A stretch of 39,129 nucleotides of DNA from Burkholderiaceae bacterium (GTDB lineage Bacteria; Pseudomonadota; Gammaproteobacteria; Burkholderiales; Burkholderiaceae_D). Positions 1-39,129 of the stretch are shown here, in pieces. Each line of letters begins with the position of its first letter. Position 1 is the first letter of the stretch. A program made the position numbers and the translations under genes. Below the pieces are notes generated by a model, which made no database searches, had not been told where the DNA came from, and saw only the letters and a list, made by a program, of their open reading frames with translations. The DNA is taken from NCBI GenBank assembly GCA_023653025.1, contig JAMNXS010000022.1, positions 1-39,129 on the forward strand. Direction: 5' to 3'.

Positions 1-99
1 ACCGAGCGCGAGCCAGTGCGCCGGATGCTCGAGCATGAAGCGCGCATCGGGCCGGATCGGGCGGCGCGGCACGGAGACATCGGGAACGGGTGTCGTCAT
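1..99 (-). CDS. pgpA: Phosphatidylglycerophosphatase A, N-terminal part
   Basis: Only the first 33 codons lie in the window; the gene runs off the left edge. The reverse strand begins MTTPVPDVSVPRR and continues to a segment containing ARFMLEHPAHWLALG, which resembles the N-terminus of PgpA proteins of Burkholderiales. PgpA removes the phosphate from phosphatidylglycerophosphate at the inner membrane to give phosphatidylglycerol. The ATG (99-97) overlaps the TGA of thiL (98-96) as ATGA, so the two are probably translationally coupled. thiL-pgpA is a common gene pair in proteobacteria, which supports the call despite the short sequence. Confidence 0.75.
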   Translation of the reverse strand, partial: MTTPVPDVSVPRRPIRPDARFMLEHPAHWLALG

Positions 100-1061
100 G
101 GTTCGGCAAAATGGTCAAAGGAGCGGGAAGCGACGGCCAGCGGCTGGCCGGTGGCATCGACGACCTGCAGGCCGCTGCCGTGCAGGATGCGGCCGATGCG
201 CGTCACCGGCACGCCGGCCTCGCCTGCTGCGGCGATCACCTGCTGGTGCCGGCCGGCCGGCGCGGTAAAGCAGAGTTCGTAATCGTCGCCGCCATTGAGC
301 GCGAACGCCTGCCGGCGCGGGCGATCTAGCGAAGCCAGCGCACTACCTGCCGGCACGGCATCGGCATCAACGACGGCGCTGACCCCCGAGCGTTCAAGGA
401 TGTGTGCCAGGTCGCCGAGCAGTCCGTCGGACACATCGATCGCCGCGCTGGCGATGCCGCGCAGCGCAAGGCCCAGACCGAGGCGCGGCTGCGGCCGGTG
501 CAGCCGCAGGGCGGCGGCGTCGGGCAATGCCCCGAAGTCCGCGTTTCCGTTCAGTGTTTCCACGGCAAGCCGCGCGGCGCCGAGTTCGCCCGACACCCAG
601 ATCTCGTCGCCGGGCCGCGCGCCGTCGCGCCGCAGCGCCTGGGCCGGCGCGACGCTGCCGAAGACGGAGATGCACAGGTTCAGCGGGCCGCGCGTGGTGT
701 CTCCGCCGACCAGCGGGATCGCGTGCGTGTCGGCCAGCGCGAGCAGGCCGCGCGCGAAAGCGGCGACCCAGTCCTCGTCGGCGGCCGGCAGCGCCAGCGC
801 CAGCGTGAAGCCCAGCGGGCGCGCGCCCATCGCGGCCAGGTCCGACAAGTTCACCGCCAGCGCCTTGTGGCCCAGCGCCTCGGGATCCGTGCCGGGGAAA
901 AAATGACGGCCCTCGACCAGCATGTCGGTCGATACCGCCAGCGCCTCGCCTGCGGGCGGCGTCAGCAGCGCGCAATCGTCGCCCACCCCGAGCAGGACTG
1001 CGCCGCCGGCAGGCGGCGCGCGCGTGAAATGGCGCGCGATCAGTTCGAATTCGGAAGGCAT
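96..1061 (-). CDS. thiL: Thiamine-monophosphate kinase ThiL
   Basis: The 321-residue protein phosphorylates thiamine monophosphate to thiamine diphosphate with ATP, the last step of cofactor synthesis. The N-terminus MPSEFELIARHF is typical of ThiL, followed by the GVGDDCALL nucleotide/metal motif, a VGGDTTRG motif near the middle and NGGDDYELCF toward the C-terminus, all hallmarks of the AIR-synthase/ThiL fold. The open frame extends upstream to a TTG at 1094, but that extension has no family similarity, so I use the ATG at 1061. A -10-like TACAAT ends 6 nt before this ATG and there is no Shine-Dalgarno sequence, so the transcript may be leaderless. It is divergent from maeB and overlaps pgpA by 4 nt. 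Confidence 0.95.
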   Translation of the reverse strand: MPSEFELIARHFTRAPPAGGAVLLGVGDDCALLTPPAGEALAVSTDMLVEGRHFFPGTDPEALGHKALAVNLSDLAAMGARPLGFTLALALPAADEDWVAAFARGLLALADTHAIPLVGGDTTRGPLNLCISVFGSVAPAQALRRDGARPGDEIWVSGELGAARLAVETLNGNADFGALPDAAALRLHRPQPRLGLGLALRGIASAAIDVSDGLLGDLAHILERSGVSAVVDADAVPAGSALASLDRPRRQAFALNGGDDYELCFTAPAGRHQQVIAAAGEAGVPVTRIGRILHGSGLQVVDATGQPLAVASRSFDHFAEP

Positions 1062-1067
1062 GCGCGG

Positions 1068-1094
1068 ATTGTACAGAAGCTGCTTTTCAGTCAA
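1068..1094 (-). promoter_or_regulatory. Putative thiL promoter
   Basis: On the reverse strand TTGACT (1094-1089) is followed after 15 nt by TACAAT (1073-1068), 6 nt before the thiL ATG. The spacer is shorter than the usual 17 nt. If it is used, transcription would start at or next to the start codon. A second TTGACT lies one 7-nt step further upstream. Confidence 0.35.
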
Positions 1095-1209
1095 CAGTCA
1101 ATTGACCGCAGCGCACAGCAAGCCCTCCGTGGCCCTGCGGCGCTGTCTGCTAGAATCCAAGCCTCTTCAGCCACCAGACAGCCCGTCCCACGGACGCTGC
1201 TGCGCCAGC

Positions 1210-3516
1210 ATGGATTCCGACAACACACAAGACCAGGTGCGCCAGCAATTCCGGCAGGCCGCCCTCGAATATCACGAGTTTCCCGCCCCCGGCAAGATCA
1301 GCGTCACGCCGACCAAGCAACTGACCAACCAGCGCGACCTCGCGCTGGCCTACTCGCCCGGCGTGGCTGCGGCCTGCGAGGAAATCGCCGCCGAACCGTC
1401 GAACGCCTTCCGCTACACCGCACGCGGCAATCTGGTCGCCGTCATCACCAACGGCACCGCCGTGCTGGGCCTCGGCAACATCGGCCCGCTGGCCGCCAAG
1501 CCGGTCATGGAAGGCAAGGGCGTCCTGTTCAAGAAATTCGCCGGCATCGACGTCTTCGACATCGAGATCAACGAGACCGACCCCGACAAGCTGTGCGACA
1601 TCATCGCCGCGCTCGAGCCGACGTTCGGCGGCGTGAACCTAGAGGACATCAAGGCGCCCGAGTGCTTTTACATCGAGCGCAAGCTGCGCGACCGGATGAA
1701 GATCCCGGTCTTCCACGACGACCAGCACGGCACCGCGATCATCGTCGGCGCCGCCATCCTGAACGGACTGAAAGTGGTCGGCAAGGATATCAGGCACTGC
1801 AAGCTGGTGGTGTCCGGTGCGGGCGCGGCCGCGCTGGCCTGCCTCGACCTGATCGTCGACTTGGGCTTCCCGATCGAGAACATCACCGTCACCGACCTCG
1901 CCGGCGTCGTCTACAAGGGCCGCACCGAGCTGATGGACCCGGACAAGGAACGCTTCGCGCAGGACACGGCAGCGCGCACGCTGGCCGAAGTCATTCCGGG
2001 CGCCGACATTTTCCTCGGCCTGTCGGCCGGCGGCGTGCTCAAGCAGGACATGGTGCGCCAGATGGCGCCGCGTCCGCTGGTGCTGGCGCTGGCCAACCCG
2101 ACGCCCGAGATCCTGCCCGAGGAAGTGCGCGAGGTGCGCGACGACGCCGTCATCGCCACCGGCCGTTCGGACTATCCGAACCAGGTCAACAACGTGCTCT
2201 GCTTCCCGTACATTTTCCGCGGCGCGCTCGACTGCGGCGCGACCACCATCACGCGCGAGATGGAAATCGCCGCCGTGCACGCGATCGCCGAGCTGGCGCA
2301 GGCCGAGCAGTCGGACGTGGTGGCCACCACGTACGGCGTGACCAACCTGTCGTTCGGCCCGGAATACCTGATTCCGAAACCCTTCGACCCGCGCCTGATG
2401 CTGAAGATCGCGCCGGCCGTGGCGCGCGCCGCCGAGCAGTCCGGCGTCGCGCTGCGCCCGGTCCGCGACATGGCGGCCTACACGGACCGCCTGCAGCAGT
2501 TCGTCTACCACAGCGGCAGCTTCATGAAGCCGGTGTTCGCCATCGCGAAGAAGGCGCCGGCTGACAGGAAGCGCATCGTCTTCGCCGAAGGCGAAGAAGA
2601 GCGCGTGCTGCGCGCGGTGCAGGTGGTGATCGACGAGGGCCTCGCGCGCCCCACGCTGATCGGCCGTCCCGCCGTGCTGTCGCAGCGCATCGAGCGCTAC
2701 GGCCTGCGCCTGCGCCCGGGCGTCGATTTCGACACCATCAATCCCGAGCAGGACGACCGCTACCGCTCGTACTGGGAAACCTTCCTGCAGATGGGGCGCC
2801 GCAAGGGCGTCACCGAGCAGTGGGCCAAGCTCGAGATGCGCCGCCGCCACACGCTGATTGGCTCGATGGCCATCCACAAGGGTGATGCGGACGGCATGAT
2901 CTGCGGCACCTACGGCAGCACCGACCTGCATCTGCACTACATCGACATGGTGCTGGGCAAGCGTGCCGGCGTGAACACCTACGCGGCGATGAACGCGCTG
3001 GTGCTGCAGGACCGGCAGGTGGTGCTGGTCGATACCCATGTCAACGACAACCCCAGCGCCGAGCAACTGGCCGAGATCACCATCATGGCCGCCGAGGAAA
3101 TGAAGCGCTTCGGCCTGCATCCGCGCGCGGCGCTGCTGTCGCACTCGAACTTCGGCAGCAGCAGCAACGAGTCGGCGCAGAAGATGCGCGCCGCGCTGGC
3201 CCTGATCCGCGAGCGCGCGCCGGACCTCGAGGTCGACGGCGAAATGCACGGCGACACCGCGCTCGATGCCGGCCTGCTGCGCGGCACGATGCCCGACACC
3301 CCGCTCAAGGGCGACGCCAACCTGCTGGTGATGCCGAACATCGACGCGGCCAACATCGCGTATAACCTGCTCAAGGTCGCCGCCGGCAACGGCGTGGCCA
3401 TCGGCCCGATCCTGCTCGGCTGCGCCCGCCCGGTGCACATACTGACGCCGTCGGCCACCGTGCGCCGCATCGTCAACATGACCGCGCTGGCGGTGGTGGA
3501 CGCGGTGCAGCGGTAG
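1210..3516 (+). CDS. maeB: NADP-dependent malic enzyme with C-terminal phosphotransacetylase-like domain
   Basis: The 768-residue protein is the large hybrid malic enzyme: it oxidatively decarboxylates malate to pyruvate, producing NADPH. From the N-terminus it has the malic enzyme catalytic domain ([19 protein letters not shown], then the FHDDQHGTA motif), a Rossmann NAD(P) domain ([15 protein letters not shown]) to about residue 430, and a PTA/PTB-like domain over the last 330 residues ([12 protein letters not shown] near its start). The PTA domain of this class is regulatory (acetyl-CoA sensing) in studied members. The open frame runs further upstream, but homology begins at [13 protein letters not shown], so I choose the ATG at 1210. 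It is divergent from thiL and followed by a strong terminator. Confidence 0.95.
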
Positions 3517-3530
3517 GCGCCCGCGCCCCG

Positions 3531-3570
3531 AGGCCGCCGTTCCCGCGAGGGTCGGCGGCCTGCTGTTTTC
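3531..3570 (+). terminator. Rho-independent terminator of maeB
   Basis: A perfect 9-bp stem, AGGCCGCCG (3531-3539) with CGGCGGCCT (3553-3561), encloses a 13-nt loop. It is followed by GCTGTTTTC. It lies 15 nt past the maeB stop. Confidence 0.8.
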
Positions 3571-3587
3571 AGAGCGGGGCGGTGAAT

Positions 3588-3593
3588 TACAAT
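3588..3593 (+). promoter_or_regulatory. Possible -10 element for the lipid-pentose operon
   Basis: TACAAT lies 32 nt before the TTG start of the HAD-UbiA gene and just past the maeB terminator, the right place for an operon promoter. No good -35 box is visible 16-18 nt upstream. Confidence 0.3.
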
Positions 3594-3625
3594 ACGCGCG
3601 CGTCCAGCCGCATGAGGACAATGCC

Positions 3626-5059
3626 TTGAACCCCATCCCGCTCGCCGTCGACCTCGACGGCACGCTGGTCCAGACCGATACGCTGCACGAGGCGGCGCTG
3701 CGCGCGCTGCGCGAGCGGCCGCTGGCCTTGCTGCAGCTGCCGTTCTGGCTGCTGCAGGGCAGGGCGGAGGTCAAGCAGCGGCTGGCCGGGCTGTCGCGCT
3801 TCGATCCGGCCGCGCTGCCGTACAACCAGCAGCTGCTCGACTGGCTCGCCACGCAGCGCGCGCAGGGCCGCCGGCTCGTCCTCTGCACCGCCGCCGACCG
3901 CAGTATCGCCGATGCCGTCGCCTCCCACCTCGGCATCTTCGACGAGGTGCTGGCCAGCGACGGCCGGACCAATCTCGGCGGACAGCAGAAGGCCGAGGCG
4001 CTCGAGCGCCGTTTCGGCGCCGGCGGTTTCGACTATGCCGGCAATGCACGCACCGACCTCAAGGTCTGGCGCCGCGCGCGCCGTGCCGTGGTCGTCAACG
4101 CGGCCCCGGCCGTGCAGCGCGCCGCGCGCGAATGCTGCGATATCGATACCTCCTTCGCGCCGCACGCGCCCGACCTCGGCACGCTGGCGCGCGTGCTGCG
4201 CGTGCACCAGTGGATGAAGAACCTGCTACTGTTCATGGCGCCGATGGCTGCGCACATCGTGCCCGACGCCGGCCTCGCCACGCGCCTGCTGCTGGCCTTT
4301 CTCGCGTTCAGCCTGTGCGCGTCTACCGTGTATGTCGCCAACGACCTGTTCGACCTCGACAGCGACCGCCATCATCCGCGCAAGCGCCGCCGCCCGTTTG
4401 CCGCCGGCCGGGTGCCGGTGGCGTGGGGCGTGATCGCCGCCCCCTTCCTGCTGGCGGCCGGCTTCCTGCTCGCGCTGCCGGTCGGCAGCGCCTTTCTCGG
4501 CTGGCTGGCTGTCTATTTCGTGGTGACCTGCGCCTACTCATGGGGGCTCAAGCGGCTCGTGATCGTCGACTGCCTCGTGCTGGCGCTGCTGTATGCGCTG
4601 CGCATCATTGCCGGCGCGGCAGCGGCCGGCATACCGATGTCGTTCTGGCTGCTGGCCTTCTCGGCCTTCCTGTTCCTGTCGCTGGCCTTCGTCAAGCGCT
4701 ATGCCGAGCTCGACGTGCAGGCCAGCATCGGCCGCGAGCGTGCGCATGGCCGCGGCTACCTGACGGCCGACGCGCCGCTGGTGCAGAGCCTCGGCATCAT
4801 GTCCGGCTACTCGGCCGTGGTGGTGCTGGCGCTGTACCTCAACAGCGACGCCGTGCTGCGCCTGTATCGCTCGCCCGAATTCATGTGGTGCGCGGTGCCG
4901 GTGATGCTGTTCTGGATCAGCTGGATCTGGATGAAGGCGCACCGCGGGCAGATGCACGACGATCCGCTGCTGTTCGCAGTGCGCGACCGCGCCAGCCTTG
5001 CCGCAGGCGCCGCCTTCGTCGCCGTGCTGCTGCTCGGTTCGCGGGGCTGGACGTGGTAG
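3626..5059 (+). CDS. HAD phosphatase-UbiA fusion, decaprenyl-phosphate phosphoribosyltransferase-like
   Basis: The 477-residue protein has two parts. Residues 1 to about 185 are a HAD hydrolase: DLDGT with nucleophile pair D9/D11, LCTAADRS as motif II, a Lys in GGQQKAEAL, and AGNARTDLKVW as the acidic motif. From about residue 190 it is a UbiA-type polytopic membrane prenyltransferase: HQWMKN near W196, NDLFDLDSD at 239-247 followed by HHPRKRRRPFAAG, and VKRYAEL at 356-362. These motifs match the mycobacterial phosphoribosyltransferase Rv3806c (NDVxDxxxDRxHPxKRxRP, KRYAEL) better than UbiA of ubiquinone synthesis. I infer phosphoribosyl transfer from PRPP to polyprenyl phosphate, with the HAD domain possibly removing the 5-phosphate. 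The start is TTG with GAGGA 8 nt upstream; no in-frame ATG fits. First gene of the operon. Confidence 0.85.
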   Translation: MNPIPLAVDLDGTLVQTDTLHEAALRALRERPLALLQLPFWLLQGRAEVKQRLAGLSRFDPAALPYNQQLLDWLATQRAQGRRLVLCTAADRSIADAVASHLGIFDEVLASDGRTNLGGQQKAEALERRFGAGGFDYAGNARTDLKVWRRARRAVVVNAAPAVQRAARECCDIDTSFAPHAPDLGTLARVLRVHQWMKNLLLFMAPMAAHIVPDAGLATRLLLAFLAFSLCASTVYVANDLFDLDSDRHHPRKRRRPFAAGRVPVAWGVIAAPFLLAAGFLLALPVGSAFLGWLAVYFVVTCAYSWGLKRLVIVDCLVLALLYALRIIAGAAAAGIPMSFWLLAFSAFLFLSLAFVKRYAELDVQASIGRERAHGRGYLTADAPLVQSLGIMSGYSAVVVLALYLNSDAVLRLYRSPEFMWCAVPVMLFWISWIWMKAHRGQMHDDPLLFAVRDRASLAAGAAFVAVLLLGSRGWTW

Positions 5060-6339
5060 CCGTCAGCGCCTGGGGCCGGCTCGGCCGGCACGAGCACCGG
5101 ATGCTCGGCCTGTCCGACCGGGCGCGCGTCGCGGGCCAGCTGGCCACCGACCACCCGGGCCTGGCCTGGGGCATGGGCCGCAGCTACGGCGACGTTGGCC
5201 TGAACCCGGGCGGCCTGCTGTGGAACACGACCGCACTTGACCGCTTCATCGGCTTCGACGAACAGCAGGGCCTGCTGCGCTGCGAAGCCGGCGTCCTGCT
5301 GCGCGACATCCAGCGCCTGTGCGTGCCGCGCGGCTGGATGCTGCCTGTCGTGCCCGGCACGCAGCTGGTGACCGTGGGCGGCGCGATCGCCAACGACATC
5401 CACGGCAAGAACCATCATCTGCACGGCAGCTTCGGCGACCATGTCGCGGCCTTCTCGTTGGCACGCACCGACGGCAGCCTCGCGCGCTGCGTGCCGGGCC
5501 AACCCTTGTTTGCCGCAACTGTCGGCGGGCTGGGCCTGACCGGCGTGATCGTCGAGGCCGAGATCCGGCTGCGCCGCGTGCCCGGGCCCTGGCTGTGTAT
5601 CGAGACCCTGCCCTACCGCGACCTCGCGCAATTCTTCGACCTGGCCGACGCGTCGGAAGCCGGCTGGGAGCACACGGTGTCGTGGATCGATTGCCTTAAC
5701 CGCAGCGGCCGCGGCATCTTCCTGCGCGCCAACCCGACCGATGCCGGGCTGCGCGAACCGCCGCCGCGCGCCAGCCGCCGCGTTCCTTTCGATCCGCCGG
5801 TGTCGCTGGTGAACCGGCTGTCGCTGCGTCCGTTCAACGCCGTCTACCATGCGATGCAGCGCACGCGCGCCACGCGCATCGAACACTACGAACAGTTCTT
5901 TCATCCGCTCGACAACCTGCTCGAGTGGAACCGCATCTACGGACCGCGCGGCTTCTACCAGTACCAGTGCGCGCTGCCGCGCGCCGCCGGCAAGCTCGGC
6001 GTGCAGGCGATGCTGGAAACGATCGCAAGTGCCGGCATGGGATCCTTCCTCGCGGTGCTGAAGACCTTCGGCGAGCGCGAGCCGCTCGGCATGCTGAGTT
6101 TTGCCCGGCCCGGCGTCACGCTGGCGCTGGATTTTCCGAACCGCGGCGAGCACACCGAAGCGCTGTTCGCGTCGCTCGATGCGATTGTGCGCGAGACCGG
6201 CGGACGGCTGTACCCGGCCAAGGATGCGCGTATGCCGCGCGAACTGTTCGAGGCAGGCTATCCGCGCCTGCCGGAATTTTTGCCGCATCGCGACCCGGGT
6301 ATCAGCTCGGCCATGTCGCGCCGGCTGATGGGCTCATGA
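5053..6339 (+). CDS. DprE1-like FAD-dependent polyprenylphosphoryl-ribose oxidase
   Basis: The 428-residue protein is an FAD-binding (vanillyl-alcohol-oxidase type) oxidoreductase. GRSYGD (Tyr45), PVVPGTQLVTVGGAIAND and DIHGKNHH (His117) with SFGDHV line up closely with mycobacterial DprE1, and the C-terminal half ends with GGRLYPAKDAR (Lys390), matching the catalytic lysine region of DprE1. DprE1 oxidises the 2-hydroxyl of decaprenylphosphoryl-ribose to a keto intermediate. The residue aligning with the benzothiazinone-target Cys387 is Ala358 (GVTLALDFP). The start is a GTG overlapping the upstream stop by 7 nt, chosen because the conserved SAWGR motif lies before the first ATG (5101). Upstream and downstream overlaps show an operon. 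Confidence 0.88.
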   Translation: MVAVSAWGRLGRHEHRMLGLSDRARVAGQLATDHPGLAWGMGRSYGDVGLNPGGLLWNTTALDRFIGFDEQQGLLRCEAGVLLRDIQRLCVPRGWMLPVVPGTQLVTVGGAIANDIHGKNHHLHGSFGDHVAAFSLARTDGSLARCVPGQPLFAATVGGLGLTGVIVEAEIRLRRVPGPWLCIETLPYRDLAQFFDLADASEAGWEHTVSWIDCLNRSGRGIFLRANPTDAGLREPPPRASRRVPFDPPVSLVNRLSLRPFNAVYHAMQRTRATRIEHYEQFFHPLDNLLEWNRIYGPRGFYQYQCALPRAAGKLGVQAMLETIASAGMGSFLAVLKTFGEREPLGMLSFARPGVTLALDFPNRGEHTEALFASLDAIVRETGGRLYPAKDARMPRELFEAGYPRLPEFLPHRDPGISSAMSRRLMGS

Positions 6340-6356
6340 GAGAAGGCACGACGAGT

Positions 6357-7088
6357 ATGCAGAAGATTGTCATCATCGGGGCCAGCTCCGCCATCGCCGA
6401 GCACTGCGCGCGGCTGTGGGCGCGCCAGCCGGTGTCGCTGGTGCTGGTCGGCCGCGAGTTGACGCGCGTACAGCGCGTGGCCGACGATCTGCGCGTGCGC
6501 AGTCCGCAATCGCAGGTACAGGCGCTGCAAGCCCGTTTTGACGATCCGGCCGCCATCGGCGAACTGGCCGGGCGCATTGCCGCCGAAGGGCGCATCGACA
6601 TCGTACTGATCGCGCATGGCAACCTGCCGGACCAGACCGCCTGCGAACGCGATCTATCGGCCGCGCAGCAGGCGCTGCTGGTCAATGGTGTGTCGCCGGC
6701 GCTGTTCGCCGAAGCCTTCGCCGGCATGATGCAGACCACGGGCGGCACGATTGCCGTGATCGGCTCGGTGGCCGGCGACCGCGGCCGCAAGTCGAATTAC
6801 GCGTACGGTGCGGCCAAGGGCCTTGTCGATCGCTACCTGCAGGGCATGCAGCACCGCTTTGCGCGCGGACCGCTGAAGCTGGTGCTGGTCAAGCCCGGCC
6901 CGACCGCCACGCCGATGACAGCGCATCTGCCGCCGCGCGGATTGGCGCCGGTGGAGGCGGTCGCGCAATGCATCATCGACGGCATCGCGGCCGGCGCGCC
7001 GGTCGTGTACGCGCCGGCGAAGTGGCGGCTGATCATGATGGTGATCCGGCATCTGCCGCGGTTTGTTTTTAACCGGATGGATATTTGA
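6357..7088 (+). CDS. DprE2-like short-chain dehydrogenase (keto-arabinose reductase)
   Basis: The 243-residue SDR has a Rossmann motif GASSAIAE (residues 8-15), catalytic Ser137, Tyr150 and Lys154 (YGAAK), and a C-terminal segment with VVYAPAKWR and MMVIRHLPR that strongly resembles the C-terminus of mycobacterial DprE2. DprE2 reduces the keto intermediate made by DprE1 with NADH, completing the 2-epimerisation from ribose to arabinose. An ATG at 6336 overlaps the dprE1-like stop (ATGA) and would add seven residues; I prefer the ATG at 6357 because AGAAGG lies 10 nt before it and the family starts there. The stop is 12 nt before a repeat array. Confidence 0.87.
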   Translation: MQKIVIIGASSAIAEHCARLWARQPVSLVLVGRELTRVQRVADDLRVRSPQSQVQALQARFDDPAAIGELAGRIAAEGRIDIVLIAHGNLPDQTACERDLSAAQQALLVNGVSPALFAEAFAGMMQTTGGTIAVIGSVAGDRGRKSNYAYGAAKGLVDRYLQGMQHRFARGPLKLVLVKPGPTATPMTAHLPPRGLAPVEAVAQCIIDGIAAGAPVVYAPAKWRLIMMVIRHLPRFVFNRMDI

Positions 7089-7100
7089 TCCAGGCGTTGA

Positions 7101-7364
7101 TGGCGGATTTCGCTGCGCTCTATCCGCCCTACGGTGTCTCGGGTGGTCCGTAGGGCGGATAGAGCGCAGCGACATCCGCCACGCCGAGAGCAGCGGCCCC
7201 AGCCGGAATCGTAGGGCGGATAGAGCGCAGCGAAATCCGCCACGTCGAAAGCAGCAGCCCCAGCCGGAATCGTAGGGCGGATAGAGCGCAGCGAAATCCG
7301 CCACGCCGAAAGCAGCAGCCCCATCCTGAATCGTAGGGCGGATTGAGCGCAGCGACATCCGCCA
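7101..7364. repeat. REP-like array 1: five palindromic units
   Basis: This array fills the gap between the dprE2-like and epimerase genes. One reverse unit (7101-7133) faces four forward units (7149-7181, 7210-7242, 7271-7303, 7332-7364). The forward units repeat with an exact 61-bp period because the 28-bp spacers are near-identical, so the whole cassette was duplicated. Each unit holds the arms GGCGGAT and ATCCGCC (or close variants) and an inner GCGCAGC. The gap holds no other gene; the 32 bp before the next start include the normal 5' region of the epimerase gene. Confidence 0.95.
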
Positions 7365-7384
7365 TGTTTAACCGACAGCCCGCA

Positions 7385-8335
7385 ATGAACACTGAGAGCC
7401 TCACCCAAAAAATCATCCTCCCCGGCGGCGCCGGCCTCGTCGGGCAGAACCTTGTCGCCCGCCTGAAGGCGCGCGGCTACACAAACCTCGTCGTGCTCGA
7501 CAAGCACCGCGCCAACCTCGAGGTGCTGCGCCGCATGCACCCTGAGCTGACGATAGAACACGCCGACCTCGCCGAGCGCGGCGACTGGCAGTGCCATTTT
7601 GCGCAGGCGCGCGCGGTGGTGATGCTGCAGGCGCAGATCGGCGGCAATGAATACCGCGATTTCGAGCGCAACAATCTGGTATCCACCCGCAACGTGCTCG
7701 ACGCGATCCGAGACGGCAAGGTCGAGCAGCTGGTACATATCAGCTCCTCGGTGATCGAATCGGTGGCCGACGATTTTTATACCAACACCAAGAAGGCCCA
7801 GGAAGCGATGGTGCGCGACAGCGGCATCGCCTGTCCGGTGCTGCGCCCGACTCTGATGTTCGGCTGGTTCGACCGCAAGCATCTCGGCTGGCTGTCGCGC
7901 TTCATGCAGAAAGTGCCGGTATTCCCGGTGCCGGGCAACGGCCGCTACATGCGCCAGCCGCTGTACGTCGGCGATTTCTGCGGCATCATCATCAGCTGCA
8001 TCGAGAACCGGATCGCCGACGGCACTTTCAACATCTCCGGCCACGAGAAGGTGGACTACATCGACATCATCCGCGAGATCCGCCGCGCCACCGGCGCGCG
8101 CATGATGATCCTTAACATTCCTTACGGTCTGTTCCATGCGCTGCTCTGGCTATGGAGCCGCTTCGACGCCAACCCGCCGTTCACCACCCAGCAGCTCGAG
8201 GCGCTGGTGGCGAAGGACGAGTTCGAGGTCATCGACTGGCCCGGCATCTTCGGCGTGAAGAACACGCCGTTCTCCGCGGCCATCCGCGAAACTTTCTGCG
8301 ACCCGACCTACAGCCGGGTCCTGCTGGAGTTCTGA
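7385..8335 (+). CDS. NAD-dependent epimerase/dehydratase family protein
   Basis: The 316-residue protein is an extended SDR. It has GGAGLVGQN near residue 15 for NAD(P) binding, a HISSSVIES segment and the catalytic pair in YTNTK (YxxxK), with SER replaced in the usual YxxSK pattern. The middle carries [13 protein letters not shown] and YVGDF, typical of NAD-dependent sugar epimerases. Its substrate is not readable from sequence. The open frame extends 14 codons into the repeat array, but MNTESLTQK at 7385 is the first start outside the repeat. Its stop overlaps the next start (TGATG), so it forms one unit with the FAD oxidoreductase and GtrA genes. I infer a role in making or modifying the lipid-linked sugar. 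Confidence 0.8.
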
Positions 8336-9663
8336 TGAGCTCGCTCAACCAGCGCATCGCCGTGCTCGGCGCCGGCCCGATGGGGCTAGCCGTGGCCTAC
8401 CAGCTCGCGCGCGACGGCCATCGCCCCGTGGTGTTCGAAGCCGACGACCGCGTTGGCGGCATGACCGCCTGCTTCGACTTCAACGGTCTTTCCATCGAGC
8501 GCTACTACCACTTTCACTGCACGTCAGACCATGCTTTCCTGCAGGTGCTCGACGAACTGGGCATCGCGCACAAGATGCGCTGGGTCGAGACGAAGATGGG
8601 CTACTGGCACCGGCGCCGGGTGCAGCCCTGGGGCAATCCGGTCGCCTTGCTGAAGTTCCGCGGCCTGTCGTTGCCGGCGAAGTTCCGCTACGGGCTGCAT
8701 GCGTTCCTGAGCACGAAGCGCAACGACTGGAAGCCGCTCGATCATGTCGAGGCCACCGGCTGGATCCGGCGCTGGGTCGGCGACGAAGCGTGGGAAGTCT
8801 TGTGGCGGCGGCTGTTTGACTACAAGTTCTACGACTACAAGGACAACCTGTCGGCCGCATGGATCTGGAGCCGCATCCGCCGCATCGGGCGTTCGCGCTA
8901 CGACCTGTTCCGCGAAAAGCTCGGCTATCTCGATGGCGGCTCGACCACGCTGCTCGAGGCGCTGAAGGCCGACATCGAGCGCCACGGCGGCGAGATCCGG
9001 CTGCAGTCAGCCGTGCAGCGCGTGCGCATGGCGGGCGCGCGCGTGACCGGCATCGAGACGGCCGCCGGCTTCGAGCCCTTCAACAAGGTGGTCAGCACGA
9101 TACCGCTGCCCTATGTGCCGCGCGTGATGCCGGACCTGCCGCAGGATGTGCTGCAGAAGTTCGGCGCGCTGAAGAACATTGCCGTGGTGTGCGTGATCGC
9201 GAAACTGAAGAAGCCGCTGACCGAGAATTTCTGGCTGAACGTCAACGATCCCGATATGGATATTCCGGGGCTGGTCGAATATTCGAACCTGCGCCCCCTG
9301 GGTCAGGCGATCGTCTACGTACCGTTCTACATGCCGGGCGAACATCCGAAGTATGCACAGGCCGACGAAGTCTTCATCGGCAAGGTGAAGCGCTACCTGC
9401 AGCAGATCAATCCGGCGCTGGCCGATGACGACTTCATCGACATCCGCGCCAGCCGCTACCGGCACGCGCAGCCGATCTGCCCGCCTGGCTATCTCGACAT
9501 GCTGCCGCCGGTCGCGCTGCCAGTACAGGGGCTGTGGGTGGCCGACACGTCGTACTACTACCCGGAAGATCGCGGCATCTCCGAGAGCATAGGCTTCGGG
9601 CGGCGGATGGCAGGGGAGGTTGCCGGGGCCGCGGGGGCCGCCGCAGCCGACACTCGCGCATGA
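8335..9663 (+). CDS. FAD-dependent NAD(P)-binding oxidoreductase (amine oxidase/mutase-like)
   Basis: The 442-residue flavoprotein has an N-terminal dinucleotide fold [17 protein letters not shown] ending in a conserved acidic residue ([10 protein letters not shown]), then [10 protein letters not shown] in the middle, and a C-terminal FAD-binding motif ([17 protein letters not shown]). This pattern belongs to the broad group containing protoporphyrinogen oxidase, amine oxidases and UDP-galactopyranose mutase; I see no decisive mutase signature. Its place between a sugar epimerase and a GtrA protein suggests glycolipid or nucleotide-sugar chemistry. The ATG shares its first base with the upstream TGA, and its own TGA overlaps the gtrA-like start. 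Confidence 0.78.
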
Positions 9664-10058
9664 TCCGCCCGTTCATGAACCGCCAGTTTTTCGCCTTCGT
9701 CCTGACGGGCGGGCTGGCGGCCGGCGTCAACTTCGGCTCGCGCATCGTCTACAACCAGTGGCTGGATTTTTCGAGTTCGGTCGTGCTGGCCTACCTGACC
9801 GGCATGCTGACGGCCTTCATCCTCGCGCGCGCCTTCGTGTTCACGCAAGGCACGCAATCGGTCCGGCGCAGCGCCCTGTTCTTCGTGCTGGTCAATGGCG
9901 TGGCGGTGCTGCAGACCTGGGCGATCAGCATGGGGCTGGTCACCCTGCTGCCGCTGGCGGGCGTCGAGCGCTTCGTGCCCGAGATCGCGCATGCGGTGGG
10001 CGTGATGGTACCGGTGTTTACCAGTTACCTCGGGCACAAGCGGTTTTCGTTTCGGTGA
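9660..10058 (+). CDS. GtrA family membrane protein
   Basis: The 132-residue protein has about four membrane segments and the GtrA pattern: [16 protein letters not shown] near the N-terminus, a central hydrophobic pair around [19 protein letters not shown], and a last helix ending in YLGHKRFSF. GtrA proteins are associated with moving or presenting polyprenyl-phosphate-linked sugars across the membrane. In Mycobacterium tuberculosis a GtrA-like protein (Rv3789) lies next to dprE1 and dprE2, a parallel to this locus. The start overlaps the upstream stop as ATGA; a second possible start is at 9675. Confidence 0.87.
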
Positions 10059-10079
10059 GGCGGATACCGTTGAGCGTTG

Positions 10080-10169
10080 TGGCGGATTTCGCTGCGCTCT
10101 ATCCGCCCTACGGTATGCAATGCGCGTCCCCCGATCCGTAGGGCGGATAGAGCGCAGCGAAATCCGCCA
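10080..10169. repeat. REP-like array 2: inverted pair
   Basis: A reverse unit (10080-10112) begins 21 nt after the gtrA-like stop and faces a forward unit (10137-10169). The pair lies between convergent genes. Confidence 0.93.
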
Positions 10170-10244
10170 TCCATCCCCGCCATCCATCCCCGCCATCCAT
10201 CCCCGCCATCCATCCCCGCCATCCATCCCCGCCATCCATCCCGC
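10168..10244. repeat. 13-bp minisatellite
   Basis: The unit CATCCATCCCCGC occurs five times without a mismatch from 10168 to 10232, followed by a sixth copy missing one C. It abuts the forward REP-like unit, whose last bases CCA form the start of the first copy. It ends 9 nt before the stop of the convergent glycosyltransferase gene. Confidence 0.95.
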
Positions 10245-10252
10245 CGTCACCC

Positions 10253-11749
10253 CTACAACCCGTACATCTCCAAAAACCTGCACCCAACCAACGGCAACCA
10301 CGATGGCACCCGGTAATACCGTGCGGCCGCCGGCCTGATGACGCCGTCGAAGTAGGGCTGGAAGCGGAAACCGCGGCCTTCGGCGACCCAGAAGCGCGCG
10401 CCGTCGAGCGTCAGCTCCCGCACCTCGACCGTCTCGAAATAGCCTGCCATCGCCGCCGCATCTAGGCGCTTGGTGCTGAAGATGCGGAGGGACTTGCCGT
10501 CGAGCTGGCGGAAGTCGGTGAGGTTGTCGTCGAAGCGCGCATGAAAGCTGCCCGGCCCGAACACCGGGATATAGCGCTGCGCATGGTAGGCCAGCAGCGA
10601 CGACTGGCTGTAGGACGGGGTCATCAGCACGGCGCCTGCCGGCAGTTCGCGCTCGAGCTCGGCCACCAGCGCCCGGCCCTCGCGATGCATGACGAGATCG
10701 GCATGCACCTTCATCGATGAAAAATGCGCGCTCGGCAGATGGGCCAGCAGCGCCAGCGCGATCAGGTGCGGCAAGCCCAGCCACAGCGTCCAGCGCCGGT
10801 GCCGCTGCAGCGTCGCCTCGTCCAGCCGCAGGCCCGCGAATAGGAACACGAAAGGCAGGAACGCCAGTACCCAGTGCAGGCCGATGACCTTGTAGAAGGC
10901 CAGCAGCAGGAACAGCGTGAACGGCACGACGAACATCATCGCCAGTGTCCAGTGCGCGCGCCAGCCGCCGGCACGCAGCAGGGCCCAGCCGGTCCACGGC
11001 GTGACCAGGTACACCAGCATGGCCGCATAGGTGCCGACCTGTGCGGGAGAGAAATGCGAGCCGGCGTTCCGGTTCATCAGATTGAACAGGATGTTGTTCC
11101 AGCAGTGGGTCGCGTTCCATGCCAGGTTGATCAGCATGAAGGGCAGCGCGCACAGCGCGACCAGCAGCAGCCGCTGCAGGCCGCCGCGGCGCGGCAGCAG
11201 GTAGAAGGCGTAGGCGATGGCCAGCAGGCCGGCGAAGTACTTCGAGAACAGCGCCAGCCCCAGCAGCACGCCGCTGGCGGCCATCCAGCGCAGCTGCCCC
11301 GACTGCTCGCCGCGAATGAACGCATAGCCGGAGAAGAACAGGAAGAGGATCAGCGGCGTGTCGGTTGTGATCAGATTCAGCGACCAGGTGAAGGGCAGTG
11401 CGAGAAACAGGCTGCCCATCAGCCATGGCTTGTCGCCGGCGTCGGGCTGCAGGCGGCGCAGCAGGTCCATCATGCCCACGCCCACGACGATCCAGAGCAG
11501 CACCGCCGGCAAGCGCAACACCAGCGGGTGCGACGAGACGCCTTGCAGTGCCCACAGCCACCAGCCCGCCATCGGCGGATGGTCGTAATAGCCGCCCCAG
11601 TCGAGGTGCCTGCCCCACTGGTAAAAATAGGCTTCGTCCCCGGTCAGCGGAATCGCGGCAGCCAGCCACAGCTTGATCAGCGTGGTAATCGCCAGCACGG
11701 AGAAGAACAACCGGCGCGCGGCCGGGGAGGGGAGGGCAGAAAGTGTCAT
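10253..11749 (-). CDS. GT39-family (ArnT-like) membrane glycosyltransferase
   Basis: The 498-residue protein is a GT-C type integral membrane glycosyltransferase. After a first membrane helix (about residues 14-34) it has LTGDEAYFYQW, with Asp38/Glu39 as the likely catalytic acids of the first periplasmic loop, then GGYYDHPPM with Asp56 and His57, typical of ArnT and related GT39/GT83 enzymes. About ten hydrophobic segments follow, and the last 170 residues form a soluble domain with an ELPAGAVLMTPSYSQSS stretch. Such enzymes use polyprenyl-phosphate sugars as donors at the periplasmic face. Convergent with the pentose operon, it is a candidate user of the donor made there; donor and acceptor are not visible from sequence. 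The ATG at 11749 is followed immediately by the hydrophobic N-terminus. Confidence 0.82.
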   Translation of the reverse strand: MTLSALPSPAARRLFFSVLAITTLIKLWLAAAIPLTGDEAYFYQWGRHLDWGGYYDHPPMAGWWLWALQGVSSHPLVLRLPAVLLWIVVGVGMMDLLRRLQPDAGDKPWLMGSLFLALPFTWSLNLITTDTPLILFLFFSGYAFIRGEQSGQLRWMAASGVLLGLALFSKYFAGLLAIAYAFYLLPRRGGLQRLLLVALCALPFMLINLAWNATHCWNNILFNLMNRNAGSHFSPAQVGTYAAMLVYLVTPWTGWALLRAGGWRAHWTLAMMFVVPFTLFLLLAFYKVIGLHWVLAFLPFVFLFAGLRLDEATLQRHRRWTLWLGLPHLIALALLAHLPSAHFSSMKVHADLVMHREGRALVAELERELPAGAVLMTPSYSQSSLLAYHAQRYIPVFGPGSFHARFDDNLTDFRQLDGKSLRIFSTKRLDAAAMAGYFETVEVRELTLDGARFWVAEGRGFRFQPYFDGVIRPAAARYYRVPSWLPLVGCRFLEMYGL

Positions 11750-11828
11750 GCGAGCAGTGTCATGTCAAAAGGGCTACCCTAGCTTGTGAAGTAGATTCAC
11801 CCCTGGCGCAGCCCGACATTGTAGTTGA

Positions 11829-11957
11829 TGCAAGTTCGGAAAAGCTTGCGAGGGCGTCCCGGTACTCGGCTGGGAATACCGCGGCCGCCAGCAGTTGCAG
11901 CTGAATTTTCTCGGCTTCAATGGGGTCATGCTGCAGTTCAGCCTGCCGGTACGCTGA
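11829..11957 (+). pseudogene. Possible C-terminal remnant of an outer-membrane beta-barrel protein
   Basis: An open frame without a start codon encodes a stretch containing PVLGWEYRGRQQLQLNF and GVMLQFSLPVR before a TGA at 11955-11957. Alternating polar and hydrophobic residues look like two terminal beta-strands of a barrel protein. A stop lies just upstream in frame. The rest of the 11750-12030 gap shows nothing else I can support. The call rests only on residue pattern and is weak. Confidence 0.2.
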
Positions 11958-12030
11958 GCCTGCACTTGGAGACCGGCGAACGCAGGCTATTCTGGCGGCC
12001 GTGGTGAATCGCTGACCCGGGCGCGGACGT

Positions 12031-12354
12031 TCACGGAATACGGACGGTGCCGTGAATGACGATGCCCGGCCCGCCGTGCGGGTGCGGGCCGCCTGCCGGT
12101 ACCGGGACATACACCGGCGCAGGACCCTGATGGCCGTACTTCGGTGCCTTGCACTTCCGTTCTTCCTTGTACTCGCCGCTCTTGTCGAACTTGCGCTCGA
12201 CCTTGCAGTGGCCGTCCCAGTACGCTTCCTTGATCTCGCGTCCGCCACCGTGCCGCTTGCCGTGACCGCTTTCATCCTTCCAGGAATCGGCGCTTGCCCA
12301 CAGCGGCGCGGTCGCGAGCGACAGGGCAAGCAGACATTTGATCGGGTTGTTCAT
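12031..12354 (-). CDS. Small secreted His/Gly/Pro-rich protein of unknown function
   Basis: The 107-residue protein starts with a clear signal peptide (MNNPIKCLLALSLATAPLWASA, cut after about residue 22). The mature part is rich in Lys, His and Gly: a KRHGGGREIKEAYWDGHC segment, a Lys/Glu-rich middle with two Cys, and a Pro/Gly/His tail (GGPHPHGGPG). I do not recognise a named family. The predicted periplasmic location and a Cys/His content compatible with metal or nucleic-acid binding are all that can be read. GGAGGTG lies 5 nt before the ATG, which decides this start over an upstream in-frame one at 12441. Confidence 0.7.
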   Translation of the reverse strand: MNNPIKCLLALSLATAPLWASADSWKDESGHGKRHGGGREIKEAYWDGHCKVERKFDKSGEYKEERKCKAPKYGHQGPAPVYVPVPAGGPHPHGGPGIVIHGTVRIP

Positions 12355-12477
12355 CGCATCACCTCCGGAAAATGAAGCAAGCGTACGGCCGGGAAGGGGA
12401 TGCGACCATAAAAATGATGCAACGAAATGTATCGGCCGCATACCACCTAGCGCTGTCGGTCGGCAGGCGGTCAGGCG

Positions 12478-12822
12478 TCAGGGATTCAAAAACGGCTTCG
12501 CCGCCTCCGAAGCCTGCGCCTGCGGGTGGGCAGCGCAGTGGGCGGTGATGGCCAAGACGACCTCGTCGACGCCTTTAAGGTTCTTGTACTTCTGCCTGCC
12601 GCGGCTGCCGCTGTTCTCGAGGCCCATGCTCAGGGTGGACAGGAACACGGTCGTCCACTCGAATCTGGCCGGCGCGCTTATGCTCGCCCAGTCGTCGCAT
12701 TGCGGATTGCCCATGAACTGATGTCGCTGTCCCATCCGTGTCTGGGCTTCGACCAGCATGGGCAGGGTTGGTAGTACCGCTATGAGCAGGGCGATCACCA
12801 AAGGTATTGTCGTTACCTGCAT
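12478..12822 (-). CDS. Secreted HdeA-like small protein
   Basis: From the ATG at 12822 the 114-residue product has a signal peptide (MQVTTIPLVIALLIAVLPTL, then PMLVEAQ), followed by a compact helical part with two cysteines, one in NPQCDDWAS and one in TAHCAAHP. Spacing, the STLSMGLENS segment and the C-terminal CxxxP pattern resemble the HdeA/HdeB periplasmic acid chaperone fold, in which one disulfide links two helices. Similarity is by pattern only. The frame is open 32 codons further up, but those lack signal-peptide character. It is upstream of and divergent from the small-ORF/DUF421 group. Confidence 0.55.
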   Translation of the reverse strand: MQVTTIPLVIALLIAVLPTLPMLVEAQTRMGQRHQFMGNPQCDDWASISAPARFEWTTVFLSTLSMGLENSGSRGRQKYKNLKGVDEVVLAITAHCAAHPQAQASEAAKPFLNP

Positions 12823-12999
12823 TGCTGCCGCGATCCGACGTGCTTGCGATTGGCGGTAGCCGACTGGCATCGTTCTTGCGCCATCTTCGGTGAGGGGTGA
12901 CGCTGAATGTCGGGTCATCGTGGGTGGCCGGCATCGTCTTGAGAAAACACTTCGGATTGCTGCCCCGGCACATCCCTCTCTGACGCGACGGAGACACCG

Positions 13000-13083
13000 A
13001 TGAAAATTCTTTTATGGATACTGGCGATCATTTTCGTCGTCGGCCTGCTGACCATCACCGGAGTATTGTCATTGGTCTTCTGA
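13000..13083 (+). CDS. 27-residue single-span membrane peptide
   Basis: A short gene encodes MKILLWILAIIFVVGLLTIT and seven more hydrophobic residues, ending VF before TGA. Nearly the entire product is one transmembrane helix preceded by a single Lys. ACGGAG lies about 6 nt before the ATG, a fair ribosome-binding site. It stands at the head of the mini-Csp/DUF421 group on the same strand, 95 nt before the next gene. Function unknown; small one-helix proteins of this kind are often stress-linked or bind larger membrane proteins. Confidence 0.5.
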   Translation: MKILLWILAIIFVVGLLTITGVLSLVF

Positions 13084-13178
13084 GATGCGACTGATTCCGA
13101 CGATGCTCAAATCGGCATGGCGCATCTTTTCCCGCTGCTTTCGTCGAACTATTTCCAGAGTGCCTGAGGGAAGCCGTC

Positions 13179-13313
13179 ATGGTGTATCAACACTGCGCTT
13201 CTGGTATCGACGCGTGCGGTAGCTGCGTTGATGCCTGCGATTACTGTGGAACCATGCTCCTCCGAGAAGACGATGCAAAGATCACGGCACGCTGTGTGGT
13301 CTTGGAGGAATGA
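13179..13313 (+). CDS. Miniature Cys-rich protein resembling a truncated four-helix copper-binding (Csp) protein
   Basis: The 44-residue product contains the run DACGSCVDACDYCGTMLL and ends ARCVVLEE, with cysteines at 6, 13, 16, 20, 23 and 39. The CxxCxxxCxxC pattern and the later ARC motif match helices of the four-helix-bundle copper storage proteins (Csp family), which are usually over 100 residues, so only about the first 40% is present. Its TGA overlaps the ATG of the DUF421 gene (ATGA), so it is complete as a reading frame and may be coupled to that gene. It could be a decayed csp gene kept as a leader, or a functional small metal-binding peptide. Confidence 0.6.
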   Translation: MVYQHCASGIDACGSCVDACDYCGTMLLREDDAKITARCVVLEE

Positions 13314-13825
13314 TGTTGGCGGGTAGCGAGCTGGACGTGCTGCGGATCGTGGGAGTTGGTGTACTTTCTTACATCGGAATGGTCGTTTTGCTTCGTCTAA
13401 GCGGCAATCGAACGCTGTCGAAGATGAACTCTTTCGATCTGGTGGTGACAGTCGCTTTCGGCTCGACCTTGGCGTCAGTGCTGATCGACGAAAAAATTCC
13501 TCTGACAGTGGGCCTTGTTGCGATCGCGGTTCTGATCATGCTGCAGTTCATCGTCACTTGGCTATCGGTGCGCTCTCCCGGCTTCAATCGTCTGGTAAAA
13601 ACGCGGCCGACGCTGTTGATGCTTGAGGGCCAGATGCGCAAAGACGCCATGCGGAGAGTCAGGGTGACGGAAGATGAAATTTTCGGCGCCCTGCGCAAGC
13701 ACGGCATCGGCGACATGCATAAAGCGGGTGCCGTTGTCATGGAGAGCGATGGATCGCTGTCTGTCATTGCTTGCAGCCAGCTGGGCGACAAGGCAGTCCT
13801 GCATCGTGTCGACGGCTATCCCTGA
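13313..13825 (+). CDS. DUF421 (YetF/YcaP-type) membrane protein
   Basis: The 170-residue protein has three N-terminal membrane helices (roughly residues 10-30, 40-60, 65-85) and a cytoplasmic DUF421 domain. Diagnostic sequence is LLRLSGNRTLSKMNSFDLVV in the loop after the first helix and GQMRKDAMRR with a later MHKAGAVVMESDGSLSV. The biochemical role of the family is unknown; members are linked to spores in Bacillus and stress in Gram-negatives. Two adjacent ATG codons exist at 13310 and 13313. GGAGG ends 4 nt before the second, so I start there. It overlaps the mini-Csp gene. Confidence 0.85.
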   Translation: MLAGSELDVLRIVGVGVLSYIGMVVLLRLSGNRTLSKMNSFDLVVTVAFGSTLASVLIDEKIPLTVGLVAIAVLIMLQFIVTWLSVRSPGFNRLVKTRPTLLMLEGQMRKDAMRRVRVTEDEIFGALRKHGIGDMHKAGAVVMESDGSLSVIACSQLGDKAVLHRVDGYP

Positions 13826-13977
13826 CCCTGTGGGTCCGCTGCTGCAACGGACTTCGCCCACGATGCGGGCTCATTGGCCGGCCTCACGGCCCCGCAGGTG
13901 GCAGGAGGCGTGCGGTCCGCCCAATCCATGCGTCAAAAGCCGGACAAAAAGTTGAGGTGCATGTGCTTTCGATTACT

Positions 13978-14613
13978 TCACGGACAGCCCCTGCAGCCGG
14001 ACCGTTCCGCTCCGTCGAAGCGTGCGTCGGCAAGCTTCGCTCCTCGCAAATCCGCCCCGGCCAAATTGGCCCTTGAAAAATTGGCACCTGACAGGTCCGC
14101 GTCCCTCAGGGATGCGCCACGCAAGTCGGCTGAGCGGAGATTGGCACGCTGCAGGCTGACTTTGTCGAGCCCGACCTGCCTCAGTTCAGCCATCGACAAA
14201 TCAGCGCCATTGAGCAAAGCGCCGGTCAGGTTTGCACCGCTCAGCCGGGCTCCTCGCAGGCGCGCCTCGCTCAGGTCTGCGTTCTGAAGCTTGGCTTCGC
14301 GAAGATCCGCACGTTGCAGTTCTGCTGCCTTGAAGACGGCTCCCTGCAGAGCAGCACGCTGCATATCGGCGCGATTGAAATTGGCTCCGGTCAGGTCGGC
14401 TCCGCTGAAATCCGCCCCTACCAGCCGCGAGCCGGAGAACTGCGATCGCGCCAGGCTGGCATCGCTGAAATCAGCTCCTGCAAGGTTTTGCTCACTGCAC
14501 AGCGTCCCCGGTGCGATACGGCAGCCGGCGATTTCGCGAATTTGGGCCGATATACCCATGGCGGTCGATAGTCCTATGGCCGCGAGCGTAGTCAGCAGTT
14601 TGAAGCGGTGCAT
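13978..14613 (-). CDS. Secreted pentapeptide-repeat protein
   Basis: The 211-residue protein begins with a signal peptide (MHRFKLLTTLAAIGLSTAMG, then ISA) and then consists almost entirely of A(D/N)LxX pentapeptide repeats, for example GADFSGADLTGANF and NGADLSMAEL, for about 30 repeats. Such sequences fold into a right-handed quadrilateral beta-helix. The function is usually protein binding and cannot be assigned. Two Cys near the mature N-terminus (GCRIAPGTLC) and two at the C-terminal end (GCRGCP) could form disulfide caps. AGAGGA lies 7 nt before the ATG; the longer open frame (to 14730) lacks a site. Divergent from the MscS gene. Confidence 0.82.
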   Translation of the reverse strand: MHRFKLLTTLAAIGLSTAMGISAQIREIAGCRIAPGTLCSEQNLAGADFSDASLARSQFSGSRLVGADFSGADLTGANFNRADMQRAALQGAVFKAAELQRADLREAKLQNADLSEARLRGARLSGANLTGALLNGADLSMAELRQVGLDKVSLQRANLRSADLRGASLRDADLSGANFSRANLAGADLRGAKLADARFDGAERSGCRGCP

Positions 14614-14663
14614 ACCTGTGTCCTCTCGCGAGTCGGCGTGATCGGCTTCGGTTGAAGCAATCG

Positions 14664-15938
14664 ATGTACCAGCATGCTGTCCAACCGGCGGCGTTGGCAT
14701 GGATCTGGCTCGCTGCGAGCAAACCAGCATTGCTTGTTCACTTGCCGGTTCTGTTCTTGTTCCTCCTTTTCACCCTGCAGAGCGCCATCTGGTTCATGAA
14801 CCGTTCATGGTTTGATGCCGCCGGATTGATCGGAAACCTCGCTGGCGAGGCGATGGAGCGAATCCCGTATTTCATCATCGCTGCGGTCGTATTCGTGCTT
14901 TTTGTCCTGTTGGGCAAGATGCTGCGCAGGATCATTCGTATTGTTACCGGAAAGAGCCTGAAGCGTCGTAATCTCGGTATCGTTCTGGGCCGGCTGGCGT
15001 TCGGCTTCGCCGTGCTGCTCGGTCTGCTCATCGCCATGGTCATCGTCATTCCGGGCTTCACGCCCGGCCAACTGGTGAATTTGCTTGGTCTCTCGAGCGT
15101 TGCGATAGGGTTCGCCTTCCGAGATATCCTGCAAAATTTTCTTGCCGGGATACTGCTGCTACTGACGCATCCTTTTCGGATCGGAGATCAGATCGTTGTC
15201 GGCACATTTGAGGGCACGGTCGAGGAGATCGAGACACGGGCGACCTTTCTCCGTACCTATGACGGACGACGGATCGTCATTCCCAATTCCAAGCTGTTCA
15301 CGGAATCGGTGACCGTCAACACCGCCAACGACGCGCGCAGGATGCAATATGACATCGGCATCGGCAACAGCGACGACATTGCCACGGCAAAGCGCATCAT
15401 GTTGGAAACGGTCAGAGCCATCCCTGATGTGCTGGATGATCCGCCGGCGGACGCCATCGTCATCGAACTCGCCGATAGCGCGGTCAATATCCGGTTGCGC
15501 TGGTGGGTACACCCCCCGCGTCAGATGGAGCTGCTCACGGTTCAGGATCAGGTGCTTGAGAGGGTAAAACATGCCCTGACCGCCGAAGGAATCGATTTGC
15601 CGTATCCGACCCGGCAAATACTTTTCCATGACCAGACGGAGGAAACCGATGGTGACCGTTCCCGCCAAAGGGAGGGTTGGCCGAAAGGCAGGAAGGAAAT
15701 TCCGGTATCTGCCCGGATCACAGACGGCCTCAAGGCACTGGGGCCGCTGATGGGCAAGGAGGAAGCGGAGCGGGAGCGCGGCGGCGCGGATGTTAGCCCC
15801 AACCGCCGCGCCGCCAGCCATGACAAGAGGCGCTCGGGCGTCTCTCCTCAGGGCTTCGATGTCAAACGCCTATTTCTCGTCGATCGAGCTGTCGTCCGAA
15901 CTTCCCTCCGTGGCACCCGAAGACGTGCCGACCGATGA
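14664..15938 (+). CDS. MscS-type mechanosensitive channel family protein
   Basis: The product of 424 residues has two or three membrane helices before the pore-lining helix, which leads into GLSSVAIGFAFRDILQNFLAG, the MscS signature. After this come the beta domain (THPFRIGDQIVVGTFEGTVEEI, RTYDGRRIVIPNSKLF) and the alpha/beta domain to about residue 320. These channels open under membrane tension to release osmolytes. The last 95 residues are a charged tail unlike the family, and the final 69 nt overlap the 3' end of the convergent SYLF gene. A TTG at 14652 would add four residues; the ATG at 14664 lacks a good Shine-Dalgarno sequence, so the start is uncertain. Confidence 0.87.
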   Translation: MYQHAVQPAALAWIWLAASKPALLVHLPVLFLFLLFTLQSAIWFMNRSWFDAAGLIGNLAGEAMERIPYFIIAAVVFVLFVLLGKMLRRIIRIVTGKSLKRRNLGIVLGRLAFGFAVLLGLLIAMVIVIPGFTPGQLVNLLGLSSVAIGFAFRDILQNFLAGILLLLTHPFRIGDQIVVGTFEGTVEEIETRATFLRTYDGRRIVIPNSKLFTESVTVNTANDARRMQYDIGIGNSDDIATAKRIMLETVRAIPDVLDDPPADAIVIELADSAVNIRLRWWVHPPRQMELLTVQDQVLERVKHALTAEGIDLPYPTRQILFHDQTEETDGDRSRQREGWPKGRKEIPVSARITDGLKALGPLMGKEEAERERGGADVSPNRRAASHDKRRSGVSPQGFDVKRLFLVDRAVVRTSLRGTRRRADR

Positions 15939-16694
15939 GCCGCCGCCTTTCGGCATGGCTGCAACCAATCCATCCCCCTGCCGGCTCTTGACCTTGCCCG
16001 TCAGGATGTCGCCGGCTTTCACGCCGGGCTTGTAGAAGGCGGCATTTTCCTCATTGTCGAAAGTGATATCGCTGGCGCCGACCGTGGCACCGGCAAAAGC
16101 GCCTTTGGTGTCGGTCCACACCACGACATCCCCACGGCCGCTGCCGGCTCCCTCCTTCGCGGTGTAGTTGGCTATCGTCAACCCGGCATCGGCATCCAGC
16201 GAGAACTTGTTATCCTGCCTGAAGTTCTTCAGCGCCTTGTCCGACATGAGCAACATGGCGACCGAACCCATCTCGACGCCGGCCTGAGCCCCGATACTGA
16301 TGCCACCCAGATTGTAGAACGCCGGGCCCATCCATTTGCCTTGGTCATTGACCATCAGGATGCCCTCGCCGCCGCTGCCGCCGATACCCAGTCCCGCCCT
16401 TGCGTAGTCAGGTACAAGCAATATGCCTTTGGCCTGGTGCATCATCGACTTCAGCTCGGGCTCGGATTCCATTCGTTTGATCAGGCGTGCCGCTTCTTTC
16501 ATCTGCTTGATCGTGTCCTGGTTTTCGCCCTTCTCGCTCCGCTGGCTGGCGCGGGCGGAATCGCCGGCCGTCTCGCCCGAAGCGTTGCTTTCGTTCTGCG
16601 TGATCAGATAGCGGTCGAGTTCAGGAGCAGCGTGGACGGTGCCTAGGGTCAGGGAGAGCAGGGTGGTGGTAACGAGGAGGCGGTGCTTACGCAT
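15870..16694 (-). CDS. Secreted SYLF-domain (Ysc84-like) lipid-binding protein
   Basis: The 274-residue protein has a signal peptide (MRKHRLLVTTTLLSLTLGTV, then HA), a polar linker of about 50 residues, then a SYLF domain: LKSMMHQAKGILLVPDYARA, GLGIGGSGGEGILMV, GISIGAQAGVEMGSVAMLLM and DADAGLTIANY. SYLF domains bind phosphoinositides in eukaryotes; bacterial members are abundant periplasmic or envelope proteins of unclear role. The tail is Ser/Gly-rich. GGAG 6 nt before the ATG at 16694 favours this start over one four codons upstream. It converges with the MscS gene with a 69-nt overlap. Confidence 0.85.
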   Translation of the reverse strand: MRKHRLLVTTTLLSLTLGTVHAAPELDRYLITQNESNASGETAGDSARASQRSEKGENQDTIKQMKEAARLIKRMESEPELKSMMHQAKGILLVPDYARAGLGIGGSGGEGILMVNDQGKWMGPAFYNLGGISIGAQAGVEMGSVAMLLMSDKALKNFRQDNKFSLDADAGLTIANYTAKEGAGSGRGDVVVWTDTKGAFAGATVGASDITFDNEENAAFYKPGVKAGDILTGKVKSRQGDGLVAAMPKGGGSSVGTSSGATEGSSDDSSIDEK

Positions 16695-16882
16695 GGGTAG
16701 CTCCATGAAGAAAAACGGCTCAAGCCGCGAATTCGTTCTGGAAGCAAGTGCGATACCAACCTGAACCCCGCCAAGCAGGAGGAGGGAGCGTCCCGCAAAA
16801 TGAAAAAACTACCGGAGCGTGCCCTACACGACACGCGCGAGAAGCCCGCCGCCGCCAGGACGCCTCCCTCGGGAAATTTTGA

Positions 16883-17398
16883 CTACTCGACCTTCCAACT
16901 ACCCGACTTACCGCCGTGCTTCTCCATCACGCGGATGTCGGTCATCACCATGCCGCGATCAATGGCCTTGCACATGTCGTAGATGGTGAGCAGGCCGACC
17001 TGGACGGCGGTCAGGGCTTCCATCTCGACGCCGGTCTTGCCGACGGTTTCGACTTGCGCGTTGCACATGATGCTACTGTCGGCTTCGTTGATCGTGAACT
17101 CGACCGCCACGCGCGTCAGGGCCAGCGGGTGGCACAGCGGTATCAGGTCGCTGGTGCGCTTGGCCGCCATGATGGCGGCGATGCGCGCGATGCCGAGCAC
17201 GTCGCCCTTTTTCGCGGTGCCGTCCATCACGACATCCAGCGTCTTGGGCTTCATCGAGATGGTGCCGCTGGCAATGGCCACGCGGTGCGTCTCCGATTTC
17301 GCGCCGACATCGACCATATGGGCCTGGCCGCCGTCGTCGAAGTGGGTCAGGCCGCCGTTCACATCGTGCGTGCGCGTGCTGGTCTTGTGTGTGCTCAT
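16883..17398 (-). CDS. moaC: Cyclic pyranopterin monophosphate synthase MoaC
   Basis: The 171-residue protein converts the MoaA product 3',8-cyclo-7,8-dihydro-GTP to cyclic pyranopterin monophosphate in molybdenum cofactor synthesis. The family patterns are present in order: [68 protein letters not shown] and the C-terminal MEKHGGKSG. Length is normal for a hexameric MoaC. It is divergent from the BepA-like protease gene (63 nt between starts); no other moa gene is in the window. Confidence 0.96.
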
Positions 17399-17449
17399 CG
17401 GAGAAAGGTATCAAACAGTTGGCCGGCGCGGCGGCCGACGGGTTGCGGG

Positions 17450-17455
17450 TATCAT
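17450..17455 (+). promoter_or_regulatory. Putative -10 element of the BepA-like gene
   Basis: TATCAT is followed by 6 nt and then the ATG at 17462, with no Shine-Dalgarno sequence between. This suits a leaderless transcript; no convincing -35 box is seen. Confidence 0.25.
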
Positions 17456-17461
17456 AGCATT

Positions 17462-18997
17462 ATGAGTTTGCCTGTCCGTCACCGCCTGCTTTCTCCGCTG
17501 CTGCGCGCCGTTGCGGCCGCGACATTGCTGCTGTCGTCCCCTGCGCTGCTGTCGCCGACGCTGCTGCACGCTCAGGCCCTGCCCAGCATCGGCGGCGGCG
17601 ACGGGGAAGAGCTGTCGCCGCTGATGGAGCGGCGGATCGGCGAGCAGGCGATGACCAACATCCGCCGCGACCCGGATTATCTCGACGATCTCGTTATCCT
17701 CGATTTCCTCAACCAGTTCGGCGGCACGTTGCTGTCGTCGACGCCGAATGCGCGCGGCGATGCCGGTTACGATTTTTTCTTCTTCGCGGTGCGCGACCCG
17801 TCGCTGAATGCCTTTGCGCTGCCCGGCGGCTTCATCGGTGTGCATACCGGCCTGCTGCTCGCCTCGCAGACCGAATCCGAACTCGCGTCGGTAATGGCGC
17901 ACGAGATCGGCCACGTGTCGCAGCGGCACATCGCGCGCATGATCGGCAACCAGAAACAGGATGCGCTGCTGCCGCTGGCCGGGCTGCTGCTGGCGGCCCT
18001 GGCCGCGCGCACCAGTCCGGATCTGGCCGCGGCCGCGATGATGGGCGGCACCGGGCTGGCGGCCCAGCGGCAGCTGAGTTTCGGTCGCGATGCCGAGCGC
18101 GAGGCCGACCGCGTCGGCGTCGCGCTGCTCAACGACGCCGGTTTCGAGGTCAACGGCATGGTCAGTTTCTTCGGCCGGCTGCAGGCCGTCGGCCGCAACC
18201 GTACCGACAACGTCCCGTCCTACCTGCGTACCCATCCATTGACGACCGAGCGTATCGCCGACATCGAGGCCAGGATACGCAACATGCCGTACCGGCAACG
18301 TGTCGATAGCCTTGATTTTGCCTTCGTCAAAGCGCGTGCCCGCGTGCTGCAGAACGATTCGGCGCAGGGGTTGCGCGATGCCGCCGCGTACTTCGAAGAC
18401 CTGTCGCGGCAAGGCGCCCGGTCGCAGGTGCTCGGCGCGCGCTACGGGCTGGCGATGGTGGCGTTACGCCAGCGCGATGCGGCGCGCGCAAAAACATTGG
18501 TCGACGCGATCCATGCCGAGATGGCGCGCCAGCCCGCCTTGCCGATCTCGCCCGTCATGAAAAGTATGGACATCGATGTCCTACTCGCCGGCGGCGAGGC
18601 CGCGAAGGCGCTCGACGTGTCGCAGGAGGGGCGCAACCGTTTCCCGCTGTCGCGCGCGCTGACCATGCGTCATGCCGACGCGTTGCTGGCCGCCGGGCGT
18701 AAGGACGATGCGGTGGCCTTCCTGCGCGACCAGTCGCAGATTTACCGCACCGATGCCGGCGTGCAGCGCGCGCTGGCCCGCGCCTATGCCGAGCAGGGCA
18801 AGCAGGCGCTGCAGCACATGACGCTGGCCGAGCATTACGCGCTGATGGGTGCGTTGCCGGCGGCATTGGAGCAATTGCGGATTGCGCGCGGCGCGGCCGA
18901 CGCGACCTTCTACGACCAGGCCGTCATCGATGCCCGCGAGCGGGAATTGCAGGCGAGCTGGCGCGAGATATCGGGCAAGGGGAACAACCGGCGGTGA
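17462..18997 (+). CDS. M48 family metalloprotease, BepA-like periplasmic protein
   Basis: The 511-residue protein has a signal peptide (about residues 1-38, ending near LLHAQA), an M48 peptidase domain with MAHEIGHVSQRH (His147, Glu148, His151) and the third zinc ligand Glu214 in EREADRVG, and a helical TPR-like C-terminal half from about residue 310. This is the layout of BepA (YfgC), which in E. coli acts in the periplasm on stalled LptD and BamA and supports outer-membrane assembly. LPGGFIGVHTGLL is another M48 pattern. The ATG follows a -10-like motif at once. It ends 29 nt before a repeat array. Confidence 0.88.
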   Translation: MSLPVRHRLLSPLLRAVAAATLLLSSPALLSPTLLHAQALPSIGGGDGEELSPLMERRIGEQAMTNIRRDPDYLDDLVILDFLNQFGGTLLSSTPNARGDAGYDFFFFAVRDPSLNAFALPGGFIGVHTGLLLASQTESELASVMAHEIGHVSQRHIARMIGNQKQDALLPLAGLLLAALAARTSPDLAAAAMMGGTGLAAQRQLSFGRDAEREADRVGVALLNDAGFEVNGMVSFFGRLQAVGRNRTDNVPSYLRTHPLTTERIADIEARIRNMPYRQRVDSLDFAFVKARARVLQNDSAQGLRDAAAYFEDLSRQGARSQVLGARYGLAMVALRQRDAARAKTLVDAIHAEMARQPALPISPVMKSMDIDVLLAGGEAAKALDVSQEGRNRFPLSRALTMRHADALLAAGRKDDAVAFLRDQSQIYRTDAGVQRALARAYAEQGKQALQHMTLAEHYALMGALPAALEQLRIARGAADATFYDQAVIDARERELQASWREISGKGNNRR

Positions 18998-19026
18998 GGG
19001 GACGGTGTGGTGGGTTTGCGGAGGGA

Positions 19027-19305
19027 TGGCGGATTTCGCCTGCGGCTCTATCCGCCCTACGGTTCAACCGGTCAACGTACCGTAGGGAAGATAGAGCCGC
19101 AGTCAATGTGCCGTAGGGCGGATAGAGCCGCAGGCGAAATCCGCCGAACGACGACAGCCAGTGCCGTAGGGCGGATAGAGCCGCAGGCGAAATCCGCCGA
19201 ACGACGACAGCCAGTGCCGTAGGGCGGATAGAGCCGCAGGCGAAATCCGCCGAGCGACGACAGCCAGTGCCGTAGGGCGGATAGAGCCGCAGGCGAAATC
19301 CGCCG
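19027..19305. repeat. REP-like array 3: five units of the GCC/GGC subtype plus one degenerate copy
   Basis: A reverse unit (19027-19061) faces four forward units at 19112-19146, 19165-19199, 19218-19252 and 19271-19305, with an exact 53-bp period. A decayed copy lies at 19081-19104. All full units have the inner sequence GCCGCAGGC rather than GCGCAGC. The array separates convergent genes, and nothing else is visible between 18998 and 19343. Confidence 0.94.
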
Positions 19306-19343
19306 AACGACGACAGCCAGCTTCACGTCAATCCGCCATGCAC

Positions 19344-19946
19344 TCAACGCCCGTCCTGCAAACTCGCCGGACTGGCCACGAACCCGAACTGCTCGCCCGG
19401 CGAAGCTGCCCGCAACGGGCGCACCGCCACCCGACTTCCGTCCAGCTGTAACTGCAACTCCTCCTGCATCGCCTCGAGCCAGTCGAGCAGCCGCGCGTCG
19501 TCGAGTGCCTGCCCGTCCCGCCGCAGCAGCGGCAGGCATTCCGCCAGGTCGCGATCGTCCACCATCGCCACCTTGCCCGCGCCTTCCAGCAAGAGCCGGC
19601 CGTCCCGCGTGATCCAGCCCGCCTCGATGGGGGCGAAGGGCGCGCCGTCGTGCGTCACGAAGCCTTGGCCGGGGTCGGTGCGGGCGACGAAGGGCGTGGC
19701 TTCGAGTTCTACGTAGACCCGCTGCGGGCCGTTCTGAAAATACCAGGCGCTGCGCTCGTCGCGCAGATAGTTGCGGTAGATGAAGGACAGCAGCGCCGGA
19801 TGGCGGATCACGTCGCCCGCCGCGCCGGCGGCCTGCGCCGCCTCGTCGCGCATGCGAAACGCGCCGCGCGCATCGAGCGCTAGCCAGCCGTAGCAGTGCG
19901 GCACGTTCGGCCACTTCGTCATGGCCTGCCTGACGATTTCGTCCAT
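19344..19946 (-). CDS. Conserved hypothetical protein, about 200 residues
   Basis: The 200-residue soluble protein begins MDEIVRQAMTKWPNVPHCYG and has WLALDARGAFRMRDE, a YRNYLRDERSAWYFQNGPQ segment, and a later EAGWITRDGRLLLEGAG. I recognise the style of a DUF of unknown function found in betaproteobacteria but cannot name it. No signal peptide or membrane helix is present. Codon use fits the genome and the frame is free of stops for 200 codons, so I take it as real. It is the first gene of a possible transcript running left into a repeat array. Alternative start at 19922 (MTKWPN). Confidence 0.72.
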   Translation of the reverse strand: MDEIVRQAMTKWPNVPHCYGWLALDARGAFRMRDEAAQAAGAAGDVIRHPALLSFIYRNYLRDERSAWYFQNGPQRVYVELEATPFVARTDPGQGFVTHDGAPFAPIEAGWITRDGRLLLEGAGKVAMVDDRDLAECLPLLRRDGQALDDARLLDWLEAMQEELQLQLDGSRVAVRPLRAASPGEQFGFVASPASLQDGR

Positions 19947-19987
19947 CGTGTCTGTCTTGCGTTCGAGATCTTGCGGTTGGCCGCCGC

Positions 19988-20977
19988 TCAGGCGGCCGTC
20001 AGCCCGCTTCCCTGTTTCAGCTGGGCCTGTTCCGACAGGAAGCGGACGATGCGGCGCGGCAGCCAGTCCAGCGAGCCGGGCAGCCGGCCGCTGACGAACC
20101 CGACATGCCCTCCCTGCGAAGGATACTCCAGGATCACCGCATCGGAGGCGCGGCGCGGCAGATGGCGCGCGGGAAGGAAGGGATCGTTGCGCGCATTCAG
20201 CACCAGCGTCGGCACCGTGATCGATTCGAGCACATGCCTGGCGCTTGCGCGATGCCAGTAATCATCGGTGTCGCGGAAGCCGTGCAGCGGCGCGGTCACG
20301 ACATTGTCGAATTCATGGAGGTTGCGCGCGGCCAGCATGCGCTCGCGGTCGAACAGGCCCGGGTGCTGCGCGAGCTTGGCGACGCATTTCGGCTTCAGGG
20401 TCTGCAGGAAACTGCGCGTGTAGATCATGTTGAGGCCGCTCGACAGCGCCGCGCCGCCGGCGGCAAGGTCGAGCGGCGCCGAAATCGCTACCGCGGCCTC
20501 GATGAAGCCGGCGTCTTCTTCGCGCGTGCCGAGCCAGCGCAGCAGGGCATTGCCGCCCAGCGAGACGCCGGCCGCGAACAGGTTCGATGCGTTGCGCGCT
20601 AACGGGTGCAGGGCAAGGCGGCCGAGCATCCAGTCGATTTCGTCGGCGTCGCCGGAATGGTAGAAGCGCGGCGCCCGGTTCAACTCGCCGGAGCAGCCGC
20701 GAAAATGCGGCACCGCGCCCGACCAGCCGAGCGACTCGATGTGCGTCAGCAATGAACGCGCATAGTGGCTGGACGACGAGCCCTCGAGGCCGTGGAACAG
20801 CACCAGCAAGGGCTTGCCGGGCAGGCCTTCGACGAAGTCGACATCGACAAAGTCGCCGTCCGGCGTGTCCCAGCGTTCGCGCTTGAGCGTGACCTCGGGC
20901 CGGCGGATCAGCTTGGCCGGGTAGATAGTCTGCAGGTGGCCGCCGGGCAGCCAGGCGGGCGCGATGTAGTCGCTCAT
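19988..20977 (-). CDS. YheT-type alpha/beta hydrolase
   Basis: The 329-residue protein begins MSDYIAPAWLPGGHLQTIYP, the YheT family pattern, and has LVLFHGLEGSSSSHYARS (oxyanion region), GVSLGGNALLRWLG with the nucleophile Ser, an Asp in ARNDPFLP, and the catalytic His in GGHVGF. YheT-like proteins are serine hydrolases related to EMB8; their substrate is not known in bacteria. The open frame runs further upstream, but the GWLPGGHLQT-type family start decides for the ATG at 20977. The upstream NTF2-like gene ends 14 nt before it, so the two are probably cotranscribed. Confidence 0.88.
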   Translation of the reverse strand: MSDYIAPAWLPGGHLQTIYPAKLIRRPEVTLKRERWDTPDGDFVDVDFVEGLPGKPLLVLFHGLEGSSSSHYARSLLTHIESLGWSGAVPHFRGCSGELNRAPRFYHSGDADEIDWMLGRLALHPLARNASNLFAAGVSLGGNALLRWLGTREEDAGFIEAAVAISAPLDLAAGGAALSSGLNMIYTRSFLQTLKPKCVAKLAQHPGLFDRERMLAARNLHEFDNVVTAPLHGFRDTDDYWHRASARHVLESITVPTLVLNARNDPFLPARHLPRRASDAVILEYPSQGGHVGFVSGRLPGSLDWLPRRIVRFLSEQAQLKQGSGLTAA

Positions 20978-20991
20978 GCGCGCCCCCGGGC

Positions 20992-21426
20992 TCAGTGCAG
21001 CACGCCCTGCGGGGCGGCGGTCTCGGGCGGCCGTCCGGCGGCGATCGACGCATGATGCGAGACGATGCGCCAGCCTTGCGGAGTCTTCAGGTAGACGTTC
21101 GTGGCGAGGATGTGCGCTTCCTGCCAGTCGGGGTCGTTGGGGGTCTTCACTTCCTCGACCAGGCTGTGTACCGCGCAGGTCATGTTCTTGGCCACGTGCA
21201 GCTGGCGCGGACGGATGAGGACCGGGCCGCGCTCGAAGATCATCCGGTAAGACTCGCGAATGGCCGCGTGGCCGTGCAGCCGCGGCGCACCCGGATGTAC
21301 GCAGAAGATTTCTTCGTCGTCGGCCCACAGCGCCATCATGGCGTCGAGGTCGGCCCGCGCGAGCGCGTCATAGAACGCGAGTTCGACGTCGTCGGCGCTG
21401 GCGATGGGGGTGGTGGACAGGGGCAT
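20992..21426 (-). CDS. NTF2-like (SnoaL/DUF4440) family protein
   Basis: The 144-residue protein has ADDVELAFYDALARADLDAM, WADDEEIFCVHPGAPRLHG and a C-terminal KTPQGWRIVSHHAS segment, the conserved order of NTF2-like small cone-shaped proteins (nuclear transport factor 2 family). Members bind small hydrophobic ligands or act as isomerases; none is predictable here. It is 14 nt upstream of the YheT gene on the same strand. Confidence 0.85.
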   Translation of the reverse strand: MPLSTTPIASADDVELAFYDALARADLDAMMALWADDEEIFCVHPGAPRLHGHAAIRESYRMIFERGPVLIRPRQLHVAKNMTCAVHSLVEEVKTPNDPDWQEAHILATNVYLKTPQGWRIVSHHASIAAGRPPETAAPQGVLH

Positions 21427-21444
21427 GGTGAGATGGGTTCATTG

Positions 21445-21527
21445 CGGCGGGTTTCGCTTCGCTCTACCCGCCCTACGAACGACAGATGGATACCATAGGG
21501 CGGGTAGAGCCGCAGGCGAAACCCGCC
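21445..21527. repeat. REP-like array 4: inverted pair, GGGT/ACCC subtype
   Basis: A reverse unit (21445-21477, inner GCTTCGC) faces a forward unit (21494-21527, inner GCCGCAGGC). Both have outer arms GCGGGT and ACCCGC. The pair lies in the gap between two leftward genes, 19 nt past the stop of the zinc-finger gene. Confidence 0.92.
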
Positions 21528-21546
21528 TTCAACTCGATGAACCCGT

Positions 21547-21744
21547 TCAATGCGGATGCCCGCCGTGCGCGCCCGGCTTGAGCCGGTACACGGTGCTGCA
21601 GTACGGGCATTTCGCCTCGCCGTTGGCGGCGAAGTCGAGGAACACGCGCGGGTGCGAGGACCAGACCGGCATCGCCTTGTGCGGGCAGAACGCCGGCAGG
21701 TCGGTGCTGTCGAGTTCAACGGCGGCTTGCGCTTGCTGGGTCAT
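21547..21744 (-). CDS. CHCC-type zinc-finger protein
   Basis: The 65-residue protein has Cys20, His31, Cys46 and Cys49 (CPHKAMPVWSSHPRVFLDF, then CPYCSTVY), the zf-CHCC pattern. Eukaryotic members include the mitochondrial complex I assembly protein NDUFS6; the bacterial ones are small zinc-binding proteins of unknown role. GGAG lies 6 nt before the ATG. It is 23 nt downstream of ilvE on the same strand, so the two are probably cotranscribed, a gene pair seen in many Burkholderiales. Confidence 0.88.
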   Translation of the reverse strand: MTQQAQAAVELDSTDLPAFCPHKAMPVWSSHPRVFLDFAANGEAKCPYCSTVYRLKPGAHGGHPH

Positions 21745-21767
21745 CTCGCACTCCTTCGATCGGGGTT

Positions 21768-22688
21768 TCAGACGTGGGTGAGCCAGTGGCTGTACTGGCC
21801 GGCCTTGCCGCCGACGACGTCGAAGAACAGCGACTGCAGCTTCTCCGTGACCGGGCCGCGGCTACCGATACCGATCTGGCGATTGTCGAGCTCGCGGATC
21901 GGCGTGATCTCGGCGGCGGTGCCGGTGAAGAAGGCTTCGTCCGCGCAGTAGATCTCGTCGCGCGTGATGCGCTTTTCGATCACGGCGATGTCGAGGTCGC
22001 GCGCCATCGTCAGCACCGCATCGCGCGTGATGCCGTCAAGGCAGCTGGCGAGGTCGGGCGTGTAGATCTTGCCGTTCTTGATGATGAACACGTTCTCGCC
22101 GGCGCCTTCGGATACGTAGCCGTCGGTGTCGAGCAGCAGCGCCTCGTCATAGCCTTCGGCGGTTACTTCCTGGTTGGCGAGGATGGAGTTGATGTAGTAG
22201 CCGCTGGCTTTCGCGCGCACCATCGACACGTTCACGTGGTGGCGGGTGAACGACGAGGTCTTGACGCGGATGCCGCGCTTCAGGCCGTCTTCGCCGAGGT
22301 AGGCGCCCCACGGCCAGGCGGCGATGCCGACGTGGATGGTGTTGCCGCGCGCGGACACGCCCATCTTCTCCGAGCCGATCCAGACCAGCGGACGCAGGTA
22401 GCAGGATTCCAGCCGGTTGGCGCGCACGACTTCCTTCTGCGCCTCCATCAGCGTCTCGATGTCGAACGGGATTGCCATCTGGAAGATCTTGGCCGAGTTG
22501 AACAGGCGCTGCGTGTGCTCCTGCAGACGGAAGATCGCGGTGCCGTCCACCGTCTTGTAGGCGCGCACACCCTCGAACACCGCCATGCCGTAATGCAGGC
22601 TGTGCGTGAGCATATGCAGGTTGGCATCGCGCCAGTCGACGAGTTGGCCGTCTTTCCAGATTTTGCCGTCGCGGTCAGCCATGGACAT
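21768..22688 (-). CDS. ilvE: Branched-chain amino-acid aminotransferase IlvE
   Basis: The 306-residue class IV PLP-dependent aminotransferase makes and breaks down Leu, Ile and Val. HSLHYGMAVFEGVRAY, the PLP-binding Lys160 in VRAKASGYYINS, and SEGAGENVFIIKNG are characteristic. Its length is normal. GGAG 8 nt before the ATG at 22688 favours this start; another ATG lies two codons on. It is divergent from azlC, which with azlD encodes a branched-chain amino-acid exporter, so the metabolic themes match. Confidence 0.96.
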   Translation of the reverse strand: MSMADRDGKIWKDGQLVDWRDANLHMLTHSLHYGMAVFEGVRAYKTVDGTAIFRLQEHTQRLFNSAKIFQMAIPFDIETLMEAQKEVVRANRLESCYLRPLVWIGSEKMGVSARGNTIHVGIAAWPWGAYLGEDGLKRGIRVKTSSFTRHHVNVSMVRAKASGYYINSILANQEVTAEGYDEALLLDTDGYVSEGAGENVFIIKNGKIYTPDLASCLDGITRDAVLTMARDLDIAVIEKRITRDEIYCADEAFFTGTAAEITPIRELDNRQIGIGSRGPVTEKLQSLFFDVVGGKAGQYSHWLTHV

Positions 22689-22837
22689 GTCAGGTTCTCC
22701 AATAACAGTGAGTGTTGCAAAGCGGGGATTTTAGCGGATTCACTGCCCGTCGCGGCTTGCTCGCTAGAATATCGGTTTTTCCGTTTGCCGCATCCGCGCT
22801 GCGAAGGCCGTCCCGGCCCCGCCCGACCACCGATCCC

Positions 22838-23581
22838 ATGACCGAGACCGCTCCTGATTCCCGCCCGCGCGACGACCGCGAGCGCTCGGCCTTCTGGGAT
22901 GCCGTGCGCATCAGCATGCAGACCGTTCCCGGGCTGTTCGCCTGGGGCGCGGTGACCGGCATGGCAATGGTGCAGTCCGGCCTGTCGCTATGGCAGTCGC
23001 TGCTGATGACGCTGGTGGTCTATGCCGGTTCCGCGCAGCTGGCCGCGCTGCCCCTGATCGCGGCCGGCGCGCCGCTGGGCGTGATCGTGTTCACCGCGCT
23101 GATGGTCAACCTGCGTTTCGTGATCTTCAGCGCCGTCATCGGCCCACATTTCCGGCATCTGCCGTGGCCGAAGCGCCTCTGGTACGGTTACCAGACCGTG
23201 GACCTCGTAATGGCGTTTTTCCCGCAGCGCTACCCGGCCCACACGGTCGACCGCCCGGCGGGCAAGCTGGGCTACCTGCGCGGCCTGGTCGTGCCGAACT
23301 GGTGGGCCTGGCAACTTGGCACGCTGGCGGGCATCCTGCTCGCCAGCCAGATTCCGCCGAGCTGGGGCGTGGGCTTCGCCGGCTCGCTGGCGCTGCTGGC
23401 GATGACGATCCCGCTGGTGAAGAGTCGTCCGACCGTGGCCGGCGTCATCGTCTCCGGCGGCGTGGCCGTCGCCGCGGCCGGCTGGCCCTACCGGCTCGGC
23501 CTGCTGCTGGCCATTGTGCTGGGCATTGCGACGGCGGTGGCGGTCGAGCAGGCACTGGCAAAGCGGGAGGCGAAGCCATGA
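22838..23581 (+). CDS. azlC: AzlC family branched-chain amino-acid exporter, large subunit
   Basis: The 247-residue membrane protein has about seven hydrophobic segments and the AzlC pattern: TVPGLFAWGAVTGMAM, VVYAGSAQLAALPLIAAGA and FTALMVNLRFVIFSA. AzlC with AzlD exports branched-chain amino acids and analogues. Upstream open sequence is not conserved; the ATG at 22838 is the first plausible one. A TAGAAT motif lies about 70 nt upstream. It overlaps azlD by ATGA. Confidence 0.92.
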   Translation: MTETAPDSRPRDDRERSAFWDAVRISMQTVPGLFAWGAVTGMAMVQSGLSLWQSLLMTLVVYAGSAQLAALPLIAAGAPLGVIVFTALMVNLRFVIFSAVIGPHFRHLPWPKRLWYGYQTVDLVMAFFPQRYPAHTVDRPAGKLGYLRGLVVPNWWAWQLGTLAGILLASQIPPSWGVGFAGSLALLAMTIPLVKSRPTVAGVIVSGGVAVAAAGWPYRLGLLLAIVLGIATAVAVEQALAKREAKP

Positions 23582-23901
23582 GCGACCTGCACTTCGTGCT
23601 GTTGATCGCCCTGATGACGCTGACCACGGTCGTCACCCGCAGTTTCTTCTTCATGCTCGGCGGCGCGCGCCGCATGCCCGGCTGGCTGCAGAAGTCGCTC
23701 GGCTACGTGCCGGCCGTCGCGCTGTCGGCCATCCTCGCGCCGGACCTGCTGCTGTCCGGCGGCGTGCTGGTCGAGCCGTGGCAGAACATCCGGCTGCTGG
23801 CGGCCGTGGCCGCGACCGCGTTTTTCCTCGCCACCCGGCATTTGTTGGGGACGCTGGTGGTCGGGATGGTGTGCTACACGGCGCTGCGCCTGGTGTTTTG
23901 A
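23578..23901 (+). CDS. azlD: AzlD family branched-chain amino-acid exporter, small subunit
   Basis: The 107-residue protein has three or four membrane helices. TTVVTRSFFFMLGG near the N-terminus and YVPAVALSAILAPDLLL after it are characteristic of AzlD. Its start overlaps the azlC stop, so the subunits are coupled. It ends 8 nt before repeat array 5. Confidence 0.9.
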   Translation: MSDLHFVLLIALMTLTTVVTRSFFFMLGGARRMPGWLQKSLGYVPAVALSAILAPDLLLSGGVLVEPWQNIRLLAAVAATAFFLATRHLLGTLVVGMVCYTALRLVF

Positions 23902-23909
23902 CGTTCGCG

Positions 23910-24207
23910 TGGCGGATTTCGCTGCGCTCTATCCGCCCTACAGGAACCACCCAGCCCTTCCCGAAGCCGTAGGGCGGATAGAGCGCAGCGAAATCCGCCA
24001 TGCATGCCGAGAGCCCCAGCCTCAGCCCCAGCCCCAGCCGAAACCGTAGGGCGGATAGAGCGCAGCGAAATCCGCCATGCATGCCGAGAGCAGTGGCCGT
24101 AGCCGAAACCGTAGGGCGGATAGAGCGCAGCGAAATCCGCCAAGCATGCCGAGAGCAGTGGCCGTAGCCGAAACCATAGGGCGGATAGAGCGCAGCGAAA
24201 CCCGCCA
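23910..24207. repeat. REP-like array 5: five units
   Basis: A reverse unit (23910-23941) faces forward units at 23968-24000, 24045-24077, 24110-24142 and 24175-24207. The last three repeat with a period of 65 bp. The last unit has an ACCCGCC arm with the unchanged GGCGGAT partner, one mismatch in the stem. The array sits between azlD and pgk; 24208-24308 holds the pgk promoter region. Confidence 0.94.
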
Positions 24208-24270
24208 TCCCGACAGCCGACCCCGAACCCATGCTCATGTGGCAATGGTTTTCCCGATCTGCCCCTGCGG

Positions 24271-24276
24271 TAAAAT
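24271..24276 (+). promoter_or_regulatory. Possible -10 element of the pgk operon
   Basis: TAAAAT stands 32 nt before the pgk ATG, downstream of the repeat array, within a short AT-rich island. The -35 region is not convincing. Confidence 0.3.
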
Positions 24277-24308
24277 AACGGGCTTCCAATCTGTCGCCGT
24301 TCCCCGCC

Positions 24309-25499
24309 ATGCAATTCAAGCGTTTCTCCGACCTCGTCCGTCAAGACCAATTGCGCGGCAAGCGCGTGTTCATTCGCGCCGATCTCAACGTGCCGCAGGA
24401 CGATGCCGGCAACATCACCGAAGACACCCGCATCCGCGCGTCGGTCCCGGCAATACAGGCGGCGCTCGGCGCCGGTGCGGCGGTGATGGTCACGTCCCAT
24501 CTCGGCCGCCCGACCGAGGGCGAGTTCAAGCCGGAAGACACGCTGGCGCCGGTCGCCGCGCGCCTGTCCGAACTGCTCGGCCAGCCGGTCGTGCTGAAGT
24601 CGAACTGGGTCGATGGCGTGGCTGTCGCGCCGGGCGAGGTCGTGCTGCTCGAAAACTGCCGCGTCAACCCGGGCGAGAAGAAAAACAGCGACGAGCTCGC
24701 ACAGAAGATGGCGAAGCTGTGCGACGTCTACGTAAACGACGCCTTCGGCACCGCGCACCGCGCCGAGGCCACCACGCACGGCATCGCGAAATTCGCGCCG
24801 GTCGCCTGCGCCGGCCCGCTGCTGGCAGCCGAACTCGATGCGCTCGGCAAGGCGCTGGGCCAGCCGGCGCGTCCGCTGGCGGCCATCGTCGCTGGCTCGA
24901 AGGTGTCGACCAAGCTCACCATCCTCAAAACCCTGGCCGACAAAGTCGATCGCCTGATCGTCGGCGGCGGCATCGCCAACACCTTCATGCTGGCCGCCGG
25001 CCTGAACATCGGCAAGTCGCTGGCCGAGGCCGAGCTGGTCGGCGAGGCGAAGGCCATCATCGACATGATGGCCGCGCGCGGCGCGAGCGTGCCGATTCCG
25101 ACCGACGTCGTCTGCGCGAAAGAGTTCGCACCCACCGCCGCGGCGACCGTCAAGCCGGTGGCCGAGGTGGCCGACGACGATCTGATCCTCGACATCGGCC
25201 CCGAGACGGCCAAGGCGCTCGCCGCCCAGTTGCTCGATGCCGGTACCATCGTCTGGAACGGGCCGGTCGGCGTGTTCGAATTCGACCAGTTCGGCCACGG
25301 CACGAAGACGCTGGCCATGGCCATTGCCGAGTCGAGCGGCTTTTCGATTGCCGGCGGCGGCGACACCCTGGCCGCCATCGCGAAATACGGCATTGCCGAC
25401 CGCGTCGGCTACATCTCCACCGGCGGCGGCGCCTTCCTCGAGTTCCTCGAAGGGAAAGTGCTGCCGGCGGTCGACATCCTTGCCCAACGGGCGAACTGA
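24309..25499 (+). CDS. pgk: Phosphoglycerate kinase
   Basis: The 396-residue enzyme moves the 1-phosphate of 1,3-bisphosphoglycerate to ADP. Family patterns are complete: [12 protein letters not shown] near residue 20, [33 protein letters not shown], and the C-terminal [11 protein letters not shown] and [14 protein letters not shown]. It leads a co-directional glycolytic set with pyk (7-nt gap) and fba. Confidence 0.97.
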
Positions 25500-25506
25500 G
25501 GAATCC

Positions 25507-26943
25507 ATGAAACCACGCGCCACCAAGATCGTCGCCACCATCGGCCCCGCATCGAGCACTCCCGACGTGCTGACGCGGATGATCGCCGCCGGCGTCGATG
25601 TGGTGCGCCTGAATTTCTCCCACGGCAAGGCCGACGACCATGTCGCCCGCGCGCAGATGGTGCGCGACGCCGCCACCGCCTGCGGCCGCGAGGTCGCGAT
25701 CATGGCCGACCTGCAGGGCCCGAAGATCCGCGTCGGCAAATTCGTCGAAGGCAAGGTCGAGCTGGTCAAGGGAGAGCCCTTCATCCTCGACGCCGACTGC
25801 GAGCTCGGCGACCGGCAGCGCGTCGGCCTCGACTACAAGGAACTGCCGAAGGACCTGAAGCCTGGCGACGTGCTGCTGCTCAACGACGGCCTGATTGTGC
25901 TGACCGTCGACCGCGTCGTCGGCAGCGCGATCTTCACCACCGTGAAGGTGGGTGGCGAGCTGTCGAACAACAAGGGCATCAACAAGCAGGGCGGCGGCCT
26001 GTCGGCGCCGGCGCTGACGGCCAAGGACATGGAGGACATCAAGACCGCGATGCGGCTCGGCGCCGACTACGTCGCCGTCTCCTTTCCGAAGAGCGCGACC
26101 GACATGGCGATGGCGCGCCAGCTGGCTACCATTGCCGGCGAAGCCCACGGCCGCAAGCCAAAGATGATCGCCAAGATCGAGCGCGCCGAGGCCATTCCCC
26201 GCCTGCAGGAAATCCTCGACGCCTCCGACGGCATCATGGTTGCGCGCGGCGATCTCGCGGTCGAAGTCGGCAATGCCGCCGTGCCGGCGCTGCAGAAGCG
26301 CATGATCCGCATGGCGCGCGCGTCGAACAAGCTGGTGATCACCGCGACCCAGATGATGGAGTCGATGATCCTGAATGCGGTGCCGACACGCGCCGAGGTA
26401 TCCGACGTCGCCAACGCCGTGCTGGATGGCACCGACGCCGTGATGGCCTCGGCCGAGACCGCCGCGGGCAAGTACCCGGTCGAGACCGTCGAGACCATGG
26501 TCGCCGTCTGCGCGGAAGCCGAGAAGTCCGAGCATACGTCGCTCGACACCGATTTCGTCAACGTGACCTTCACCCGCATCGACCAGTCGATCGCCTACGG
26601 CGCGCTGTTCACCGCGCACCACCTGCGCGCGCGCGCCATCGTCGCGCTTACCGAGTCGGGCTCGACCGCGCTCTGGATGAGTCGGCACAACATCGAGACG
26701 CCGATCTACGCGATGACGCCCAACCTCGCCACACAGCGCGAGGCGGCATTGTTCCGCAACGTGCATACGCTCGAACTGGCGCGTTCGCAAGACCGCGAGG
26801 CGGTGCTGGGCGAGGTGGAAAAATTGTTGCTGGCCAAGGGGCTGGTAAAGAAAGATGACATGATCGTCGTGACCTGGGGCGAGCCGATGGGGCAGACCGG
26901 CGGTACCAATGCCCTGAAGATCACGAAGATCGGCGAACGGTAA
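25507..26943 (+). CDS. pyk: Pyruvate kinase
   Basis: The 478-residue enzyme makes pyruvate and ATP from phosphoenolpyruvate and ADP. It starts [17 protein letters not shown], has [26 protein letters not shown], the active-site [17 protein letters not shown] and [11 protein letters not shown], then ATQMMESM and a C-terminal domain to 478. It follows pgk by 7 nt with the ATG at 25507 and is 19 nt before fba. Confidence 0.97.
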
Positions 26944-26962
26944 TTCATTTCAGGAGATAGCA

Positions 26963-28027
26963 ATGCCTCTCGTATCCATGCGCCAGCTGCTCGACCATGC
27001 CGCCGAAAACGGCTACGGGCTGCCGGCCTTCAACGTGAACAATCTCGAGCAGGTGACCGCGATCATGCAGGCGGCCGACGAGGTCGGCGCGCCGGTGATC
27101 ATGCAGGCCTCGGCCGGCGCGCGCAAATATGCGGGCGAAGCCTTCCTGCGCCAACTGATCGAGGCAGCGGTCGAAGCGTATCCACACATTCCGGTCGTCA
27201 TGCACCAGGACCACGGCCAGTCGCCGGCGGTCTGCATGGCCGCGATCAAGTCGGGCTTCACGTCGGTGATGATGGATGGCTCGCTGATGGAAGACGGCAA
27301 GTCCGTCGCGTCCTACGAGTACAACGTCGAAGTGTCGAGGAAGGTGGTCGAGTTTTCGCACGCGATCGGCGTCACGGTGGAGGCCGAGCTGGGCGTGCTG
27401 GGCTCGCTCGAGACCATGAAGGGCGACAAGGAAGACGGCCATGGCGCCGAGGGCACGATGACCCGCGAGCAGCTGCTGACCGACGTCGACCAGGCCGCCG
27501 ACTTCGTGCGCCAGACCCAGTGCGACGCGCTCGCCATCGCGATCGGCACCTCCCACGGCGCCTACAAGTTTTCGCGCAAGCCGACCGGCGACATCCTCGC
27601 CATCGACCGCATCCGGGAAATCCACGCGCGCATCCCGAACACCCATCTGGTGATGCACGGTTCGTCGTCGGTGCCGCAGGAACTGCTGGCCGAGATCCGC
27701 CAGTTCGGTGGCGACATGAAGGAAACCTACGGCGTACCGGTCGAGGAGATCCAGGAAGGCATCAAGCATGGCGTGCGCAAGATCAACATCGATACCGACA
27801 TTCGTCTGGCGATGACGGCCGCGATCCGCCGCTACCTGTCCGAGAACCCGTCCAAGTTCGACCCGCGCGACTACCTGAAGCCGGCGCGCGAAGCGGCCAA
27901 GCTGATCTGCAAGGCGCGCTACCTGTCGTTCGGCTGCGAGGGCCAGGCCGGCAAGATCAAGCCGGTGCCGTTGGAGAAGGTGGCCGAGCGCTACAAGAAG
28001 GGCGAGCTGGCGCAGCTGGTGAAGTAA
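26963..28027 (+). CDS. fba: Fructose-bisphosphate aldolase, class II
   Basis: The 354-residue zinc-dependent aldolase splits fructose 1,6-bisphosphate to two triose phosphates. It has [11 protein letters not shown] at the start, [13 protein letters not shown] with the catalytic Asp and zinc His, [22 protein letters not shown] with a zinc His, and [11 protein letters not shown] with the next His and the GSS phosphate loop. AGGAG lies 8 nt before the ATG. It closes the glycolytic set and is followed by two repeat types. Confidence 0.97.
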
Positions 28028-28051
28028 CTCGCTGTACTGCAGCATGCGTTG

Positions 28052-28130
28052 TGGATCCCAGCTTGCGCTGGGATGACGTGTTCAAGGCCGTCAGCCTCGA
28101 TACAGTCATCCCAGCGCACGCCGGGATCCA
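28052..28130. repeat. Inverted pair of ATCCCAGC-type hairpin repeats
   Basis: Two copies of a 26-27 bp element lie 25 nt after the fba stop: 28052-28078 and, inverted, 28105-28130. Each is itself a small hairpin (ATCCCAGC with GCTGGGAT, loop TTGC or GCAC; one mismatch in the second), and the pair could form a long cruciform or a transcript 3' hairpin. This is a dispersed repeat type unlike the GGCGGAT family. Confidence 0.88.
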
Positions 28131-28186
28131 CTTTTAACTTGCTGATGACCTCCAAATACGGGCATTGGCCCAATTGAATCAAGCGC

Positions 28187-28219
28187 CGTAGGGCGGATAG
28201 AGCGCAGCGAAATCCGCCG
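28187..28219 (+). repeat. REP-like unit 6, single copy
   Basis: One forward unit with GGCGGAT and ATCCGCC arms lies 17 nt before the purC start. It is the only locus in the window with an unpaired unit. Confidence 0.9.
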
Positions 28220-28236
28220 CCACTCAGGTTGAACCC

Positions 28237-29133
28237 ATGAACAGTCTCTACCAATCCACCATCACCTCCCTCCCGCTGCTCGGCCGCGGCAAGGTGCGCG
28301 ACAACTACGCGGTCGGCGACGACAGGATCCTGATCGTCACCAGCGACCGCCTGTCCGCTTTCGATGTGGTGATGAACGAGCCCATCCCGGCCAAGGGCAA
28401 GGTGCTGAACCAGATGTCGGATTTCTGGTTCGACAAGCTCGGCCACATCGTGCCGAACCACCTGACCGGCGTGGCGCCCGAGAGCGTGGTCGCGCCGGAC
28501 GAGGTCGAGCAGGTGCGCGGCCGCGCGGTGGTGGCCAAGCGCTTGAAGCCCATCCTGGTCGAGGCGGTCGTGCGCGGCTACCTGATCGGCTCCGGCTGGA
28601 AGGATTACCAGGGCAGCGGCGCGGTGTGCGGTATCCCGCTGCCGGCCGGGCTGAAGCTCGCGGCGAAACTGCCGCAGCCGATCTTCACGCCGGCGGCCAA
28701 GGCCGACATCGGCGAGCATGACGAGAACATCAGCTTCGACGAGATGACGCATCGTATCGGCCGCGAGCTCGCCGAGCAGATGCGCGACGTCAGCATCCGC
28801 CTGTACCAGGCCGCGGCCGACTACGCGGCAACGAAGGGCATCATCATCGCCGACACCAAGTTCGAGTTCGGCCTCGACGACCACGGCACGCTGCACCTGA
28901 TGGACGAGGTCCTGACTGCCGACTCCTCCCGTTTCTGGCCGGCCGACTCCTACACCGAAGGCATCTCGCCGCCGTCGTTCGACAAGCAATTCGTGCGAGA
29001 CTATCTCGAGACGCTGAAGGACTGGAACAAGACCGCGCCGGCGCCGGCATTGCCGGCCGATGTCATCGAAAAAACCGGCGCAAAGTACCGCGAGGCACTG
29101 CAGCGCCTGACCGGCAACGAGCTGAAGGACTGA
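28237..29133 (+). CDS. purC: Phosphoribosylaminoimidazole-succinocarboxamide synthase
   Basis: The 298-residue enzyme joins CAIR and aspartate with ATP in purine synthesis (SAICAR synthase). It has [19 protein letters not shown] near the N-terminus, [30 protein letters not shown], and DTKFEFGLD and [13 protein letters not shown] toward the C-terminus. It is the long betaproteobacterial/eukaryotic-like form. Its stop overlaps the purE start. Confidence 0.97.
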
Positions 29134-29645
29134 TGATGAGCGATGCGAACAAGCCCGCGGTGTCCCCGCTGGTCGGCGTGGTGATGGGATCCTCGTCCGA
29201 CTGGGACGTGATGCAGCACGCGGTCGAGATGTTGAAGGAGTTCGGCATACCGCACGAGGCGCAGGTGATCTCCGCGCACCGCATGCCGGACCAGATGTTC
29301 GCCTACGCGAAGTCGGCCCGCGAGCGCGGCCTGCGCGCGATCATCGCCGGCGCCGGCGGCGCGGCGCACCTGCCCGGCATGATCGCCGCGCAGACCATCG
29401 TGCCGGTGCTCGGCGTGCCGGTGCCGTCGAAGTACCTGCGCGGCGAGGATTCGCTGCTGTCCATCGTCCAGATGCCCAAGGGCATACCGGTGGCCACCTT
29501 CGCCATCGGCGAGGCCGGCGCCGCCAATGCCGCGCTGTCGGCGATTGCGATGATCGCGGTCGACGACGCCGCCGTCGCCGAGAAGCTGACGGCATTCCGC
29601 CAGCGGCAGACCGCTGCCGCACAGGCGATGACGCTTCCTGTTTGA
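29133..29645 (+). CDS. purE: N5-carboxyaminoimidazole ribonucleotide mutase
   Basis: The 170-residue class I PurE moves the carboxyl of N5-CAIR to C4. [39 protein letters not shown] and [19 protein letters not shown] are the full set of active-site patterns. The first of two ATG codons (29133 and 29136) overlaps the purC stop. It precedes purK, its pathway partner, by 23 nt. Confidence 0.96.
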
Positions 29646-29668
29646 TTTCCCCGCACGAGTTTGCCGGC

Positions 29669-30868
29669 ATGACCCAAAGCGATTCTGACGATAGTTTCCT
29701 TCCCTCTGCCACGGCGCCGACCTGGCTGGGCGTGATGGGCGGCGGCCAGCTCGGCCGCATGTTCGCGCACGCTGCGCAGGCCATGGGCTACAAGGTCGCC
29801 GTGCTCGAGCCGGCGCGGGACTGTCCTGCCGGCCATGCGGCCGATCATCTGCTGGTGGCCGGCTACACCGATGCCGTTGCGCTCAACGAACTCGGCGAGC
29901 AGTGCGTCGCGGTCACCACCGAATTCGAGAACGTGCCGGCCGACAGCCTCGCGCGGCTGGCCGAGCAGGCTTTCGTCGCGCCGTCGTCGGCGGCCGTGTC
30001 GGTCGCGCAGGACCGGCTGGTCGAGAAGCGCTTCTTCACCGATTGCGCGCGCCAGTCCGGCGTGCCGCCGGCGCCGCATGCGGCGGTCGGCGCCGAGGCC
30101 GACATCGATGCGCTGCCGGACGACCTGTTCCCCGGCATCCTGAAGACCGCGCGCATGGGCTACGACGGCAAGGGACAGGTGCGCGTGAACTCGCGCGACG
30201 AGGTCCGCGCCGCGTTCGCGCAGATGCAGGGCGTGGCCTGCGTGCTCGAAAAAATGCTGCCGCTGGCTTACGAAGTGTCGGTGCTGGCCGCGCGCGGCGC
30301 CGACGGGCAGGCGGTCGTTTACCCGATCGCCGAGAATGTCCACCGCGACGGCATCCTGTTCACCACCACCGTGCCGGGGCCGAACGTCTCCGCCGATTGC
30401 GCGAAACATGCGCAGGCGGCGGCGCTGCAGATCATCGCGCGCCTCGACTATGTGGGCGTGCTGTGCATAGAATTTTTCGTGCTGAAAGACGGCTCGCTGG
30501 TCGTCAACGAAATGGCGCCGCGCCCGCACAACAGCGGCCACTACACGATCGATGCCTGCGTCACCAGCCAGTTCGCGCAGCAGGCGCGCGCGATGGCGCG
30601 GCTGCCGCTGGGCGATGCGCGCCAGCATTCGCCGGCCGTCATGCTCAATATCCTCGGCGACCTGTGGTTCGCCGACGGCTCCGACACGCAGCGCGAGCCC
30701 GCATGGGCGCAGGTGCTCGCGCTGCCCGGCGCCAACCTGCACCTGTACGGCAAGGACGATCCGCGCCGCGGCCGCAAGATGGGGCACGTGACCTTCGTCG
30801 CCGCCACGTTGGCCGACGCGCAGAAGCACTTCAACGACGCCTGCCGCATTCTTGGCATTGCCGCCTGA
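29669..30868 (+). CDS. purK: N5-carboxyaminoimidazole ribonucleotide synthase
   Basis: The 399-residue ATP-grasp enzyme carboxylates AIR with bicarbonate and ATP to give N5-CAIR for PurE. Family patterns: [59 protein letters not shown] and [17 protein letters not shown]. The frame is open to a TTG at 29642, but the ATG at 29669 gives the better start. Its TGA overlaps a 5-codon mini-ORF leading to sua5. Confidence 0.96.
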
Positions 30869-30885
30869 TGGACCGCGACGCCTGA
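30868..30885 (+). other. Five-codon mini-ORF linking purK and sua5
   Basis: ATG at 30868-30870 overlaps the purK TGA (30866-30868) and reads M-D-R-D-A before TGA at 30883-30885, whose last base is the first base of the sua5 ATG. A 12-bp sequence GCCTGATGGACC occurs twice here (30863-30874 and 30880-30891), so it arose by a 17-bp duplication of the original stop/start junction. Confidence 0.55.
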
Positions 30886-31856
30886 TGGACCTCGAAGCGA
30901 TCAGCGCGGCCGCCAGGCTGCTCGAGGCCGGCCGGCTGGTCGGCATGCCGACCGAGACCGTCTACGGCCTGGCGGCTGACGCCAGCAACCCGGACGCCGT
31001 AGCCGCGATCTTCGCCGCGAAGGGACGGCCGTCGAACCACCCGGTGATCGTGCATGTCGCGCGCGGCGCCGACCTGTCGCGCTGGGCGGCCGAGGTGCCG
31101 CCCGAAGCGAAAAAACTGATCGATGCCTTCTGGCCGGGACCGCTGACGCTGATCCTCAAGCGCGCCGCGAGCGTGCCTGCGGCCGTCACCGGCGGGCAGG
31201 ACTCGGTCGGATTGCGCTGTCCCGCGCATCCGGTCGCGCAGGCGCTGCTCCACGAGTTCAGGCAGGGGCAGGGCGGCCTTGCCGCGCCGTCGGCAAACCG
31301 CTTCGGCCGCGTCAGCCCGACCACCGCGCAGCATGTGATCGACGAATTCGGCGCGCCGGGTGACGGGCCGCTGGCGGCCGTGCTGGAGGGCGGTTCGTGC
31401 GATGTCGGCATCGAATCGACGATCGTGGACCTGACGCGGCTCGACACGCTCGGACCGGTGCTGCTGCGGCCCGGGCAGGTCAGTGCCGCACAGCTCGAAC
31501 AGGCGCTCGGCCTGCCGCTGGCCTTGCCCGACCGCGCCGCGCCGCGCGTCTCCGGCAGCCTTGACGCGCACTACGCCCCCACGACGCCGGTGGCGCTGGC
31601 GGCCTCAGCCGATGTCGAGCGCATAGCCGGCGCCCTGCAGGCGAAGGGGAAACGTGTGGTGACGCTGCGCTGCACTGGCGACGCGCACGCCTACGCGCAT
31701 GCGCTGTACGCCAACCTGCGCGCGCTCGACCGCGACGGGGCAAATCTCATTCTCGTCGAACAGCCACCGCAGGATCCCGCATGGCAGGGCGTCAACGATC
31801 GCCTGCGGCGGGCGGCATACGATTCGGCGGGGGTGGTGGAGCGCTTGCTGGGGTGA
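30885..31856 (+). CDS. L-threonylcarbamoyladenylate synthase (long Sua5 form)
   Basis: The 323-residue protein makes threonylcarbamoyl-AMP from threonine, bicarbonate and ATP for the t6A37 tRNA modification. The YrdC domain fills the first 200 residues: GMPTETVYGLAADAS, KGRPSNHPVIVHV, WPGPLTLIL, GLRCPAHPVAQAL, PSANRFGRVSPTTAQHV and the later LRPGQVS. The last 120 residues form the Sua5 C-terminal domain after a linker with SGSLDAHYAPTTPV. The ATG overlaps the TGA of the mini-ORF. TcdA, a later enzyme on the same tRNA base, is at 37572. Followed by repeat array 7. Confidence 0.94.
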   Translation: MDLEAISAAARLLEAGRLVGMPTETVYGLAADASNPDAVAAIFAAKGRPSNHPVIVHVARGADLSRWAAEVPPEAKKLIDAFWPGPLTLILKRAASVPAAVTGGQDSVGLRCPAHPVAQALLHEFRQGQGGLAAPSANRFGRVSPTTAQHVIDEFGAPGDGPLAAVLEGGSCDVGIESTIVDLTRLDTLGPVLLRPGQVSAAQLEQALGLPLALPDRAAPRVSGSLDAHYAPTTPVALAASADVERIAGALQAKGKRVVTLRCTGDAHAYAHALYANLRALDRDGANLILVEQPPQDPAWQGVNDRLRRAAYDSAGVVERLLG

Positions 31857-31864
31857 CAGGGTGA

Positions 31865-32234
31865 TGGCGGATTTCGCTGCGCTCTATCCGCCCTACGAAA
31901 CTCGCCAGGTCGCGTCGTCCGCCCCCGTCACACCGTGAAATCCGCCATGCGGCTCCACCTGTCCCTCGTCACACCGTGAAATCCGCCATGCGGCTCCACC
32001 TGTCCCTCGTCACGCCGAGAAACCCTCCATTGCGCTCCGTCTGCTCTTCGTCACGCCGGAAGACCCGTAGGGCGGATAGAGCGCAGCGAAATCCGCCACA
32101 GCGCACCACCCACCTCCTCACGCCGGAAGACCCGTAGGGCGGATAGAGCGCAGCGAAATCCGCCACAGCGCGCCACCCACCTCCTCATGCCGGAAGACCC
32201 GTAGGGCGGATAGAGCCGAAGGCGAAATCCGCCA
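31865..32234. repeat. REP-like array 7 with a 41-bp tandem insert
   Basis: A reverse unit (31865-31897) begins 8 nt past the sua5 stop. Forward units follow at 32066-32098, 32133-32165 and 32200-32234 with an exact 67-bp period; the last has the inner variant GCCGAAGGC. Between the reverse and forward parts lies a separate 41-bp tandem: 31927-31967, 31968-32008 and a degenerate third copy 32009-32049. The first two contain GTGAAATCCGCC, so the 41-mer may derive from a broken unit. Nothing else is seen in 31857-32242. Confidence 0.93.
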
Positions 32235-32242
32235 TGGCCCTG

Positions 32243-32749
32243 CTACCCCTCCACCTGCGCAAACCGGCTCCCATGAAACACCAGCGCCGGTTTCTTCTCG
32301 AACGCACAACGCTCGACCTCGCCGACGAAGATCACATGGTCGCCCTCCGGGTAGCGGCTACGGTTGTGGCATTCGAACCAGGCCGATACGCCGCTCAGTA
32401 TCGGCAACCCGGTCTGCGACAGTTCGTAATCGACCCCGTCGAAACGGTCGTCGATGCGGCTGGCGAAGCGCTCGGCCAGCCAGGCCTGGTCGCCGGACAG
32501 CACATTGATCACGTAGTGTGTATTGCCTGAAAACAGTGGCAGGCTGCGCGAAGCGCCGCCGAGGCTCCACAGCACCAGCGGCGGCGTCAGCGACACCGAA
32601 TTGAACGAGCTGGCGGTCAGGCCGAAGAAACCGCCGCTCTCGTCGCGCGTGGTAATGATGGTCACGCCGGTGGCAAACCGGGACAGGGCAGCGCGGAAGT
32701 GCGTGGCGTCGAACTCCGGTTCGGCCGCGCGGGAGAGGGGGGGGAGCAT
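32243..32749 (-). CDS. Flavin reductase family protein
   Basis: The 168-residue protein has an FMN-binding split barrel: FRAALSRFATGVTIITTRD, GLTASSFNSVSLTPPLVLWS and VINVLSGDQAWLAERFA are the family patterns, and the C-terminus has DHVIFVGEVERC. Such proteins reduce FMN or FAD with NAD(P)H, often for a two-component monooxygenase; no oxygenase gene is nearby. The ATG at 32749 is chosen because the extra N-terminal residues of the longer frame are not family-like. Divergent from the next gene. Confidence 0.87.
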   Translation of the reverse strand: MLPPLSRAAEPEFDATHFRAALSRFATGVTIITTRDESGGFFGLTASSFNSVSLTPPLVLWSLGGASRSLPLFSGNTHYVINVLSGDQAWLAERFASRIDDRFDGVDYELSQTGLPILSGVSAWFECHNRSRYPEGDHVIFVGEVERCAFEKKPALVFHGSRFAQVEG

Positions 32750-32824
32750 GATGGCAATCGGGTATCGAATCCCCGAATTATGCCGAAAAAGCCTTTTCCC
32801 GGCGGAAGCCGGCGACATCTTGCG

Positions 32825-32830
32825 TAGAAT
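32825..32830 (+). promoter_or_regulatory. Putative -10 element of the AMP-binding-like gene
   Basis: TAGAAT is followed after 7 nt by the ATG at 32838 without a Shine-Dalgarno sequence, as in a leaderless transcript. Confidence 0.3.
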
Positions 32831-32837
32831 CACGGCT

Positions 32838-33482
32838 ATGGAGACTCACCATTATTCGATGCTGGCGCTGCTGCAATCGCATGCGACCACGCACAACGAT
32901 CAGCTCACGCACCTGCTGCCCGTGCGCGACATCACCTACCGCCGGCTGTGGTCACGCATCGAGCGCGGCTCGGCCAGGCTGCAGGGCGAGTGGGACGTAC
33001 GGCCCGGCGACCTCGTCGCCTACGTCGGCAGCGGTCATCCGGACGCGATCGTCCTGTACTTCTCGCTGCTGCGCATCGGCGCGTCATTGCTGCCGCTGGA
33101 AGCCCTGCCGGCCGACGCTGTGCAGCGCACGCTCGACGCACACCGGCCGGTGCTGGCCGTGCATGACGACGGCGTGTTGTTCGACGCCGTGCCGGCGCGC
33201 CGGCTGGAAGACCTGCTCGCGCTCTGGAGCCATCATGACCCGGTCGTGGTCGACGACGACATGACCCGCCGCGCGCTGTGGCTGCCCGACGGCGCAGGAC
33301 AGTGGCAGGCGAGCAGCCTGTTCGAGCTGTGCGCCGCACTGCCGCCGGCGCCGCGTTCGGGCTTCGTCAACGGGCGCATCTTCAGCGCGGATATCCTGTG
33401 CGATGTGGTGCTGCCGTCGTTGCGCGATGCGCAGCTGATGCGGTTTGCGGCGACGGAGGCGGTGGAGAGGACGAAGTCGTAG
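32838..33482 (+). CDS. Orphan protein resembling the N-terminal part of an AMP-dependent synthetase
   Basis: The 214-residue protein begins METHHYSMLALLQSHATTHN and has ITYRRLWSRIERGSARLQ, VRPGDLVAYVGSGHPDAIVLYFSLLRIGA and LPLEALPADAVQRTLDAHRP, the order found in the first 130 residues of acyl/aryl-AMP ligases. The P-loop-like TSGTTGxPK and later adenylation motifs are absent, so it cannot be a working ligase. The rest has no family I know (VVLPSLRDAQLMRFAATEA at the end). Either a truncated relative kept for another role or a decayed gene; the frame is intact. A -10-like motif lies 7 nt before its ATG. Confidence 0.7.
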   Translation: METHHYSMLALLQSHATTHNDQLTHLLPVRDITYRRLWSRIERGSARLQGEWDVRPGDLVAYVGSGHPDAIVLYFSLLRIGASLLPLEALPADAVQRTLDAHRPVLAVHDDGVLFDAVPARRLEDLLALWSHHDPVVVDDDMTRRALWLPDGAGQWQASSLFELCAALPPAPRSGFVNGRIFSADILCDVVLPSLRDAQLMRFAATEAVERTKS

Positions 33483-33505
33483 GGAAAGGTATTTCGGTCG
33501 GTTGA

Positions 33506-33646
33506 TGGCGGGTTTCGCTGCGCTCTACCCGCCCTACGGCGCTTCACGGGTTTTCCGGCGGGTTTCGCTGCGCTCTACCCGCCCTACGGCGATCAGGTAA
33601 GGCTTCTTCTAACCGTAGGGCGGGTAGAGCGCAGCGAAACCCGCCG
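33506..33646. repeat. REP-like array 8: three units of the GGGT/ACCC subtype
   Basis: Two reverse units (33506-33538 and 33556-33588; 50-bp step) face one forward unit (33614-33646). All have outer arms GCGGGT and ACCCGC with the inner GCGCAGC. It is the only array in which the left, reverse unit is the duplicated one. It starts 23 nt past the stop of the AMP-binding-like gene and lies upstream of msrA; 33647-33737 holds short remnants with AAACCCGCC. Confidence 0.93.
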
Positions 33647-33737
33647 TAAAACCGCCGCGAAACCCGCCATCCCCCCGCCAACAAGAACCGCGACACTGCG
33701 CTACATTAACCACCCATCACCACCACAGGAGCCCACC

Positions 33738-34268
33738 ATGTCCCCCGAAATCGCCACCCTCGGCGGCGGCTGCTTCTGGTGCACGGAAGCGGTCTATCAG
33801 GAACTGCACGGCGTGCAGTCGGTCGAGTCCGGCTACAGCGGCGGCCATGTCGTCAACCCGACTTACGAGCAGATCTGCGAAGGCACGACCGGCCATGCGG
33901 AAGTCGTGCGCGTGCATTTCGATCCGGCGCTTGTCAGCTACCGCGACGTGCTCGAGGTGTTCTTCACCATCCACGACCCCACCACGCCGAACCGTCAGGG
34001 CAATGACATCGGCACGCAGTACCGCTCGGTGATCTACGCCAACAGCGGCGAGCAGATGACGACCGCGCGGCAGGTGATTGCCGAGATGGCCCATGTCTGG
34101 GACGCGCCCATCGTCACCGAGCTGGCCGAGGCGCCGGTGTTCTACCGGGCCGAGGAATACCACCAAAATTATTTCGTCAACCACCCGTTGCAGTCATATT
34201 GCGTGTTCGTGGTCGCGCCGAAGGTGGCGAAGTTCAGGAAGGTGTTTGCGGAGAGGGTGCGGCGGTAA
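33738..34268 (+). CDS. msrA: Peptide-methionine (S)-S-oxide reductase
   Basis: The 176-residue enzyme repairs oxidised methionine. GGGCFWCTEAVYQ holds the catalytic Cys12 and Cys15, followed by GYSGGHVVNPTYEQICEGTTGHAE, FFTIHDPTTPNRQGND and YRAEEYHQNYF, the complete MsrA set. AGGAG lies 8 nt upstream of the ATG. A Cys near the C-terminus (SYCVFV) could act in recycling. It ends 4 nt before array 9. Confidence 0.97.
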   Translation: MSPEIATLGGGCFWCTEAVYQELHGVQSVESGYSGGHVVNPTYEQICEGTTGHAEVVRVHFDPALVSYRDVLEVFFTIHDPTTPNRQGNDIGTQYRSVIYANSGEQMTTARQVIAEMAHVWDAPIVTELAEAPVFYRAEEYHQNYFVNHPLQSYCVFVVAPKVAKFRKVFAERVRR

Positions 34269-34272
34269 GATT

Positions 34273-34359
34273 TTTGGCGGATTTCGCCTGCGGCTCTATC
34301 CGCCCTACGGTTTACCCATTTTCCCGTAGGGCGGATAGAGCCGCAGGCGAAATCCGCCG
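34273..34359. repeat. REP-like array 9: inverted pair, GCC/GGC subtype
   Basis: A reverse unit (34273-34307) begins 4 nt after the msrA stop and faces a forward unit (34325-34359). Both have the inner GCCGCAGGC or its complement. It lies between convergent genes. Confidence 0.93.
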
Positions 34360-34397
34360 CAAAACCAGCAAAACCCGCCATCACCGCCCATGCCTTC

Positions 34398-35600
34398 TCA
34401 CGAATACATATACCGCCGCGACCACCGCAACGCCCCGGCATCCCGCCCTGCCTTCCCGCACACCACCTGGAACAGCGAAATCCAGTCATGCCGGAATGCG
34501 TGCGCGCAGCCGGCGAGGTAGACGCGCCAGATCCGGTAGGTGCGCTCGTCCACCAGTGTGCGGATCAGCGCATTGTTGCGCTCGAAGTTCTCGGCCCACA
34601 GCGCGCAGGTGCGCGCATAGTGCCGGCGCAGGTTTTCGAGGTCCAGCGTCTCGAGGCCGCCGTCCTGCATTGCGCCCAACACGGTGCCGATGTGCGGTAA
34701 TTCGCCGTGCGGGAAGACATACTGCTCGATGAACTCGCCGGCGCCGTAACGCGCGGTGCTGTGGTCGGTATTGGTCGTGCAGATGCCGTGGTTCATCGCC
34801 AGCCCGTCGTCGGCCAGCAGGCGGTGCATGGTCGAGAAATACAGCGGCAGGTTCTTCAGCCCGACATGCTCGAACATGCCGACGCTGGTGATGCGGTCGA
34901 ACCGGCCTTCCACGTCCCGGTAGTCGAGCAGCCGAATGCGGACCCTGTCTTCCAGCCCCGCCGCGCGTACCCGCTCGGCCGCCAGCTCGCGCTGCTTCTC
35001 CGACAGCGTGATGCCGACGCAGGTCGCCCCAAATGCCTGCGCCGCGCGCAACACCAGCGCGCCCCAGCCGCAGCCGATGTCGAGCAGGGTGTGGCCGGGC
35101 CGGACATCGAGCTTGGTCAGGATGTGGTCGATCTTCTGCTGCTGGGCCGTGGCGAGGTCTTCGGCGCCCGTTTCGAAGTAGGCGCATGAATACACCATCG
35201 CCGGATCGAGGAAGGCGCGATAGAAATCGTTCGAGACGTCGTAGTGATAGGCGATGGCCTCCTGGTCCTGGCGGCGCGTGTGCGCGCGCGGCGTGAACAG
35301 CTGGCCGAGACGGCCGCCCTGCACAAAGCCGCGCGCGGCCAGCTGCTCTGCCACTTCGAGGATAGCGCGCAGATGACCCTCGACCTCGAGCTTGCCCTCG
35401 ACATAGGCGCGGCCGAGGTTGTCGAGGCTGGGGTTCAGCAGGTAGGTTAGCGCTGACGGCGCAGGCACGCGGATCGTGACCTCGGGCGCTTGCGAGCCCA
35501 GATCGAACTGCTGGCCGTTCCACAGCTGCAGCCGCAGCGGCAGCGCGGCGCTGCCGCGCATGCCCTGCAGCCACTGGTCGAATTTCTTTTCCCAGAACAT
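34398..35600 (-). CDS. Cyclopropane-fatty-acyl-phospholipid synthase-like methyltransferase
   Basis: The 400-residue SAM-dependent enzyme has an N-terminal extension, then YHYDVSNDFYRAFLDPAMVYSCAYF, LDIGCGWG (174-180) as SAM motif I, CVGITLSEKQ, ITSVGMFEHVG with the bicarbonate-binding Glu pattern, and FIEQYVFPHGELP with a C-terminal RTYRIWRVYLAGCAHAF. This is the CFA synthase/mycolic cyclopropane synthase family, which adds a methylene to unsaturated acyl chains of membrane phospholipids. GGAGGA lies 4 nt before the ATG. The C-terminus is CFA-like, so it is a good candidate for cfa, though paralogues with other lipid targets exist. Confidence 0.88.
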   Translation of the reverse strand: MFWEKKFDQWLQGMRGSAALPLRLQLWNGQQFDLGSQAPEVTIRVPAPSALTYLLNPSLDNLGRAYVEGKLEVEGHLRAILEVAEQLAARGFVQGGRLGQLFTPRAHTRRQDQEAIAYHYDVSNDFYRAFLDPAMVYSCAYFETGAEDLATAQQQKIDHILTKLDVRPGHTLLDIGCGWGALVLRAAQAFGATCVGITLSEKQRELAAERVRAAGLEDRVRIRLLDYRDVEGRFDRITSVGMFEHVGLKNLPLYFSTMHRLLADDGLAMNHGICTTNTDHSTARYGAGEFIEQYVFPHGELPHIGTVLGAMQDGGLETLDLENLRRHYARTCALWAENFERNNALIRTLVDERTYRIWRVYLAGCAHAFRHDWISLFQVVCGKAGRDAGALRWSRRYMYS

Positions 35601-35674
35601 CGGTCCTCCAGCGGAGGACTATGATGCCCGTCGAAAATTATGGCTTTGATATGCGTCTAACTCAGGGGTCTGAC

Positions 35675-36322
35675 TCAGGGCTGCAGCCGCTGCCGCGTCC
35701 AGCTGCCGCCGGCTTCACGGGTGTAGACGATGCGATCGTGCAGGCGCGAGCGCCGCCCCTGCCAGAACTCCATCCAGTCCGGCGTCAGCCGGTAGCCTCC
35801 CCAGTGCGCGGGGCGCGGCGGGTTGTCGCCGAACTCGGCCGACGCCTGCTCGAACTGCTGCTCGAGCTGCTCGCGACTGCCGATGGGGCGGCTCTGGGCC
35901 GACGCAATCGCGCCGATACGGCTCTTCACCGGGCGGATGTTGAAGTAGGCATCGCTCTCCTCCGGCGCGACCCGCTCGACGCGGCCTTCGATGCGGATCT
36001 GGCGCTCCAGCTCGACCCAGTGGAAAGTGATCGCGGCGTGCGGATTGCCCAGCAGGTGGTCGCCCTTGCGGCTCTGGTAGTTGGTGTAGAAGGTGAAGCC
36101 GCGCTCGTCGAAGTCCTTCAGCAGCACGATGCGCAGCGACGGCCGGCCGTCGCTGCCGACGGTGGCAAGGCTCATCGCGTTCGGCTCGGGCATCTGCGCG
36201 TCGACCGCCTGGCGGAACCAGACGGCGAACTGGCGGATGGGATCGGAATCGACCTCGTGTTCGGTGAGGGTCGCATGGCTGTAGTCGCGACGCAGGTCAG
36301 CGACGGTGATCTTGTCGTTCAT
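35675..36322 (-). CDS. pdxH: Pyridoxamine 5'-phosphate oxidase
   Basis: The 215-residue FMN enzyme oxidises pyridoxine/pyridoxamine 5'-phosphate to pyridoxal 5'-phosphate. Patterns: [59 protein letters not shown] and the C-terminal [15 protein letters not shown] with R-rich tail. The start overlaps the 3' end of the MFS gene by 26 nt, which suggests translational coupling. Its length is normal. Confidence 0.96.
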
Positions 36323-37496
36323 TGTTGTTCGCAGAGGTTGGTTTCGACATCGTGAGAGCGCGCCGCGCGGCCACCGGTATGCCGCACGCAATGACCGCGC
36401 CCAGCCCCCAGAATACGGCAAACAGGCCGAGCGCGGCGCCGGCCGCGCCAAACGCCAGCGGCAGCGCGACGGCCGACAGGTTGCCAATGCTGGCGCGGAT
36501 CGCGATCGCCTCCGCGCCGCGCCCCGGCGGGGCGGCGCCGTGCAGCAGCGCGAGCACGTTCGGCTGGCCGCTGCCTAGAGCCAGCCCGAGCGCGGCCGCG
36601 GCGGCGGCCATCGTCCACGGCTGCTGCATGAAGGGCAGCAGCAGGTAGCAGAGCGTGGCGGCCGTCAGCGCGCCGGTCAGCACCTGCCACTCGTGGTAGC
36701 GGCGCGCGATGCCGGGCATCGCGATGCGCACGACGAAGGTGGCGGCCGAGAACGACGCGAGGATCATGCCGATGGTCGACGCCGAGAAGCCGAGCTGCGT
36801 GCCGCGTACCGGCGTGACGAACGTGAACAGATCCCACGCCGCCGCCAGCAGGATGCCGACCACGTACACGCCGCGCAGCTCGCGGTCGCGCAGCAGCTGC
36901 AGCGGGCTGCCCCGGGCCGGGCCGGCCGCTGCGCCTCTCGACGGCAGGCCGCGCAGGCGGCGGCCCGACGCCAGCACGAAGGCGGCCAGCGTGAATGCGG
37001 CGCAGGCGACGAAGGCGGCGGCATGGCCGGCGTGGTCGATGGTAAAGCCGGCCACCAGCGGCCCCGTGAAAGCCGAGATCGAGAAACCGACCGACAGCTT
37101 GCTGAAGCTGGCCGCACGCTGGTCCGGCGCGGCCAGCGTGCCGACCGCGTGCTGAGCGGCGATGAAGATGGCCATGAAGCCGGTGCCGATCAGCGCGGCG
37201 GCGACATACAGCGCGGGCAGCGCCTTGACCAAGGCGGCCAGCGCGGCGCCGACCGCCGCCACGAGGCAGCCGGCCATCATCGGCTTGCGCGCGCCGCTGC
37301 GGTCGATCACGCGGCCCATTGGCACCGCGAACAGCATCGGGAACACCGCGAACAGCGCGATCAGCGAGCCGACCGCGAACGCCGACGCCTGCATCGACAG
37401 CGCATACAGCGAGGTCGTCACCCGCGCCGCACCAAGCGCCACGTGCGCGGTCACGGCGACGGCGATCAGCGACAGCAGGGGAGAGGGGGAGCGCAT
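36297..37496 (-). CDS. MFS transporter
   Basis: The 399-residue protein has 12 predicted membrane helices with the A-motif-like segment [17 protein letters not shown] between helices 2 and 3 and a long central loop near residue 190 ([13 protein letters not shown]). It is of the Bcr/drug or sugar-export style; the substrate is not evident. It overlaps pdxH by 26 nt, so they are cotranscribed. Divergent from tcdA. Confidence 0.88.
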
Positions 37497-37559
37497 CGAC
37501 CAGCGATTGGAAAATCATCCACTTCCGCAGTTTAGCCGCGGCAAGCTGTTTACGTCCGT

Positions 37560-37565
37560 TAAAAT
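37560..37565 (+). promoter_or_regulatory. Putative -10 element of tcdA
   Basis: TAAAAT is followed after 6 nt by the ATG at 37572, with no Shine-Dalgarno sequence. This layout suits a leaderless transcript. Confidence 0.3.
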
Positions 37566-37571
37566 GCGCGC

Positions 37572-38465
37572 ATGGCCAGCGTGCTTCCTCTTCATGGCGA
37601 CTCCACCGCCGACATCGACTTCGACCGCCGCTTCGGCGGCCTCGCCCGCCTGTACGGCGCGTCGGCGCTCGCCGCGTTTCGGCACGCGCATGTCTGCGTG
37701 ATCGGCGTCGGCGGCGTCGGTTCCTGGGCGGTCGAGGCGCTGGCGCGCAGCGCGATCGGCCACATCACGATGATCGACCTCGACAACCTCGCCGAATCGA
37801 ACGTGAACCGCCAGCTGCACGCGCTGACCGACACGCTTGGCATGGCCAAGGTCGAGGCGCTGGCGCGCCGCATCGCGCAGATCAACCCGTATTGCGAAGT
37901 CACGCAGGTCGAGGATTTCATTGCCGCCGACAACGTGGCCGACATGATCCCAGCGGGGCGTTTCGATTACGTGATCGACGCCATCGACGACGCGCGCGCC
38001 AAGACCGCGCTGATCGTCCATTGCCGACAGCAGCAGATACCGCTGGTCACGATCGGCAGCGCCGGCGGGCAGGTCGATCCGACGCGCATCGCCGTCTGCG
38101 ACCTGTCGCGCACCGAGCAGGAGCCGCTGCTGGCGCGCGTGCGCAAGAACTTGCGCATCCGGCACGGCTTCCCGCGTGGCACGAAACACAAGTTCGGCAT
38201 CGATGCCGTCTACTCGACCGAGCCGCTGCGTCAGCCCGACGTCTGCGCGACCGGTGAGGCAGACGCCGCCGACCTCGACGGCAACGATGCCGGCGTCACC
38301 GGCCTTAACTGCGCCGGATACGGCTCGGCCGTCGTCGTGACGGCGAGCTTCGGTTTTGTCGCCGCCGCGCATGTGCTGCGCAAGCTGGCCGCGCTTGCCG
38401 ATCCTGCCGAGCGTGCAAACTCTGGCCCGGCTCAGACCAGCACCTTCTCCGCGATCGGCGAATAG
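37572..38465 (+). CDS. tcdA: tRNA threonylcarbamoyladenosine dehydratase
   Basis: The 297-residue E1-like enzyme (TcdA, also CsdL/YgdL) cyclises the t6A37 base to ct6A with ATP. Patterns: RRFGGLARLYG at the start, VIGVGGVGSWAVEALAR as the nucleotide loop, MIDLDNLAESNVNRQLHA, DYVIDAIDDARAKTALI and GSAGGQVDPTRI, with VYSTEP later. The Sua5-type enzyme at 30885 acts earlier on the same base. Its 3' end overlaps the convergent thpR by 34 nt. Confidence 0.94.
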   Translation: MASVLPLHGDSTADIDFDRRFGGLARLYGASALAAFRHAHVCVIGVGGVGSWAVEALARSAIGHITMIDLDNLAESNVNRQLHALTDTLGMAKVEALARRIAQINPYCEVTQVEDFIAADNVADMIPAGRFDYVIDAIDDARAKTALIVHCRQQQIPLVTIGSAGGQVDPTRIAVCDLSRTEQEPLLARVRKNLRIRHGFPRGTKHKFGIDAVYSTEPLRQPDVCATGEADAADLDGNDAGVTGLNCAGYGSAVVVTASFGFVAAAHVLRKLAALADPAERANSGPAQTSTFSAIGE

Positions 38466-38944
38466 ATCACGCCACCCTTCACCTGGATCGACTGGATCAG
38501 CATGACCTTGCCGACCCGCCACGGGATCATCGGCGCGAACGGCTCGTCGAGGCTGTGCGCATCGCGCGCCAGCGTCACATGCGGCTTGAATTTTCCGTCC
38601 GGCTTCAGCGGCACCTGCGCCTTGCCCAGTTCCGCTATCAGCGTCTGATGCAGCTGTGTCAGCGGTGACGGCGTCTGCGACGGGCCCACCCACGCCACGC
38701 GCGGCTTGCTGAAGTAACCGTAACGGTCGATGCCGAGCGTGAAGCTCTGCCCCGGCAGCTGGTTGATCAGTCTGGCCAGCGCCGGAATCAGCGACCTGGC
38801 CTGGTTGCCGAGGAAAGCCAGCGTCAGGTGCAGGTTGTCGGGGCTGACCTTGCGGCCGATGACGGAATCCTGCAGCCGCTTCAGATGCGTGCGGGTCGTG
38901 TCGTCCGGCCACAGGGCGTAGAAAAGTCGTGCGTATTCGTTCAT
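38432..38944 (-). CDS. thpR: RNA 2',3'-cyclic phosphodiesterase (2H family)
   Basis: The 170-residue protein has two HxT motifs: NLHLTLAFLG with His39/Thr41 and KPHVTLARD with His122/Thr124, the hallmark of the 2H phosphoesterases (LigT/ThpR). It starts MNEYARLFYALWPDD, typical of the family (RLFxAL). The enzyme hydrolyses 2',3'-cyclic phosphates at RNA ends. The frame extends to 39052 but that sequence is unlike the family. Its 3' end overlaps tcdA by 34 nt. Confidence 0.93.
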   Translation of the reverse strand: MNEYARLFYALWPDDTTRTHLKRLQDSVIGRKVSPDNLHLTLAFLGNQARSLIPALARLINQLPGQSFTLGIDRYGYFSKPRVAWVGPSQTPSPLTQLHQTLIAELGKAQVPLKPDGKFKPHVTLARDAHSLDEPFAPMIPWRVGKVMLIQSIQVKGGVIYSPIAEKVLV

Positions 38945-39099
38945 TCGAGATGGCCATGCGAGCGCCGCGCACCATGGTCGCAGCTTCGCCAACAATTCAC
39001 TGACCGCGCTCAAGCGGTCGCATTCCCCTCGCCCTTTCATCGCAAGGGACAAGCGGCGGCGATTGTCGCCGGCAATCGCTGCCGGGGGCAGTCCGTCAC

Positions 39100-39113
39100 T
39101 TGCCCTAAATCAA
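39100..39113. promoter_or_regulatory. Weak FNR/ANR-like half-palindrome
   Basis: TTGCC-CTAA-ATCAA matches the FNR consensus TTGAT-N4-ATCAA at eight of ten positions, in a short AT-rich run near the right edge, upstream of thpR. One half-site is perfect, the other is not. Chance occurrence is likely; the next gene to the right is not visible. Confidence 0.2.
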
Positions 39114-39129
39114 AGTTTCCGGAAATTCA

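Follow-up and report, generated by a model that had tools for sequence, protein, structure and literature searches.

The O1/O2 system of Citrobacter youngae comprises the HAD-UbiA protein ORF15, a MATE flippase, a GT136 GT-C glycosyltransferase and the ORF13 epimerase, and the ORF15 residues under discussion are N247, D248, D251, D255, R366 and E369 (PMC11127046). A HAD-UbiA fusion has been shown to make polyprenyl-phospho-ribofuranose, and DprE1/DprE2 homologues are predicted to yield arabinofuranose (PMC11127046). The mycobacterial pathway consists of Rv3806c, Rv3807c, DprE1, DprE2, Rv3789 and AftA/Emb. A further system is the pilin arabinosylation of P. paraeruginosa, for which Harvey 2011 is reportedly the primary paper. 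According to the portion of PMC12369383 available to us, this Gram-negative system (PSPA7_6245-6251/TfpW) uses a UbiA-type synthase and a D-Araf donor, with type IV pilin as the acceptor. The donor pathway had thus already been described (PMC11127046; pilin work in the same portion of PMC12369383), and the Gram-negative parallel to mycobacteria that the original prediction put forward for the locus studied here is not new.

The window analyzed here is the whole 39,129-nt contig JAMNXS010000022.1 of assembly GCA_023653025.1, from an environmental Burkholderiaceae bacterium. Six same-strand genes were identified as open reading frames at 3626-10058, with a GT-C gene convergent to this operon, and every gene named in the original prediction was found as an open frame where it had been placed. 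The features are as follows.

3626..5059, + strand: HAD-UbiA fusion, predicted polyprenyl-phosphate phosphoribosyltransferase (UbiA) with an N-terminal 5'-phosphatase (HAD)
5053..6339, + strand: DprE1-like FAD oxidase, predicted to oxidize polyprenylphosphoryl-ribose at C2
6357..7088, + strand: DprE2-like short-chain reductase, predicted to reduce the 2-keto intermediate to the arabino sugar
7101..7364, no strand: REP-like repeat of 31 bases in five copies between DprE2 and Epi, outside the pathway
7385..8335, + strand: Epi, extended SDR, predicted epimerase/reductase of the auxiliary module
8335..9663, + strand: Flavo, FAD enzyme (NF005560) with an amine oxidase/phytoene desaturase fold, part of the auxiliary module
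9660..10058, + strand: GtrA/DPMS-type membrane protein, predicted polyprenyl-phospho-sugar flippase
10253..11749, - strand: GT-C glycosyltransferase, predicted pentofuranosyltransferase using a lipid-linked donor

With the start codons chosen in our analysis, three gene junctions are overlapping, by 7, 1 and 4 bases. The window encodes a lipid-pentose synthase (HAD-UbiA), a flippase (GtrA) and a GT-C, i.e., the components of a three-component pentofuranose system, and we favor, as reasonably likely, a system for arabinofuranose-type pentofuranosylation outside the cytoplasm, with an auxiliary module that modifies the donor. In this scheme, HAD-UbiA would transfer phosphoribose to polyprenyl phosphate and its HAD part would remove the 5'-phosphate, after which DprE1 would oxidize C2 and DprE2 would reduce it to give polyprenyl-phospho-D-arabinofuranose. 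Epi and Flavo would form a second redox pair that further alters the lipid-linked pentose, GtrA would flip the modified product, and the ArnT-like GT-C would transfer the pentose to an acceptor outside the membrane. The locus resembles the C. youngae O1/O2 system in having a HAD-UbiA with the same conserved residues, a GT-C for the last step and an extra epimerase that would alter the pentose once lipid-bound; it differs in that C2 epimerization would proceed through DprE1/DprE2 rather than ORF13, in the added Epi-Flavo pair, in having GtrA rather than MATE, and in a GT-C whose modeled fold is nearest ArnT. With the mycobacterial pathway it shares clear DPPR synthase and DprE1 homologues, a DprE2-like reductase and a GT-C end step, whereas its phosphatase would be a fused HAD domain rather than Rv3807c, two enzymes are extra, and the modeled GT-C fold appears nearer ArnT/Pmt4 than Aft/Emb. 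The PA7 synthase, unlike that of the window, is without a HAD (PRP) domain (PMC11127046). In Azorhizobium, noeC, noeH and noeO of noeCHOP were likewise suggested, by likeness to M. tuberculosis, to form a D-arabinose precursor, but there the acceptor is Nod factor, and the available part of the source mentions neither Epi nor Flavo (PMC2443382).

The HAD-UbiA protein scored 662 bits against NF006088 (cut-off 351), its next-best profiles being DPPR-synthase models with a maximum of 153 bits (cut-off 207), and it carries PF01040 together with PF12710 at its N-terminus (43 bits). Only two PDB sequence matches were obtained at E<=0.001, both to DPPR synthase (best E 6.7e-28). By the residue criteria of PMC11127046, the UbiA N-D-x-x-D-x-x-x-D motif and the loop IV R/E pair are present, and motif and spacing match those of C. 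youngae ORF15. N239, D240, D243, D247, K122, D144 and R358 are identical in 101/101 aligned proteins; E361 is kept in 100 and is Asp in one, and D9 and D11 of the HAD nucleophile region are found in 99, with two gaps. The profiles, PDB matches and kept catalytic residues bear out the DPPR-synthase-like character proposed for the UbiA protein. Moreover, since the HAD domain is fused to UbiA, the phosphatase step absent from the earlier scheme is covered, and this domain, which the original prediction had overlooked, is predicted to be what supplies it. One phage example of HAD-UbiA is mentioned in PMC11127046; a search of 50,697 phage records gave no HAD-UbiA match at E<=1e-20.

The best match of the DprE1-like protein was DprE1 among curated families and solved structures alike. 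Its top NCBIfam profile was the DprE1 model at 336 bits, below the equivalog cut-off of 500, and PDB entries of DprE1 matched at E about 1e-68, the next family being xylitol oxidase at 1e-6. The equivalents of M. tuberculosis DprE1 Y60, H132, W230, Q334, Q336, K367, Y415 and K418 (numbering taken from the alignment to the PDB entry), which we take to be active-site residues, are identical in 100/100 proteins. The N385 equivalent is Thr in 90 and Ser in 10 of the 100, and Cys387, presumably the benzothiazinone cysteine of the mycobacterial enzyme, is replaced by Ala in 99. The oxidase was thus rightly called DprE1-like, and judged by its matches and active-site residues it probably works like DprE1. 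For the DprE2-like protein, NF005489 ranked first (227 bits, cut-off 267) and NF053786, the DprE2 model, second (136 bits, cut-off 250). That both proteins score under the curated equivalog cut-offs was counted against the arabinofuranose reading. These scores, like the substitutions at N385 and Cys387, would fit a pair that acts on a different lipid-linked sugar and yields another 2-keto-derived or 2-epimer product, so that the locus would not be an arabinose pathway; we regard this as very unlikely, given that all other checked DprE1 positions are kept and that the partner is, by its motif residues, a PRPP-type phosphoribosyltransferase, whose product and hence the substrate of the pair should be a ribofuranosyl lipid. 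Together, the UbiA and oxidase proteins group by sequence with DPPR synthase and DprE1, and not outside these clades, the placement that the original prediction had named as its own refutation; the polyprenyl-phospho-arabinofuranose donor it proposed is the natural inference from this grouping. Judged by homology and residue conservation, the donor steps as drawn are highly likely, and the product of the conserved gene set is very probably the lipid-linked arabinose that is most familiar from cell walls of the tuberculosis type.

While this donor half (HAD-UbiA with DprE1/DprE2) is already known, the Epi-Flavo pair, usually with GtrA, stands out. Family profiles confirmed that these are two enzymes extra to the mycobacterial set: Epi is an extended SDR (PF01370) whose dinucleotide-binding glycines 14, 17 and 20 and Y132xxxK136 are identical in 14/14 aligned proteins, and Flavo is a flavin amine-oxidase-fold enzyme (NF005560, 568 bits, cut-off 252). 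The predicted Flavo structure (pLDDT 92.9) has phytoene desaturase and protoporphyrinogen oxidase as its nearest folds. This fold points to no substrate, the nearest folds acting on carotenoid or porphyrin, and was counted against the preferred reading. The open PMC literature yielded no paper on PRK07233 and no reaction assigned to Epi/Flavo; the supplementary figures S11 and S12 of PMC11127046 may cover the pair, and as that paper reports Xanthomonas systems that have more than one epimerase or GT-C, Epi and Flavo may figure there.

Gene association was scored in 80 HAD-UbiA loci, the best 80 of 528 confirmed, with presence called by tblastn at >=60 bits; they include the window-genus members L060, L061, L062, L065, L079, L088 and L122 and two copies from Dyella whose DprE1 is identical (L133, L136). 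The results showed that, in these best 80 loci, DprE1 adjoins HAD-UbiA in 75 and DprE1 with DprE2 in 70. Five loci have DprE1 without DprE2, four of which stop 0.3-1.9 kb past HAD-UbiA; in L098 a DprE2 match is absent from the 1.8 kb 3' of DprE1, which was counted against our reading. The five loci without DprE1 were examined for an ORF13-like epimerase, and L100 and L107 have SDR-like frames in the vicinity. Epi and Flavo co-occur in 26 of the 80, and no locus has only one of them, SDR matches at 23% identity in L100 and L130 (<60 bits) being excluded from the Epi count. In a DprE1 tree, Epi/Flavo presence switches 12 times, at least 8 of them on starred branches; this is a quick tree, labeled per locus and not per genome, of 68 of 100 proteins (genus near-duplicates and Epi/Flavo-less rows with <6 kb of contig beyond DprE1 omitted), with warnings for long rows (L191, L195) and odd composition (L187, L189, L191, L200). 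In a class sample, a PRK07233-family flavoprotein was found in 12 of 274 genomes; seven have a window-type Epi alongside, and all 7 have DprE1 and DprE2 alongside as well, while the other 5 do not. On plasmids, 7/7 Flavo records carry DprE1 1.70-1.83 kb off, versus DprE1 in 59 of 72,556 records (E<=1e-60), and three plasmids read in detail have the order UbiA-DprE1-DprE2-Epi-Flavo-GtrA. Chance adjacency was rejected, as the order recurs within the genus and in far relatives, besides the 80 loci, the tree and the plasmids. The set is present across Alpha-, Beta- and Gammaproteobacteria, and so is not special to Burkholderiales; cultured relatives that carry it include Janthinobacterium psychrotolerans (L067) and Massilia kyonggiensis (L063).

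From gene association, we consider it somewhat probable that Epi and Flavo act on the lipid-linked donor. A doubtful but more substantial alternative than the others is that the donor is plain arabinofuranose and that Epi and Flavo have their substrate elsewhere, either the acceptor glycan or a different sugar synthesized nearby, and co-travel for one surface glycan. In keeping with it, 44 of the best 80 loci have DprE1/E2 by HAD-UbiA without Epi/Flavo, some on short contigs (that of L060 stops after DprE2), and the genus members L044 and L045 have the set without Epi/Flavo, with Flavo absent genome-wide and GtrA and GT-C retained; GT-C is thus retained independently of the pair, which was counted against the donor-modifying reading (in this genus comparison a malic enzyme query, partly out of frame, served as place marker only). 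The published Xanthomonas clusters, as far as the available part of PMC2238763 goes, also place the set in an LPS locus among other genes. Against this alternative, the pair is tied to the PPPRS-DprE1-DprE2 operon across the three classes and on plasmids, with genes touching or overlapping; in L189 and L190, Epi-Flavo-GtrA is inserted between UbiA and DprE1 and is therefore part of the same unit; and neither an NDP-sugar enzyme nor a GT2 is encoded within the six-gene operon itself. Also counted against modification of the donor were G087, where Flavo and DprE1 lie on separate contigs, neither beside a window-type Epi, and G021, whose Flavo is distant (29% identity) and encoded 2 Mb away from DprE1. 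In favor of donor modification, more distant PRK07233 flavoproteins lie beside GT2 and GtrA (L199), GT2 (L181) or an extended SDR (L183, L185). As to what donor modification would entail, one speculative and unlikely form is a second FAD/SDR pair that inverts C3 after the C2 inversion by DprE1/DprE2, giving polyprenyl-phospho-D-lyxofuranose or a different pentofuranose that is not ribose, arabinose or xylose. It is similarly improbable that Flavo tailors the polyprenyl chain by desaturation, reduction or isomerization, rather than the sugar, for GtrA or GT-C.

Between metB and etfA, the LPS loci of Xanthomonas oryzae BXO8 and X. citri 306 hold together, by name and size only, a prenyltransferase, an oxidoreductase, a short chain dehydrogenase, an epimerase, a protoporphyrinogen oxidase/phytoene desaturase and a GtrA-family protein, of 481, 433, 242, 312, 430 and 136 aa, respectively, in BXO8, sizes similar to those of the window (PMC2238763, in part). 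Unlike in the window, the set there lies within an O-antigen locus that also encodes a methyltransferase and further membrane proteins, and the available part of that source contains no pathway assignment for it. The X. citri Xcc99-1330 O-chain is reported to be a rhamnose polymer (PMC8042644); as the gene set is listed in strain 306, no unusual pentose has yet been seen in X. citri, which was counted against the preferred reading, and no Xanthomonas O-antigen pentose was found in the open PMC literature.

The predicted GtrA protein was confirmed by PF04138 (51 bits), but its equation with Rv3789 is doubtful. Window-type GtrA was detected by profile (E<=1e-3) in 26/26 Epi+Flavo loci versus 0/54 others of the best 80 of 528, a contrast that is partly by construction since the profile was built mainly from GtrA proteins of the same loci and misses divergent ones, such as L135 13555-14010 (PF04138, 33.8 bits) and the similar-looking L120 11368-11835. 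A role as DprE1/E2 partner in the manner of Rv3789 was set aside on this tracking, to which L044, L045 and L187 are exceptions; L187 has the Epi/Flavo pair without a GtrA match and was counted against our reading. An LPG_synthase_TM protein lies near the core genes in L102, L129 and L194, so the flippase may vary.

Likewise, the GT-C assignment held (PF13231), while the parallel to AftA appears doubtful, the predicted structure (pLDDT 86) having ArnT and Pmt4, not AftA, as nearest folds and matching the ArnT (GT83) fold. The protein gave no NCBIfam match at E<=0.001 and no match in a PDB sequence-profile search. Among 21 genus genomes searched, GT-C lies on the operon's contig in all 17 where it was found (in G005 by coordinates only). 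In L056, L057 and L196, GT-C homologues (37-45% identity) adjoin a PPPRS gene, and DprE1 and Flavo matches are absent from these genomes at E<=1e-30. From these associations, the window GT-C quite probably uses the lipid-linked donor. In seven relatives, ten membrane proteins are encoded between DprE2 and Flavo; Pfam matched one of the ten, so no GT-C was named there by family.

If the favored reading holds, the arabinose branch of three-component systems would have a second tier, a redox pair, usually with a flippase, gained and lost jointly across Alpha-, Beta- and Gammaproteobacteria, plasmids and, by the gene lists in the available part of PMC2238763, plant-pathogen LPS loci. A defined, transferable six-gene set makes the displayed pentose directly testable and may reveal a sugar new to glycans. 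As a minor observation, REP-like repeats also lie 3' of GtrA at 10080-10169; like the 7101-7364 array, they had been missed by the original prediction, and a looser REP-like pattern is present in 101 copies genome-wide.

All seven genes named in the original prediction were found where it had placed them: a six-gene operon encoding a HAD-UbiA fusion, DprE1-like and DprE2-like proteins, an extended SDR (Epi), an FAD enzyme (Flavo) and GtrA, faced by a GT-C gene. The window is one of the 126 contigs of a 2.9-Mb genome, and three gene joints in the operon overlap (5053/5059, 8335/8335 and 9660/9663), depending on the start codons chosen.

96–1094, minus strand, upstream of the operon: AIR-synthase-type gene, presumably thiL
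end at 3516, upstream of the operon: malic enzyme with phosphotransacetylase domain
3626–10058, plus strand: six-gene operon, faced by the GT-C gene

The UbiA protein was present as claimed, with an N-terminal HAD phosphatase domain that the prediction had overlooked. A predicted polyprenyl-phosphate phosphoribosyltransferase (PPPRS), it matched NF006088 at 662 bits, its PDB matches at E ≤ 1e-3 were DPPR synthase only, and its motif residues, conserved in 99 to 101 of the 101 proteins compared, have spacing identical to those studied in Citrobacter youngae ORF15. PMC11127046 describes the HAD part of ORF15 as removing the 5′-phosphate and the UbiA part as producing farnesyl-phospho-ribose. DprE1 was by far the best match of the window oxidase among PDB flavoproteins, with eight active-site positions identical in 100 of 100 proteins and Thr or Ser at the N385 position. 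The position of the cysteine that benzothiazinones attack is alanine in 99 of the 100. The DprE2-like assignment, with scores under both curated cut-offs, is the weakest. Since DprE1/E2 homologues are already predicted for arabinose-bearing glycans in PMC11127046, the donor half of the locus is of a known kind.

The Epi-Flavo pair was followed in 80 HAD-UbiA loci, the best 80 of 528 confirmed. Among these best 80, DprE1 adjoins HAD-UbiA in 75; DprE1 and DprE2 are both present in 70 and both absent in 5, and the 5 with DprE1 alone comprise four contig ends and L098, which is not clearly one. Epi and Flavo occur together in 26 and singly in none, with match gaps of 3–64 bases in 22 of the 26 and 1.4–2.2 kb in 4. 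On the DprE1 tree (68 rows) pair presence switches 12 times, at least 8 of them on starred branches, and 0 of 500 shuffles gave as few changes: Epi and Flavo are acquired or dropped together, their presence still being clustered. Three loci (L110, L121, L131) fit module exchange, their DprE1 being 44–46% alike to that of the window whereas Epi and Flavo are 69–78% alike. Window-type GtrA accompanied Epi and Flavo in all 26 loci that have both and was found in none of the other 54, partly by construction, as the profile was built mainly from GtrA of these same loci and misses divergent GtrA proteins; L044 and L045 keep a GtrA and lack the pair.

In a class sample of 274 genomes, 64 had a PPPRS match (E ≤ 1e-30) and 12 a flavoprotein of PRK07233, the family of Flavo (E ≤ 1e-60). 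Window-type Epi adjoins Flavo in 7 of the 12 (G000, G071, G090, G114, G120, G233, G294), all with DprE1 and DprE2 nearby and all except G071 with GtrA. The stretches examined around the flavoprotein in G061, G079, G087, G222 and G269 contained no window-type Epi, DprE1 or DprE2; G222 and G269 have a different extended SDR near it. Among these five genomes a DprE1 match was found in G087 alone, where it lies on a separate contig. All seven Flavo-bearing plasmid records have DprE1 1.70–1.83 kb away, and the three read out (Burkholderia, Agrobacterium and a Rhodobacteraceae) share the order UbiA-DprE1-DprE2-Epi-Flavo-GtrA.

Given that the dinucleotide-binding glycines and YxxxK are kept in 14 of 14 cases, Epi should be a working SDR; the same motif types were applied to the C. 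youngae epimerase ORF13 in PMC11127046. The Flavo model has a high-confidence amine-oxidase/phytoene-desaturase fold, and distant relatives adjoin GT2 and GtrA genes (L199), GT2 (L181) or GT2 and an extended SDR (L183), a hint, though no proof, that members of the wider family act on sugars carried by a lipid. In the simplest scheme, Epi and Flavo would be a second FAD/SDR pair working after DprE1/DprE2. The boldest reading, that they invert C3 to give a lyxofuranose product, is improbable.

The cassette itself is already visible in print: a set alike in gene names and sizes, on which the likeness rests, lies in the LPS loci of Xanthomonas oryzae BXO8 and X. citri 306, for which the accessible text of PMC2238763 gives no pathway, and PMC11127046 mentions, with no explanation, Xanthomonas and Bacillus systems that have several candidate epimerases or GT-Cs. 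No statement of strict Epi-Flavo co-inheritance or of a tie between the pair and the arabinose donor was found in the accessible parts of the related literature. The O-chain of one X. citri strain, reported as a rhamnose polymer (PMC8042644), counts against a pentose reading, though the strain is not 306; two genus members that retain the GT-C without Epi/Flavo were also counted against.

Related loci were seen alongside. Two-gene units, with GT-Cs homologous to that of the window and a HAD domain present in L056 and L196 and absent in L057, are candidate minimal ribofuranose systems; a search of their three genomes gave no DprE1 match. LPG_synthase_TM membrane proteins, near HAD-UbiA-DprE1-DprE2 sets without window-type GtrA, are possible alternative flippases.

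L056, 1113–4044: PPPRS and GT-C unit
L057, 10003–12338: PPPRS and GT-C unit
L196, 7554–10881: PPPRS and GT-C unit
L102, 9019–9987: LPG_synthase_TM protein
L129, 13472–14413: LPG_synthase_TM protein
L194, 2185–3120: LPG_synthase_TM protein

The complete genome of Dyella jiangningensis carries the six-gene set at two sites of one chromosome (L133, L136). The DprE1 proteins of the two copies are identical, so the set may have been duplicated recently.

The window also holds a GC-rich, REP-like 31-base repeat, TAGGGCGGATAGAGCGCAGCGAAATCCGCCA, in 19 copies when up to 3 mismatches are allowed, against 0 expected. Searched with a looser pattern, the genome holds 101 copies, many of them arranged as inverted pairs or in short tandem arrays. 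The Y1 transposase profile (PF01797) matched the genome below threshold only. Two tandem arrays were also seen.

7101–7364, 10080–10169, 23910–24207, 28189–28219, 31865–32165, 33506–33646: 31-base repeat
10164–10242, in the gap separating GtrA from the GT-C gene: 13-base unit in perfect tandem, 6.1 copies
19108–19320: 53-base tandem array, 4 copies, containing a variant of the 31-base repeat, GTAGGGCGGATAGAGCCGCAGGCGAAATCCGCC
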